Of a DNA stretch of 64,000 nucleotides, positions 1 through 64,000 are shown piece by piece (position 1 is the stretch's first letter; each line of letters begins with the position of its first letter). Source of the stretch: Picocystis sp. L7. Lineage: Eukaryota; Chlorophyta; Picocystophyceae; Picocystales; Picocystaceae. Both the position numbers and the translations under genes were made by a program. The notes beneath the pieces were generated by a model, which saw only the letters and a list, made by a program, of their open reading frames with translations, made no database searches and was not told where the DNA came from. Where the stretch lies: contig QXJR01000003.1 of NCBI GenBank assembly GCA_020975725.1, positions 1,178,001-1,242,000 of the forward strand. The letters run 5' to 3'.

Positions 1-1739
1 GGAGGCTGGTCTGCCCTCTCCCCAGGATCTGCCGTTGGAATGGAGAATTCCGCTTTATTCCCGCCGGGCCCAAGGCCATGGATTTGCATGGACTTAGTGG
101 CCTCCTGCTGTGCTACGATTGCAGACGCCTGGCTCACGTCTTCCGCCATGATTTCCTCTGCACCTTCAACAGGACGGTGGTACACCTTCCCATCCTTTGC
201 GTAAAATTTCTTCAGCCCCTTTGAGCTTGCTCCAGGCTGAACTTTGACAAACTCAGGAAGTTCGCCTTCTACGTCCTGCACCCCGACCTCGTTCAGTGCA
301 TCAAACGAGTCGTCGTATTCGTCCTCGTACTCCATTGCCTCGGCATACACCAAAATCCTGTCTTTCTCGAGGTCTTTCTTGTGGTCAAGTAGTCGAGCTG
401 ATTCATCCTCCACTCGTCTCTTGGGCTTCCAAATGAAGCCTTTTGTCCTTTTTTCACCATCCACGTCTGCAGGTGCAGTCAACGAAGAGTCCGCTTTAAC
501 AGCCTGCATTTTCTGTTTTCTGAGTAATTTTCTTGGCAACGATCCCTCTAGAATGTGCATGATGGCCTCGTCTGCTCTGTTTCCATACTCATCGAGGCAT
601 GCCTCTAGGAAGTCCTCGCTTTGATCAGGCAATGCCTGCTTCATCTGCCGAACCAGTGGATTCAGTGATAGCACCTGCTCTTGCTGTGCTTCGGTCACAC
701 CTAGCATGGTCATCAAATAACCATGTTGGATGTCGTCAAGGTTCAGAAGGTTTCGGGAACGAGCTTCAGCAATTTTATGTGACAAATCAAATCTCCTTTC
801 CAAGTGATGAAGAGTGCTGCAATCGCTTCCTTCTGCTGCGGAGCACACTGCCATTAATGCAGCTATTAGCTTCTCTCCTTCCTCGATGGGATCTGGCTGC
901 TCGGCGATACGCTCACTCAGGAAGGTTCCTCCCAAAAGAACAAAGAGTGACTTGACCAATGCGTTGTGCGTGTCCTGTGCTAGGTGTTTGATTCGACCAA
1001 AGGATCCCCCACGAATGATGGCTTCGTCGATTCTGCCAACGGTAGAAAAAAAATCTGTGCCTGTTGTTTTCAAAAGTATCTGTGCAAATTCCGGGGAAAC
1101 AGTGGCAAGTGCAGCCAAGCTTTCTGCCATGTCCTGCAACTGCAATAAAACTCCTTCCACTTCTTGGGAGGTCGAGTCGTCTAGTAGGTGGTTCTCCAAG
1201 GAATCCGCTAGCAATAGTGCGTTCTCAATGCTGGTGGTTGCACATTCTGAAAACTCTGCGCTCAGTTCGGGTTGGATTATGAATGATGTGTGCACAACTT
1301 CTCTACACAAATATTCGTTCTCTTCCGCATAAATTGAGGCTATGTCGATGAGGTTGGCAGCCGACAGCATCTTTCTTTCTTCAAGGGTGGGCAACAGGTC
1401 GTCCAGGTATCGACACTGGGTGTACAGAGCGACTGTGCGGTAAAACACCATGAATATCCGTCGCGAGAGTTCTTGATCTTGCGACGCATAAGACAAGGCA
1501 GCAATTTCCGCGTCTGTGTTTGGCAAAGGATCGTACTGCCTCCTCCTGTGCTTGAGGTACGAAACCAACAGCGTGTGCAGTGCGTTGTTCTCCTTCATTT
1601 CTCGCACGAACTCCTCATCGCCGCGTCGAAGCAGCTCCGATAGGCTTTCGTTGTTCACCTCCATGGCCTTCCAGTGATCGGGAGAAGTGACCATGTTGTC
1701 GCTTGGCAAATAAGGCACGAACACGAGCGCATCTTGCAT
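1..1739 (-). CDS. ASCC2: ASCC2 homologue (activating signal cointegrator 1 complex subunit 2), 3' end outside window
   Basis: Minus-strand open frame running off the left edge, about 580 codons visible. Family role: with the helicase ASCC3 and TRIP4, ASCC2 recognises ubiquitin chains on collided ribosomes and alkylation-damaged chromatin through a CUE domain. Seen here: a helical N-terminal half resembling human ASCC2 (SYLKHRRRQYDPLP, then RRIFMVFYRTV), a CUE-like stretch at about residues 363-400 (VRQMKQALPDQSEDFLEACL), and further on the acidic signature YEDEYDDSFD, which matches the human YEDEYDDTYD at the same place. The start is taken as the ATG at 1739 (MQDALVFVPYLP). The frame stays open upstream, so a longer N-terminus or an upstream exon is possible. 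It is divergent from MCM9 across about 310 bp. Confidence 0.82.
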   Translation of the reverse strand, partial: MQDALVFVPYLPSDNMVTSPDHWKAMEVNNESLSELLRRGDEEFVREMKENNALHTLLVSYLKHRRRQYDPLPNTDAEIAALSYASQDQELSRRIFMVFYRTVALYTQCRYLDDLLPTLEERKMLSAANLIDIASIYAEENEYLCREVVHTSFIIQPELSAEFSECATTSIENALLLADSLENHLLDDSTSQEVEGVLLQLQDMAESLAALATVSPEFAQILLKTTGTDFFSTVGRIDEAIIRGGSFGRIKHLAQDTHNALVKSLFVLLGGTFLSERIAEQPDPIEEGEKLIAALMAVCSAAEGSDCSTLHHLERRFDLSHKIAEARSRNLLNLDDIQHGYLMTMLGVTEAQQEQVLSLNPLVRQMKQALPDQSEDFLEACLDEYGNRADEAIMHILEGSLPRKLLRKQKMQAVKADSSLTAPADVDGEKRTKGFIWKPKRRVEDESARLLDHKKDLEKDRILVYAEAMEYEDEYDDSFDALNEVGVQDVEGELPEFVKVQPGASSKGLKKFYAKDGKVYHRPVEGAEEIMAEDVSQASAIVAQQEATKSMQIHGLGPGGNKAEFSIPTADPGERADQP

Positions 1740-2053
1740 CCTGGCATCGGTTTCTGTCCCTCTGTCCTTGGTTCCCCCATGGATCCCCCTTGGAAAGAAA
1801 TCGATAGCATCCCTCTCTCGTTTCGATAGCTTTCCAGGTTTGGGATCTCGGAGATCTCGATAAATAATCGATATCTTATCCCTAGGTCTCGACGTCTTGC
1901 CATCGATGCTTCGCTCCAGAGATCTCGATCAGAGGATCGAGATCGTATCGGTAGATCTCGATGCTTTTCGGACCCCTGAGAAAGGGGGGAACCAAGCGAA
2001 GCAAAGCGAACAGGATTGGAAATCGCGCCAATTCGAAACGTGCTTTGCTCGCG
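1740..2053. promoter_or_regulatory. Divergent promoter region ASCC2/MCM9 with AGATCTCGAT repeats
   Basis: About 310 bp separate two divergent start codons, so both promoters must lie here or in the first exons. The 10-mer AGATCTCGAT occurs exactly three times, at 1852-1861, 1920-1929 and 1953-1962, with related ATCGAT and GATCGAGATC words between. Regulatory use is inferred from position and repetition only. Confidence 0.4.
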
Positions 2054-4168
2054 ATGTCGCCTTCCGCCGAACGTGTCGCTTCGTTCCTGCTGGAACGCCA
2101 CGAAGAAGAACTCAGACGCATGGTAGACGAGGAGGACGAGAACGCGCAGTACTCGCTGCAGGTGTCGTGAGTGAACGCAGGCCGGAAGTCCAAGACCACC
2201 ACGGTCGAGCACGGATGCTGACGATTTGTTTCTCCGTCTCGCAGGTTCCTGTGCTTGTGTGGGTTTGATCCTATGATAGGCACGATGCTGTTGGAGGAAC
2301 CGAAAAAAACGCTCAAACTCCTGGACGATGGTCTGGCGGAAGCACAGGACAAGGTACTGCAAGTGGACAGCCGAGCAAGAGACAACGTCCAGTCCTGTAG
2401 GAAGCCCTGGGCACGCGTGCGCGTACAAGGAATCCATTTTCCAGACGTCGAACGAATAGCTCCTGCAATTGGGAGCATTCGGTCCATTCATTGTGGACGG
2501 TTCTCCAGCGTGGCAGGTACCGTCATACGCACGGGTCTGGTCAAGATGCTGGAATCCCAGCAGCTGTTCCAGTGCACGAAATGCAAACACAAGTTCAGTG
2601 CCGAAGTGTCTCTAGAGATGGGTAAGATATCGTTACCAACCAAATGTCCATCTGACCGCCCGAATCCTTGCAAGGGAATCAGTTTCAAGGGTATCGAAGG
2701 CACACAGATACACAGGGATTACCAGGAAATAAAGATACAAGAGCGAAGCCAGGGGCTTTCGGTGAGCGCCGTCCCACGCTCGATCGTTGTAATCCTTGAA
2801 GACGACTTGGTCGACACTTGCAAGGCAGGGGATGATGTCATAGTGACTGGAACGGTAATGAGGCAGTGGAGACGAATGTTTCCTGGGGCTCGCTGTGATT
2901 TGGAACTTTCGATTCTGGCAAACAGCTTGCAAGTCAAGAACGAGCACAAATCGAAAGTAGAGGTGGAATCAGATACTGTCAAGCTATTTCAAGACTTTTG
3001 GCGGGCGCAGTGTGAAGCCAAACGCCCTCTCGCTGGCAGAAATACTATCCTTGCATCTATTTGCCCTCAGGTGTATGGTCTCTTCAGCGTTAAGTTGGCA
3101 GTGGCACTCATGCTCATTGGAGGGGTTCCGCGGACAGCTTCGAATGGTACACACATCCGGGGTGAAGTTCATTTGTTGCTGGTGGGGGACCCTGGGACAG
3201 GTAAATCACAGTTCCTCAAATATGCAGCCAAGCTCTCGCCAAGATCTGTTCTCACGACGGGTATGGGTAGCACAGCAGCAGGACTAACCGTGACGGCACA
3301 AAGAGATGGGGGTGAATGGGTTTTGGAGGCTGGGGCACTTGTTTTGGGAGATGGTGGCCTCTGCTGTATTGACGAGTTTGATGGTATCAGAGAAGCTGAC
3401 AGGGCAACAATCCACGAGGCCATGGAACAACAGACCCTGAGTGTCGCCAAAGCCGGTTTGGTGACAACGTTGAACACCCGGACCACTGTGTTTGGTGTGA
3501 CAAACCCGAAGGGAAATTACGATCCTTCTGAACCCTTATCTGTGAACACATCCCTCTCCGGCCCGTTGTTAAGTCGTTTCGACATTGTTTTGGTCCTACT
3601 TGATACCAAAAACCCCCAATGGGACAACGTTATTTCTGACCACATTCTTTCAAGTCATCATGATCTGTCAGGAAGCAAATGGAAGTCCTCTGGCAGCCCT
3701 GACGAATCAAGTCCGAAATGGACGATGGAACTACTCCAGAAGTATATTTGCCATGTCAAAGCATCTATCTTTCCTGTGATGACGGAGGAGGCAGAGCGAA
3801 TTATCATGGGGTACTACCAGCTGTCTAGAAGGGAGGAATGCAGGAGTGCGGCGAGAACAACCATCAGGCTACTAGAAAGCTTGATCAGGCTGGCGGAGGC
3901 CCATGCAAGACTCATGTATCGCCACGAGGTGCTTCGAGTAGATGCGGTCACAGCGTGTGTACTTGTAGAGGCCTCGATGAACACCAACTCTTTCCTTGGT
4001 GACCTGAACGCTCTGCACTCGTCATTTCATGCTGCTCCAGATGCAGAATACTTGCAGCAAGAGCAGCGCATCCTGCGTCAGATCGAAATTGGCTTGGGTG
4101 GTGAGTTTTCCTTGTACACACAAGCCCCCACCCTCGGTGGCATTCGTGTGGCAGACGTCGGACGGTGA
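2054..4168 (+). CDS. MCM9: MCM9 DNA helicase
   Basis: MCM9 works with MCM8 in homologous recombination and mismatch-repair-linked unwinding. I model exon 1 as 2054-2166, intron 2167-2244 (GTGAGTG...CGCAG, 78 nt) and exon 2 as 2245-4168, giving 678 aa. Exon 1 supplies FLLERHEEELRRMVDEEDEN, matching the start of human MCM9. Further on are a zinc-ribbon-like CTKCKH...CPSDRPNPC (from about residue 146), DYQEIKIQE, the MCM9-type RSIVVILEDDLVD, Walker A GDPGTGKS (about 351), Walker B LCCIDEFD (about 409) and the arginine finger LLSRFD (about 480). The text VLTTGMGSTAAGLTVTA and HEAMEQQTLSVAKAGLV is MCM9-specific rather than MCM2-7 or MCM8. The protein stops soon after the AAA+ and winged-helix part, lacking the long metazoan tail. 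A second GT-AG pair, 4101-4154 (GTGAGTTTT...GGCAG, 54 nt), is in frame, so the stop is the same whether or not it is spliced. Confidence 0.93.
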
Positions 4169-4187
4169 AATCGGAGTGCGTGCCACC

Positions 4188-5225
4188 ATGCGCGACGAAG
4201 CTGCGCTGGCGTTGAAAAGCAGCTGGTTCGTCTTTGGTGCATGTGGAATCCTATGGTCGGCATGGAAAATGCGCGAAGTCGCCGTGCTTCGTATGGAGAC
4301 GATGCGACTGCAGCAGCTGTTGGAGACAGAGCGCCTCAACCGACGAGCCGAGAGGGAAGGGCGTGTACGCGTGCAGAAAGAGCTACGTAAACAAATGGTT
4401 TCTAAGCGTAAGGCATCGCACGACGAAGCAGAATCCTCGTATCCATTTCGTCCGATCGGAAACATTCGTTCTTGCTTCACAGAGAGGAATGGCACGCCAA
4501 GGCAGCCTTTTCTAGTCGAGGGAGCACGCGCCATTCTTTGCCTTCGGGATGACCTCCAAGCGGACATAACAGAGGGTCTCTCAGGTTATTCGCACTGTTG
4601 GCTGCTGTACATCTTCCACAAGAACACCGACTTGGACAAGTTTCTCCGGGATGGTGGAAAGCAAGTCAAGTCTAAGGTGCACGTACCCCGCTTGAACGGT
4701 GGAAAGCTCGGAGTCTACGCTACGCGTACCCCACACCGCCCTTGTCCCATTGGATTGAGCGTAGCTAGAATTATTAAGGTTGACGGTAGGAACATTGTCC
4801 TCGGTGGATGCGACGTGGTGGATGGTACGCCGATCCTGGACCTGAAGCCTTATGTGCCATTTTGTGACGCAGTGAAAGATGCACTTGCCCCACCCTGGGT
4901 CAACAATGATTACGCGCACGATCCTCTGAAGATGTCCAAGGTTGCAATTGGGAGGCCTGTACGGGACAGACTTGAAACGGAGTGGAATCACGTCAAGTCT
5001 TCTTCTCTTTCGGTGTTCGACACGTTTGAGGAAGTGTTGCAGCTGGTTCAGCAGGCCCTCCTCCTCGACATACGCTCGCTTTACCAAAGGCTCCATCCAG
5101 ACTCAGCAAGCAACTCCGAGCAGGGAAAGGTATATCAGCTGCTTGTAGACCATTTGGATGTCAAATATACCATCAATGCTCCAGGGGAAGTTACGGTTGT
5201 CGGTGTTGAACGGACAACTGTATGA
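4188..5225 (+). CDS. TRMO: TRMO-type tRNA (m6t6A37) N6-methyltransferase
   Basis: TrmO/TRMO uses S-adenosylmethionine to add the N6-methyl group to t6A at position 37 of some tRNAs. The frame gives 345 aa. The start at 4188 sits in an ideal Kozak context (GCCACCATGC). After a hydrophobic stretch at about residues 9-27 (SSWFVFGACGILWSAWKM) and a charged coiled coil to about residue 70 comes the UPF0066 beta-barrel: IGNIRSCFTERNGTPRQP, YSHCWLLYIFHKN, VPRLNGGKLGVYATRTPHRP, PIGLSVARI and DGTPILDLKPYVP. A C-terminal domain with LLLDIRSLYQR matches the eukaryotic form (human ADPRSVYRR). It begins 19 nt after the MCM9 stop on the same strand, so its promoter lies in MCM9 or the two share a transcript. 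The N-terminal hydrophobic segment may be a membrane anchor or targeting signal. Confidence 0.9.
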   Translation: MRDEAALALKSSWFVFGACGILWSAWKMREVAVLRMETMRLQQLLETERLNRRAEREGRVRVQKELRKQMVSKRKASHDEAESSYPFRPIGNIRSCFTERNGTPRQPFLVEGARAILCLRDDLQADITEGLSGYSHCWLLYIFHKNTDLDKFLRDGGKQVKSKVHVPRLNGGKLGVYATRTPHRPCPIGLSVARIIKVDGRNIVLGGCDVVDGTPILDLKPYVPFCDAVKDALAPPWVNNDYAHDPLKMSKVAIGRPVRDRLETEWNHVKSSSLSVFDTFEEVLQLVQQALLLDIRSLYQRLHPDSASNSEQGKVYQLLVDHLDVKYTINAPGEVTVVGVERTTV

Positions 5226-5230
5226 GGAGC

Positions 5231-6001
5231 TTAACTCGAGGGGGTTGGGCCCCATTCAGTCGACCCGCTGGGATTCGACCACTGCACCAGCATGGCCTGG
5301 AAATTATTTGGGCCTCTGTTAAGAATGCACAAGTCAAGAGGGTCCTCCAACACATGGAATTGGCCTGGGCAATAACGAGCTTGGAAGGGGAAGGTTGCAT
5401 CCTGCCGAACGACATCATCCCTTATGACATTTCCACTTGCTTCTATGTTTCCCCCGACCAAGGCAACGAAGACGCTGGGAGACGTGATGCTGTGCATACC
5501 AGTTGCGGTTTCAGGAGGAAGGCAAAGTTTCCAGATTTTTACCGGGGCTCTGTCTTCCATCAAGGAGTATCGAAAATTGTCCAACTCATCCCTGCGTCCT
5601 GAAGCACTTGGGCTGCACAAGATCTCAATGCCCAAGAAGCGTGTTTCTCCTACGTTGCTCTCGCGTGCCTTCACTTGATGGGTGAAGGGTTTTTCTGCAT
5701 GCCACATGCAGAATGATTCTCCGCATCCTACCTCAAGTTCCACTGGTTGGTTGAGATCGTCTCCAGTGTCGTTCACCGCTGTGCTGATCACCGGCTTCCC
5801 TCTTTCGCTGCCATCCGCGATGCAAGCATACACCGTATTCCTCGAGTGCACATGCCACAGTGTGGTCCTTCCTGGTGGCAGTCGAGCTTCATACACCACA
5901 CACCAGTCCGTCCTTTGCAAGCAGTGGTGCAGTGGTTCATCTTCCCAGGGCACCGCATCCAGTTCCCTACCGTCGGACAAATTCAACCTCCTCGTGTTCA
6001 T
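5231..6001 (-). CDS. Cupin-superfamily protein, function unknown
   Basis: Intronless, 256 aa, ATG at 6001. I recognise only the cupin-like fold. A first beta-barrel holds WHVHSRNTVYACIADG and a glycine-rich turn before ESFCMWHAEKPFTHQVK, giving several histidines placed as in metal-binding cupins. A second, weaker repeat (KIWKLCLPPETATGMHSITS...QFHVLEDPLDLCILNRG) suggests a bicupin. No substrate can be named. No clear signal or transit peptide is present (start MNTRRLNLSDGRELDAV). Its stop codon lies 5 bp from the TRMO stop on the other strand, so the two 3' UTRs must overlap. It is divergent from TL29. Confidence 0.65.
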   Translation of the reverse strand: MNTRRLNLSDGRELDAVPWEDEPLHHCLQRTDWCVVYEARLPPGRTTLWHVHSRNTVYACIADGSERGKPVISTAVNDTGDDLNQPVELEVGCGESFCMWHAEKPFTHQVKARESNVGETRFLGIEILCSPSASGRRDELDNFRYSLMEDRAPVKIWKLCLPPETATGMHSITSPSVFVALVGGNIEASGNVIRDDVVRQDATFPFQARYCPGQFHVLEDPLDLCILNRGPNNFQAMLVQWSNPSGSTEWGPTPSS

Positions 6002-6434
6002 GGTTCAGTTCCTTTCGTCGGAAAAGACGGCAGCTCCTCTTTCATCTGCATGCGACGTCGCGACGCGGTTGTCAGCTGCACTCCACCAGTGTCGGTGGTC
6101 TGGTTTCGAGTGTCCTGTGCCAACCGTGTGCACTCGAGTGTCCCCAACCCGGGCTTTGAAGGACCCGATCGATGGATCCACCCCAATGCATCGGTCGAGC
6201 TTGAAAGGAGCTTCCAATCAAGCTCCTGGGTCGTCCCCCCTTCTCCCCCGCGGACCGGCGAATTCGGAAGACCGTCCGCGGACCGACGGTTTTCAGCCAC
6301 CCTTACTTATTACGATCGCTACCCACCTAGGGACGTCTCAATAGCTTCGAAGGACCGTATGGATCGATCGTTTCGTACGGTCGATCTGCAGAAGATATCG
6401 CAACCGACTCGTTATCCTTTCGTTGTCCGCCGAG
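6002..6434. promoter_or_regulatory. Divergent intergenic region cupin/TL29
   Basis: 433 bp between two divergent starts. It includes GC-rich text with GGACCG/CGGTCC words (GCGGACCGGCG and CCGCGGACCGACGG near 6240-6290) and several CGATCGAT-like palindromes (6170, 6362-6370). No canonical TATA box stands out. Confidence 0.35.
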
Positions 6435-7609
6435 ATGGCCATGGCTTCTTCCGCCACAGCGATGGGCGCAAGGGCGCAGGTGCGCTCCAGCGCACGTGCA
6501 GAGGTCAAGAGAGATGGAAGATGCAACGTGGAGATCCCAGTGTCGCGGAGGCGAGAGGCCCTGCTCGCAGGTGAGGGCGCACCGATGCTTCTGCGAACGG
6601 CGAAACGAACGGACGTGCGCTGACGATCCGTGTTGCTGCGTTGGTCTCTCTCCGCCGGCCGCGCGCCTGCGAAACGAACGAACGACGCGGTTGGATCCAC
6701 TGGGATGGTTTCGCAGGCGCAGGGGCGCTGCTGGGCACGTGCGCGACGCCGACGTGGGCCGCGAGCAAGCTCACAGCTCAGCCCTTGAGCGTCGGAGCGT
6801 CGCAGAAAGCAGGACAGATCGACGCCATCAACGCATTGCTGTCGGAATGCCTCGCCAAGACCTTCGATCCGATCGATGCGCCGTATCTCGTGCGCCTGGC
6901 CTTGAACGACGTGCTCACATATGATCGGGCCACGCGCACAGGAGGAGCCAACGGCAGCATCCGCTTCGAGATGGATCGTCCCGAGAATGTCAAGCTCAAG
7001 CCATACTTCGACAAACTGTCCACAGTGAAGAAGGAAGTGGACGCGAGGCTTGGACCCAGCGGACCCATCAGCTGGGCCGACCTCGTCTATGTTGCCGGCA
7101 AAGTGGCAACCCGAAAGAAGTGGTTGAACGAGAAGGTGGACAAGCTCCAAGGGAAAATGAGCTCTGAAATGGTGCAGCAATCTTACGGAACGCCTTGGAC
7201 AGCTCGCATTGGACGTGTTGACGCAGAAGAAGCAGACCCTGCAGGACGCATCCCTGGTCCAGGCGCAAGCCTGGAGGAATTGCGCGATTTCTACCTCAAG
7301 TTCGACAACCCAAAGCCAGAAGACAAAGGGAGCTTCCTGGGGGGCAAGGCGCCCTACAATCAACGCTATAGCTACTTGCTCATAAGCCTCATGGCGGAGG
7401 ACCGTGAATCTATCCAGCAGCAAATGGCTTCGCTTGATCCTGAGTGGGCAAAAGCCAAAGAAAAGTATGACATATCCTTGAAGACTCTTACGCGCACCGA
7501 GTATGAGATTGATACCTCTAGGTTGTACAATAAGATCATGCAGGTGGGTTCATTTTTGGATGTAAACAGATACCTTGTGGAAGCCGAGCAGGTGAAGGTT
7601 AAGCTCTGA
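6435..7609 (+). CDS. TL29: TL29-like thylakoid lumen protein (peroxidase fold)
   Basis: Two exons, 6435-6570 and 6717-7609, with a 146-nt intron (GTGAGGG...TCGCAG), give 342 aa. The intron interrupts a bipartite targeting peptide. Exon 1 encodes a stromal transit part (MAMASSATAMGARAQVRSS) and SRRREALLA; exon 2 adds GAGALLGTCATPTWA followed by the mature N-terminus ASKL. That gives a twin-arginine, hydrophobic core and AxA-type cleavage site, the Tat route known for land-plant TL29. The mature part resembles ascorbate-peroxidase-like TL29/APX4: LSECLAKTFDPIDAPYLVRL, RFEMDRPENVKLK and SGPISWADLVYVAGK. The usual haem-ligand motif of active APX is not evident, as in TL29, which is considered catalytically inactive. 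Its presence supports a green-lineage host. Confidence 0.85.
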
Positions 7610-10156
7610 GGTTGGTGCGTTGTACTTCGATTGGTTTTGTGGATGAAGTAAGTGCCCAAGGAGGAAGTCACATCTGAGCTAGCTTCTTGCAATAGACATT
7701 TTGCTCAAGGGATATATCACCAGCATGGCTACTTGTCTTGCGCTTGCTCTCCAGGCAGTGGAATTTACAAGTTTTCAAGCCTTTTGAGGAGGAGACTATC
7801 TACTTGCACCCTTTCAAGCAATTATACTGCTGTTAACACCCGCTCCTTCAATGGCGACGTCTGGTTTGGGTACATTGCTGCTTCCGTGGAGCGTGCGATC
7901 TCTTAAAGAGGCCAGCCTCACATCCTGCCACACTTGCGGTTGAAAGAGAATACCCCTCCCTCACAACCTCAAGTCTTTCCACTTCCAATGACAAAGATGA
8001 TCTATCTCTACCTACATGCATCCTGAGTTCGTGATAGACACCGTATGCACGTGTGCAAGATTTCCATTTCCGGCATAGTCTCTCAAGCGATACCACGTAA
8101 GGTAGTCGCAAGGCAAACACGTCTACTTGAGTTGACAATCGAAAATAAAACACAATCGATGTAGATGTGTCGAATTGGTATGGGAAAAGTTGGCCTTTAA
8201 ATATGGTCCACACGGGCGAACTATGTAAACCACTCTAATGCATTCGAATTCATTCTTCCCGGATTCCGGGCCGAGTGAAGACGTACACAATATCTTGTCG
8301 CATTCAATCGAACATTGCGTGTACTCAACAGATTCATTAGCCCAGAGGCAAACCAAACATGCTATAAGTTTCAAGTTGAAATGTAGGAGTGTTGCGTTGA
8401 GATGACGAGAACAGAGCACTTGCTGGTCGTGTTAAGCAAACAAGACTCCCATCGAAACTTAGACACACAATGTCCTCATCGTAATGTCTTCGATGACAAT
8501 ACGTGGCTTTAGGAGTGAGAGATATAGCAATCGGCACATTTGAAGGACTTTTACCAACAACATATGTTGAGCGATCTCTTCATGACATGCGAATGCTAGC
8601 CCGATTCCTTTTCTTCTCATATGGCAAAACCTCAAAGGATAGATTAAGAAGCTAACATGCTGCATGGTGATCTAGACCCTGGCATGACGTTGCATCTTCT
8701 CTTGGAAAATAAGTACACTAGATGGTTTGATCTGTTGAACACTCATCGGTGTATGGTTAAGAAATTGCTAGGAATAAGTGGGGAGCTATTACGTTGTGAC
8801 AAGATGCTAGACTCCAACGAAATTCCTTCCTTCCTACATGTGTCAAGTTGGGCAAATACTTTGGGTTCTGCAAGGCAAATTTTAAGGAAATTTCAGCATT
8901 GACACGTTACCGTTGGGAGTCGTTGAAGCAATCAATCTTTGGAAAGTGCCATGCTCTTGTCCACTATGCCTCTCGAGCATACAAGGTGCTCGTTGTGCAT
9001 CGCTTCATGAGCAAATGCACGACAAAAGGAAATGGAAGAACTAAAAACAAAAAGTAGATAGGGACCAGCTTGATGGTCAAGCTTCAATCTCTCACAAAGC
9101 ATGTCATCGCTTCTGGCTAAGAAATTAAGATGGTTGTGCATGCTTTGGCCAAGGCGTTGAAAAGATGGGGAATTTTAGCGTGTTGATTGTAAACTTCAAC
9201 GTTCACACAAAAGCAAGGGATATGGGGAAGGGGAATTTGCTGCAACTCACGTAGAATGAAGGGGCATCGATGAGAGCTTGAGCAAGCTAGTGACACGCAA
9301 CGCCTTTCCCTTATGCTTAACACCGAGACCAGGTGCACTTACCTTCGCTTTCACAAGAGATCGGAGAAGTCACGTACGGCGCTTGGTGTTGGCAAGCCAA
9401 GTATAATGTGCAAGTCGAAGGTATCAATGTTCTCAACTCATTTGTGTCATCAATGTGTACCATGCTACTAAAATATCTTACGATTATGAACATCTATGCA
9501 AACCTACCACCGTGTGAAAAGGCAAGGACATGATGTTTACATATCATGCTTGTTGAAAACGTTCACATTTTTTCATAAGATTCGCACGCCCAAAAAGTTT
9601 TCAATTCTTCGAGTATGACTTTTCAACCAAGTCGTGGCAGGCCGCAACCGGAATAGAGAAGACTATCGCAAGCAAGCAATTCGAGGCATACCGAATGAGT
9701 GGAGTTCCACAAGCATTTCTATGAGGTTACTCTGTGGTGGCAAAAATGTTAGTCTGATTATCTTTATTTCCCCAACCCTTTGACAATCGGCACGGTCCCT
9801 CTCTAGACAGGGTTCAAGCACAACAAGTAGGAGGCACATTGGTCGAGGTGATCAGAGTTGCAAACAGAAATACGATTAAGGCGCATGATCGATTGCATTG
9901 GCTCTCCAGATAGGCTTATTGCCAACGGCAGACTTGAAGGCCCAGACTCTCATGTCAAGCTCAGCTTCACTTGTAAAACATTTAGAGTGACGCCGTCATT
10001 CTGCAAGGTCAGCTTCGCAACCTTCCTTTGAAAGAGGCAAGGTCCAAGTGTCTGGATTGCCAGCCAATGTAGGGCAAAGCACAGGTACCGCAGCCACTCA
10101 AAAGCCTGGTTGCTCTTGGGATCCACCACAAATAGAAACGTAAAGAGATGGAATTC
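7610..10156. other. Gene-free stretch, 2.5 kb
   Basis: I see no convincing gene. All open frames are under about 125 codons, overlap in several frames and resemble nothing I know. Base composition is lower in GC than the flanking genes (down to roughly 35 percent in places near 9540). I found no terminal repeats, tandem arrays or tRNA-like structures. It includes the TL29 3' UTR and the end of the PPK1 transcript. Confidence 0.5.
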
Positions 10157-12688
10157 TTACATCGATTTAGTGACGTTGTAGAAATCTACAGCTGACGTAA
10201 GTTTGTGAGCTGCTTTCTTCTTCAAAGCAGCTATAGCCTTTTTCTGTGCACGCTTTGCTTCTTTGGCCTCTTTTGCTGTTTGCTCAACAATTGCATTCTG
10301 AAGTCCTACCTCCACTGCGCGTTTCGCCAGGCTACAAGGCTTTTTCCCAAACGTGGTGTATTGCTCCCGTGGTGCATCTTTTGATATTGGCGGTGGAGGT
10401 TTCCGCCATCTCCCATCTGCTCCCAGTTCCCATGCACTGAACTTGTCATGAAGTGCTGCTTCAAGCATATCTTGTATTTGCTTCTGGAGTTGGGCATCTT
10501 GGATGGGCACCACAACTTCCACTCGACGCAACAGGTTCCGTGTCATCCAATCCGAGCTCCCAAAGTAGTACAAAGGATCCCCTCCATTGTGAAAACGATA
10601 CACTCGATGGTGTTCCAAGTATCGACCGATGACACTCACCACTCTAATATTATCGCTAACCCCAGGAATTCCAGGCCGTACCTGGCAGACACCTCGAACA
10701 ATGAGGTTGACTGTAACACCAGCACAAGATGCCTCGTAAAGTTTGCTAGTCATGACTTTGTCATCCAGACCATTAAGCTTAACAGTAATGCTGGCCTCTT
10801 CCCCTTTCTGCGCACGCTCAATTTCCTTGTCCATCAACGCAGAAAATTGCTTGCGCATGAAGTTCGGCGCAACAAGAAGCTTCTTGTAGCTTTGCTGATG
10901 GTGATATCCAGTTAGAAACTTGAAAAGATCACTCACATCCTTTCCAATTACTGGATCGCATGTAAGCAGTCCATAGTCTGTGTAGATAGAGGCTGTACTT
11001 GGATTGTAGTTTCCCGTGCCAATATGACAATATGTGCGATATTCGTTCTTTTCTCTGCGGATAACCATGGTTGTTTTACAATGAATTTTCAAACCAATGA
11101 GACCATAGGCCACGTTGCATCCTGCATCCTCAAGTTTTTGCGCAATTCCTACATTGCGGGCCTCATCGAATCTAGCTTTAAGCTCAACCAGTACAGCCAC
11201 TTGCTTGCCATTTTCGGCTGCTTTGATCAGAGCGGATATGATGGGAGAGTCACTGGAAGTGCGGTATAGAGTAGCTTTGATAGCTACGACGCTTGGGTCC
11301 TTTGCAGCTTGCTCCACAAATGCTTGAGTCGAGGTGGCGAACGCGTGGTACGGATGGTGGACTAGAATGTCACCCTTTCGTATCATACTGAACATACTCG
11401 TGTTTTTCCCCTTGCTTTTTATCAAACGTGGGTGTGTTTGTGATGCTGCGTGCACAAATTCCAGACTCTCATCAACCCCCCTTCCAAAGTAGACTGGGAT
11501 GCTATCCAACTGTTCCAGCCCAAGTAGTCCTTGACTCCAGTACACATCCAACTTTGGATCAACCATCAGTTCGTCCACCAATCTAGAGACAATATCTGGA
11601 GGCATGGTTTCTTCCACTTCCAGCCTGACAAATTTGGAGAATCTACGATCTCTTAGTTCATCAATGATCATTTCCAACAAATCATCTGCCTCATCTTCGT
11701 TTCTTTCCACGTCTGCATTGCGTGTGGCACGGAAAGCTGTGCAAGAAATAATTACCATCCCTCCAAACAAACGATCCAAGTTGTTTTTGATGACCTGCTC
11801 CACGGTTATGAAATGGTTGTCATGCCCTTCTTCAGTGGGTATGCGAATGAACCTGGGCAGATTAGATGGGATAGTAACAATAGCAAAGTCAACGTAACGT
11901 TCATCATCTAAAGGATCTTGTAGCTCCACTGCCAATGATAATGAAAGAGATCCTATGTAAGGGAAGGGATGGCCGGGATCCACAGCAAGCGGGGTCAGGA
12001 GTGGTTCAATCTCCCGTACAAAGTGTTCCCTCATGGATGATTGTTGTCGAGATGTAAGTTCCTCGTAATCAAAAAGACAGATGGAGTGCTTATGCAGCGA
12101 AGGAATGATGTCCTCGACCAAAACCTCATAGGTCTTGCATAGTAATTCTTTGACTGCCTCTGCAATGTAAAGCAAGTTTTCGTCGGGAGTCCACAACACA
12201 GATGTTCGTACTTTCAGATTCTCCACCCCAGCGGCCTGCTGCCTCTTAAGCCCACCCACGCGTTTAGCGAAGAACTCGTCCAAGTTCCTCGACGAAATGG
12301 CCACGAACCTCAGCCTTTCGAAGAGCGGTACGCTGCGGTCCATCGCTACGGCCAGCACTCGCCAGTTGAACGCCAGCCAGCTGAGTTCGTGGTTGTACAC
12401 ATCATGTGACTTGACCAATTCTTCGAAGCTCTTCCCAGACAGATCTTCTGCCACACCATTCATGGGCATGGGAGGCACCACGAAGCTACTTTGGTTCTGC
12501 TGGCGACAGTCTTGCACCGCTTCCATGGGGTCCGACGCGCGGTTCTCCCGCTCTTCCTCGACCGCATGGGTCTCTGGGACCGCCGTTTTCTGAACAGATT
12601 TCGTCTTCCATCTCTTGTGCGTCTTTTCGAGGACGGAACACCCGCGTCTGTCGACGCAGGTGCGCGCGGGAGAGCGCAGCACGAGCAT
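10157..12688 (-). CDS. PPK1: Polyphosphate kinase 1 (PPK1)
   Basis: PPK1 reversibly transfers the terminal phosphate of ATP onto inorganic polyphosphate through a phospho-histidine. The model is 843 aa and intronless, ATG at 12688. An N-terminal extension of about 100 residues rich in R, S, A and T (MLVLRSPARTCVDRRGCSV...) looks like an organelle transit peptide. The body follows bacterial PPK1: N domain (HELSWLAFNWRVLAVAMD, LRFVAISSRNLDEFFAKRV), head domain, then two PLD-type catalytic domains. The first has ELKARFDEARN and IHCKTTMVIRR (His536, aligned with the phosphorylated histidine of E. coli PPK); the second has YLEHHRVYRFHNGG (His693). YFGSSDWMTRNLLRRVE near the C-terminus is also typical. 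PPK1 is mainly bacterial and scattered in eukaryotes (Dictyostelium is a known case), so the gene was probably acquired from bacteria or the plastid ancestor. It is divergent from PIGW. Confidence 0.95.
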   Translation of the reverse strand: MLVLRSPARTCVDRRGCSVLEKTHKRWKTKSVQKTAVPETHAVEEERENRASDPMEAVQDCRQQNQSSFVVPPMPMNGVAEDLSGKSFEELVKSHDVYNHELSWLAFNWRVLAVAMDRSVPLFERLRFVAISSRNLDEFFAKRVGGLKRQQAAGVENLKVRTSVLWTPDENLLYIAEAVKELLCKTYEVLVEDIIPSLHKHSICLFDYEELTSRQQSSMREHFVREIEPLLTPLAVDPGHPFPYIGSLSLSLAVELQDPLDDERYVDFAIVTIPSNLPRFIRIPTEEGHDNHFITVEQVIKNNLDRLFGGMVIISCTAFRATRNADVERNEDEADDLLEMIIDELRDRRFSKFVRLEVEETMPPDIVSRLVDELMVDPKLDVYWSQGLLGLEQLDSIPVYFGRGVDESLEFVHAASQTHPRLIKSKGKNTSMFSMIRKGDILVHHPYHAFATSTQAFVEQAAKDPSVVAIKATLYRTSSDSPIISALIKAAENGKQVAVLVELKARFDEARNVGIAQKLEDAGCNVAYGLIGLKIHCKTTMVIRREKNEYRTYCHIGTGNYNPSTASIYTDYGLLTCDPVIGKDVSDLFKFLTGYHHQQSYKKLLVAPNFMRKQFSALMDKEIERAQKGEEASITVKLNGLDDKVMTSKLYEASCAGVTVNLIVRGVCQVRPGIPGVSDNIRVVSVIGRYLEHHRVYRFHNGGDPLYYFGSSDWMTRNLLRRVEVVVPIQDAQLQKQIQDMLEAALHDKFSAWELGADGRWRKPPPPISKDAPREQYTTFGKKPCSLAKRAVEVGLQNAIVEQTAKEAKEAKRAQKKAIAALKKKAAHKLTSAVDFYNVTKSM

Positions 12689-12978
12689 CGCTCGTCGTGC
12701 TTCGAAGGAACGTTGGAGAAGGACGAGGTCCTTGTTCCACGTTCCCGAACCGGTCCACGCGGTCTTTGGACGGTCCATCCACGGTCCAAACGGTCCATCA
12801 GGGATGGACGGTCCATAACGGTCTCTGCGGTCTTTGGACCGCGGAGGGGAGGGCCTTCCGGGAGAAGGGCGAGGAGAAAGGGGTGGCTTGATTGGACAGA
12901 CCCGGACTCGATTGGGAAAGGATTGAAGGCCGAACCCGGAGGAAGGTGAGAGGGACGAACCAACGCGGTTCGAAACCG
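12689..12978. promoter_or_regulatory. Divergent promoter PPK1/PIGW with ACGGTCCA repeats
   Basis: 290 bp between divergent starts. ACGGTCCA occurs four times in about 75 bp (near 12770, 12781, 12789 and 12808), with further GGTCCA, GGTCTTTGGAC and TGGACCG words to about 12845. The PFDN6/NIH divergent region holds a similar cluster. A regulatory role is inferred. Confidence 0.45.
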
Positions 12979-14313
12979 ATGGACGTCGAATGGACCGCAA
13001 GGCGACTCGCCAAAGAGAGGTTTGTCGAGGGACATGGAGGGAGTAACGCGATGGAAGTGTTGGGGATATCTTCACTTGTGCCGATGGACCTTTGGTTGGG
13101 GAGCCTGCTTCTGAACCACTGGGAAAGGCGGGTCGGCACTGCCTGCACCCTCCCACGCGTACTGGTAGAGCTCGCACTGGTGTTTCTGCCGACCATGCTT
13201 GTATATCTCAGCTTCGTGGACGTAGGTACCATGTTTTACCTCCATGCAGCCCTGGTGTTGATCTTGCTTATGCTACTCCCAAAGCCATCCAAGATGGACG
13301 CCCGACCAAAGTCGGCCCAGGAGAATTGCGACTACCTGTCAGCGTACCGTGCCAGCATGATGATCGTGTCATGCATCGCGATACTTGCGGTCGATTTCCC
13401 TGCCTTTCCTCGAAGGTTCGCCAAAGCAGAGAACTACGGGTACGGGTTGATGGATGTAGGAGTGGGGAGCTTTGTGCTCGCCACTGCACTCGTCTCGAGG
13501 ATTGGAAGGAGCGAAAAGTTCGAACGGAGCCAGATTTTGATGTCTACTTTGAGAAAATCATCGGTACTCTTCATTCTGGGCATTGGGCGCACACTGCTCA
13601 CACGGCAAATCGATTATCAACTGCATGTTGGGGAGTACGGAGTACATTGGAATTTTTTCATAACCCAAGGTGTTCTGTCACTCGTCCCATTGGTTGTCTG
13701 TCCATTGTCGGACTTTGCGCTTCTACTTGGGACTCTTCTTCTCTCCGGGCACCAGTATCTGTTGATGCGGACTGGGGGGGCGCTGAACAATTACATCCAC
13801 GGCCATGCACGTACTCACTATATCATTGACATGAACAAGGAAGGGATTTATAGCCTGCCCGGATATGTAAGCCTATACCTGATTGGTGCAGGACTGGCTC
13901 GTATGCTGAAGCTGACCACTTTACCGTGGAATGCCACTAGGAAGCATGCGCGGAACCTTTTGTTTGTTGCTGCAGGCCTCTGGCTTTGCTTTTGCCAGGC
14001 AGAACGGGTTCTTGAGCCTGCTTCTCGACGAACATGCAATCTGACATACGTGCTGTGGATGCTGGCCTTCAACTTCAGCATGATTTTTCTTTTCATGGTT
14101 GCTTCTGCTGCCATGAGGATCCGCCAGATTCATCTGGTTGCTGCAGTGAATAGGCACCTGATGAGTGTGTTCCTGCTTGCCAATGTGCTCACGGGTTTTG
14201 TGAATCTGACTATGGACACGTTGAATGCAACCAGGGAGGTCGCACTGGCGGTGGTCGCTCTCTATGCTGCATCGACCAGCTTGAGTGCTTACGTCCTTCC
14301 CCTTTCATTCTGA
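12979..14313 (+). CDS. PIGW: PIG-W/GWT1, GPI-anchor inositol acyltransferase
   Basis: PIG-W transfers an acyl chain to the inositol of GlcN-PI in the ER membrane, an early step of GPI-anchor synthesis. The frame gives 444 aa. The start at 12979 is chosen because RLAKERFVEGHGGSNAMEV matches the yeast GWT1 N-terminus (KEDFVTGLNGGSITEI); the next ATG at 13051 would cut this off. Many hydrophobic segments span the whole length. Family signatures are visible: VDFPAFPRRFAKAENYGYGL followed by MDVGVGSFV, RKSSVLFILGIGR, VGEYGVHWNFFITQG, and EGIYSLPGYVSLYLIG. It shares the 290-bp promoter region with PPK1 and is followed after 182 bp by TsaE on the same strand. Confidence 0.93.
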   Translation: MDVEWTARRLAKERFVEGHGGSNAMEVLGISSLVPMDLWLGSLLLNHWERRVGTACTLPRVLVELALVFLPTMLVYLSFVDVGTMFYLHAALVLILLMLLPKPSKMDARPKSAQENCDYLSAYRASMMIVSCIAILAVDFPAFPRRFAKAENYGYGLMDVGVGSFVLATALVSRIGRSEKFERSQILMSTLRKSSVLFILGIGRTLLTRQIDYQLHVGEYGVHWNFFITQGVLSLVPLVVCPLSDFALLLGTLLLSGHQYLLMRTGGALNNYIHGHARTHYIIDMNKEGIYSLPGYVSLYLIGAGLARMLKLTTLPWNATRKHARNLLFVAAGLWLCFCQAERVLEPASRRTCNLTYVLWMLAFNFSMIFLFMVASAAMRIRQIHLVAAVNRHLMSVFLLANVLTGFVNLTMDTLNATREVALAVVALYAASTSLSAYVLPLSF

Positions 14314-14495
14314 CCGCCCATCCGTTGCGTGCCACTTTCCATGGCTGCGTCTTTCGGAAAAACAAGTTGATGCCAACCCCCATGCATTTGACCTTGGTGG
14401 GCGTCATGCATTCCATGGGGGCATGATTCGAAAGGTAGTATGGTGGCTTGGACTGCTTCCACTTGGATCCAGTTCGAAGAGAGACGTGTGCGAAC

Positions 14496-15149
14496 ATGTC
14501 CGCTGCAGCGAGCGCGCCGCCGACGCGGCTGCTGCGCCTGTGGCTCCCACGTGCGCGGGCCACGGCCGCTCTGGCATCTGCAGCGGCTTCCGAGGCGCAC
14601 GCGGGAGACCTGCTGTTGCTGCGAGGTGCGGTGGGCGCAGGGAAGAGCGAATTCGCACGACACTTCGTGCGCGAAGCCGTCGGGAACGCGCTCCTTCCTG
14701 TTCCTTCGCCAACCTTTTTGCTCCAACACAGCTACGAGATGCCTGGAAAAGTCATGCTGCACCATTACGATCTCTATCGGATCGACGATACGAGGTCGCT
14801 CGGGCGACTGCAGCTGCGTGAACGGTTCACAGACGCCGTATGCGTGGTGGAATGGCCGGAGATCATTCCAGAAGCAGACCTGCTTGCAGAGAGGCTAGAT
14901 GTCAAGCTAGATATCTGTGGAGACGATACTGTCCCACAGACGGTGCTGCGAGATGTCAAAGCAGCGGACGAAGGAGACGACATGGATGGCGATGGAGGCG
15001 AGTATGAAGACAGGCAATGTAGGAAGGTTGAATTGGAAGCTCGCGGTTCACGTTGGTGTGCATTCTGCCAGGCAATGGAAGATGCAGTGAAGAAACTTGA
15101 CGACGAGGGGCGACAGGATTTTGGCGGTATTCGTCTGGTGGACGCCTGA
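14496..15149 (+). CDS. tsaE: TsaE family ATPase (t6A tRNA modification)
   Basis: In bacteria TsaE is the ATPase that drives the TsaB-TsaD complex forming N6-threonylcarbamoyladenosine at tRNA position 37. Start 14496 (MSAAASAPPTRLLRLWL), 217 aa. Seen: GDLLLLRGAVGAGKSEFARH (Walker A variant GAVGAGKS), PSPTFLLQHSYEM, MLHHYDLYRI (the usual H-x-D-x-Y-R element) and CVVEWPE. About 75 residues beyond the bacterial core form an acidic tail (DEGDDMDGDGGEYED) then a CxxC (WCAFCQ). Only a short N-terminal extension precedes the domain, so plastid or mitochondrial targeting is not obvious. Its stop is 8 bp from the stop of the Rab escort gene opposite. TRMO elsewhere in this window acts on the same nucleotide; proximity is probably chance. 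Confidence 0.86.
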   Translation: MSAAASAPPTRLLRLWLPRARATAALASAAASEAHAGDLLLLRGAVGAGKSEFARHFVREAVGNALLPVPSPTFLLQHSYEMPGKVMLHHYDLYRIDDTRSLGRLQLRERFTDAVCVVEWPEIIPEADLLAERLDVKLDICGDDTVPQTVLRDVKAADEGDDMDGDGGEYEDRQCRKVELEARGSRWCAFCQAMEDAVKKLDDEGRQDFGGIRLVDA

Positions 15150-15157
15150 GGGGGTAT

Positions 15158-16753
15158 TTATTTCGCGTCTTTCTGCGCATGGATATCTTCCATGATCTGT
15201 TCCAAAATATGTCCTTCGATGTCATCCTCCGGTGCACTGATGTCAGCAATCTCGGGCACAAAAAACTCTTCGTCAGGGTAGAGCCTTTGAAACAACCCTC
15301 TGGCCTCCTTCACCACCGTACCGAAATCTATTGTTGCATCGGGAGGAGATACACATGCAGCGTTTTCTGCAGGCAGCGTGCTCGACTTGGTGTCTGGAAC
15401 ATTCTCCTTGTAGTATGCCGCAATCAAAATCTTTGGACGCATCAGAGGATCGCTTTCTATGGTGTTGAAAGAAGCCTGGGAAAGCAGGTTTAAGAAGGGT
15501 TCCAGATCATCCCGGGCTGAGCTTTCTTCTTTGGTGTTCTCAATGGTCAGATATAACAAATACTTTCCACGAGGACAAACCTGGCATGTTGAACCTACCT
15601 GCAGTGCACGGGCTGCTCTAGACTTGTGTTCTGGTACAGAGCCAGGGGGGAAAATAAAGAGTGCTTGTGATTCACCACGCACGCAGCTGCCATCCAAAAT
15701 ACACACACAGCGTGAAACAACCTGGTCATTTGAGGACTGCTTGCACAAAGCTGCGGATGAGCCAACCAGTTGTTTACACCCCAGAATCTGCCCACTTTCG
15801 AGTTGGATTCCAGCGCACTGCTTCTTTGTGCCTTCCCCGTCCTTGAATAAAATCTCAGAAACAGCTTCTGACAGGATATAGGTGGCCCCCTTTACTGCTG
15901 CTGTTCTACAAAACGCTTGTGGTAGGTCCCCATTCCCGTAGTAAGTGAGCAGGAAAGCTCCTTGCCCCTGCCCAAACTTACCGATGGAAGCAACGTACTG
16001 CTGTACACGTACCATGGCTTCTCGAACAGTAGTGGACGGAGCATCACGTTCATTCTTGGTGAGTTGAGCTACCCCGTACACGAGGAGATCTTGCAATTCC
16101 TCAGGCATCCCACGATCTTCCAAGTGATTCACAAACATTTGGTTGTCTACTTCTGGCCTAGGTTCACTGGCTTGTGAACCATTCTCAGCCATAGCATCTT
16201 GTAGGTATCTCATCAGCATCCTCTTTTGAACCAGAGGCAAGGTTTTATCACGGAACACTTCTGCCCTGGATGCCGGGATGCGCATGAATTTCGACCTTGT
16301 CCACAAGTAGCTCCCTTCTAAGGGTTTGAATTCCACGTACTTGCATGTGCCTGAATCAATCAACGTTCGGACTAGTTCCCCTTCGCAGTAGGCTAGTTTG
16401 GGTGCCGCTAGGTCGATACAGTAGTCCTTGTCTTCTCTGTCGGTCAAATCCATTTCTTCCCCTACGATTTCCGCGTCACTGTAAACGTCCCACTCCGCCT
16501 CTTGCACATCTGCTTTATCCTCTTTCCCTTTGGCGAGTCGCTCCTGCACCTTCTGTACCCATTGGTGCAGTCCTCTTGCCGTCATGCTTCGCCAGTGTCC
16601 GCCATATTCCTTCTCTCGATCCAGGTGCAGCACCTGCTTTCCGTTCTTCGCTGCTGCTGCAGCTACCAAAGCCTGTCCCAGTCCGGTTCCCAGCACGACG
16701 AGGTCGAAGTTCGACGGTTGGATCCGCTCGTCGCCGTCGCGCTCGCGATCCAT
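15158..16753 (-). CDS. REP: Rab escort protein (REP/CHM), GDI superfamily
   Basis: REP presents newly made Rab GTPases to geranylgeranyl transferase II and delivers them to membranes. 531 aa, ATG at 16753 (MDRERDGDERIQPSNFDLVV); the frame is open a further 12 codons upstream without an ATG. The GDI-type FAD-fold start is clear: FDLVVLGTGLGQALVAAAAA then VLHLDREKEYGGHWRSM. An acidic insertion follows (about 75-115), then DLAAPKLAYCEGELVRTLI and YVEFKPLEGSYLWTRSKFMR, which match REP/GDI conserved region 1, then an FGQGQGAFLLTYYGNGDLPQ block. The long insertions favour REP over RabGDI. It converges on TsaE with an 8-bp gap. Confidence 0.88.
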   Translation of the reverse strand: MDRERDGDERIQPSNFDLVVLGTGLGQALVAAAAAKNGKQVLHLDREKEYGGHWRSMTARGLHQWVQKVQERLAKGKEDKADVQEAEWDVYSDAEIVGEEMDLTDREDKDYCIDLAAPKLAYCEGELVRTLIDSGTCKYVEFKPLEGSYLWTRSKFMRIPASRAEVFRDKTLPLVQKRMLMRYLQDAMAENGSQASEPRPEVDNQMFVNHLEDRGMPEELQDLLVYGVAQLTKNERDAPSTTVREAMVRVQQYVASIGKFGQGQGAFLLTYYGNGDLPQAFCRTAAVKGATYILSEAVSEILFKDGEGTKKQCAGIQLESGQILGCKQLVGSSAALCKQSSNDQVVSRCVCILDGSCVRGESQALFIFPPGSVPEHKSRAARALQVGSTCQVCPRGKYLLYLTIENTKEESSARDDLEPFLNLLSQASFNTIESDPLMRPKILIAAYYKENVPDTKSSTLPAENAACVSPPDATIDFGTVVKEARGLFQRLYPDEEFFVPEIADISAPEDDIEGHILEQIMEDIHAQKDAK

Positions 16754-18069
16754 CCTGAGAAACCGACGGTCCCTCGAACTTAATTCCACGGTAAAGTCAG
16801 AGATGGTTCAGAAGTGCATGCAATCTTGGACGAGAGAGGCTCGGGTGGCTCGGAGATTCTCAAACGGAAGCCACTGCCGGAGGTGGCCTGTATTCTGTTG
16901 ACAAGAGTTCATGGTCCGTGGGAGAGAAACGCGATCCTAAGCTAGCGTTGCTTTGGGTTTCGGGCTGGTCGGTGGTGACGATGAGTGGGACGTGGGCATG
17001 GCGAGGCGCAAGCAAGAGCCTTGAGGTCAAACGCTAATAAGGAGGCGTGGATGCAAGTTATGAACAAAAACACTAGTTCACAAATTTGGCGCAAAGGACT
17101 ATGCATTGAGCGTTCCACCGCGATAAACGATGCCTATGAGGCATCGAAGCTTTTGCACAACGACTTGCGCTTGTGTTCACGATTGCATCCTCGTTAGTTT
17201 CAAGGAGGGTTCACTCGCCTCGCCTCGGTGTACGATTCTCCATCTCAACCCCTTGCAACATTAGTTTAGACAAGTCACTGTTTTGGTTCGTCGCGGGCCA
17301 TACGTTGTGGGAGGACGTCTCTCTCACTCGATGTCCTTACGGTTCTTGCAAGTCACACACGAAGAAGGAGAAGCGACAAAGGTGTGGCCCATGCAAGAGA
17401 AACGCATGCAACGATAGTATCGTGGAAATGGACGGAGCTCGAGTTTGTGTCTTTGGAACTTGAGGCATTTCAAAATTGAAGCCATCGCCTTCCGCTGATG
17501 ATGTGGAAACGTTTTCCTAGTTGCTTTGATTGAAGGAAGGAGAATACGGTACAACAAGTCGGAACCATTGTAACAGCAAGGCGAACGAAGTCGTTTTTGT
17601 GTCCGGACTCTTCGCCCTTCACTTGCACAACGTGGGGGTCGAAACATGAGAGTTTCCGTTTCTTTGCATCAGCATAGGATGAAAGAGTTGTCTCGTGATG
17701 CATTCCTTGAAGAGGGCGTCCCAAAGCATTCACGCCCTGTGCACTTCACAAGGAAAAATTCACACCATTGACCGGTCACGAGATCGGGCTTGGACGGTAC
17801 GTCCCACTCCGAATCGACGCCGTTCCTTACCTTCGAGCCGCCTCCCTTGACGAGTCGACCTGAGTCCATCCATCCCGAAAGCCGACACACCGGTTGGGTG
17901 TGCATCGCCTTTCATCGATCGATCGAGCTGGCAGCTCGTGCTTGTGGTGGGTCGGCACGAGGGGAGGAATGGGAAGGTGGGGATCGCTGCGAGTTCATGG
18001 TCGAGTTAACCTCGAAGGGAGGGAACCACGGTGTGAAGTGGCGTGGAAGCCTGGCGTTGCGGCGGCGAG
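16754..18069. other. Intergenic region REP/NUMOD3 gene, 1.3 kb
   Basis: Divergent spacer. The part from about 16900 to 17770 is lower in GC with no convincing frame. The part nearest 18070 is GC-rich and is presumably the promoter of the NUMOD3-SANT gene. A small perfect hairpin (GATGCCTATGAGGCATC) lies at about 17131. I see no repeats or RNA genes. Confidence 0.45.
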
Positions 18070-19296
18070 ATGCGCGTCGTGCTGCGCCTCCCATGCGCGT
18101 GCGCGTGCAATCCGAGCGATTCGGAGCAAGCCAGGAGACAGAAAATTGGCCATGCCAATCGTGGACGTGTGCCCTGGAACAAGGGAAAGTCGCACTCCGA
18201 AGCCACGAAGCGAAGGATCGCGGAAAGCACGAGGCGAGCCATGGCCAGGCCGGACGTTCGAGCCAAACTCGCGCTCGCGAGGAAATCCAAGGATCCTGTG
18301 AGTCCGGACACGAAAAAAAAGATTGGAGATGGCGTCCGCGCGTGGTGGAAAGCTCAACGTGATGTGGAGGTGGAGGAACAAGGCCACGAGGAGCGCGAGA
18401 CCGACGAGTTTGTGACCGGTTCGTGGACGGAAGTGGAGTCCGCAGCTCTGCTCCAAGGGATAGTGGAACACGGGAAGAGATGGCAGTTCATCAATCGAGA
18501 ATTCCAGCTGAATCGCAGGAACGGGACTGCGCTGTTGAAAAGATTCACTGTGCTGCGAAAGCACTATGAAGATGGGATACTGAGCTCGGAACTGCACGAG
18601 CTGTTCGAACAGGTAGTCGAGCTTGGGTACGCAGATAAAATAGAAAAAGCTAGGAGAGTAGGGCAGGAACAGGAAGAGAACGGAACCGCACAAGACGTGC
18701 TTTACGTGTCCAGTTTGGAAGTCATGTCTGAGAGTGACGGCGTGTGGATGAGAGCTGGGGGAGGTACCAGCCGAGAGAAGGTGTCGTCAAAATTTTACAA
18801 AAGCCCGGAGCACCGAGCAAAAATATCTCAAGCGATCCGCGCAAAGTGGAAAGACCCAGATTATAGGGAAAGGATGGCCAAAGCAGGGGGGTCCCCGACG
18901 CCGAACAAAAATCGCAGCTCCAGGCACAGGAGTGGTCCTGCGTATGCAGGGAAGATGAACTCGCACCGTGCGAAGTTGGAGAGCAAACGCGCAGAGCTTC
19001 AAGCGCGTGCTATATCACTTAAAAGACAGGCTGAGCAGGCACGCAAAATGTTTGAAGAGTCAGCCGGTAGTGCGGATTTGGTAGAAGCCAGAGATGCGTA
19101 CAACGCGTGTGAGCAGGCGCAGGCCGTGATTGATCAGGCGCTTGACAGGATCGAGTCTGCTTTGCAAGTGAGCATTGGACCCGAGGACAGATTAGGGAGT
19201 AATACGCAAGTTGTTTCCCGTCAGGGTGGACCACCGAAACTTTCGAATAGGGTTGAGGTATACAAGAATGGGAGGATGGTAGAGGGACCAGTCTGA
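18070..19296 (+). CDS. NUMOD3 + SANT/Myb-like DNA-binding protein
   Basis: 408 aa, ATG at 18070 (MRVVLRLPCACACNPS). N-terminal NUMOD3-type DNA-binding repeats: GRVPWNKGKSHSEATKRRIA, then KLALARKSKDPVSPDTKKKI. NUMOD3 modules are known from homing endonucleases and from a few plant plastid proteins. At about 110-160 comes a SANT/Myb-like domain (GSWTEVESAALLQGIVEHGK then RWQFINREF). A further NUMOD3-like unit follows at about 240-270 (SPEHRAKISQAIRAKWKDPD), then a coiled coil (AKLESKRAELQARAISLKRQ). There is no GIY-YIG or HNH nuclease core. The basic, Cys/Arg-rich start could be a transit peptide. Likely a DNA-binding regulator, possibly organellar; target unknown. Its stop is 124 bp from PFDN6, convergent. 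Confidence 0.72.
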   Translation: MRVVLRLPCACACNPSDSEQARRQKIGHANRGRVPWNKGKSHSEATKRRIAESTRRAMARPDVRAKLALARKSKDPVSPDTKKKIGDGVRAWWKAQRDVEVEEQGHEERETDEFVTGSWTEVESAALLQGIVEHGKRWQFINREFQLNRRNGTALLKRFTVLRKHYEDGILSSELHELFEQVVELGYADKIEKARRVGQEQEENGTAQDVLYVSSLEVMSESDGVWMRAGGGTSREKVSSKFYKSPEHRAKISQAIRAKWKDPDYRERMAKAGGSPTPNKNRSSRHRSGPAYAGKMNSHRAKLESKRAELQARAISLKRQAEQARKMFEESAGSADLVEARDAYNACEQAQAVIDQALDRIESALQVSIGPEDRLGSNTQVVSRQGGPPKLSNRVEVYKNGRMVEGPV

Positions 19297-19420
19297 GCGA
19301 TATCGGTCTGGGACATGGACTGAGCACTAACTTGCTGCTCAGAATGATTTGAAAAGATGGATGCATGTGGAAAGGGTATCACAGGCTGCTTGGGACCGTC
19401 GATGTGCACATTTATTGTTG

Positions 19421-20107
19421 TTAGTGGGCACTTTTCAACTGCTGTTGGAGTCCAAGTATCTCCTCCTGCATTTGGCTCTGCTTGGACTCGATGCCCTTCA
19501 CGGTGTTCTCAATCCTGTTCCTGTAACGAATAAAGGCCAATGCACCTCGTCCGTCAGTATAAAAGGGAACTCTCCATTTTCCGAACCAGGGACCCAAGGG
19601 CACGGAACGTACATTTCGTTTTTGATGTATTCTACGCGCTTAGACACATTGGACTTGGCTTCCACAAGGTCTTGCTTGATCAAAGCAGGTCCCACAAGCT
19701 TGTAGACGTTGGCCTCGTCGTCCAGCAGTTCCAACTCCTGGTGCGTCGAGAGGACGGTCGACGTTCGGGAGCCGCACGCAGAAGGCGGATCGACGTGGCA
19801 AGCCGCGTCAGCATCGGTCTGAGGTCTTCCTTTGTACAGAATCATCTTTTTCCACTTACTTTGAGCACCATTTCCGACTCGTTGAGCTGCTGCGAGTACT
19901 TTTGCCTCCTCTCGAAGCAGCTTTGCGCCTCTGTGCGTCGACCGGTCCACCCACGGTCAGCGCCATCGCTTCGGTCCCTTCCTTTTTCTGTGTCTTCCCT
20001 TCTCGTTCCTCCATTCGCTTCGTCTCACCTTTCTGCACCCCTCGAAACGCGCCGATCTTCTCCTCCAGCTGCTGCTGCAGGCGCGACTGCGAGCCTGCCG
20101 ACGCCAT
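19421..20107 (-). CDS. PFDN6: Prefoldin subunit 6 (beta type), four exons
   Basis: Prefoldin is a hexameric cochaperone that hands actin and tubulin to CCT; subunit 6 is a beta-type coiled-coil subunit. The minus-strand exons are 20107-20029, 19930-19860, 19737-19613 and 19520-19421. The introns begin GTGAGA, GTAAGT and GTACGT and end CACAG, ACCAG and TACAG. The exons join in phase to 124 aa, close to the human length of 129. The joined protein begins MASAGSQSRLQQQLEEKIG and contains RRQKYSQQLNESEMVLK, LLDDEANVYKLVGPALIKQ, SKRVEYIKNEM and, at the end, ESKQSQMQEEILGLQQQ, matching human PFDN6 throughout. It has the densest introns in the window, in one of the shortest genes. CCT1 nearby in the window is its functional partner. 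Confidence 0.92.
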
Positions 20108-20898
20108 CGCCTCGTCCTTCGCTCGTTCCCTCAGCTTCGTGCCTGGACCCCCTTCCTAAACCCTACAGAAAACACCAGGGACGAAGGGGAGTCCACGAAT
20201 GCTCGGACTGGGTGAGGACCGGGCGTCCCCACGGTCCAAATCCGGTCCACAAGGACCGACTGTCCTTACGGTCCAAATGCGGTCCACGAGGACGTTTCGG
20301 AACGCGCCGACACGACCAGGCGCATCGCGCGCGCGTTGGATGCCTCGGAAAGCAGAGAGTCAAGCGTGAAGATGGTGGAATGGGTAGGTAACGTCGAGGC
20401 GCGGAGTGTGGAGACGCCTTGGACGGATGCGGAGGACGACGACACAGTGGGTGACTGGTGGGACCGTGGAGCTTGGTGTGCGATGCAGGTGCGAAGGGAA
20501 AGGGACCTCTTTCGATGAAATACGTCCAATTCTTGCCTCGAAATCGAACTCGAAGTCATCCTCGACCACGTCGCAGGCACGGATGTGGTCAGCATGATTT
20601 CACGACGCCCGCTTCGATCGTCCGTCCACGGCATCCGTCGACGTCCAAGCCACAACCGTCCCTCTCCCACTTGTTCCATGCCAAGATGGAAAGGAAGACG
20701 TGCACACGGCATCTCGCGTTCCACGTTCGTCGTTGCTTCGCGCCATTCTCGACTCAGACACCTCGTCTCGACGGTCCAGTTCATTCTCCGTTTCATCGGA
20801 AGACCTCCCTTTCAAGGGTTCCCATTGGGGAGGGGATCGAAAGGGAATTCTTCCAACTCGACCTCCCTTGTGCCTTCCCTTTCGGAGGCATTGTCGCC
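20108..20898. promoter_or_regulatory. Divergent intergenic region PFDN6/NIH helicase with CGGTCCA repeats
   Basis: About 790 bp. Between 20220 and 20310 there are two ACGGTCCAAAT copies, further GGTCCAC copies and the reverse AGGACCG. One more ACGGTCCA lies near 20779. The helicase reading frame stays open upstream to about 20458, but the first ATG with family homology is 20899; a 5' UTR or upstream exon may lie here. Confidence 0.4.
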
Positions 20899-23800
20899 AT
20901 GGTGCGCACCAACACCATCCGCCAAGCCGCGCGCGGCGCCCAAGAAGATGTTCGACTCTCGATTCAGCGGCAAATGGACGATTTCCAAGCCTCCCAAGAA
21001 ACGAAGATGGCGTTTCCACCGGATCTGACCAGCCAAGAGCGAGCTGCCGTCCACGCCGAGTGCCAGAAACGTGGACTTCGTTCCAGGAGCTACGGTAAAA
21101 AGGCTTCAAGACAAGTTCACGTGTTCAAGGCGAAGCAACAGTCCACATACAAAGCAGAAACACTTCCACTGAGCAGACAAACGATGCAGGTGCTCGTGGA
21201 ACACCTTCAGCGCCATCCGCCAGGACCAGAGGAGCTGCAGGCTGCCGCAGCAGGAGGAGCGGACGACGGGCTCTACGCTGCTGCACCTGCGAAAGGTGAA
21301 AAGAGGTTCGTCAAGAACGAGAAAAAGGGCGCGAGAAACGGTTCGATGGATCAGGATGGGTCCAAGCTGGCGTCCGAGATGCGGAAAAGGATGCAAGAGG
21401 ATCCGGAATCCAGGTCACTGGCCCAGCTAAAGGAGAAGCTGCCTATCCATGCGTTTCGAGAAGAAATCGTTCAGGCTGTAAACAAGCACCAAGTGGTGCT
21501 AGTGGCGGGAGAGACTGGGTGCGGGAAGACCACTCAGGTACCCCAGTATATTGTGGACCATTGTTGGGCCAACCAAAAGCCGTGCCGTATCATGTGCACA
21601 CAACCTCGGAGAATCTCCGCAGTGACCGTGGCCGAACGGGTGGCGAGAGAACGTGCGGACAAGATTGGTGGAGGCATAGGGTACCAAATCCGGCTTGAGA
21701 CACGTGTTGGACCAAACACATACATGACATTCTGCACCAATGGAGTGCTGCTCAGGAAGCTCACACTGGCTAATGCTGCCGCATCACTGCAAGATCTGAC
21801 CCATATCATCATTGACGAAGTACATGAACGAGATCGATTTGCAGACTTCCTGCTCATCATTCTCAAAGATTTGCTACCAATGGCGCCGCATTTACGAGTG
21901 GTGCTCATGAGCGCCACCCTCAATTCCGAAGCCTTCATGTCTTACTTCTCGTGCCCGATGGTGAAAGTGCCAGGCTTTACCCATCCAGTTGAAGACTTTT
22001 TCCTCGAGGATGTGCTGCAAATTTGTGAATATTCCGAAGATGGATTGCCAACACATACAATCAGAAATGGGGCACCTAGCGCTGCGAAACCCCGAAGAAG
22101 CCAAATCCTTCAGATGGACAAGCAGAAAATCTACAGGATTCAAGGCACGATAAAAGATGCATTTTTGACCGGAGAACAGCGCTCGTTTGATACTTTGATG
22201 TCCCTTTTGATGGAGGAAAGGATTGATGGGTCAGATACGCCATGCCCCTATATCAATGTGCAGCATGATCCTACGGGCACAACTGCACTAATGGCTGCTG
22301 CTGGTAAAGGTCGACTTGATTTGGTTACAGCTTTGATCAGCAGTGGTGCAGATGTCAATATAAAGTCCAGCGATGGAAGCACAGCCAAAGACTGGGCTGT
22401 TCGATTTGGCTTTCAGGAGACAGCATCACTTCTGCAATCGATGGAAGAGCAAGCTAGATCGATTAGTGAAGTATCGATGTGCACTGTCAGGTTATCACAA
22501 TATCAGCTGCGGGTTGACCCTGACGAAGTGGATCTGGAACTGGTCTGCCAGGTTGTCATGTACATTTGTCGTGCAACCCCCTTACAAGGAAAAGATGCTG
22601 ACGGTGCAATTTTAGTTTTTCTGCCAGGTTGGGACGAAATCCTTAGATTGAAAGACCTGCTGTGCTTATTCCACAGCCAGTCGCCTTTCAAGCTGTTGGT
22701 ACTTCCTTTGCATTCTATGGTCTCTCCGGACGAGCAACGCAAGGCTTTCAAACGTCCACCAAAGGGGATACGAAAGGTTGTGCTTTCTACCAACATTGCG
22801 GAGACCTCAATCACTATTGACGACATTGTCTACGTGATTAATAGTGGCCGCTTGAAAGAAAAGAGTTACGACCCCTTCACTGGTGTGTCGACCTTGCAGT
22901 CTCAATGGCACTCAAGAGCAAGCGAGAAGCAGCGACGTGGTAGAGCTGGAAGATGCCGACCTGGACAGTGCTATAATTTGTACTCTAGATCAAGGAACGA
23001 ATCTTTTTCTGAATTTGCTTTGCCAGAGCTGAAAAGAAGCCCGCTTGACGAGCTTGCGCTGCAAGTGAAGCTCCTTCAGCAGGGCGCACTTGCTGAATCT
23101 ATCACGATTTCTCGTGGGATGGGAGGTATCGAAGCGTTCTTACAGATGGCCATCGAACCCCCAGTCAGCCAGGCAGTCACTGCAGCCGTACAGTTGTTGA
23201 TTGATATTGGTGCACTCACATCCAATGAAGAGTTGACTTTCTTGGGTAGGCATCTTGCGAATCTTCCCTTGCCACCCCAGGTTGGAAAGATGCTTCTTTT
23301 TGCTGTTCTATTCAAATGCCTGGACCCAGTACTTACCCTTGCCTGTGGCACTGCTTATCGGGACCCCTTTGTTGTTCCAACAGATGCACGAGAGAGACAA
23401 CAGGCTGCTGATACACGCAAAAAATTGGGCAATATCGGTGGAGGCTTTTCTGATCATTTGGTTCTAATAGCAGCGTATGAAGGTTGGTTGGCAGCAAGAA
23501 AGCATGGTCAGGAGCACCGATATTGCAAAACGCATTATTTGTCACCAGGGACGATGCAAGTCATTGATGGTATGCGCAGGCAACTGCTGTCCGAGTTAAA
23601 GAGCACAGGGATGGTTGGTGACCTTACAGATGCATCGACCAACGCACACAATAGGGAAATCGTTCGGAATGTCATATCCGCGGGCATGTACCCGATGTAC
23701 GGCTCAGTGCTACCGAAGGCGAAAGATGCGAAAGATCCCAGAATGACTGTCCTGACAAGGAGGGGAGATAAAGTCTCACTCCACCAAACTTCTCTCAATC

Positions 23801-24561
23801 AAGGCATAAAGAGGACAGAATCAGAGCAGCCAATCCTAGCTACATTTGATGAAATGATACGTGGGGATGCCAGACTGTACATCCGAAGCAGCACCCTCGC
23901 TTCGCTTCACTTCTTGTGTTTTGTTGCGGCTTCCCTTCGCATCACTGAAGACGAGGAGGATCCAGAAGAAGATTCAGGCAAAGAAATAGAACACGAAGAT
24001 ACCTTCATGAAGGACCCACCTGCGTCGGACCTTGCAGTGCTTGTCATCGACAACTGGATTGCTTGCAAGGTACCCGTTGCGGCAGTTGGCCCGCTCTCTT
24101 TGTTGAGACTCCGAGTGTCTGCCTCATTTGCATACAAAGTACAGCACCCACGTTTGAGGCTTCCCGTTGTTCTTGATGATGCACTTTTCACAGTTGCAAC
24201 ATTGTTTTCTCTAGAATCTCTCCCTCAGGTTCGGCAAAGAAGCATGGGAAACACAACTTTCCAACCTGCAGAAATCCTTCCCAGGCACGAGGGGCATCAT
24301 TCAGGACATTCTCGACCTGCATACGGAAGACCGCAACATGGAGCGGGAAATTTGTCCAAATCAACAGCCCAGCCAAAGCAAAAACGAGCATCAACGTCAC
24401 AAAACCATCAAAACGCAGAGAGCCGGAATAGAAGTGCAACATTGCAAAAGGATTTACGAGGACCGACCACCACCTCAGTTTTAGAGGTGAAAACTCCTCT
24501 TTATCAACCTCAACGTTCACATGGAAAAAAGCAAAAGCCAGCCACGACTCAAAAAAATTGA
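20899..24561 (+). CDS. DExH-box RNA helicase with R3H domain and ankyrin insert (NIH/YTHDC2-like)
   Basis: 1220 aa, one open frame, ATG at 20899 (MVRTNTIRQAARGAQEDVRL). N-terminal R3H domain at about 25-85 (MAFPPDLTSQERAAVHAECQ then KRGLRSRSYGKK). DEAH/RHA-type core: motif I GETGCGKTTQVPQYI (about 205), Ia TQPRRISAVTVAERVA, II DEVHERD, III SAT, IV-V LHSMV and STNIAETSITI, VI QRRGRAGR. Between the RecA domains lie ankyrin repeats (GTTALMAAAGKGRLDLVTAL then ISSGADVNIK), the insertion that defines YTHDC2 and Arabidopsis NIH. The HA2/OB region follows, and the C-terminus is a low-complexity tail without a YTH domain, as in the plant protein. Expected role: 3'-to-5' unwinding of RNA in the nucleus or cytoplasm. 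It converges on the gankyrin gene across 374 bp in which I see nothing. Confidence 0.88.
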   Translation: MVRTNTIRQAARGAQEDVRLSIQRQMDDFQASQETKMAFPPDLTSQERAAVHAECQKRGLRSRSYGKKASRQVHVFKAKQQSTYKAETLPLSRQTMQVLVEHLQRHPPGPEELQAAAAGGADDGLYAAAPAKGEKRFVKNEKKGARNGSMDQDGSKLASEMRKRMQEDPESRSLAQLKEKLPIHAFREEIVQAVNKHQVVLVAGETGCGKTTQVPQYIVDHCWANQKPCRIMCTQPRRISAVTVAERVARERADKIGGGIGYQIRLETRVGPNTYMTFCTNGVLLRKLTLANAAASLQDLTHIIIDEVHERDRFADFLLIILKDLLPMAPHLRVVLMSATLNSEAFMSYFSCPMVKVPGFTHPVEDFFLEDVLQICEYSEDGLPTHTIRNGAPSAAKPRRSQILQMDKQKIYRIQGTIKDAFLTGEQRSFDTLMSLLMEERIDGSDTPCPYINVQHDPTGTTALMAAAGKGRLDLVTALISSGADVNIKSSDGSTAKDWAVRFGFQETASLLQSMEEQARSISEVSMCTVRLSQYQLRVDPDEVDLELVCQVVMYICRATPLQGKDADGAILVFLPGWDEILRLKDLLCLFHSQSPFKLLVLPLHSMVSPDEQRKAFKRPPKGIRKVVLSTNIAETSITIDDIVYVINSGRLKEKSYDPFTGVSTLQSQWHSRASEKQRRGRAGRCRPGQCYNLYSRSRNESFSEFALPELKRSPLDELALQVKLLQQGALAESITISRGMGGIEAFLQMAIEPPVSQAVTAAVQLLIDIGALTSNEELTFLGRHLANLPLPPQVGKMLLFAVLFKCLDPVLTLACGTAYRDPFVVPTDARERQQAADTRKKLGNIGGGFSDHLVLIAAYEGWLAARKHGQEHRYCKTHYLSPGTMQVIDGMRRQLLSELKSTGMVGDLTDASTNAHNREIVRNVISAGMYPMYGSVLPKAKDAKDPRMTVLTRRGDKVSLHQTSLNQGIKRTESEQPILATFDEMIRGDARLYIRSSTLASLHFLCFVAASLRITEDEEDPEEDSGKEIEHEDTFMKDPPASDLAVLVIDNWIACKVPVAAVGPLSLLRLRVSASFAYKVQHPRLRLPVVLDDALFTVATLFSLESLPQVRQRSMGNTTFQPAEILPRHEGHHSGHSRPAYGRPQHGAGNLSKSTAQPKQKRASTSQNHQNAESRNRSATLQKDLRGPTTTSVLEVKTPLYQPQRSHGKKQKPATTQKN

Positions 24562-24935
24562 CGGCATAGTAACTTTGAGAGGCCTCACTTTCGGATGCTT
24601 TCCTCCTAGATGGCCATCATAAACACGTTGGTGTGGGATTGGCCTTCTATGGTCGTACTTGCTCCCACATCCACCGTGCATAAATGTGCCAGTCATCACA
24701 ACCAACACGTTGAGGTTTCTTTATTGCATATCTGCAAGCCTTATTCATTGAACAAGGACAATGGCGCTGAACTCTTGAGCGGTGTACATTGTCCATGTTA
24801 TTCGGTGTGAAAGAACATGCGGCATGTGCAACAATGATTTAGGTTTTTCCATGGAATTTGGAATGTACAAGTCCAGCGATAGGATTTGGAGCATGTTCGT
24901 GGCGTGGGGTGAAAGCGAAAAAAATATTCAACATA

Positions 24936-25625
24936 TTAAGTCCAGGCTCCGCTGCTTTCCCTGCCTTTGGAAACAACGGCCTTTGCAATCTCTTGATTGA
25001 GCTCGAGAGGAGTCTTGCCATGTTTATTCTTTGCATCTACAGCACTTCCTCTTGCAACCAAGAATAAAGCTGCATCTTTATGACCACACTCTATGGCCAT
25101 ATGCAGTGCAGTATCCCCCACCTTATCTGCACAAGCCACCTTGGCCCCCCTGTCAATCAAAATTTTCATTGGCACGATTTTCCCAGATGAAGCAGCCCTG
25201 TGCAATGGTGTGCACCCATTCTTGTCTTTCACTTCTAAAGAAGCGCCACTATCAACAAGTAGCTCTGCAATAGCTGCTCTGCCTTTGCTTGCAGCATAGT
25301 GCAATGGCGTCTGACCCCCAGAGTTTACAGCGTTCACATCTGCTCCTGCGTCAATGAGGGCCATTACAACGGAATCATTTCCAATGCTCACGGCCGAATG
25401 CAAAGGCGTCCAGCCTTCTTCATCCGCTAGCTGCACCAGCCCCGTACCTCTGTTGGCCAGCAACAGGTCGACCACGGCTCCGCCTCGCATGGAAGCAGCT
25501 GCCCAATGCAGGACACTCCTACCATCCTCATCCTTTGCCTGCAGCACGTTGATCCAACCGGGTTCGTCCATGGCTTCGAAGAAAGACACGTCTCCACTCT
25601 GTGCAGCGTCCATGGCCGACTGCAT
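24936..25625 (-). CDS. PSMD10: Gankyrin-like ankyrin-repeat protein (26S proteasome assembly)
   Basis: 229 aa, ATG at 25625 (MQSAMDAAQSGDVSFFEAMD). Six to seven ankyrin repeats fill the protein, including GRSVLHWAAASMRGG, EGWTPLHSAVSIGNDSVVMA, GGQTPLHYAASKGRAAIAEL, GDTALHMAIECGHKDAALFL and HGKTPLE. Repeat order, length and wording resemble human gankyrin (226 aa; TPLHYAASK, and KTPLQVA at the end). Gankyrin/Nas6 is a chaperone that binds the Rpt3 ATPase during assembly of the proteasome regulatory particle. Ankyrin proteins are easily confused, so the orthology rests on whole-length architecture rather than a catalytic motif. Confidence 0.75.
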   Translation of the reverse strand: MQSAMDAAQSGDVSFFEAMDEPGWINVLQAKDEDGRSVLHWAAASMRGGAVVDLLLANRGTGLVQLADEEGWTPLHSAVSIGNDSVVMALIDAGADVNAVNSGGQTPLHYAASKGRAAIAELLVDSGASLEVKDKNGCTPLHRAASSGKIVPMKILIDRGAKVACADKVGDTALHMAIECGHKDAALFLVARGSAVDAKNKHGKTPLELNQEIAKAVVSKGRESSGAWT

Positions 25626-28084
25626 CTTCAAGCAGGCAACAGGAAGCTATTCACGCACGAGGGTACGTGTCCCGTCGGCACGAAGGAGTCGCTCAGGTCT
25701 TGGCACCTTTAAATGACTGTCCCACCGGAATGGATCGAATCCCTTCCCCACCTGTGTGCTGGAGCCCCACTTCAGTGGGATTCGACTCCACTCCCGCCAA
25801 AAACCGAGCGATCGTACACACGTGTCCGATGCTGGACGGAAAGATGAATCAGACACGTCGGGTCAGTGGTGGAAAATCGGACGAGGACAAGGTTTTCGTG
25901 TGGACCGAGGGAGAAGGTCGAATGGTTGTCGAATGCACCTGAACAGCATCCGAAACAGGCACCACGGTACGTGTACACAGCCAAGGAAATAATGATACAA
26001 AACACTCGGAGGGCCGTGTGCGTATGGAATCGAGACGGGGAACGGATGTGTCCCCCACAAGCAATCTTTCGTGGGCTTGTCATCCCTTCATCGTGGACTT
26101 TGCACTCGAAAGCCTTCCTTGCTACCGTTCCGGACCCACGAGACCCGTTTCATTCGCGGACCTAATGCGCAATCCTTTTCTTTACGACTTATCCATTCGA
26201 GCGGCACATGACATGGGTGTGCTCGTTGAAGATGCATTTCAAGGTCTTGATCGTAGCGATATGGCGTTTGTTCAACAAATTGCTTCGCGTCTTATTGTTT
26301 GGACAACACTATAGCAAGTCTTGGAAGGCCTTCCTCCTATCTCATCTTCCCATTCCTCCCATGAGAGTGAATATTTCGTGGTACACCACCTTGGCCCTAC
26401 ACTCTTCCATCGCTCGCACCTCGAAATAATTCGAACACTCTTACGGTTCTGGTTTGTTTGCAAGTAAGGCTCCTTGTTACTGTACGGGCCAAAATTTGTA
26501 GAACTACGGACAACCTTTCCGGGCTTTTCTCTTCGGGTCCTTGTTTGCAAGCGGACATAAATGTTGGCAAACGTGCATTTCTCTCCATGAAAGAGACGAG
26601 AGATTGATTGGACCATTTCCTTAGTCTGCACGGTAAACACGGGCATGAGTGCATGTCTTACATGGTAGCCACGCACTAGAAAAACGAAGCAAGCTCGGCC
26701 CCTTTCGAGGAGACACCTAATAGCGTATGTACGCCCACCTTGAAGTCTTCTCGCTCGGGCTGCAATGCATTCCGTGGGTGTGTCGAAACAATCTTGGCAT
26801 AAAAGTCACATTGACGACTTGAAAAATGAACGAACCGTACACATGCCCGTTGTTCCAAACACAATAGACATATTTCGCCCTCCATGATTGAATCCCACGC
26901 TTGCGAAAATTGGTCACAATGATTACAAGTCGGCTACTAGGCAATGTGTTCATCGACATTTCCTTGGGTTGTTTGGAGTGTATTTGAACGGAAATCCTAT
27001 CCTTTCTATTAGTGCGACAAGCACCATGCCTTTAACACATCCACTTCCCGCGTCACGAGCAAGAGACCAATGTTCATGGCCGGGAATTGTGAAAATTTAG
27101 CGATTGTTGGTTGTACAATCCATCTCGTTCATGATGCCGTGCAAAACAATCATGTTGATGGCTATGAATTGGTTATGTACACAGGGAAACAAAGCCTCTT
27201 TGAACATGTTTCTCTACTACGAATTGTCGTGTAGCAAATGATGGAAAGAACGTATCCTGCATAATTCGAAGAGATGCCAGGTATTGCAACCATGTTTCGT
27301 TCAGTGGCGCCTCCTTACCCAAGACTATCTTTCGAATCCGAAATGCGAGACGAAAATCAAAAGGCAGAACGTCGATGATAGTTTTAGCTTCTTGGGGAAG
27401 AGTCCACTCATGTGAATGGTACAACCACTTCTTGGCCGTTTTCTTGTATTTTGATGTTGACATTAGGGATACTAGCCGTTTCAAACTATGAAAGAGCACA
27501 CCCACTTCCTTACCCATATCGACAATTGCAAGGTGCATTGGCTCTACGGATTCGTCAAGAACGTTTTGGCAAGGCCGATGTCGGTGCCACGTCGAGGCGC
27601 TTGTTCTTTGTAGTTCTATTCCTCTTCATTTCCCCGATACTCCCTTGACTTCTTGCTTGTAGCACTCTCCTTTTTAAAAGATAAACAACGTTTCAATGCG
27701 TTGTGGGCGCATTCAAAGAGCGGTGAACGAAAGGCCCCCCCCTCGATCGCCGGAACGACGTCCTCCGTTGTCGCGGCGTGCGTTCCACGAACCCATCGGT
27801 GTCAAGCAACGATGCGACGGATGTTCCACAAGGTTGGGGAACCATGGATGTAGACATGTGGGGTGTCTTCCCCACCACCACCATGGTCCCTGGTCCGAAG
27901 CCCTACTCGGTTGGTGTCGAAAAGATACGAAACATCGTCGAGTGGACGTGTGTGTCGCACCGTCGCATGCGCGAGTCGACGGTCGGAGCGGACGGAACGG
28001 GACGTCCGCGAGTGCTGGAAGAGGAGGTGCGGCCTTGATACGTCCAGTACGTGTCCTGGTGGAGGAAGAACGAGCGAAAGAAGG
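25626..28084. other. Gene-free stretch, 2.5 kb
   Basis: Divergent spacer between the gankyrin and TLDc genes. The part from about 26180 to 27670 is lower in GC; its open frames (for example 26272-26676 and 27173-27538 on the minus strand) have no recognisable domains and no support. GC-rich text resumes at about 27720 and is probably promoter or 5' UTR of the TLDc gene. I see no repeats, transposon ends or RNA genes. Confidence 0.45.
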
Positions 28085-29704
28085 ATGGATCCCGCAGACA
28101 GCGCCGAACTGCGAGACCTGTCGCAGCTCCTGGAGAAGCTCTCCACCAGCGAAAGACCGGCGCCAAACGATGCAGAGAGGTGGAAAGAAAGGTGTCTGAT
28201 GGCGGAAGCGGCCTTGGGAAGGACCAGAGAACTGCAGCGGATGATCGAAGAGGAACTCGAGGCCGACTTGGAAAGCGTAGAAGCATTGGACGACCCCATT
28301 GAAGAGGTAGAACGGAGAGACAACGATTTCTCTCCGAAACGAACAGATTTTGGCCACCCGGTCGAGCTGATGAGTTCAAATGGATTGCACGCACCTGGAG
28401 AAATGCTCCTTGGACAAGGATGCATCCACGTTGCCCACCTTTTGGGGACTGTAGACCCCGAAAACCTCGTGGGGTTGAGAATGCTGGATGAATCGCAACC
28501 CAATGTAACGGGCATGGAAGATTCTGCAATGATGACCGCGCCACCTCCACAATGTGTGGCTAGAAACTCGCTTGGAAAGTTTGAAGAGGAAGAGTTTGAT
28601 TCATTCATTGCGCAATCACCGACCTACGATGGCAACGAGACCGAGTGGATCGATGTAAGCAAGGAGAAGCATACATGGGAGATCATCTGGAAGGGCAAGG
28701 GTGAACTGGAGGCATTGCATCGTATAAAGTTCCAGTGTTCGCGTGATATCTCGGACCTCCTTCAAAACCACATTTCGAACTGGAAAGCCAACGAAACAGA
28801 CCATAGCATGACAAGACCCAGCAATAAGAAAGTTGCCGTTCGTTCTGCGAAAGAGTTCTTGGACACTGGGAGCGAACAAGGAAGCATATCAAACGAGTCT
28901 GGCAATTTGGAATCCTTGTATGACGACCTGGTGAAGGAGAGACACATGCACACATACCATAGACATAGGGACAAGAAACTGTACAGCCGCCAAAGTGTCT
29001 CTAGAATGTTAGGCGTAGTGTATGCCAAAATGCTTATTCGGAGACAAGAGAAAATGCTTAGAAGAAAAACCGACTCCCAATCACAGTCCTCTCAAAGGAG
29101 CAAATTTTCACAAAATTCTGGCGAGTCTTCCACATCCAAAAGCAATGCCAAGTTGCCCACTGTATCGGAAGGTATCAAACTCCTACCTGGCAAGTATTTG
29201 CCTTCACTAAACAGAGATTCAGCAATGCTGACAGAAACCCATCTGAGATGCCTGGCGGCTCAACTGCCAACCAGGTACCGTCTAAGTGACTGGACACTTT
29301 TGTACAGCAGTGTCAAACATGGTATCAGTCTACAGACACTGTATCGAAAAGCGGCAGGTAAGCACCCCTCAGTGCTGGTGATGCGTGATAGGAAAGGCTA
29401 TCTTTTCGGGTGCTTTGTCACAGAAGGCTGGAAAGCTGCTTCAAAGTACTTCGGTACCGGGGAAACGTTTGTCTTCCAGCTTGAACCTTCCCAAAAGGCT
29501 TACACCTGGTCTCACAAGAATAACTACTTTCTGTTCTGCACCCAGGAAAGTCTTGCGGTGGGTGGAGGGGGGCACTTTGCGATTTGGATAGACAGCGATT
29601 TTTGCTGGGGCAACAGTGGGAATTGCGAAACTTTTGATAGTCCATGTCTCGCAAGCAGTGAGGATTTTCACTGTGTACATGTAGAGGTGTGGGGGATACG
29701 CTGA
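28085..29704 (+). CDS. TLDc-domain protein (OXR1/NCOA7-like)
   Basis: 539 aa, ATG at 28085 (MDPADSAELRDLSQLLEKLS). The C-terminal 170 residues are a TLDc domain: LPGKYLPSLNRDSAMLTETH, LRCLAAQLPTRYRLSDWTLL, YSSVKHGISLQTLYRKAAG, DRKGYLFGCFVTEGWK, GTGETFVFQL and GGGGHFAIWIDSDF. TLDc proteins bind the V-ATPase and protect against oxidative stress in animals and yeast. The N-terminal 330 residues are acidic and largely disordered. A central piece (EWIDVSKEKHTWEIIWKGKG with LEALHRIKFQCSRDISDLLQ) is a structured domain I cannot name; a similar arrangement occurs in plant and protist TLDc proteins. It converges on CCT1 with 76 bp between stops. Confidence 0.85.
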   Translation: MDPADSAELRDLSQLLEKLSTSERPAPNDAERWKERCLMAEAALGRTRELQRMIEEELEADLESVEALDDPIEEVERRDNDFSPKRTDFGHPVELMSSNGLHAPGEMLLGQGCIHVAHLLGTVDPENLVGLRMLDESQPNVTGMEDSAMMTAPPPQCVARNSLGKFEEEEFDSFIAQSPTYDGNETEWIDVSKEKHTWEIIWKGKGELEALHRIKFQCSRDISDLLQNHISNWKANETDHSMTRPSNKKVAVRSAKEFLDTGSEQGSISNESGNLESLYDDLVKERHMHTYHRHRDKKLYSRQSVSRMLGVVYAKMLIRRQEKMLRRKTDSQSQSSQRSKFSQNSGESSTSKSNAKLPTVSEGIKLLPGKYLPSLNRDSAMLTETHLRCLAAQLPTRYRLSDWTLLYSSVKHGISLQTLYRKAAGKHPSVLVMRDRKGYLFGCFVTEGWKAASKYFGTGETFVFQLEPSQKAYTWSHKNNYFLFCTQESLAVGGGGHFAIWIDSDFCWGNSGNCETFDSPCLASSEDFHCVHVEVWGIR

Positions 29705-29780
29705 GGTAGACGATGTATACACTCAATGTTGTAAAAAAACAAATTTAATTGCACGTTTGCCTGCAAAACTTATTTCTCTA

Positions 29781-31823
29781 TCACTCCTCCTGGCTTTTTG
29801 GGTTGTGCTTGATATAGTCATCGATCCTCAAAATGGTGATGGCTGCTTCAGTGGCAAATTGGAGGCTTTTCTTTTTGCTCATAGCCGGCTCCAGCACTCC
29901 TGCGTCAACATTGTTACGAATAGTGCCATTCACAAGGTCCAATCCATACCTCGACAGATGTGCCTTGTCTGGTTTGGTCTGTGCACTGTGATGGTATGCC
30001 CGAAGTCTTGCAACTAGCTCTGTGGCATCTTTCGCTGCATTCACCGAGAGAACTTTGGGGATAACGAGAAGCGCGTCAGAAAACTCTGCAATAGCAAGTT
30101 GCTCCCGAGAGCCAAGTGTAGTTGCGAGTGTCTCAAGGTATATGCTTAAGGCAGCTTCGACTGCACCGCCTCCAGCGACAACTGACCCTGACTCAAGAGC
30201 CCGTTTGACTATGCACAACGCATCATGCATTGATCTTTCTACTTCATCTAAGAAGTAGTCGTTTGCACCACGCAGAAGGAGGGTCGCTGCCTTTGCTTTG
30301 GCAGTACCTCTCAACATAATGATGTTGTCGCCGGCAACTTGCTCTTCGAATACCTCCTCTGCATCACCTAGATTTTCAGATCCAAAGCTCTCGTTCCCAT
30401 CCATGTCCGCAAATGTTGTGATCAAGGTAGCACCTGTTGCTTTGGCAATACGTCTCATGTCCGCCCTCGGCACCCTGCGACAAGCTATTGCTCCAGCCTC
30501 AACAAAGTACTTCAGAGCAATGTCGTCGATTCCTTTGGTGGTGAAGATGGCCGTTGCACCTGCCTTCAGAAGAAGCTGGATTCGATCCCTTGTAATCTCT
30601 ACTTCCTTTTGCTGGATCTTCTGAAGCTCTTTGGGATCCTTAACGAGGACTTGAACGCCCATCTGCATCTTTGCCTTGCGAAGATCAACGTCGAGACATG
30701 CTACTTTGGCCCCTTTGACGTACTTGGGCATCGCCTGCGACGCTCTGATTGTGTTGATGGCGTATCCATTTACCAGTGTGCTTTCCCGTGCACTCTTTCC
30801 GTGGGCTTTCAGCACGTTGATAGCCTTCAGCGGGTAGTACGTTTTGCCTGAGGAGTTGACCGATTTGATGGACAACATCGCAGAAACACATAGGTCTGCA
30901 AAGAAATCCGATTCCGCACCGATCAGCTTTGAAGACATGCTTGTTTTTGCACAGTTGAGGATGCAATCCTTGGGCAAGGAATCCACAGGAATAGCCAGTT
31001 GTTCGTCGATGTACTTGCAAGCTTCTCGCACAGCCACGCGGAATCCACTGATGATGGAGGTCGGGTGAATTTTGTGGCGGACTAGTTCGCTTGCACGCTT
31101 CAAAAGTTCGGCGGCCACAACCACGACGGAGGTGGTACCATCTCCGATTTCGGCATCTTGCAAGTCTGCAAGTTCCACGAGAATCTATGGATCGCGGCGA
31201 GGAGCACAAGTTTTGACATGACGGAGTAAGGTTAGCTCCATGTTCTCGGCGTTTGGTCCAACCATTGTCTTCCTTTTTCGGCGTCGACAGTTCTGGCCAC
31301 GTCCGATCGAACCCCAGCGTCCGTGGTTGGGAGGGAGCAACCCGCGTTTCGACGCACCTTGGCTGCAGGATGCTGCACTTCGAGCAGTTTGAGGATGGTG
31401 GCACCGTCATTGGTGATCGTGACGTCTCCGATGTCGTCGACGAGCATCTTGTCGAGACCCACAGGACCAAGAGAGCTCTTCACGATGTTGGCAACCTGTG
31501 GTGCGGATCGCGTCGGGAGGCGTGGTGCGGATCGCGTCGGGAGGCGTGGTGCGCATCTTCCACGTCAGCTCCTCCTCGTCCTTCTCGGATTGAAGTGAAA
31601 GGAAGCGTCGCATTCGTTCGGCACGTGCGGTCTTCTCCCATCCACAAGTGCATCCCACGTTCGTGTCGATCGTCCTCGTCCACGTCCGTTCCCTCGTCGG
31701 TCTCCTCGTCTCCCTTCCGCCGCCACGCACCGCCATGACGGCCGCGACGTTCGTGGATCGCACGTCCTGTCCCGTCTGTCTCTGTCCGTCCAACTGCAAC
31801 GCTCCTCGCGTTGCGTTCTCCAT
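29781..31823 (-). CDS. CCT1: CCT1/TCP-1 alpha chaperonin subunit
   Basis: Alpha subunit of the cytosolic TRiC/CCT chaperonin that folds actin and tubulin. Three exons on the minus strand: 31823-31731, 31495-31358 and 31184-29781. The introns are 235 nt (GTGCGTG...ACAG) and 173 nt (GTGCGTC...ATAG). The product is 544 aa, the usual family length. Exon 1 encodes [20 protein letters not shown] and STNVAAVMA; exon 2 continues [20 protein letters not shown] then [17 protein letters not shown]; exon 3 starts [20 protein letters not shown]. The joins restore the human/plant spacing exactly. ATP-binding GDGTTS and the apical and C-terminal text ([25 protein letters not shown]) are close to land-plant CCT1. 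Both introns lie within the first 80 codons. Confidence 0.96.
31498..31553. repeat. 24-bp tandem duplication inside CCT1 intron 1
   Basis: Two identical 24-bp copies (31498-31521 and 31522-31545) followed by an 8-bp partial copy, next to the splice acceptor of CCT1 exon 2. Confidence 0.8.
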
Positions 31824-32770
31824 CGCTCCACCTGCTCGCGAAGGCGCTTGGAAACGATCGGAAATGGTCGATGGCGAGTCAACGCCATGGACACCCCCCT
31901 GCCCATCGGGACGGATCTCGCATCCATAACCGACCAGACGGTCACGGACACGGATGTGGGGCGGGGGGGGGGACCGGATCCGGTGGGACCGACCGGAGTC
32001 GGCGACACGTTTCGGGTTCGATCGGAGGACCGCCCCAATCGAACCGGGACGAGTAAGGGGTCGTCCCCCCGGTGGACCGCCGAGGGAGAATATTCTCACG
32101 AAGGGGAGGGGGGGGAGGAGTCGTCCCCATCCGACCCCAGAACGATGGTGAAATCATGGACCTGAATGCATGATAGTAGGACATGCACAAACAAGCGAAG
32201 ATCGATCGAAACGAAGATGTGCAGATGAAACAGAATGATTCTGATGGATCTCGTATCGTGCACAAGGGAACGAGGCCGGGGAGCAACGGCGACTCGTTGA
32301 ACCAGTGGCGGTTGAAGGATGAAGCCTGGTGGGTAGCTTGTCATCGGCCAACGACGCCATATGATCAAGCAGCGATGTGTCGGGTCCTAATCACTCTGAT
32401 TTCAATTCATTCCACCAAGAGAGAAGATCAAGACAAATGAGAGGAGCAAGGATCAAATAAAGCCAGTTTCAGAATCCGCACGTCGTACACATCCCAAGGC
32501 GAAAATTCTACATCCAGACACGCAAAACACCTATGTCAAAAAGGGCTGGAGAAACACACGCACTCTCCAGATCAACAAAAGTGAAGGGTATGAGCATGAG
32601 TAAAAAGCACGTTCATTCCACAATGTCATTCATTGCAGGCAACGCTAATGGTCGGATGTTACACTTGATCCAAGTGTCCAAGAAGGATAAGGGCTGTCGA
32701 TGGAATTCCTCACGATACTACTCCACCAGATAGACGTGAAGACGGCGTTGTTGCGGACAAGAGAGATTAT
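31824..32770. other. Intergenic region CCT1/NHX, about 950 bp
   Basis: CCT1 promoter side (31824 to about 32120) is GC-rich, with a G10 run near 31960 and clustered GGACCG/CCGGT words. The rest is ordinary sequence, presumably the NHX 3' UTR and terminator. No gene seen. Confidence 0.45.
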
Positions 32771-34615
32771 TTAGTTGTCTCTTGCTTCATCTGAGCTCTG
32801 AGAACTCCGAGGAGAACGGAAAGGGACTTGCTCCTCATCACGCGTAGGATTCTTGAACAATTTTCTGCCGTCTGCACTCATTATCCTAGTGTTCTTGCCC
32901 TTTGAACCGTTGCTTGATCCCATGCCTCCCCCTGTGCTTGGGGTCTGAAAATTCAGGCTAAGCCGTTTGTCACGGCGGGCCGTGTAGGTTCCTTCCGTAG
33001 GATCTTCATGATCATATGCTGCAAGACCGATGCTCACTTCCACTGGATTAGCCGACCAGCTCTGCTTGCCGCCAAAAATAGGTTGCATGAACAACTTATC
33101 TATGCTAGCCCACTTCCTGTGCACCCATGAGCGCTCTTCAAGAGGAAGTTCGATGCTTCTATCGCCCCTGGAGGATGTCCTGTTCAAGAGGGAGCTATCT
33201 GCCCATTCTTGACTCTGCTCCACTGCTGTACTGCACGCTCGCTGCGGCATCAACCAGCCCAACAAAGGGCGTGTAGCACCTCCTACTACTACAACACTGA
33301 AAAGTACAACTGTCAGCGTGGTGACAATGAGTGTGGATCCTTTAGTACCTGCATGCCCTGATGGATCAAAATGATGGTATGCCAACGCTGTGCTGACAGC
33401 TCCACGCATGACACCTGACCACATGATGATAAACGACTCTTTGACTGGAATCTTGTCCGGAGAATAGAGATTATGCAACAAGCAGAAAGGAAACACAAAT
33501 AATGCTCTTCCTAAAACCAGCAGGACGTTGAGTCCCACAAAAAACCAGATGGCCTCAAACAGTTTCGTATTTGACCACTTTTTCGGATCAAATGTGTCCA
33601 ATCCAACAAAGACAAAGATGACCTGCTCTGATATGAGGGACATGGTTGCAAATGCCTGCTTAGTGGTGCCTTGTGCCTCCTGTGAGATATTATAGTATGC
33701 GTAGTGACTGATTGTAATGCCGGCAAAGAAAACTGCCAAGATTCCTGACATGCCAGCCAACTCTGCGAGCAGGTAAGACAGGTACGACGTGATGCCTATG
33801 AGTGCTACTTCTATGGACACCCTGTGCTCATCAGATATTTTGAGTTTCTTTAATAGAAATGCACATCCAAGCCCCGATCCGACCCCCATGGATAAGCTGA
33901 TGGTAAAAAGCCAAAGAAATGCTCCCAGCAGGAAGAAGACTTCCACCCAGGTGATGCCGTTCCTCATGTCAGTGAGGTCGAGAGATTTCAGAAGCACGAT
34001 ACTTGTAGCATCATTCATCACTCCTTCCCCAAAGACGATGCTGTAGAGCAGCGGAGATGAGGACTGGGAGAGCACCTGCAGCGTTGCCACACTATCCGTG
34101 GCCGCAAAAATCGCACCGATGGCAAGGAAATCCGTGCTTTTCAGGTCTGCACCAAAGAGCTTCGACGACCCAAACGACAGGATTGTGAACATGATGAAGG
34201 TTCCAATTACTCCGAAGAGCATGATCGTGCCAATGTTTTCGAAGAACCGTTTCTTCTTCATGCTGAAACCAGCGTTGAAGATGATTGGCGGCAACAGGTA
34301 GGTGAAGAAGACTCCAGCATTGAAATCCAAGGGATATCGATGGTAAAGTCCAGACACCAGCACCACCACACCAGTGGCCAGTCCCATGAGGCATGCCACG
34401 CTACCTTCGGTGAAGCAATTCCATCTGCGACGCGAGATCCAGTTCCTGGTCAGTCGGTGTTCCCGTTGGCTTCGATTCGGTCTCTCGTCCGCACGCGTCG
34501 CGCACCGACTCGTCACGCGGTGTCCGATGCTGAAGGACACCAGCAGCAGCGCTGCTAGCACGGCCGTCGAAGCCGTGAGCTTGTGTTCTGCTTCGGTTCC
34601 TTCGCTCCCAGCCAT
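32771..34615 (-). CDS. NHX: NHX-type Na+(K+)/H+ exchanger (intracellular/vacuolar class)
   Basis: Electroneutral cation/proton exchanger of the CPA1 family, probably in vacuole or endosome membrane. 614 aa, ATG at 34615 (MAGSEGTEAEHKL). It has about 10-12 membrane segments. Family signatures: FFTYLLPPIIFNAGFSMKKK (amiloride-binding region as in NHX), STDFLAIGAIFAATDSVATL, LYSIVFGEGVMNDATSIVLL (the ND pair for ion exchange), YLSYLLAELAGMSGILAVFF, and MWSGVMRGAVSTALA. The C-terminal 150 residues are hydrophilic and variable. Near the N-terminus, RVTSRCATRADERPNRSQRE lies between two conserved segments; an in-frame 60-nt GT-AG interval (GTGCGCG...GACCAG) there could be an unrecognised intron. 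Neighbouring promoter shared with the gene at 35534. Confidence 0.92.
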   Translation of the reverse strand: MAGSEGTEAEHKLTASTAVLAALLLVSFSIGHRVTSRCATRADERPNRSQREHRLTRNWISRRRWNCFTEGSVACLMGLATGVVVLVSGLYHRYPLDFNAGVFFTYLLPPIIFNAGFSMKKKRFFENIGTIMLFGVIGTFIMFTILSFGSSKLFGADLKSTDFLAIGAIFAATDSVATLQVLSQSSSPLLYSIVFGEGVMNDATSIVLLKSLDLTDMRNGITWVEVFFLLGAFLWLFTISLSMGVGSGLGCAFLLKKLKISDEHRVSIEVALIGITSYLSYLLAELAGMSGILAVFFAGITISHYAYYNISQEAQGTTKQAFATMSLISEQVIFVFVGLDTFDPKKWSNTKLFEAIWFFVGLNVLLVLGRALFVFPFCLLHNLYSPDKIPVKESFIIMWSGVMRGAVSTALAYHHFDPSGHAGTKGSTLIVTTLTVVLFSVVVVGGATRPLLGWLMPQRACSTAVEQSQEWADSSLLNRTSSRGDRSIELPLEERSWVHRKWASIDKLFMQPIFGGKQSWSANPVEVSIGLAAYDHEDPTEGTYTARRDKRLSLNFQTPSTGGGMGSSNGSKGKNTRIMSADGRKLFKNPTRDEEQVPFRSPRSSQSSDEARDN

Positions 34616-35533
34616 GACTGGCGACTTTCGTCACACTCCTTTGGCTTTGGGACCGTGAAGAAGGCCGAGGAGGCGGACAATTGTGACGAACTAGCACCTC
34701 CTCGACGGTTCGCTTCGACGTTTGGAATGCTGTTCGGCGAGATGCACACGCTTCCTTCCGCTTTTCGTACACGTTCGCGTGTCCCGTCGCCCGTGGATCC
34801 CGCCTCGGGGACGCGTGGCCAGGACCTGCGCCTATATCCACTCCTTCTGGACGTCGCAAGGCCCCTTGTGGATCGGCAGTCGACCTTCTTGATCCGCCTT
34901 CACGTGCATGCGAAGCGACCAAGTGGAGTTGGAGGCGTTTGCCGCTTTGTTTCTAACACATCCACAGTCACACCCACTCAGTGACAGACACACCCACCGA
35001 TTCGCTCTGTTGTTCGAGGAAGCGGGGACGCACGCAGTCACGCCCGTGGGCAGTTGCACCCTCCATTGGTCACCGGACGAGGTCCACCCACAGGTGGGGG
35101 GACCCCGAACCGACGAAACCCGCATCGGTGCATCTATCGACGAGGACGGCAGAGGTGCGATAACGATATCCTCGACGGGAATTGCGAGTCGCGACCGACG
35201 TAGACCGACCCTGTGTCGCGGAGGATTCACGGTTAGAAGCTTTGACCTCCTCCACGCTTCGGGGGGGGGAGTTGGCGGACCGGAGACGACCCTCCCCACC
35301 CTGTCCTGCGGGTCGTCTTGCGAAGGGCATCCTTTTCCGTTTCGGTTTGTTCCGGGATCGTCTTCGACTCGAAAGGCATCCTTGAAAGGGAAGGCTCCCG
35401 AAGAGAAGGGAACGAACCCCAGATACGAAGGGAGTTGGTTTTGGCGCGTTTTTCACGCGCGTCTTCGTCGTCCTTCACGGCGGCGCAGGCGTCTTCGAAG
35501 CGTGCCAGCGTTCGTGCGGCGAGGCTGCGCGCC
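34616..35533. other. Divergent intergenic region NHX / unknown membrane protein, about 920 bp
   Basis: GC-rich promoter spacer. A long plus frame (34908-35870) crosses it but overlaps exon 1 of the next gene and has a composition typical of chance open frames in GC-rich DNA. A G8 run lies near 35263. No repeats or motif cluster stood out. Confidence 0.4.
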
Positions 35534-37105
35534 ATGGAAGGAGGCAACAGTGCCACCGAAGCCGTCATGCTGCAGGCTGCGGGCCTGCAGAGGCGCCTGC
35601 GAGACGCCATCGAGCGGTGTCCGTCGCATGCCACCACCAGAGACGGCAGAAAGGAAAGGGAGCTGCTCGTCACCGTTGGGTGCGTCTCGAGCGTCAGCGT
35701 TCGTCTCGAATGAAAGATCAACCGAGTGCATCCGCACTTGCGTCCGAGAGAGACAAAGACGAGCGAAAGTGGACCCCCAAGGACCCGACAAGGGTGGCGG
35801 TTGCGACCAGCGAAATGGACGAGGAAGCAACCAGGCACGTCCCATAAACGATGCGATAGAGGCATCTTGACTGACCGTCGCAAACCGATCGATGATATGA
35901 ATCGCATGCAAACAAAGGGTGAACCTGGAAACGCTGGAGATGCGGATCATCGACTACCATGAGTACGACGGGCCGCTCACCGACGAAAAGGTACGTGTTC
36001 GGCGCAGAAACGGCGAGTTGCGAGCCCGGATGCCAGCGTATGGAGCCATGTTGCTTTGGAGAGGTCGGAGACTGACCCTCGATTGCTCGTGGGATTGCCG
36101 TCGGTTCGTCTGGATGCCGCGTATGTGCAGGCGAAGGTGCTGCGAGGGATCGACGAAGCAAGGAGTGAACTCATCCGCAGTGCCAAAGACGGTATGAGGT
36201 GCTCCACCCGTGGTGGAGCTTTGTTCCGGGACATACTCGAGTTTGTAGAGGGGTCGGGAGAAGAGGAACAAGATCGCTCCATGCCTGAATTCGACGTGGA
36301 GTCTCCCATCGGTACACCACTGGAAAAAGACAAACTATTGAAGGGTGCACAAGCCACCAGATGGGACTCCAAAGAGGAAACTCCGTCACTGAAAAGCTCG
36401 TTCGAAGCATCTCCCACCTCTGTGCTGTCCGACGACGGAGTTCTGGAACCGACTAATAACTATGGAAACGGCCCAATCTTCAAGCGTCAGCTCTTCCGGG
36501 ACGAAGATCTTGAGGACGAGCGGGGAGTTCTGGGTGCCTATAACAGGCAAAATAGACCTGCAGACAGCCACCCGTCAGAACTTAGCAGGGATGAGGAAGT
36601 AGCTCCACCCAAAGAACATGTAGAGGGTAAGAAGAAAGCTTCTGTAGCAGGAAGAATTTTGAGCTGGCTAGTTGCGGGTGGGGTGACTTGGGCAGCATTC
36701 ACAGTATTTTCCATGGCAGACAAGACGAAGCGACCGCCGGGTCTGTGGACAGCCAGGGCTAGTTCGCCAAAACGAAGTCCCCCTGTGCCTAGACGGAACG
36801 TTAAGAGAGGGGCGAAACCACCAACCCCAGCAACACCCAAGAAAGCCACACGAGCTCCGGCGCCAAAAAAAGCCAGCAAAGAACACCCGAAGGTCTCAGT
36901 GAAAGAGCGCAAAGGCTCAAAGCCACAATCCCCTCCAAGGACGACACCAGTAGCACCTCCACCTACCCCTGCATATCAACCGCCGGTCTCGACGGTAAAG
37001 GAAACCAGAGCAGTGGACAGTGGACCTCCCTTGCCTGCAATAATGGGTCCTGGTCCTGGATCAGAGGAAACACCGGATATATCTGTGTTTCTAGGTAGAG
37101 GTTGA
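35534..37105 (+). CDS. Unknown protein with one membrane segment and Pro/Lys-rich tail, three exons
   Basis: I do not recognise this protein. Proposed exons: 35534-35679, 35918-35990 and about 36071-37105. Intron 1 is GTGCGTC...CAAAG and intron 2 GTACGTG...GGAG; the second acceptor is uncertain (36061 and 36007 are also in phase). The model gives about 417 aa. The N-terminal part is helical (MEGGNSATEAVMLQAAGLQR..., then NLETLEMRIIDYHEYDGPLT, then VQAKVLRGIDEARSELIRS), possibly a bundle. An acidic linker follows, then one hydrophobic segment (GRILSWLVAGGVTWAAFTVF), then a basic, Pro/Lys-rich tail of about 120 residues (SPKRSPPVPRRNVKRGAKPP...). This looks like a membrane-anchored protein with a disordered basic tail. 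Converges on the COG0523 gene, 67 bp between stops. Confidence 0.6.
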
Positions 37106-37172
37106 GTGGAGGGGAAATGGCAGGATAAGCAAAATGGAAATGTAAGACTTGCTCTTGGAGCTGCATGCTAGG

Positions 37173-38693
37173 TCAAAATTTTACTTGACGTCTGAAAATG
37201 TTCACCTCCTCGTCTTGGATTGCAGCTACCTCTTTGGGTGTATCCTTTAATTCTGCTAGCATCAGACCTTCCATCAAAATGTCGATGCATGCTCTCGAAA
37301 CGGCCCGATAAAGGCCTTCACCGGTGAAACCACCAGCACCGAATTCGTAGCACAACACAAGTCGCTTGTGGTGTTCGAAACAAGTGATAAAGACACCTTC
37401 CTTCGTGCTCACCATTTGGGCCAGTTGCATGTTGAGCGCGTTGAGGTTGCAGCCCACAACGCTGCCCTTCGGTCCAAACCAGCCGGAGAGGGTAAAGGTG
37501 ACAACTTGCCCAGCCTCCCTCCTGCCACGTAGTCTCACATCATTCGCGAGCATAGCCAGAAAGCAAGACGCCTCATCTGACAAAGGTTGGGCTATGGACT
37601 TCAAGTCTGCTGCTTGGCAAAGCATCTCAATCAGGTGTTCCAACCATTCCTTGTCGAGGTTTCGGCCAATAAGCACGAGAAATATCCCACATGTGTACGA
37701 GGATGGGAAATTTCTCTGCATACAGCGCTTCGATGTGTACCGTGCACCACAAAGATGCACCTCAAATAAACTGTCTTTCATCGATGAGAACCGCACAAAA
37801 CCTTTCATGCGGACCACAGTGGCTGGCAGTGCTGACAAGAACGCTTGGAAGCCGTACAGACTGGGCAGGACAGCCCGCGTCGCAGAAATGGAGCAAAATC
37901 CATCATCATGCAGATGTGTACTCTTTGGTATTTGGCTAGGCGAGTCTATTGTGTGCGTGCATTCTGTTGCGCGGTGGCATTCATTTCTCTTGTCCGTAGG
38001 GTGTGGCAACTCGTGTTGGAGATTCTGTTTGGTGTGGAAGTGGGAATCCAAGTGAATGCCCGTGTGCATGATTAGGGAGAGTGAAACATTGCAATCCGTG
38101 CATTTGATCAGTCTAGGTTTTCGGAGCTTTTCGTAGAAGTACTCTTCCAAGGAATGCAGCCCGTCTTCTTTCACCAGATCCACCTTGTTCAGCAGGATCA
38201 CGTCCGCGGCTATAATCTGGTTCGCGAAGCACTTCATACCGAGCATGTCCTCTTGAAAGTTATCGCAGTCCACCACGGTGATGATGGAATCCAGGTAACA
38301 AAGGGACACCAGTGGCTGTTGTCTCAAGATAAGCACGATGGGTTCGGGGTCGGCGACTCCCGTCGTTTCAATGAGCAAGTATTCCGGCAAGTTTTCTCGA
38401 TTTCTGTCGAGCACGTCTTTCACTGCCTGAACCAGGTCGTCTTGCATGGTACAGCACACACATCCATTCGGCAGTCGCACGGCTTTGGTTCTTCCAGTGT
38501 TCCCTTCGACGAGCTGTCCGTCCACGTCCACGGCTCCGATTTCGTTGACGATGGCGGCCACTCGCGTCCCTCGGTCTGCCTTGCGCAGCACTTGGTTCAA
38601 GAGGGTCGTTTTCCCGCTCCCGAGGAATCCGGTGACCAGCATCACCGCCACGCGGTGCGCCTCTCGCTCTTCGGCCTCGTCGTCCGTCGCCAT
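37173..38693 (-). CDS. COG0523/CobW-like G3E GTPase (metal chaperone)
   Basis: 506 aa, ATG at 38693 (MATDDEAEEREAHRVAVMLV). G3E GTPase core: Walker A TGFLGSGKTTLLNQVL (about 20), the zinc-binding GCVCCT motif (about 80), Walker B/G3 LIETTGVADPEP and the base-binding LLNKVDL. The C-terminal CobW_C domain is recognisable (RMKGFVRFSSMKDSLFEVHL and LVLIGRNLDKEWLEHLIE). Between them lies a His/Cys-rich insert (MHTGIHLDSHFHTKQNLQHE...HPTDKRNECHRATECTHT) that could bind metal, as His-rich linkers do in this family. COG0523 proteins such as ZNG1 insert zinc or cobalt into client enzymes. Without an experimental anchor the metal is unknown. Its start is 31 bp from the minisatellite that borders the Harbinger element. 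Confidence 0.88.
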   Translation of the reverse strand: MATDDEAEEREAHRVAVMLVTGFLGSGKTTLLNQVLRKADRGTRVAAIVNEIGAVDVDGQLVEGNTGRTKAVRLPNGCVCCTMQDDLVQAVKDVLDRNRENLPEYLLIETTGVADPEPIVLILRQQPLVSLCYLDSIITVVDCDNFQEDMLGMKCFANQIIAADVILLNKVDLVKEDGLHSLEEYFYEKLRKPRLIKCTDCNVSLSLIMHTGIHLDSHFHTKQNLQHELPHPTDKRNECHRATECTHTIDSPSQIPKSTHLHDDGFCSISATRAVLPSLYGFQAFLSALPATVVRMKGFVRFSSMKDSLFEVHLCGARYTSKRCMQRNFPSSYTCGIFLVLIGRNLDKEWLEHLIEMLCQAADLKSIAQPLSDEASCFLAMLANDVRLRGRREAGQVVTFTLSGWFGPKGSVVGCNLNALNMQLAQMVSTKEGVFITCFEHHKRLVLCYEFGAGGFTGEGLYRAVSRACIDILMEGLMLAELKDTPKEVAAIQDEEVNIFRRQVKF

Positions 38694-38723
38694 CGCGCTT
38701 CCGCTCTCCTCCCACGCCACTCG

Positions 38724-38748
38724 AGAAGAAACTCCCTCTCCCTCCCGG
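38724..38748. repeat. Left remnant (half unit) of the 50-bp minisatellite
   Basis: 25 bp identical in sequence and phase to the 50-bp unit of the array at 42623. It ends in CGG, immediately followed by the transposon. Joined to the right flank without the transposon it gives a perfect unit. Confidence 0.9.
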
Positions 38749-38766
38749 AGCCCTATTCACATGTCA
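38749..38766 (+). repeat. Harbinger left terminal inverted repeat
   Basis: 18 bp, perfect inverse of 42605-42622. Beyond 18 bp the two ends are similar only in being G-rich (GGGGAA-type text). Confidence 0.92.
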
Positions 38767-39295
38767 CCCGACCTCGGGGAAAGCAGGGGAAGCGGGGAAG
38801 CCGGGGAAGCCAAATGATCCCCCGAGGTTTCCTCCACGCATTCGTGCGAATATTTCGTAAATAAAACCCGAACATCCCTTCCGGGGCGATCGAAAAACGA
38901 GGCTCCCCGTTGAGGGAATTCCCGCTTCCCACCGGCCCCGGACCCGGGGGACCAGGGAACCACGGGGGGTGGCAAGGGACCTGAAATGGGACCCTTCACG
39001 AAGAGATTTTGAGGGAGGGCACCTACGAAGGGAAAACGTAACACGCAGAGGATTTTGGACCTCGGGGGAAGCAGGGAAACCTCGGGGAAACGGGGAATGG
39101 CGGTACACGATTCGGTCTCGAAAATGATACAGGGTTTGAGGGACAGGTACGGTTTCCGAACCGCGATACCCGTGGAGGAGCGTCGTGCGAAAGATCCTCC
39201 GAGTTTGAGGGGCGCAGACAGGTTTGACGCAAGCGCGCGCGACGATCGCGTTCGAAACAACGAAAGACAAGCTATCTGTGCCCATCGACCCAACA

Positions 39296-40806
39296 ATGCC
39301 TGCGACGCAAGCTGCGTCGTCCTGCTTCTACCGACTGAGAGGGAAAGTGATCATCCGCATCGGTGGATCAGAGCTCGTAACGGCGCTAGAATGCGTTTGC
39401 AAGCGACAGGAGGAGTGCATCCAATGCGGAGTTTGCGGACGACGCTTCCACTCTTCTTGCGACGAACACATTCGAGACGAGCGAACTCCGTACGGTATGA
39501 CTACAGAGGATGGAAGTTCGAAGGATCCCACGCCCGCCTGCCCTTCGCCTCCTGCTGTCGTGGGAGACACAGCGTCCCAAGTCGTCGCACCTGCGATCAT
39601 GTGTTTCCCATGTCAACATGGTGATAGAGTCGAGTAAGTCGAATTCTTGCCTTCAACGCGCGTACTGTCATCTCCTGTGACACATTGAACTGACCGTGCA
39701 TTGGTCGAATGCTCCGCTCGACATCTAGTCTTTCGTTCGATAGCGCACAACTGGGCTCCAAGTTGCGCCTGCGACCTCCGAAGGGAGTCACTTTCAAAGT
39801 GCGCGCTGTTTGGGAAAATGAATGGACGTCGGCCTTCATCAAATTGAGAGGTCTAGAATTGGCTGGAGAATTCGACGTGTCGAAAGGGAAGCACATGGAC
39901 GTTGGCTGGCGAAAGGTGAGGCAAGCAATGTGCCGCAAACTTGGCGAAAGCGCTCCTTGGTTCATTCGTGGCGGTCCGCTGTTCGATGAATTTTGCGTCG
40001 AACACAACGTCGACAAGGATGCATACCTAGAGGAAGTGTTCAAGGCAAAGGGAACGGAGAAATGGAAGTACCTGCAAGAGGTATACAAGGAAAAGAAGCG
40101 CAGAACAGTTACAACTGTGGACGAGGAGGGCAACGTCGTCACCAAACAAGCCAATTGCACTGGTGAGCAGCAATTGGACGACATCTACTGGATCTTCTTC
40201 GACGAGATGCAGCAAGTCCTGCGCAACAAGCCATCCGTATGCCCACCAGCAGGCATTGTCTTGCAGACACGGGCTCCATTTGACAATTCTGACAAAGCAC
40301 CGATGGGTGGCGTGCATGGTGATGGACAGGACGATGCACCGTTCACGGACATTCTATCCAACGATGCCAGTCCTACCACATACAAAACCTGTGAGAACGA
40401 ACGCAACAAACGGTCAGCACGTGATGACGAGGCCGACAGCCCACAGCGTCCACAGATGCCTACATCCAAGAAAGGAAGACGACCAAGTAGTGCTGACCGA
40501 CGACATGAGAAGATGCTCTCATCCATGCTGGAGCAGTCTAGTACAGTCAATGAAACTCTTGGAACTATCAAAACATCTATTACCGAGATGCACAAGCAAC
40601 TTCAGACATCAGATTCGGAGAAGCTCGTGATTGAGCGTGCTCAGAAAATACAGAGGGATTGGGATGAATTGTTTGCATTTTACTGCACCCAACAAGTCCC
40701 ACACGATGTCATCATCCAGCAACTTGGACCACGGCCCTCCAAGGCAGAAGCTATACAAGAAGCCTTGTCTTGGCAAGAGTCACTAAGGCAAACATGTCAA
40801 CCGTGA
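39296..40806 (+). CDS. Harbinger accessory protein: PHD-like finger + SANT/Myb-like domain
   Basis: Exons 39296-39633 and 39729-40806, intron 95 nt (GTAAGTC...ATCTAG), 471 aa. Exon 1 encodes a Cys/His cluster matching the C4HC3 PHD order: C-V-C, eight residues, C-GV-C, GRRF, H-SS-C, then a long loop and CFPC. The join GA|T continues the frame (DRVD then LSFDSAQLGSKL). Exon 2 carries a Myb/SANT-trihelix domain (VWENEWTSAFIKLRGLELAG, then DVGWRKVRQAMCRKLGE), a possible nuclear signal (SKKGRRPSSADRRHEK) and a C-terminal coiled coil. In this superfamily the SANT protein binds the transposon ends and recruits the nuclease. The exon 1/2 join is inferred; a shorter protein starting at 39709 is the alternative. 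Confidence 0.78.
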
Positions 40807-40860
40807 TGTTATCATACCATGCCCAATCTGCATCCAGCAACCTACCTGCGTGTTAAGATT

Positions 40861-42337
40861 CTACCTGTTCCTTGGTCTACGGACTGGTCGCTCCTGTTGA
40901 AAAAAGAAATCGGTCAGCCCCTGTTTGATCTGCACCGCACTCTCCAACATGTCTTGAGCCACTGCTTCTTGAGGTTGTACCCCTTCTCGATCCCCCAACT
41001 CCACAACCCCTTCTGCCCATTCCTGCATGAAGGCATCGCCCTCCTGCCCAAGAAAGTTGTGCAACACCATTGCTGCAAGGATAGACTCTGCACAGGTTCT
41101 CCATGCCGTTCTGTGAGTCCCCAATAGCAATCTGAACCTGCCTTTCAACCGACCAAATGCATGCTCAACAACCACCCTAGCTGAACTGTGGATCCAATTG
41201 AACCTCCTTTCTGCACTTGTCGCTGCCAAATTATCTCCTTTGTAGGGGGTCATCTGCCACGTCTCCATCCCGAATGCAGAATCTGCGAGAACCAAAGGTG
41301 GGACATGCAATGTTGCAAGGTGCCCCATTCTGTCCAAATACTCCAAGTCCTTGTAGAGCGTCGGATATTGCAGTAGCAAACCATTCTATAAATGATGACA
41401 GGAAGCAGAACAATCAAAAGGCACACATAGTCAGTGGTAGTCGATGCAGCACGCTGTCGTCCCGTCGTTGTGTGTCACCTACCTGTAGAAGCTTCGTGAA
41501 CTCCATTTCTTTGATAACCCCACCATCTGCAGATGAACCTGCCCAACCACATAAAACAGCCCTGAACATCCCACTTCCATCTACGTACGCCATATTATTA
41601 AGGGAGTAGAACCCTTTATAACATATGAAATCCTGCAGGCCAAGGTTTTGGTCAGCCAACTCCACTTTCACGTGACATCCATCCACAGCAAGGCAAGCGT
41701 TCGGAAATCCTCTCCGGGAAAAACTCTGGATGCACGCCTCAATTTCTGCACGGGTGGTGGGCATTCGTATAAAACGGTCCTGCATTTTGCAAATGGCTAC
41801 TATCCCCCTTGTGTAGCATTTGTGGGCAGTGGAAATGCCAATGGCGAAGCTCTCACTCAGTTTCAAGTAACTTGTTCCATGGGCCAGACGCATGAGAGTG
41901 AGAGTGAGAGTCCGCTTTGGTGACATGAAGTCCCCCCTAGCATTTGCAGCTGGCTGCAAGTCTCTACGTACTAGACGTAATAAGACTCGAAAGCTCTCCT
42001 TACTCATCCGCAAGAGCCGCTTGAAGGCGACATCCGTCGTTCGTTCGCTGAACAACTCGTAAAAGTTGTTCTGCGCCCTCCTCTCCTTCCAACATGCGCG
42101 GCCCCTCCCGTAACCTCCTTGCGCAAAGACGAGCCTCCTCGCAAGATGCTGGGCTACCTCAGTACATGCAACAGTTGCTTCTATCACATGGTTGAGCAGC
42201 ACCAACCTTTCGCGTGTTCGTTTGCGTCGTTCGACGTCGTCCCTCTCCATCCTCGTCGCCCTCATGCTCGTCCATGCACGGAAGGCTCCCTCTCCCAAAC
42301 CCGCATCCCCCATTTGTTCGCGTTCGGCACCATCCAT
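40861..42337 (-). CDS. Harbinger DDE transposase (two exons)
   Basis: Exons 42337-41483 and 41385-40861; the intron is 97 nt (GTAGGTG...TTTATAG). The join restores TKLLQ followed by NGLLLQYPTLYKDLEYLDRM. 459 aa, ATG at 42337 (MDGAEREQMGDAGLGEGAF). Catalytic triad of the DDE_Tnp_4/Harbinger type: first Asp in NACLAVDGCHVKV, second in LVLADSAFGM, Glu in RVVVEHAFGRLKGRFRLL. Upstream is the usual helical region (SERTTDVAFKRLLRMSKESF, and LAHGTSYLKLSESFAIGIST before HKC). No damage is visible, so the element may still be able to encode its nuclease. Confidence 0.93.
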
Positions 42338-42604
42338 GCGTGCTGTGCCTGGGAAGAGCGCCGCCTTGTTGTTCGTCTTCCGCAAATCTGCGACAACCCT
42401 AAACGCAGAAACCACTAGTCACTCCCCTCGTACGTGGCAGACACGCGCGAGGTCCTCCGGACTCGGATGGATCCGAGGCACACGTCCACGTCCCTCGAGA
42501 ATTCCATCGAATATTCGGTTCACGAACTCGGTTCGCCATCCGGGTCAAATGTTACCTGTGAATGCCCAGAACCCTTCCCCCTTCCCCCGATTCCCCTCGG
42601 CCCT

Positions 42605-42622
42605 TGACATGTGAATAGGGCT
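42605..42622 (-). repeat. Harbinger right terminal inverted repeat
   Basis: 18 bp, perfect inverse of the left end, followed directly by the CGG target duplication and the main minisatellite array. Confidence 0.92.
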
Positions 42623-43812
42623 CGGGGGTCCCCCAAAGGGGACGAGGGAGAGAAGAAACTCCCGCTCCCTCCCGGGGGTCCCCCAAAGGGGACGAGGGAG
42701 AGAAGAAACTCCCGCTCCCTCCCGGGGGTCCCCCAAAGGGGACGAGGGAGAGAAGAAACTCCCTCTCCCTCCCGGGGGTCCCCCAAAGGGGACGAGGGAG
42801 AGAAGAAACTCCCGCTCCCTCCCGGGGGTCCCCCGAAGGGGACGAGGGAGAGAAGAAACTCCCTCTCCCTCCCGGGGGTCCCCCAAAGGGGACGAGGGAG
42901 AGAAGAAACTCCCGCTCCCTCCCGGGGGTCCCCCAAAGGGGACGAGGGAGAGAAGAAACTCCCTCTCCCTCCCGGGGGTCCCCCAAAGGGGACGAGGGAG
43001 AGAAGAAACTCCCGCTCCCTCCCGGGGGTCCCCCAAAGGGGACGAGGGAGAGAAGAAACTCCCTCTCCCTCCCGGGGGTCCCCCAAAGGGGACGAGGGAG
43101 AGAAGAAACTCCCGCTCCCTCCCGGGGGTCCCCCAAAGGGGACGAGGGAGAGAAGAAACTCCCTCTCCCTCCCGGGGGTCCCCCAAAGGGGACGAGGGAG
43201 AGAAGAAACTCCCGCTCCCTCCCGGGGGTCCCCCGAAGGGGACGAGGGAGAGAAGAAACTCCCTCTCCCTCCCGGGGGTCCCCCAAAGGGGACGAGGGAG
43301 AGAAGAAACTCCCGCTCCCTCCCGGGGGTCCCCCAAAGGGGACGAGGGAGAGAAGAAACTCCCGCTCCCTCCCGGGGGTCCCCCAAAGGGGACGAGGGAG
43401 AGAAGAAACTCCCGCTCCCTCCCGGGGGTCCCCCAAAGGGGACGAGGGAGAGAAGAAACTCCCGCTCCCTCCCGGGGGTCCCCCAAAGGGGACGAGGGAG
43501 AGAAGAAACTCCCGCTCCCTCCCGGGGGTCCCCCAAAGGGGACGAGGGAGAGAAGAAACTCCCTCTCCCTCCCGGGGGTCCCCCAAAGGGGACGAGGGAG
43601 AGAAGAAACTCCCGCTCCCTCCCGGGGGTCCCCCAAAGGGGACGAGGGAGAGAAGAAACTCCCGCTCCCTCCCGGGGGTCCCCCAAAGGGGAAGAGGGAG
43701 AGAAGAAACTCCCGCTCCCTCCCGGGGGTCCCCCAAAGGGGACGAGGGAGAGAAGAAACTCCCACTTCCTCCCGGGGGTCCCCCAAAGGGGACGAGGGAG
43801 AGAAGAAACTCC
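42623..43812. repeat. 50-bp minisatellite array, about 24 units
   Basis: Unit of exactly 50 bp containing the palindrome GGGGGTCCCCC, then AAAGGGGACGAGGGAGAGAA and a CT-rich stretch. Units are nearly identical. The main variable base (CTCCCGCTCCC or CTCCCTCTCCC) alternates regularly from about 42710 to 43310, a 100-bp higher-order period. A second variant (CCCCGAAGG for CCCCAAAGG) occurs at 42831 and again exactly 400 bp later at 43231. The array lies in the divergent region between the COG0523 gene and Twinkle, ending 48 bp before the Twinkle ATG. Because 50 is not a multiple of 3, stop-free frames repeat every 150 nt; the long open frames here are products of the repeat. Confidence 0.97.
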
Positions 43813-43859
43813 TCGAGTGGGATTTGAGGGAGGGAGGTTCGAGGGGGACGTTCATCCCC

Positions 43860-46004
43860 ATGGCCACGCCATTCCGTCGCACATCCGCGCATCGCGAGGC
43901 GCCTGGAAAAGGGATGGCGGCGGCGCGCTTGGCGCTGCGACGTGCCTGGAAGAGACCCTGGACGACGAGGTTACCCCTGCTGCGCATCCCACCGCACGCA
44001 GCCGCCAAGTCCGACGACGCAGCCGCGTCGGAAGAGCCGCCACGAAGCCAACTCGTCGAGGCGCGCAGCGCGGCGCTTCCGACGCTTGGAACGCCGCTGA
44101 GGGACCAGCTCGAGGCGCGCGGCGTCGTGCTTCGGACCTACAAGGGCGGGCAACACCGTGCGGTGTGTCCCCAGTGCGGAGGTGGAAGCCAAAAGGAGCT
44201 CTCCTTGTCCATCCACATCGACGCAGATGGACAAGGCGCAACCTGGAACTGCTTTCGAGCGCGTTGCGGATGGTCTGGCGCGGTGGGAAGGCGATCGAAC
44301 GGTGATACGGAGACCTCAAGCGGAAACGGAGGAGCCAACGGATCCGTCGCCCACGACAAGAAGTTCCGAGACGTGGGCATGACCGCACGCAAACCCGAAG
44401 TGCCGGTGCAACGGCCCAAGGTGAACTTTCAACCGCCGAGTGCAAAAGTGATGCAGTTCTTCCGAGGAAGGAGCATACCTGAAACCGTGGTGGAAAGAAA
44501 CGGTGTGATGCAAGAAAAGTGCTTCTCACCCGCCACAGGAAGAGAAGAACTGGCCATCGCCTTCCCATATCGAAGGAACGGAGAACTCATCAGTGTCAAA
44601 TACCGTGGACCGAGGAAATCGTTCTGGCAAAGCAAGAACTGCGAAAAGATCTTCTATGGATTGGACGATATCAAAGGACAAAAAGAAATCATCGTCGTTG
44701 AAGGTGAACTCGACAAACTCGCGCTCGAAGTGGCTGGATACACCAACGTCGTGTCCGTCCCCGACGGCGCACCGAGAAAAGCCAAGGAGGACGAGATGCT
44801 GCCACCACCAGAAGAAGACACCAAATTCAGCTACCTTTGGAATTGCAGAGAATACCTCGACCATGTGGAAAAAGTCGTGTTGGCCACCGACAGCGACGAA
44901 CCAGGACAAGCGCTGGCCGAAGAGCTCTCTAGAAGGCTTGGCAAAGAGAGATGCTGGAAGGTCAGATGGACGGCCGAGAAAGGCCGCGCCGTGACAGGTG
45001 AAACCAGCGAGGAACAAGAAAATGTGGAGCCAATCGAGGGCGTTGGGACCTCAGCCAAACCTCCCAAAGATGCGAACGATCTGCTCCGCTTGGAAGGGCC
45101 TGATGCGGTGAAAGAGTGTATACGGAACGCGGAGCCGTATCCCATACGTGGGCTGTTTCGATTTACCGATTTCTACGACGAGATAGAATCGTACTATTCC
45201 TTGACCCTTGGTGAAGAAATGGGTGTTTCAACGGGGTGGAACGGCGTGGACGAGGTGTACAAGGTTGTGCCGGGGGAACTGACTGTGGTCACCGGGGTGC
45301 CCAATTCAGGAAAGTCGGAATGGATAGATGCTCTCATGGTCAATCTTGCTGAGGACCATGGTTGGTCCTTTGCTCTCTGCAGCATGGAGAACAAAGTGAG
45401 GGACCATGCCCGCAAATTGATAGAGAAGCGGGTTCGAGCTCCCTTCTTCGACGCGCCGTACGGTCAAAGCAGGAGGCGGATGTCCCGGGAGAGTCTAGCA
45501 GAGGGAGTTGGCTGGCTGGATGACCACTTTCACTTGATTCGATACGAGGACGATCAGTTGCCGTCAGTGGACTGGGTTCTGAACCTTGCCCGCTCAGCCG
45601 TGTTGCGATTTGGAATCAGGGGGCTGGTGATAGACCCGTACAATGAATTGGACCACCAACGACCGCAAAATATGTCCGAAACAGAGTATGTATCCCAGAT
45701 GATCACCAAAATAAAGAGATTTGCACAGCACCACGATTGCCATGTTTGGTTCGTTGCACACCCCAGGATCATGCGTGGTTGGCAGGGAGAGGCCCCAAAC
45801 TTGTACGACATTTCTGGCAGCGCACATTTTATCAACAAGTGCGACAATGGATTGGTTGTGCACAGAAGCAGGAGACCAGAAGATGGGGCTCCAGATGAAG
45901 TGCAAATTCTACTTCGAAAAGTTAGGAATAAAGCCTCTGGTAGGATTGGGGACACCAGATTGCGGTACGATCTCACGACAGGAAGGTACAGTGATCTTTA
46001 TTGA
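43860..46004 (+). CDS. TWINKLE: Organellar Twinkle-type primase-helicase
   Basis: T7 gp4-like enzyme that primes and unwinds organelle DNA. 714 aa, ATG at 43860 (MATPFRRTSAHREAPGKGMA). The first 60 residues are Arg/Ala-rich without acids until about 52, a plausible mitochondrial or plastid targeting peptide. Primase zinc finger: C103-x2-C106 and C131-x4-C136 (VCPQCGGG, CFRARCGW). TOPRIM domain: IIVVEGELDKLALEVAGYTN (from about 276) and ATDSDEPGQAL. Helicase: Walker A GVPNSGKSEW (about 478), then IRGLVIDPYNELDHQRP and HVWFVAHPR. The zinc finger is kept, as in plant and protist Twinkle but not in animal Twinkle, so primase activity is likely. Its stop is 16 bp from that of PRMT5. Confidence 0.95.
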   Translation: MATPFRRTSAHREAPGKGMAAARLALRRAWKRPWTTRLPLLRIPPHAAAKSDDAAASEEPPRSQLVEARSAALPTLGTPLRDQLEARGVVLRTYKGGQHRAVCPQCGGGSQKELSLSIHIDADGQGATWNCFRARCGWSGAVGRRSNGDTETSSGNGGANGSVAHDKKFRDVGMTARKPEVPVQRPKVNFQPPSAKVMQFFRGRSIPETVVERNGVMQEKCFSPATGREELAIAFPYRRNGELISVKYRGPRKSFWQSKNCEKIFYGLDDIKGQKEIIVVEGELDKLALEVAGYTNVVSVPDGAPRKAKEDEMLPPPEEDTKFSYLWNCREYLDHVEKVVLATDSDEPGQALAEELSRRLGKERCWKVRWTAEKGRAVTGETSEEQENVEPIEGVGTSAKPPKDANDLLRLEGPDAVKECIRNAEPYPIRGLFRFTDFYDEIESYYSLTLGEEMGVSTGWNGVDEVYKVVPGELTVVTGVPNSGKSEWIDALMVNLAEDHGWSFALCSMENKVRDHARKLIEKRVRAPFFDAPYGQSRRRMSRESLAEGVGWLDDHFHLIRYEDDQLPSVDWVLNLARSAVLRFGIRGLVIDPYNELDHQRPQNMSETEYVSQMITKIKRFAQHHDCHVWFVAHPRIMRGWQGEAPNLYDISGSAHFINKCDNGLVVHRSRRPEDGAPDEVQILLRKVRNKASGRIGDTRLRYDLTTGRYSDLY

Positions 46005-46020
46005 ACGTCCGATCGGCTCT

Positions 46021-47949
46021 TCAGCCATCAGGGGCAAGACCCACCCAGGAGGACCTGCCTCCAGGGTTGTGAACAGGCAGCACTTCAGGGCTCTGCACCA
46101 CCCATTCATACCACACTTTTGAAGGGCTTACGCACCGCCACATTCGCACAAGCAAGGGTTTGTCCTCCGCAATCTGAATAGGCCGAACCAGTGGGAAGAA
46201 AATGGGGAACCAGCTGTGCATGCCGTCTGTGTGATTGTCGGGGTGGGTGCTTAGGATCACGTTTTCGTATAGGACAGCAGTGAAATAGCCAGCGAAGCCA
46301 TGGCATAAAGTTGGCACGTCAGCATTGTGCGGCCAGAATACGTGCTCTGCTGCTCGTCTGTTGTCCTGTTCATTCAACAACGAAGGATGTCGGAAGGTGA
46401 AGGTTGCTTGGGCAGGTGCTATTCTGTAAATGCTGTGCAACTTGACCACATATGGCGTTTCATAGTTTTTCAGGCAATCAAACGCCTCGACCTTTTTGTA
46501 GATCTTACCAGCTGTGATTGGTTCTAAATAACTTGTGTAACACGAAGGGATTGACACTCCATCGTCCCGAAGGCACTTCTGTGCACCATCCAAGCATTCC
46601 GGTGAAAGTTCATTGTCTCCAAAGGAGCCAAGGAGTTCACTGACCAGCACATCCACCTTTTTCTGCATGTTCCAACATCGCATGTCTGTATTCACAAGGC
46701 TAACAATATTTCCCCAGCCTTGACTTTCAATAAGATGCTCGAGGGTAAGGACTGCATTGGGGTTCTTTTCTACCGCATACACCACAGAATCCACCCCAGC
46801 TTCTTTGCTTGCCATCACGCAAGCCCGCACAAGCGGACCGCGTCCAGCCCCAACCACAGCAAGGATCGCTTTTCTACCATTCGAATACCGATCGCTCCGA
46901 TCCTCCAGACACTTGACAATAGCTTCGTAGTATTGTTGGTATTTCACTTCGTCTTTCTCGAAAACTTCATAGGTGCCATTTTGGAGGTTGTCCATGAGAG
47001 GCTGCAGTGGAGTTTGCAGGTGATCTCTATAGTCTAATTCCAGAGCGTCCATTTCTATAGGTTCTGCATCTTGGTTGAACAGGAAGGCCAAGTACTCCAT
47101 ATAGTTGTGCAGAGGGTGTATTTGTGAAGACTCGTCCAGGTGCGTGCTTCGATGGAAGTGTATGATTGATTCTTGCAGGGTTAAGGCATAGTCTTCGGGT
47201 GCGACTGGATGCTTGCTTTCTCCGGTGAGGATCACTTGCACCTGGTGGTGGAAGCTCAGCTGCACGAGGTAGGCGTGCCTTTCTTGCAGTGCCGGGTATC
47301 CTGCATGGTTGGTTCGGAAGGCATTCGTTTCCAACAGGATGGCGTTGATGGGTTCACCCATCCACCGCTCCATGTCCTGCCTTCTAGGCGTCGTCGGCCC
47401 GACGCGCAGAGCGCAGCCCAGGTTTGGCGGTGCGTTGCACAAGGTCCTGACCTGGTGCCATTTTCCCCAAGCCTCGGATCCATGCCGATCCTTCGGGCTT
47501 GCTAGATCCACGCACATCCACACTTGCATGTGTCTGTGGCGCCGGAGGTGGTCCAACACGATCCTCGCGAGATTCGCAACCTTCGCACTTCCGTCTGGGA
47601 CGTGCACGAGCGCCGCCTGCAGTCCGAGGTAGACGCACCTCTCCAATTCCTCCTTCAGGTGCATCTCCTCTTCCCTTGCGCATGCATCCATGGATTCCTC
47701 CCTCTCCTTCTCTTCGTCCATCCACGGCCTCGATTGCGCGACCACGCGCGTCCTCCACGTATCGCATTCGATGCTGGCGTCGTCCGGATGCCACCTGTCG
47801 GCTTTCCCATCCTGCAGCGGCACGAGCACGAAGTCGAACCCGCCTCGCAGGCTCTCTTGCAGCACGTGAGCCAGCTGTCCATGTCCTGGACGCACAGAAA
47901 CGCCGAGGTATCGCGATTCTCCGCAGGAAGCGCGTTCGCCAAGCGGCAT
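46021..47949 (-). CDS. PRMT5: PRMT5, type II protein arginine methyltransferase
   Basis: Makes symmetric dimethylarginine on Sm proteins, histones and others. 642 aa (human 637), ATG at 47949 (MPLGERASCGESRYLGVSVR). N-terminal TIM-barrel-like domain starts GGFDFVLVPLQ and includes NAILLETNAF and PLHNYMEYLAFLFNQD. The SAM-binding GAGRGPLVRA and the double-E loop VSELLGSFGDNELSPECLDG are nearly identical to human (SELLGSFADNELSPECLDG). A beta-barrel domain follows (GYFTAVLYENVILS, MHSWFPIFFPL), with the C-terminal KVWYEWVV. A phenylalanine conserved in PRMT5 active sites lies in the KYQQYYEAI region as in plants. No MEP50 partner is in the window. Confidence 0.96.
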   Translation of the reverse strand: MPLGERASCGESRYLGVSVRPGHGQLAHVLQESLRGGFDFVLVPLQDGKADRWHPDDASIECDTWRTRVVAQSRPWMDEEKEREESMDACAREEEMHLKEELERCVYLGLQAALVHVPDGSAKVANLARIVLDHLRRHRHMQVWMCVDLASPKDRHGSEAWGKWHQVRTLCNAPPNLGCALRVGPTTPRRQDMERWMGEPINAILLETNAFRTNHAGYPALQERHAYLVQLSFHHQVQVILTGESKHPVAPEDYALTLQESIIHFHRSTHLDESSQIHPLHNYMEYLAFLFNQDAEPIEMDALELDYRDHLQTPLQPLMDNLQNGTYEVFEKDEVKYQQYYEAIVKCLEDRSDRYSNGRKAILAVVGAGRGPLVRACVMASKEAGVDSVVYAVEKNPNAVLTLEHLIESQGWGNIVSLVNTDMRCWNMQKKVDVLVSELLGSFGDNELSPECLDGAQKCLRDDGVSIPSCYTSYLEPITAGKIYKKVEAFDCLKNYETPYVVKLHSIYRIAPAQATFTFRHPSLLNEQDNRRAAEHVFWPHNADVPTLCHGFAGYFTAVLYENVILSTHPDNHTDGMHSWFPIFFPLVRPIQIAEDKPLLVRMWRCVSPSKVWYEWVVQSPEVLPVHNPGGRSSWVGLAPDG

Positions 47950-49023
47950 GTCGACACTTCCTTGTTCGCAATGGCGATGGGTCGACGATGTCCATCGGAC
48001 CCCTCCAAACCCGTGTGGAGGAGGAGAGTTGTGAGCCAGGAGGGAGTTCACAACCCACAAACCCCAGGGCGCAGGGGAGCGATGGGTGGCCGGTTGGGAC
48101 GGAACCAACCGACCCAACTACCACATGGAGCCTAGGAAGAGGACGGAGGGTGCTTGTGACGGTGGAACGGAGGACATGTTAGGGCTAGAAAAGACAGAGC
48201 AACCCCCACATCGGCCCGTCCATGGTTCAACGGTGGGTTGCCGTGGCAGTGTGTGCACGGAAACAACAAAGAACGCGGGCAAATGCAAGGTTGGCCGGCC
48301 TCAAAAGGTACGAAATGCAAATGCCAATCAAACCTTGCAGCAAGCATCGTGCTTTCAATCGTGTCTGACAAGAAGAACATAGCGTTGAGTTGCACCTTTC
48401 TGCCGTGTCCGTTGCTTTGGGACGCGGAGGGACGAGGAGCGGTTCGCTTTGCAGTACTTTTGGTCGAGGAGGACCCTTGATAGGGCGCATACCATCCCCA
48501 TCGATGAATCTTTCGTTTCAAAACCAATATTTCATGCGATGCCGATAAAACGGGACGTCTCCGCTGGACCGCAAAGACGCACGCCCCGTGGTCGTTCGCG
48601 AATGTGGTTGGTGACCATGGCATCCACGTGAGCCCCACCTCCCGTCTCGTCCACTCCTTGTTCTTGTATTCCCTCTTGACTTCGTTGTTCCGCAAATGTG
48701 GCGATGGATGGATTCAACGTCTCGCTTGGTGTATTCCCGTGCCTTGGCCTCTCCATTTGCTCTCGTGTCCTTCCATGGATGTGTTTTCTTGGATGGACAT
48801 GTCCTCCCAATCCCCCCCTCTTTTGCATGTGTACGTGCTTGCGTGTTTGTGTGTGTGGTTGGGGGGTGGTGCAAGTGCTTGAACATGGGTGTGGTCAAGC
48901 GTTTGAACCTGGGTTCTCACCTGTGTGGAGCACAAGGATTGGGGTGTGCTGGATGATAAGGTGTTGGATCGTAGGAGATCGAGAGACGACGAGAGAGACC
49001 TCGAGGACACACATACCGACGCG
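47950..49023. other. Divergent intergenic region PRMT5/epimerase, 1.07 kb
   Basis: GC-moderate spacer with a TG-rich patch near 48835-48895 (GTGTGTGTGGTTGGGGGGTG). Frames up to 187 codons (48132-48695, minus) have no recognisable domain. Nothing else seen. Confidence 0.4.
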
Positions 49024-49878
49024 ATGGGCGAAGCGATGGCGCCCATCCGACTGCAAGGGAAGGAAGGAGAGAAGATCACGGTGCGAAGGTATGGAGCACA
49101 CGTGACGTCCTTCGTCGTCAAAGGCAGAGAAGCGCTCTTCGTCAGCGAAAGGGCCGTCTTCCAACCCCCCAAAGCCATACGTGGTGGTGTGCCCATATGC
49201 TTCCCGCAGTTCTCCGACCTGGGAAGCGTGCCGCAGTCCCACGGATTCGCCAGGAATGCCACGTGGAAGCTCGTCAAAATGCAAGGAGATCGTGCCATCC
49301 TCTCGTTGAAGCACGAAGATGTCCAGGAGTGGCAGGAAGCCTATCCCCACCAGTGGGAAGTGGTGCTCGAGGTGTCGGTGGGAAAGGAACGCGGAAAGAT
49401 GTGCATGAAAGTGCGAGTCACCAATCGAGGCGAAGAAAACATGCCATTCACGTTTGCATTCCACACCTATCTTCGGGTGGATGCCTGTTGTGCAAGGGTA
49501 GAGAATCTGAAAGGACTCGAGTACTGGGACAACACCAAGAACAGGGAAACCAAGGTGGATCAGGAAAACCACATCTCTCCCTACTCAGAAGTGGACCGGG
49601 TGTATCTGAATGCACCGGATAACATAAGGGTGGTGGAAAACTCCACGGGAAGGGAAATCATCGTGCGCAAGCGAAATCTGCCTAGCGTCGTGGTGTGGAA
49701 CCCATGGCAGAAGAAGGCAGTGGCTTTGCCAGATATGGGTGATCTAGAGTATAGAGGAATGATCTGCGTCGAACCAGCAATAGTGGAGCCCATCCAGCTC
49801 AAGCCAGGAGAAACGTGGGAGGCAGAACAGAGCGTGGAGATACGCATGTTTGAGCCAGGGAAAGCTCCTGCACTGTGA
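49024..49878 (+). CDS. Glucose-6-phosphate 1-epimerase family protein (aldose 1-epimerase fold)
   Basis: 284 aa, ATG at 49024 (MGEAMAPIRLQGKEGEKITV). A second ATG at 49036 is possible. Mutarotase-type fold of the YeaD/Ymr099c branch: YGAHVTSFVVKGREALFVSE, RGGVPICFPQFSDLG, QSHGFARNATWKL (catalytic His), PFTFAFHTYLRV (second His), LPSVVVWNPWQKKA, and ICVEPAIVEPIQLKPGE (catalytic Glu). The family interconverts alpha and beta anomers of glucose 6-phosphate and related hexose 6-phosphates in the cytosol. Arg residues that bind the phosphate in the yeast enzyme have likely counterparts, but I cannot verify them by eye. Converges on the hnRNP-Q-like gene with 118 bp between stops. Confidence 0.9.
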   Translation: MGEAMAPIRLQGKEGEKITVRRYGAHVTSFVVKGREALFVSERAVFQPPKAIRGGVPICFPQFSDLGSVPQSHGFARNATWKLVKMQGDRAILSLKHEDVQEWQEAYPHQWEVVLEVSVGKERGKMCMKVRVTNRGEENMPFTFAFHTYLRVDACCARVENLKGLEYWDNTKNRETKVDQENHISPYSEVDRVYLNAPDNIRVVENSTGREIIVRKRNLPSVVVWNPWQKKAVALPDMGDLEYRGMICVEPAIVEPIQLKPGETWEAEQSVEIRMFEPGKAPAL

Positions 49879-49996
49879 ATGGCGTGTCTCGGACGTTTGA
49901 TGAAGCAATGTCGATATTTCATTGATCTGACGGGTGCATCGGTAGCCAGCCGCACAGTTGGAGGGAGGAAGGAGGGAAACACCGGCGTCTTGTGCT

Positions 49997-52141
49997 TTAT
50001 TGCATCCCATATCCACCACCTCCCAACTTTCGGCATATCCCCATCAAGTAAGCAGAGAAGTTGCGCAATCTTGAGGTGTCCGTGCGGCCTATCTCATCCA
50101 ACACAGCAGCTGCTTGCTCGTCGCCGAGACGGCGCAGTGCGCTCAAAGCACGATCATCAAATTTTTCCTTTTGAAACGCTCCTTGCTGGACGTAGTACTC
50201 CAAATGCGCTAGAATCGCTGGTGAGAGTTGGTTGAACGCCTCCTCTGATGCAGGAGCAGAGGGCCCTCCGCTGGCACCGCCGCCGTATCCTCCTTGGGCA
50301 TACCCTCCATATCCTCCACCTCCATATCCACCGTAAGATCCATACGCATCGTACCCTGTTCCATATCCTCCTTGTCCATAAGCTCCAGCTGCTGGAGCCT
50401 GTGAAGCCATGAACTTCTTCGCTGCTCCAGTGAAGTACGCAGATGGGTTGCGAATCCTCGAAGGGTCATTGCGGATAGCATTCGCGACCTCCTCAATCAC
50501 CATGGCTGCATTTTCAGGGGCCATCTGCACCATTATCTTCCAAACTTTTTCATCAAACGTGGCAGTGTTAAACGTGCCTTGGTCGTAGTGGCCTTGCAAA
50601 CGCAGGGCAAGTTGTGGATCCAGGTACCTTGCATTCTCGTTTAAAAGGTGGAACTCTGCTGTGCGGACACCTGCGGCCAACTGAGCAGTGGATTGATCGA
50701 TGGTCTGTCCAAATCCCTGTCCAACAGCGCCATAAGGCGCCCCGCCAGCGTATTGCTGTCCATATGCCGACGCATCGTATTGAGTCCCATATTGGGCCCC
50801 ATATTGGGAAGCTCCATAGTTGTACCCAGCATACTGACCTTGGCCATATTGCGAGTAATCGTACTGCGCACCTGGAGCTCCATACTGTGACATGTCGTAT
50901 TCAGCGCCGTAGCTTGGTTGGGCATAAGACGAGTCGTACCTGGTTCGTTTGGATGCTTGGTAGTAGTCTCCAGTTGGAGCTACGCTCCCGTAGTAGGATT
51001 GTTGACCGTATCCGGCGCCATAGCTCCCATAAGCGCCCCCGTATCCACCTTGGCTGTGTGGATCAGGGCCACGGCTGTGACGTCTGCAGACGGACATCAC
51101 ATATGCACTTTTGTTGCGTATGTTGTCGAGGCTGGATGAACCCACCTCTTGAAGAGCGGCGAGTGCAGTAGATTCCGGGAGTCCGCGTAAGAAGTCCGTG
51201 CAGCGTTCGTCGATATCTCCGTAATGTAGGTGTCCTGTCTCGTAGAGCCTCTGTAATTCGTCGTACACCGTTTGAATCATGCCGTTTTCTGCCCTGGGGA
51301 TGTCCTTATCGTACTTTTCAGGGTTGGTCGTCATTTCGCGTCGTACGCGGGTGATGGCCCCGGAGAGGTACGCACTCTTGTTCCGCACTTGGCTGAGGTC
51401 GTAGCCAGCGAACTGTGACAGTACACTCAGCGCGACATCCTCTTCAATTTGTTGCAAGTCCTGAAGGCATTTTACATCAATATCCTCCGGGTTGCAGGCT
51501 CCAGAGCTGTAGATTTCGTTCAGCTTGGCTTGGACTGCACTTCCGAGCTTATCAAAGGCTGTCTTCGCTTCGTCCACGAAGCTTGGTTGCTCTGCATGTG
51601 TTTCTTCGAACGCTTGCACTGGTATGTCTTGGGGTTGTTGTGGTTCCACTTGGGTTTCTACCTTGTCGTCCACTTTCGTTTCGTTCGTTCCTCCTCTTTC
51701 GCCTTCGGTCGTTTCAGCTGGGTGTTGGTCTTGCTTCGCTCCATCCTCTGGTTGGGCAGCTTGTTCTGCTGGTTCTTGCGGTTGTTCTTTTTCTTCTTGT
51801 GGTTCTTCTTGTTTCGTCGGCTGCACTTGGTCGGATGCTTCGGTTGGTTCCACGGATTCGTTTCCTTCTTTCCCTTGCTCTTCTAGAGCTTCCTCCTTCG
51901 TCTCTTCGCCACCGGTCGTTTCTTCAAGTGGCTTTTGTTCCGGTTGTGTATGTTCTACTTGAGTGTCGGGTTGGTCTCCTTCCTTGGGTTCGCAGGACGG
52001 CGGCGCGTCCACGGTTCCTTCCGCTTCCACCTGTTCTTTCCCATGCGTCTCTTCCACGTTCGGCTGCGTCCCACCTCCGTCTTCACCTTCCTGTTCGGAT
52101 GGCGCGGATGCCTTCCTTGCGCTCCTCCTCGTGCCCACCAT
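49997..52141 (-). CDS. Protein with four hnRNP-Q/R acidic (NURR) domains and YGQ-rich linkers
   Basis: 714 aa, intronless, ATG at 52141 (MVGTRRSARKASAPSEQEGE). First 200 residues: Glu/Gln/Pro-rich and disordered. Then four copies of the helical domain found at the N-terminus of hnRNP Q/R (SYNCRIP): copy 1 at about 205-275 (KLNEIYSSGACNPEDID...VRNKSAYLSGAI, against human KLDEIYVAGLVAHSDLD...VQNKSAFLCGVM), copy 2 at about 290-355 (IRNKSAYVMSVCR), copy 3 at about 500-575 (IRNPSAYFTGAAKKF), and copy 4 at about 635-710 (LRNFSAYLMGICRKL). Between copies 2 and 3 is a Tyr/Gly/Gln/Ala-rich, prion-like stretch; between 3 and 4 a Gly/Tyr-rich one. No RRM is present, unlike SYNCRIP. Likely an RNA-granule scaffold, by inference. 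It shares a 1.5-kb promoter region with TAF1. Confidence 0.8.
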   Translation of the reverse strand: MVGTRRSARKASAPSEQEGEDGGGTQPNVEETHGKEQVEAEGTVDAPPSCEPKEGDQPDTQVEHTQPEQKPLEETTGGEETKEEALEEQGKEGNESVEPTEASDQVQPTKQEEPQEEKEQPQEPAEQAAQPEDGAKQDQHPAETTEGERGGTNETKVDDKVETQVEPQQPQDIPVQAFEETHAEQPSFVDEAKTAFDKLGSAVQAKLNEIYSSGACNPEDIDVKCLQDLQQIEEDVALSVLSQFAGYDLSQVRNKSAYLSGAITRVRREMTTNPEKYDKDIPRAENGMIQTVYDELQRLYETGHLHYGDIDERCTDFLRGLPESTALAALQEVGSSSLDNIRNKSAYVMSVCRRHSRGPDPHSQGGYGGAYGSYGAGYGQQSYYGSVAPTGDYYQASKRTRYDSSYAQPSYGAEYDMSQYGAPGAQYDYSQYGQGQYAGYNYGASQYGAQYGTQYDASAYGQQYAGGAPYGAVGQGFGQTIDQSTAQLAAGVRTAEFHLLNENARYLDPQLALRLQGHYDQGTFNTATFDEKVWKIMVQMAPENAAMVIEEVANAIRNDPSRIRNPSAYFTGAAKKFMASQAPAAGAYGQGGYGTGYDAYGSYGGYGGGGYGGYAQGGYGGGASGGPSAPASEEAFNQLSPAILAHLEYYVQQGAFQKEKFDDRALSALRRLGDEQAAAVLDEIGRTDTSRLRNFSAYLMGICRKLGGGGYGMQ

Positions 52142-52293
52142 CGTCGACAACCAACCACGCGATGTGCGCGCACCACACCCCCTCACGACCAGACACACCC
52201 CAAAGCTCCCACCCCACAACCTCCTACGACATGGGGACAACCACCCCCGTACAGATACACCTCAAAGCTCACCCACACCCTGGCCATGGCCCA

Positions 52294-52563
52294 CTTCCCT
52301 CTTCTCTCCTCTTCTCTCCTCTTGTTTCCTCTTCTCTTGTTTCCTCTTCTCTCCTCTTCTCTCCTCTTCTCTCCTCTTCTCTCCTCTTGTTTCCTCTTCT
52401 CCTCTTGTTTCCTCTTCTCTCCTCTTCTCTCCTCTTGTTTCCTCTTCGCCTCTTGTTTCCTCTTGTTTCCTCTTCTCTCCTCTTCGCTCCTCTTCTCTCC
52501 TCTTGTTTCCTCTTCTCCTCTTGTTTCCTCTTCTCTCCTCTTTTTTGCTTTTCTTTCCTGTTT
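52294..52563. repeat. Polypyrimidine tract of 10-bp units (CTTCTCTCCT / CTTGTTTCCT)
   Basis: About 270 bp almost purely C and T with scattered single G, built from the two 10-bp words in irregular order. It begins about 150 bp upstream of the hnRNP-Q-like start. Long homopurine/homopyrimidine mirror-like tracts can form triplex (H-) DNA; that is general knowledge, not shown here. Confidence 0.93.
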
Positions 52564-53289
52564 CACATCAACACAAGCAAACTACCACGCCGCTTCGGTG
52601 GGTTCCAATCTGTTCCTGCCGCACGAAACACGACCCACGGACACCACTCTTTTCGTGGTTGGAACCTAGACCGCTCGATCTCACGCGCGATTGCTTGTGC
52701 TTGTCTGCCGCGGTCCATGGACGGGTGGGCTTCTCCTTCCCCATGGCGATTGGTTAGCCATGGGTTCCACGAGGGATGAGAAGCAAACGACGAAACGAGC
52801 GATGCATACGTGACCACGGACACGAGAGGATTCGCCAACCGTCTTGGAGTAGACCGGAACCGAAGAACGGCGCGTGCATGTGCGTGTGGGAAGGGCACAA
52901 AGAGAAATCATCGGTGGGAAGGTAGGGAGAAGGGAAGCGTCTCGTTCGGTCGAGTTCGAAACAACCAAGGGAACGCCTTTTTTCGGGATCCTAATCTACG
53001 TGAGCAATGGAGTCTTTGTGCGTAGAGCCATCTTTGTGACAAGAACAACGGCGTGTATGCGAAGAACCGTCTCGGTGAGTAGAAGAACAATCTATATGAA
53101 AAGAAAAGGCGTCCGGTGGATTCGCATTGCCTTCAACACGAGGCGTCCAATCGGGGTGGGATCTGGCGTCTTTGTGGGGTGTAGCATGGGGTAGGACCCG
53201 AAGGAGAAGACGAAGCGCCTATGTGTATGGATAGTAGCCACGTGTGGGCGATTCGTCGTGCCTTGTGCCTCAAGGGTTGGCGTCTCGGC

Positions 53290-53609
53290 TGTGGGTGTGT
53301 GTGTGGGCAGGTGTGCAGGTGTGTGTGGGTGTGTGTGTGTGGATGTGCAGGTGTACGCGTGTGTGTGTGTGGATGTGCAGGTGTAGGCGTGTGTGGGTGT
53401 GGGTGTGTGGATGTGCAGGTGTAGGTGTGTATGGGTGTGGGTGTGTGGATGTGCAGGTGCAGGTGTAGGTGTGTGTGGGTGTGGGTGTGTGGATGTGTGG
53501 ATGTGTAGGTGTAGGTGTGTGGATGTAGGTGTGGATGTAGGTGCGGGTGTGCAGGTGTAGGTGTAGGTGTATGGATGTGCAGGTGTGGGTGTGTGTGAGT
53601 GTGGGGGTG
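53290..53609. repeat. TG-rich degenerate minisatellite upstream of TAF1
   Basis: About 320 bp of GTGTGTGGATGTGCAGGTGT-like words, period irregular (about 30-48 bp with TGGATGTGCAGGTG as the recurring core). It ends 54 bp before the TAF1 ATG chosen here. Alternating purine/pyrimidine text of this kind can adopt Z-DNA. Confidence 0.9.
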
Positions 53610-53663
53610 CCTCGTGGGGATGGGATGGATCGACGCCACAATTGGTGTTGGTTCGGGGATGGG

Positions 53664-56600
53664 ATGGACGAGGACGATTACGACCTGGACGGACCCACCG
53701 GACAAGGAGAAGCACGTTTAGGAAACCACGAGGGAAAGGAAGGAACAGGGAAGGAATACGTGCTGGTGCCCCGTCCCAACCACGAAGCAGGCGAACAAGA
53801 GACCAAGGGTTGGGCAAGGAACACGCCAAGCCAGGTGCCAAGCACGCCATGGCCCGTCACCTATCGCGATCGAAACAACGAGGAAGACGTGCTGCAGTTC
53901 TCCGTGCTCTTCGGACCCACGTCCAGGACCAAGCTCTTCTCCAAAGCCAAAGCCATGCAAGCCAAGAGGAGAGCCTTGGAAGCGCGGCACGGGAAAGGAC
54001 GCAACGACAACGGCGTCGCGCAACTCGAACAAGCAGAAGACAGGAGCTCGGATGGAAGGAAAAGAGAAGCCGCGAGGGAAGGCACGCGTGGAGAAGACAA
54101 GGAAGCGTCCGCAGAAGCCTGGTTGGACGAACCAGACGCAGACGAGTGCTGGTACCTGCGCCACGCCGACGCGAAAGGGAACGGCGGACCGACGCAAGGC
54201 GAGCGAACCAAGGCGTCCACGGCGACGCGTAAATGGAATGCGACCGGAGTGGAGAGCGAAGGCGGAGGGAACACCGGTGAAGACTCCACCTCGACGGAAG
54301 AAGACGAAGAAGAAGGCGGAACAGATCCAGACGAAAGGAATCGGGAACGCGAGGGGACGAGGCGGGATGGTCGCCGAAGAAGAGACGGGGGTTTGGAGGA
54401 CGAAGATAAGACGAGGAGAAAAGGAAACAGAAGAAACAAGTGGTGGAAACGACACGGATGGAGGGCCCAATGGATGCAACGTGGCGGTGAACCGATGATG
54501 GAAGGGTACCCGAGCAGCCGCTTCGAAGCGCTGGAACGTGAACGGAATGGATTGGAAGGAAAAGAGTTCGGGGTGTTCTCCTCCCTCCACCAACTCCCCT
54601 GGGAAGAAAACATCCTCTGGGAACAACCGGAAGCGTCGTCTGGCGAAATCGAGGAAGCAAAGACGGAGAAAGAACCCAACACCATGCGCGAACGGCCCCT
54701 CCACGGATGGCCCACGTGCATGGACGATGCCCTGGAGGAAGAAGAGGAGTGTGTGTTGGCCCTCGGAACGCAGACCCAGCTCCTTCGCTTGGAAAAGGCC
54801 ACAGAGGGCCGACCAAAGAGCGGCCAGGAGACTTTTGCATTTGCCTGCCCAAACATGGAATTGGAAAGCGGGTCATGGATCGGAAGGATCCAATGGGAAG
54901 ACAAACCAGGCGTCCGTCCCGTCACGCCCCTTCTGCTGGATCTGAACGATCCGAACATGATCTTCCAAGCCAAACCGGGCGCAGAAGTGTCCAACTTTGG
55001 GAGGGGGGCTGCACAGGTGGTGCCCAGCCTGCACCCGGACCAGGTCAAACCGGCAGCCCAACCGTCTGCGCAGATTGTTCAGGCTTGTGGGGACATCCAA
55101 CTTGCCCTTTTCAATCTTTCCACGGACAACCTGGACAAGCCGACAGATAAGAAGAAAGGAGGACGAATCGGGGGGAGCTTTGGGGTCCGTCATTCTCTTC
55201 CCGGGGCCACCCTGGCAACTATGGTGCCTCACCTGGCACCGCGGCTGGTGCTAAACTTCCATCGCCCAAGAAGGCTGGTCATGCCAGCCCCGCTCACCGA
55301 GGCTCAGACCCAGAAGAATCTCTCCATCAGCTTCAAGCTCAAAGAAGAAACAGTGATGTGGGTGCAGGTCCGTGCACTGACCGGGCGCGTGGAGACCGCC
55401 AAGATCAAGAACACGTCCACTGGGCATGATTTGCTTGTAGCCCTGCTGAACAAAGGAAAGTCCAAATTCGATGAGTTGAGGAGGCAACCTGTCCATCTTT
55501 GTTTGGCCGGGGGGGCGGCGTTGGATCCCACAAAAAGCCTTCACGCTCAGGGTGTAAGGGCACAATCCACGATCTGGCTGGTGTGCACCAAAGTAGAGCC
55601 CCTTCCCAAGCGGGTGGTCGGGGCCTTGCCCACCGGCGATATGCCGCGACGACCGCCAGCGGCGTTCCAAAGAAAGAGGGAGCTCTTGACCGCAGAAAAG
55701 GGGCACGTGATGCTGGTGGAGTATCTAGAAGAATTCCCCTTGCTCATGTCCAACAATGGGATGGGGGCCAGGCTCACCACCTTCTACCGAAAAACGTCCG
55801 CCAATGACGTGGGTGCCCTGCGACTGAAGGAAAAGGGGCACGGCCCCTTGGGACCTGGACACGTGGTTGCGCTCGGCGTAGATGATGACCCCCCCTTCCT
55901 GGGGAAGCTGGATCCAGGGCAGCACATCATGAGCTTTGAGACCAATATGTACCGGTCTCCCTTGCATCCCTACAAACCGCCCAAGAACCTTTTCATGTTG
56001 ATTCGTAGCAGCCAGGGCAAGTGGATGATCCGCGGCGTTGATTCAACCTTTCTAGCCGGCCAGGAGGAACCCCACCTGGCCGTCTTTGCCCCTGGCTCCC
56101 AGAAGGAGGATGCCTACGGCGAAAAACGCATGCAGGTGTACTGCTACCGCGACTTTCGTCGCAGGATGAAAAACGAGGCTTGTCCCTCTGTGAGGATCGC
56201 GGAAATGAGGAAGCTCTTTCCCAAGCAGAGCGAGACACTGATTCGGAAGCGTTTGAAGCATTGCTGCGACTTCCAGAGGGGTGGGGACAATGTTGGTCTG
56301 TGGAGTCTCAAGGCCGATTTTCAGATCCCGGATGAGGAAACGCTTCGACAGCTTATGCCTCCGGAGCAGGTTTGCTGCTTTGAAGCCATGCGGGCAGGGC
56401 AAGAGCGGTTGGTGAAAGCAAACATCAAGCATCTGTTGCATATGGACAACCGGGTGAAACTAGCCTTGGAGCAGCTTTCGGACGATCCCATGGTGAAGAA
56501 AGCCGCCAAGGCGCTGGAGACTGAGTTGCTTATGACTCCCTGGAGCCTCAGCGGCAGCTTTGTGGATGCAATTCGGGGCGGGCGTGGCATGCTCCAAATC

Positions 56601-59144
56601 AAAGGGAGGGGGGATCCAACCGGACGCGGGCATGGCATTAATTACTTGAAGGCTCCTGGCAAGTCCTCCGATCAGCCTGCACCCAAGCGGGAGAATACAG
56701 CTGGCACAGATGCAGACTTGAGACGTCTGAACATGGAGCAAGCAAAAAACATCCTGCTCAATTTTGGCGTGACAGAGGAGGAGGTGGCAAAGCTCAAGCG
56801 TTGGGAGAGGATTGCTTGCATTCGGGAATTCAGCAATGCAGCAGCCCAAGACGGTGGAAAGCTGGGCGAAAGGCTGAATCGCTTTGCTCGAGGCACCCGT
56901 GTGTCCATTGCCCAACAGCAAGAAATGTACTCCAGGGAACGGAACGAAGCTTTTGAGAGGCAGCGGAAAGTACTTGCCGGGGAAGTCGTCCCGGGAGAAG
57001 CAACGTATGAGGACGCTGAAGATCTTGGGAAGGACCTGGAGGACCTGCTTCAGGATGAAGAAGAGAATGAAGGGGAGGAGGCGGATTTCCAAGACTTCAA
57101 GCAAATGCTGCAGGGAGGCGGTGAAGGAGAAGCATCGGAGAAAAAAGCTGGTTCCAAGAAAGAGAAATGGCACAATGGAAAACGCCGGCTCAGGAGGACT
57201 ATTATCACCACATTCGATGATGGTTCGAAGCATGAACGTGTAGAGATTATCTTGGATGATGGCAAGATCTCGGAACTGAAGGCGATGAGAGCCTGCGGTG
57301 GAGAAATGAAGCACACAGCACAGTTGCTCAGTGCGGAAGAAGAGGAGCGCTTGCAGGAAGAGAAGAGAGCAAAGAGGAGGCTGCAGGAACAAAGGCGCCG
57401 ATTGCGGAATAAACTTGCCAGACAGGAGCAAGAGTATAAGCTGCTGCAAAGCGGGCAAGGCGTAGGAACTGTCCCCCCACCTCTTCCTCAAGGAAGGCGA
57501 AAGAGGGACAGCAGGAGAGATAGAAAGGACCTGAAGATGAAATGCGGGGCATGCGGGCAAGTAGGACACATGCGTACCAATGTCGAGTGCCCGCTTTATG
57601 GACAGACTATGCAGAAGGAGCGTGAAAGACTTGCAAAGGAACCAAAGGTCAAAGACATCGCTGTGACGCACGGGCTTAAACTAACGCTTCGCTCAGATCA
57701 ACTAGAAACAGCCAAGGACCCCTCCTTCAAGCTGAAGCTTCCTGTAATGTCATCAGGCACGAAGAAGAGATCAAGAAGGGGTACAAAGCGCTCAATGGAT
57801 GCCGACGCATTGTTTGAAGGCTCCGAGAAATGGCCAGAACCCCTCATCAAGAGGCCACGTGCAAATAAGCCTCCACCCCCACCGGAACATCCTGGACGAG
57901 CTTTGCTTAGGGAGCTGTTATTTCCTATATTTGAGTCTGTGCATGATTTTGCCAAAGACTCCACTGGAGAGCTCTTCATCAAGCCTGTTTCCAAAGATGT
58001 TGTGCCAGATTATGCGAAGTTTGTGCCACTGGAGAAAAAGATGGACCTCACCAAAGTACGAAGCAACATTTCAAAGCTGAGATATCAAAGCTCTGGCGAG
58101 TTTCGTGCGCACATCCAGCAGATTGCAGACAATGCACATGCATACCACGATCACGGGGGTAAGTTAGCTCATGTCGGAATTCCACCTGCTGCAGATGCAC
58201 TTGTCAAGAGATGCGATGAGCTCCTACAGCAAAATGACAAAGTGCTGGGTGATGCAGATTCGAAGGCTGCTCTTCCTCTTCAAGAAGCTCTTGCACACTT
58301 TGGTAAGGCAGAGTTGGTGCAAACGTTAGCGCCACTTCGAAATGGAAGCGTTGCAGTGAGCCAGGCACTACGTCCGGTGATAGATGCTGTGATTGAGCAT
58401 GCTCGAAACACTACCGGGGAGCTCTTTCTTAAACCAGTATCGAACGACTTTGTCCCCGACTATGTGCTTTATGTCCCCCAGGAGAACAAAATGGACCTCT
58501 CTAAGATGAAGAGCTATGTGGCAAAAAATATGTACAGCAAATCGTCTGACTTTTTTGAGCACATGCGCCAAATTGCAGTGAATGCACATGCCTACCATGA
58601 CAATGGAGGTAAGCTGGCTCATTCATCTATTCCTCTTGCTGCAGATAGACTGGTGGAGCACTGCTCCATTGAACTGGAAAAACACAAAGCTGCAATTGAA
58701 AGGGCTGAGACCGAAAATGTCGTCCATCCTGATCCTCCTGCAGTCGGAGAGACGCAAGATAATGCGATGCCTGAGCATGCAAACATGGGATCAGAGGCAT
58801 TGCGTACTGGTGGTATGGTGAGTGTGCCTACTGACACGACGGGGGAGCAGGATGGTGGGAGTAATGTGCCTCTTGAAAGTGTGCAGCCGGCAGGGAACTT
58901 GGAAATCACCCAAGTTCAAGAAGAGGACCCTGCAGTACCAACATGCTCAGGAGACAAAACGAGTGCGCAAGGTCCCCCTCTTGCTGTAGTCCAGTCAGAA
59001 GAAGGAAGAAGCCACTTACTTGATGAAGGGCTGGATCGTATTCAAGACAAGATGCCCTTGACAGCCGAAAATGTTCCTGCACGTGCTCAGACACCACCCC
59101 CAATTGCCGAGGAGATGCTCAGCAAGGGAGATGAAGAAAAATAA
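53664..59144 (+). CDS. TAF1: TAF1, largest TFIID subunit, with ubiquitin-like domain and two bromodomains
   Basis: 1826 aa in one open frame, start 53664 (MDEDDYDLDGPTGQGEARLG); an in-frame ATG at 53625 is possible. TAF1 scaffolds TFIID and touches the core promoter. The N-terminal 400 residues are acidic and disordered with TAF1-like pieces (WEENILWEQ, TPLLLDLNDPNMIF). Next is a ubiquitin-like domain at about 549-649, a plant TAF1 trait. The DUF3591 core at about 670-1180 contains KGHVMLVEYLEEFPLLMSNN, IAEMRKLFPKQSETLIRKRL and GTDADLRRLNMEQAKNILLN. The zinc knuckle is KCGACGQVGHMRTNVECP (about 1292). Two tandem bromodomains, about 1409-1525 and 1566-1676, are very alike (KPVSKDVVPDY and KPVSNDFVPDY). 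Both read NAHAYHD where canonical bromodomains have YN, so the acetyl-lysine-binding Asn is His in each. Arabidopsis TAF1 has a single bromodomain. Confidence 0.95.
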   Translation: MDEDDYDLDGPTGQGEARLGNHEGKEGTGKEYVLVPRPNHEAGEQETKGWARNTPSQVPSTPWPVTYRDRNNEEDVLQFSVLFGPTSRTKLFSKAKAMQAKRRALEARHGKGRNDNGVAQLEQAEDRSSDGRKREAAREGTRGEDKEASAEAWLDEPDADECWYLRHADAKGNGGPTQGERTKASTATRKWNATGVESEGGGNTGEDSTSTEEDEEEGGTDPDERNREREGTRRDGRRRRDGGLEDEDKTRRKGNRRNKWWKRHGWRAQWMQRGGEPMMEGYPSSRFEALERERNGLEGKEFGVFSSLHQLPWEENILWEQPEASSGEIEEAKTEKEPNTMRERPLHGWPTCMDDALEEEEECVLALGTQTQLLRLEKATEGRPKSGQETFAFACPNMELESGSWIGRIQWEDKPGVRPVTPLLLDLNDPNMIFQAKPGAEVSNFGRGAAQVVPSLHPDQVKPAAQPSAQIVQACGDIQLALFNLSTDNLDKPTDKKKGGRIGGSFGVRHSLPGATLATMVPHLAPRLVLNFHRPRRLVMPAPLTEAQTQKNLSISFKLKEETVMWVQVRALTGRVETAKIKNTSTGHDLLVALLNKGKSKFDELRRQPVHLCLAGGAALDPTKSLHAQGVRAQSTIWLVCTKVEPLPKRVVGALPTGDMPRRPPAAFQRKRELLTAEKGHVMLVEYLEEFPLLMSNNGMGARLTTFYRKTSANDVGALRLKEKGHGPLGPGHVVALGVDDDPPFLGKLDPGQHIMSFETNMYRSPLHPYKPPKNLFMLIRSSQGKWMIRGVDSTFLAGQEEPHLAVFAPGSQKEDAYGEKRMQVYCYRDFRRRMKNEACPSVRIAEMRKLFPKQSETLIRKRLKHCCDFQRGGDNVGLWSLKADFQIPDEETLRQLMPPEQVCCFEAMRAGQERLVKANIKHLLHMDNRVKLALEQLSDDPMVKKAAKALETELLMTPWSLSGSFVDAIRGGRGMLQIKGRGDPTGRGHGINYLKAPGKSSDQPAPKRENTAGTDADLRRLNMEQAKNILLNFGVTEEEVAKLKRWERIACIREFSNAAAQDGGKLGERLNRFARGTRVSIAQQQEMYSRERNEAFERQRKVLAGEVVPGEATYEDAEDLGKDLEDLLQDEEENEGEEADFQDFKQMLQGGGEGEASEKKAGSKKEKWHNGKRRLRRTIITTFDDGSKHERVEIILDDGKISELKAMRACGGEMKHTAQLLSAEEEERLQEEKRAKRRLQEQRRRLRNKLARQEQEYKLLQSGQGVGTVPPPLPQGRRKRDSRRDRKDLKMKCGACGQVGHMRTNVECPLYGQTMQKERERLAKEPKVKDIAVTHGLKLTLRSDQLETAKDPSFKLKLPVMSSGTKKRSRRGTKRSMDADALFEGSEKWPEPLIKRPRANKPPPPPEHPGRALLRELLFPIFESVHDFAKDSTGELFIKPVSKDVVPDYAKFVPLEKKMDLTKVRSNISKLRYQSSGEFRAHIQQIADNAHAYHDHGGKLAHVGIPPAADALVKRCDELLQQNDKVLGDADSKAALPLQEALAHFGKAELVQTLAPLRNGSVAVSQALRPVIDAVIEHARNTTGELFLKPVSNDFVPDYVLYVPQENKMDLSKMKSYVAKNMYSKSSDFFEHMRQIAVNAHAYHDNGGKLAHSSIPLAADRLVEHCSIELEKHKAAIERAETENVVHPDPPAVGETQDNAMPEHANMGSEALRTGGMVSVPTDTTGEQDGGSNVPLESVQPAGNLEITQVQEEDPAVPTCSGDKTSAQGPPLAVVQSEEGRSHLLDEGLDRIQDKMPLTAENVPARAQTPPPIAEEMLSKGDEEK

Positions 59145-59400
59145 GCTCGAGTGCTTTTGTCGTTGCATACAAGTCTGGTGCATCATGCGAAGCAAACAGG
59201 TGCCATTCACTGGGTGGCATACCAGCTGAGTTGTATCCAGCACTTGTTGCTTTCGATGACGAGTCTGGCGGGAGCCATGTAATGCAGTTGCTCGATATTC
59301 CTGCCCAACATATGTTTGTTTGTGCAAGGATCAGATTCAATAAACGCCAAAGGTAGGAGTTAAACGTTTTGGATTCATATTACAGTGAAGCAAAAGCCTC

Positions 59401-59937
59401 CTAAAACTCCAGGCCTCCTTCCCTTGCTGCATCAGCAAGTGCCTTGATGCGGCCGTGGTACAAGTTTCCACCTCGGTCAAACACAACCTTTGTGACATCG
59501 ACTTTCTTGCACGCCTCTGCCACAGCAGTCCCGACTGCCATGGCAGCCTCCACATTGCCACCAAAGTCCACCTTCTCTTTGACGTGTGCTTGCATGGTGT
59601 TGGCTGCAGCCAACGTGCGCTGTGCAACATCGTCGATGACTTGACAGTAGATGTGATTGTTGGAGCGGAATACAGCCAGTCGTGGGCGATCAGCCGTTCC
59701 TTGCACACGATTGCGGATTCTCAGGTGACGCTTTCGGCACCTTTCTCGGCTGCTCTTTTCCTTCGCCTCCACCACGAACGACACTACTTTGCGACGTGTC
59801 CGAAGCAGGACCAACGGCAACGTTTCCCACGTGGCAGAGGCCACACATTTCATTATAAAGCCACAATAGATGTAGGACAAAGCGAGAAATGCGTGATTTT
59901 TCACACCATCGACACGTACAATGTGTCGCCGTAGCAT
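59401..59937 (-). CDS. RPL18: Plastid ribosomal protein L18 (uL18c), nuclear-encoded
   Basis: Binds 5S rRNA in the plastid large subunit. 178 aa from the ATG at 59937. An internal ATG at 59853 ([20 protein letters not shown]) could be the true start, giving a more typical transit peptide ending near VVEAKEK, as in Arabidopsis (VVEAKAD). The mature part is bacterial-type L18: [73 protein letters not shown] and the end AAREGGLEF. Nuclear location plus an N-terminal extension fits a green plastid; red-lineage plastids usually encode this protein themselves. Converges on TAF1 with 256 bp between stops. Confidence 0.92.
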
Positions 59938-62900
59938 GCAAAAACATCAAACAGGTCAGCAAGTGAGCCACCCTCGGACCGCCACCGTACCACGACGGAT
60001 GTGGATTACGCCACGTCTATGGGCCGCCCATCCGTCAAACTGGTTCCGTCACCGCCCTTTCCCATCTTCGCGCGCTAATCCTTCGTCCTGCTCCCATGTC
60101 GCTTTCATTCGCAGGTCCAACGTCATCGGTCTCCCGTGAACCTGTCGTTTTCGGCGAGGCATTTCTCCCTCGCCGCGTGCACCCTTCCGCATCGCATGCG
60201 CTCCCGTGACGTACCACGACCGGTTGAAACCTTCGCCTCGCTTGTCTGGAGCTTCGTCCCACGCATCGTCGCACGTGCGCTGAGGTTCGCAGACGCCATA
60301 GCCGCCGCCATCGCGTGCGAGCTGGCCCAATCCACCACGTCGAAGGGAGCCCCCTCGTCATCCAGAAACGATAGGACAGCTATCGCCGAGGATTCTATAG
60401 AGGTTGCAAAGTTGTCCTCTGCGAGATATGTCGGTACGAAGCACAAGACTGGCCCAGTGGCCGAAGAGGGCTCATCTGATCACAAGGGGGGTCCTCTGCG
60501 GGTTATGTATCCATGTGGAGGGGTGCTTTGCTGGCGATAGCGTAGGAGGGGGGATCACTAACTTGCAGTTTTCCAACTCGAAGCAACCGCACAGTAAGTG
60601 TGTATTTCTTTTCGAATCTGTACGAAATGTACCGGACGAAGGCCTTTTCATAACATCTCAGATCTCTTGGTCGCGGATTTTTGTCACTCCGGTGACACCT
60701 CCGTCAAACCCTCCAGTGAGGGTCTAGTATAATCGGGTCGGACCAAATCCGATGCAAAATGAGGAATCAACTCCGTTCCTGCAATGGAAAATTTCAAGGG
60801 GTGTGGGAAAAGGGTTCCAAATCGAAGGAAGGACAAACAAGACGGCACGAACGCACTGTGCTTGCAGCATTTTCGTCATCGCGTCTGTGTGCGCTCGTCA
60901 ACTACGTCAAGGTCTATTGGGTGTATTGGGGTCGTGGAGAAATGTTAGCATGGATGAAGAGACGCGTACGGAGCGTGACCGTGGGGATGGGAGACGATCG
61001 ATCCATGGAGTTTTTGGAAAGATTTAAAGCGCCTAGAGCGTGTTATAATCTTGGTCGTAACAACGAGTTGCTTGTCGAAGGATGCCAAGCCCTTCGTTTG
61101 GTAGTGAACATGTGGACGTGCAACTTAAAAGTATACCTGCAAGCATGATTCCCATATCCCTACACCTTCAAAACGAGGATGTATCGCAATTTTTCGCTAC
61201 TAGGTGTGCTCAGCATTTTTGCAAAGTTGATGAAGTGGCAGGAGGTGCTAGCCAGTTTGGTGTAAGGAGAGATGCGGACGGTGGTCAACAATGTCTTCGA
61301 GTAAACAGTGCCATTGGGTTTACTAAATTTTTCCTTTGATTGAGCATGGAGCAAAGTTGTTTGCACTCAGACGCAACGTCTTCCTTAGCCTACGTGTTTG
61401 CCCTTGACAGCCTCTAGTCCCAAAGGGATGTGGGAAAGAGGACTCCATCTCGTTAGCAATGCAGGTAAACTAACGTCTTCGAGTAACTATGCGTGCACAC
61501 ATTTCGTCCACTGTGTCTTAGCTAGAGGAAGTACACGTCGGTCTAGTCCCAACTAAAACAAGCAACGGCACCACAAAGTGCATAAAGACTAACGAAATAG
61601 CTTGCCGCTTAAGCTTAGGTTCATATTGGCCCATATTTACACAAAGCGCACGTGGAGGTCTTCCACTAGACAATGCAGGTGTCGCAACACGTGGAGGAGG
61701 GCCTTGAGCAAGGCTTGATGTGCAATGCACCACAAACGACGAGCTCACCAGTGCCAACTACGGAGAAAAGCTAGGTCTCGCAAGGGCCAAGTGTGAACCG
61801 CGCTTGCACATAGATGCATTTATGGAAGGGCGACAAAGAAAGTGACACCAAGCAAGGATGGAGGGAAGCGTATGAGAGCATTGGAACATGTGTGGGCCAT
61901 CATGACATAAAACGATGTCAAGCACGATGGTGGAAAGGCACACCGGATGAACACGGCACTTTACACCATGCAATATCTAAATGCAAGTGGTGTCTACGTG
62001 CACGTGCCATGATTGCATGCGCCGTGGGAGGTCCTTAAGGAGAACGTGTGAGAACAATCTACGGTAAGGGAGGTGAATAATTCTTACAAGCCTACCACGG
62101 CCAAGCTCTCTAGTACGTATTCCCTATGACTGCTTATTGATCATTGCGTGTGCTAGTTCCCATTTGATGCCTAGTCGCTGGGGGCCCTGTATAATTGTGT
62201 GATGGGACGCACTCTATGCAAGATCCATGACATATGCGTGGATATCATGCCGAACATGCAATACATGTCATAATAAACGAATTGAGTCGCAAAGAGAGAT
62301 GGTTGCGGATTGCATGCGATTGAAGTTGTATGCATTGGTAGCAAAGGGCGAAGAGTTTGGCGAGGAAGAAATAGCTAGTTCGTAACCACACACACGTAGC
62401 TAGCTAAGAAAACAACGTCGAAAATGTAGACTCCACCACGGACGAGTCGTGAATGTGCATGCCAACGGAAATGAAGAGCAAATGATGCCGCTTAGTATGT
62501 TACTGAAACAATAAGAAAGAACGACACATCCATAGAATCCATGCATGAGTGGTTGAAAACCAACTTGAGTAAGCCACACAAGATAGAGCGTGTCTTTGCA
62601 CTGTACAATTGCTACACTTGCAATACATTCAGGCTACAAGGTTGTAGGAGAAGCATGCAACGCAGGAACTCTGCATAACATGTGGAAAGCAAGCGTCTGT
62701 TGCCAACGAAGTCCAACTTTAAGGGGAAGATAGAAGCATGGGTTTCCAGGTAATCAAGGGATGAAGAGGAAGGCGGCTAGACAGAAGAAGATGCACAAAA
62801 ACCATGAAAGACGCAGGGACGGTAATTGGTAGCTTTGAGAGCGATGGTGGTGGAAGCAGCAGCTCCAATGGTCCAAATGCATGGGACAGCTCCGCAAAGA

Positions 62901-63167
62901 TCTCGGTGTGGTGGCTCATAAGCAAGGTGGGCAAGCTGCTTGTAGATGTACTGCAGTAAAACCATGGCACTGTTGCAGAATGCTCCACTTCCTCCACGGT
63001 GCTTTTATGGGATCATTAACCTCTCCTTAAGCATGGGAACCTTCAGACCCTCTTCTCGGAAAGTCAGAAGGACGGGCATCACAGAGCGAAACGGTGCTTG
63101 TTCTTTACATGAGAAAACATCCATCATTGAAACAGGTGTGCATGTGATCAAAACTGAATCGTGCTTA
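59938..63167. other. Gene-poor stretch, 3.2 kb
   Basis: 59938-60540 is GC-rich and contains overlapping frames on both strands (60136-60540 plus, 60123-60446 minus) that I cannot assign; a small gene there is possible. 60541-63167 is lower in GC with only short, unsupported frames. The word GTCTTCGAGTAA recurs at 61291 and 61474. No terminal repeats, tRNA or tandem array seen. It holds the L18 promoter and the kinase gene 3' region. Confidence 0.45.
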
Positions 63168-64000
63168 TTAGGAAGACTTTGGAACTAGTGCCACGTCCTC
63201 TGCAATAGAAACTGGTGATACATCCAGGCCTAGCGCCTGCACATTGACATTGGAGCGAGGGACAGTTTCCACTCCTAAGCGGTGGAGTTCATCCTGGATG
63301 CGATCCAATATCAGAGTAAAGCTAGGGCGTTTGGCCGGTGAATGCTCCCAACATTCCTCGATCAGTTCACGGAGCATCCCTGGAGTATCCAAAGGGATTT
63401 CAGGGCGAATCCTTTGCACACCAACTGCAAAAATGATCTGCATTGGGCTAGTGTAAGTTTCCCAAGGAGTCCTTCCAGTGATACACTCCCAGAGCAACAC
63501 TGCAAAGGAAAACACATCACACTTCTCATCCACGTCGCCTGCTGCAAACATTTCTGGAGCCATGTACGAGGGAGTGCCAGCTTGTACATTCCGTGTGGTG
63601 AGAAATGTGTGATCCTTGAATTTGGCAATTCCAAAATCGCAAACTTTGGCTTTCCCATCTCGGTCGAGTAGCACATTTTGGCTCTTCAGATCCCTGTGAA
63701 CCACGGTTGGATGCAAGTACGCCATCGCACTAGCAATTTCCTCCCCGAGTTTGAGCGTTGCACTGTACGACAAAGGTGCCTTTGTTTCATTGGTGTGAAG
63801 CAAGTCATGCAGTGAACCACCTTCAGCCAATTCTTCAACGAGACAGACCTGAGGAGGCTGAACGCATGCACCGTAGAATTTGATGATGTGATCATGATCA
63901 AGCCTACTAAGAACACTCACCTCTTGCTGAAAGTTCAAGAGGTCCCTAGAATTTTCTTCAAACAGCATGCCATGCATCATCTTGATTGCCACAGGACGTC
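63168..64000 (-). CDS. Raf-like (MAPKKK/TKL) protein kinase, N-terminus outside window
   Basis: The 277 codons visible are almost the whole catalytic domain; the frame continues beyond the right edge, where the glycine-rich loop and any regulatory domain lie. Order of motifs: beta-3 lysine VAIKMMHG at the edge, EVSVLSRLDHDHIIKFYGAC, LVEELAEGGSLHDLLH, catalytic loop VVHRDLKSQNVLLD, DFGIAK, activation segment TRNVQAGTPSYMAPEMFAAG, EKCDVFSFAVLLWECITGRT, and ECWEHSPAKRPSFTLIL. HRDLKSQN with GTPSYMAPE and the ECW...RPSF ending is the plant Raf-like/CTR1 branch of tyrosine-kinase-like Ser/Thr kinases. Substrate unknown. A short tail of about 40 residues follows the domain. Confidence 0.9.
   Translation of the reverse strand, partial: RPVAIKMMHGMLFEENSRDLLNFQQEVSVLSRLDHDHIIKFYGACVQPPQVCLVEELAEGGSLHDLLHTNETKAPLSYSATLKLGEEIASAMAYLHPTVVHRDLKSQNVLLDRDGKAKVCDFGIAKFKDHTFLTTRNVQAGTPSYMAPEMFAAGDVDEKCDVFSFAVLLWECITGRTPWETYTSPMQIIFAVGVQRIRPEIPLDTPGMLRELIEECWEHSPAKRPSFTLILDRIQDELHRLGVETVPRSNVNVQALGLDVSPVSIAEDVALVPKSS

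Follow-up and report, generated by a model that had tools for sequence, protein, structure and literature searches.

A PHIS (Harbinger-like) transposon with a CNG-type target duplication in a 50-bp array between divergent genes of the alga Picocystis sp. L7

A transposon of the PHIS (Harbinger-like) superfamily, autonomous in appearance and of the cut-and-paste kind, with a target duplication (TSD) of CNG type, has almost certainly inserted in the first unit of an array of at least about two 50-bp units lying between two divergent genes. The insertion event itself is an ordinary transposon insertion; less common are the kind of target and the short distance to a gene start. The additions made here are a family with a CNG target in an alga, a corrected view of the adjacent promoters and a lead on nearness to gene starts. 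The window is the whole stretch of 64,000 nucleotides that was analysed (G000:C1:1178001-1242000), and it belongs to an assembly of 20.5 Mb in 30 contigs.

The element, its empty site and the array

The element and the array parts on its two sides are:

38749..42622, + strand: DNA transposon, PHIS (Harbinger-like) superfamily, 3874 bp, with 18-bp TIRs and a 3-bp TSD
38749..38766, + strand: left TIR, AGCCCTATTCACATGTCA, also seen at other copies
42605..42622, - strand: right TIR, a perfect inverted match to the left TIR
38723..38748, no strand: left remnant (26 bp) of the first unit of 50 bp, agreeing with it except for one variant; its last three bases, 38746-38748, are CGG
42623..43812, no strand: right part of the array, beginning with CGG; TRF period 50, 23.8 copies, 98% matches

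By sequence comparison the inverted ends agree over 18 bp with zero mismatches, and the 3-bp flank is CGG on the left (38746-38748) and CGG on the right. When the flanks are joined with a single CGG they give CCCTCTCCCTCCCGGGGGTCCCCC, which is a regular 50-bp unit with its five G. The sequence-only reading had proposed exactly this empty site, together with ends at 38749/42622, a length of 3874 bp, an 18-bp TIR and a CGG duplication; all of this is correct to the base, and the case is unusually clean. Only the left flank needs a small amendment, since it is indeed a partial 50-bp unit but starts at 38723 rather than 38724, being one base longer. Because the array provides a built-in empty site, no database is needed to place the ends and the duplication, and the wider family bears out what was already read there. 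A copy at C21:69142-73015 has identical ends and the same length (3874 bp; 56 substitutions and zero indels relative to the window copy), does not reach past 38749/42622, and lies in different flanks with the TSD GAG; since it shares ends and length in a different setting, a chance origin of the window element is excluded.

With the element removed, the array measures 1213 bp, that is 24 x 50 + 13, and carries GAGAAGAAACTCC at each edge, as would be expected had it arisen between short direct repeats by slippage or unequal exchange. The insertion point is in the first of the 24 units, 23 bp from one edge of the array. It had been claimed that the array existed before the insertion; this is weakly supported, for a minimum of about two units and not for 24. 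The segment of the left remnant from GAGAAGAAACTCC to CGG recurs, with variants, in full right-hand units, so about two or more units would have been present beforehand, a minimum that assumes zero exchange with an empty allele; the T variant of the remnant, at unit position 42, is common to 7 of the 23 full right-hand units. In a less probable history the array had only a few units at the time and expanded rightward later, so that what looks like insertion into an array would mainly reflect subsequent growth. The first unit would be struck by chance in about 1 of 24 cases if there were 24 equal units, and a double variant common to units 5 and 13 suggests block duplication, both of which speak for late expansion; against it stands the recurrence of the remnant segment on the right, which asks for about two units or more beforehand.

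A four-unit query gave eight matches in the 20.5-Mb assembly, all inside the window array; this search skips very common words and other genomic arrays may escape it. The DNA of two units has a hairpin potential with z -1.82, and 12 of 200 shuffles fold equally well. An arrangement in which the array would lie within an inverted repeat of its own (CCACTCGAG and CTCGAGTGG at the edges) was considered and dropped, the outer bases being without a target duplication when inspected by eye.

The proteins of the element and its affinities

The element carries two genes on opposite strands:

39296..39633, + strand: ORF1 exon 1, with a PHD-like zinc-finger motif (Pfam PHD E 0.012, below cut-off)
39729..40806, + strand: ORF1 exon 2, with a possible Myb/SANT-like region (relatives in alignment A2)
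40861..41385, - strand: transposase exon 2, with E359 (DDE_Tnp_4 E 1.9e-16)
41483..42337, - strand: transposase exon 1, with D219 and D271 (DDE_Tnp_4 E 3.2e-6)

The transposase has 459 aa in total, its exons being separated by a GT-AG intron (41386-41482), and the catalytic triad D219/D271/E359 is present, the DDE being assigned by motif. ORF1 gives 471 aa from both exons, with a GT-AG intron (39634-39728) whose splice phase was checked. The PHD-like ligands C33, C44, H52 and C55 are invariant across seven aligned ORF1 members, a CFPC pair near the end of the finger is kept in all five members extending that far, and C35 of the pattern is variable (Ser in the C21 copy). Pfam PHD matches four of these seven members (best E 0.0017), the window protein remaining sub-threshold. 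For exon 2, Myb_DNA-bind_4 gives weak matches in 3 of 10 members (best E 0.0033) and zero profile match to a Myb domain in the window ORF1; a predicted structure of this exon had a mean pLDDT of 50, too poor for use. Comparison by sequence with solved structures gave no match for the transposase, four for ORF1 and one for alignment A2, all at chance level. The viral contigs searched held no relative, PHROGs returned a single weak transposase match, and Rfam had nil above gathering scores on the window.

Both reading frames are open in the window and C21 copies. Between these copies pN/pS is 0.10 for the transposase (6 synonymous, 2 nonsynonymous) and 0.27 for ORF1 (14 synonymous, 13 nonsynonymous, in a frame started 10 codons upstream of the ATG); such low values would fit constraint on both genes, with counts that are small.

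The element is assigned to the PHIS (Harbinger-like) superfamily because it combines a DDE_Tnp_4 transposase with an ORF1 giving weak PHD-like and Myb/SANT-like signals. Its transposase has an intact DDE (triad by motif), its TIR measures 18 bp, and the 3-bp duplication usual in the superfamily is found in 10 of 10 both-ended elements; a second ORF with a Myb/SANT domain is a trait of several PHIS groups. The usual anatomy of Harbinger elements is described in PMC9179366. PHIS groups are defined by their target duplication, which is TWA in PIF/Harbinger and CWG in NuwaI; the latter is described as present in 16 animal genomes, and in animals only, with a TIR that usually starts GGG (Han et al. 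2015, PMC4482050). The earlier identification of the element as Harbinger consequently stands in the broad sense of DDE_Tnp_4, but its CNG duplication is unlike the TWA of classical PIF/Harbinger. TWA occurs in none of the ten elements with both ends read, while seven have CWG, two more have another CNG and one has GAG. The GGG start usual in NuwaI is absent, AGCC standing at the ends of all ten.

As far as NuwaI is described in PMC4482050, the window family shares with it a DDE transposase with a separate ORF1, a 3-bp duplication, of CWG type in seven of the ten elements, and a size of about 4 kb; it differs in the broader CNG duplication (with one GAG), in the AGCC TIR, in its algal host, and in an ORF1 that has an additional PHD-like motif and just a weak Myb/SANT signal. 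With PIF/Harbinger sensu stricto (Ping/mPing, PIF), as presented in PMC2836001 and PMC4482050, it shares the DDE transposase, two proteins, a 3-bp duplication, a target preference reaching beyond the duplication and a first TIR base of A or G; there, however, the target is TWA and AT-rich, and here it is a GC-rich CNG. For mPing, two-protein transposition, precise excision and extended targets are reported (PMC2836001), and zebrafish Harbinger3_DR is likewise given there as a two-protein element, in a different host. Judged by element features, the target duplication of the window family resembles that of NuwaI rather than that of TWA PIF/Harbinger. A CNG target in a photosynthetic alga widens a target type that PMC4482050, in its account of NuwaI, found in animals only. 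The titles and abstracts of the open-licence Harbinger literature examined held neither a CNG/CWG group in algae nor an ORF1 with PHD-like and Myb parts.

The family and its target site

A search of the whole assembly with the 18-bp TIR, allowing up to 3 mismatches, gave 23 matches, against 3 for a reversed-pattern control. Sorted by eye from the adjoining sequence, 16 of them form eight pairs, two are single ends with family-like sequence on the inner side (C4:413306 and C21:465312) and five are chance-like, each with 3 mismatches. Three more relatives with both ends read were found via similarity (C3:44.8k, C6:843k, C7:235k), and one on C8 with only one end found. Equal 3-bp flanks are present in all ten both-ended elements (seven pairs and the three relatives). 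The remaining pair, at C14:1511-9864 (L027/L028), is a relative in a near-perfect inverted duplication near the end of contig C14; 2966 of 3018 positions of the inverted duplication are equal, and its target duplication is unreadable because the flanks are included. Two copies of 961 bp lack the middle of the element, at C1:610195-611155 (L015/L009) and C22:196164-197124 (L019/L020); they agree at 955 of 961 positions and have CAG and CCG duplications.

DDE_Tnp_4 matches in the assembly number at least 90 when each exon is counted on its own, and many have long open frames; the genome is rich in Harbinger-like elements, and the window element represents one family among many. At six places (L063-L068; C3, C11, C14, C21, C23, C27) another DDE_Tnp_4 gene adjoins tandem repeats with a period of 32 bp; the array exceeds 1.3 kb in the stretches inspected, and L065 lies in the opposite orientation. 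L066 and L067 are 100% identical across 2879 bp and divergent afterwards, and the six may represent a transposon carrying an internal minisatellite. The chlorophyll-binding family PF00504 has 18 matches in the assembly, and the one protein among them that was compared with solved structures resembles chlorophyll a/b proteins, which marks the host as a photosynthetic alga.

Nine of the ten TSDs are CNG: CTG in four, CAG in three, CCG in one and CGG in one (the window), the tenth being GAG. Outside this count, the ends at C4:413306, C14 and C8 adjoin CAG and that at C21:465312 adjoins TAG. We also considered that only 1 bp of CNG is duplicated and that the G/C belongs to a longer TIR; the GAG on either side of the C21 copy led us to drop this. 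Averaged over the sites, C predominates ahead of the TSD and G behind it, forming a pseudo-palindrome, with variation between sites. In Harbinger3_DR a CWG duplication lies within a longer palindromic target.

In leave-one-out matrices, 0 to 4.2% of sampled region positions outscore the individual sites. With the matrix built from the nine other sites, 126 of 60,105 positions score above the array site (top 0.2% of the region), and on this ground the insertion site matches the family target well. Positions scoring at least as high as the array site number 31 in the 1213-bp array, compared with 120 of 58,892 outside, and at half-widths 4-12 the array, with 2% of the length, accounts for 6-19% of the matrix weight (0.128 at half-width 4 and 0.188 at half-width 6). 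A complement-swapped control matrix gives array weights of 0.549 and 0.277 at half-widths 4 and 6, and of 0.017 and 0.022 at 9 and 12, with the insertion site scoring -13 to -18. Since the control, too, prefers the array at the two smallest half-widths (4 and 6), the array effect is partly one of plain GC-palindromic composition, and the array is a likely rather than a proven preferred target.

In the mechanism that we propose, the DDE transposase, probably with ORF1 as a partner, would cut a C-rich/CNG/G-rich pseudo-palindrome with 3-bp staggers, and gap repair would then duplicate the CGG. We infer that ORF1 is required, that the element may be active, and that the target sequence drew it to the array.

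Gene starts and the divided upstream region

The two neighbours of the array are:

37173..38693, - strand: ORF for a CobW-type GTPase (cobW E 5.9e-49), with its start codon 55 bp from the element
43860..46004, + strand: Toprim/DnaB_C gene (Toprim_4 E 1.2e-11, DnaB_C E 6.4e-10), a primase-helicase that we label Twinkle-like

The position between two divergent genes had been recognized in the sequence-only reading, and it is borne out. The same reading held that the gene promoters were left untouched, and this is not supported. At the empty site about 1289 bp separate start codon from start codon, and 1213 bp of them (94%) are array; the element begins 55 bp from the CobW start codon (54 bp when measured to the joined site), and the Twinkle-like start codon (43860) is 47 bp beyond the array end. 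The element therefore cuts the CobW gene off from almost everything that used to lie upstream of it, and the insertion, by start codons, divided the shared upstream region on the CobW side. That the array acted as a safe haven, the insertion having persisted since the repeats hold the element off the promoters, is very improbable: the insertion is intergenic and both adjacent reading frames are open with their domains kept, as such a haven would allow, but the array fills almost the whole interval and the CobW start is so close, and the copies on C21, C22 and C6 lie just 135, 20 and 123 bp upstream of long ORFs. No 50-bp array was seen near these three copies in the flank stretches inspected.

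We counted a copy as near a gene start when an ORF of at least 300 aa, pointing away from it, had its first ATG within 150 bp. Four of the ten both-ended copies qualify, next to genes for the CobW-type GTPase (54-55 bp, window), a protein kinase (135, C21), a TraB-type protein (20, C22) and an ABC transporter (123, C6). The C1 copy is 102 bp from the Met of an SDE2 ORF and was left uncounted because this ORF runs through the site. With ORFs of at least 200 aa the rule gives 6 of 10 (adding C1 and C3:44.8k), against 10% of positions. Among four single ends, scored on one flank, two are near a start (an RPOL_N-type RNA polymerase at 46 bp and a WbsX-type protein at 115 bp) and two are not. In the empty-site region the 300-aa rule is satisfied at 5.9% of all and 8.7% of non-ORF positions, from which 4 of 10 has P 0.0019 and 0.0079, respectively; the threshold was fixed post hoc, after the first cases were seen, and the null is one 60-kb region.

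These figures leave some room, if rather little, for promoter chromatin as the main guide to the target, the sequence palindrome coming second. The excess of near-start copies over background would agree with it, and the target motif alone enriches gene starts just 1.1- to 2.5-fold; the post hoc threshold and the single-region null count against it, as does a cruder null from cut flanks, which gives 28% and renders n=10 non-significant, and purging of harmful insertions could yield the same picture. More speculative, and in our judgement improbable, is an algal CNG-target PHIS branch that steers integration into the last 150 bp or so upstream of gene starts, the PHD-like finger of ORF1 tethering the complex to promoter nucleosomes and the array being hit as a divergent promoter region that repeats the target palindrome. 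Should more copies bear out the nearness to gene starts, the family could be used to test how promoters are found by two-protein transposons.

Further along the window, a PRMT5 gene (46021-48117, minus strand) adjoins the Twinkle-like gene, and a pyrimidine-rich array of 10-bp units (52298-52542) is followed about 750 bp on by a GT-rich array (53290-53609).
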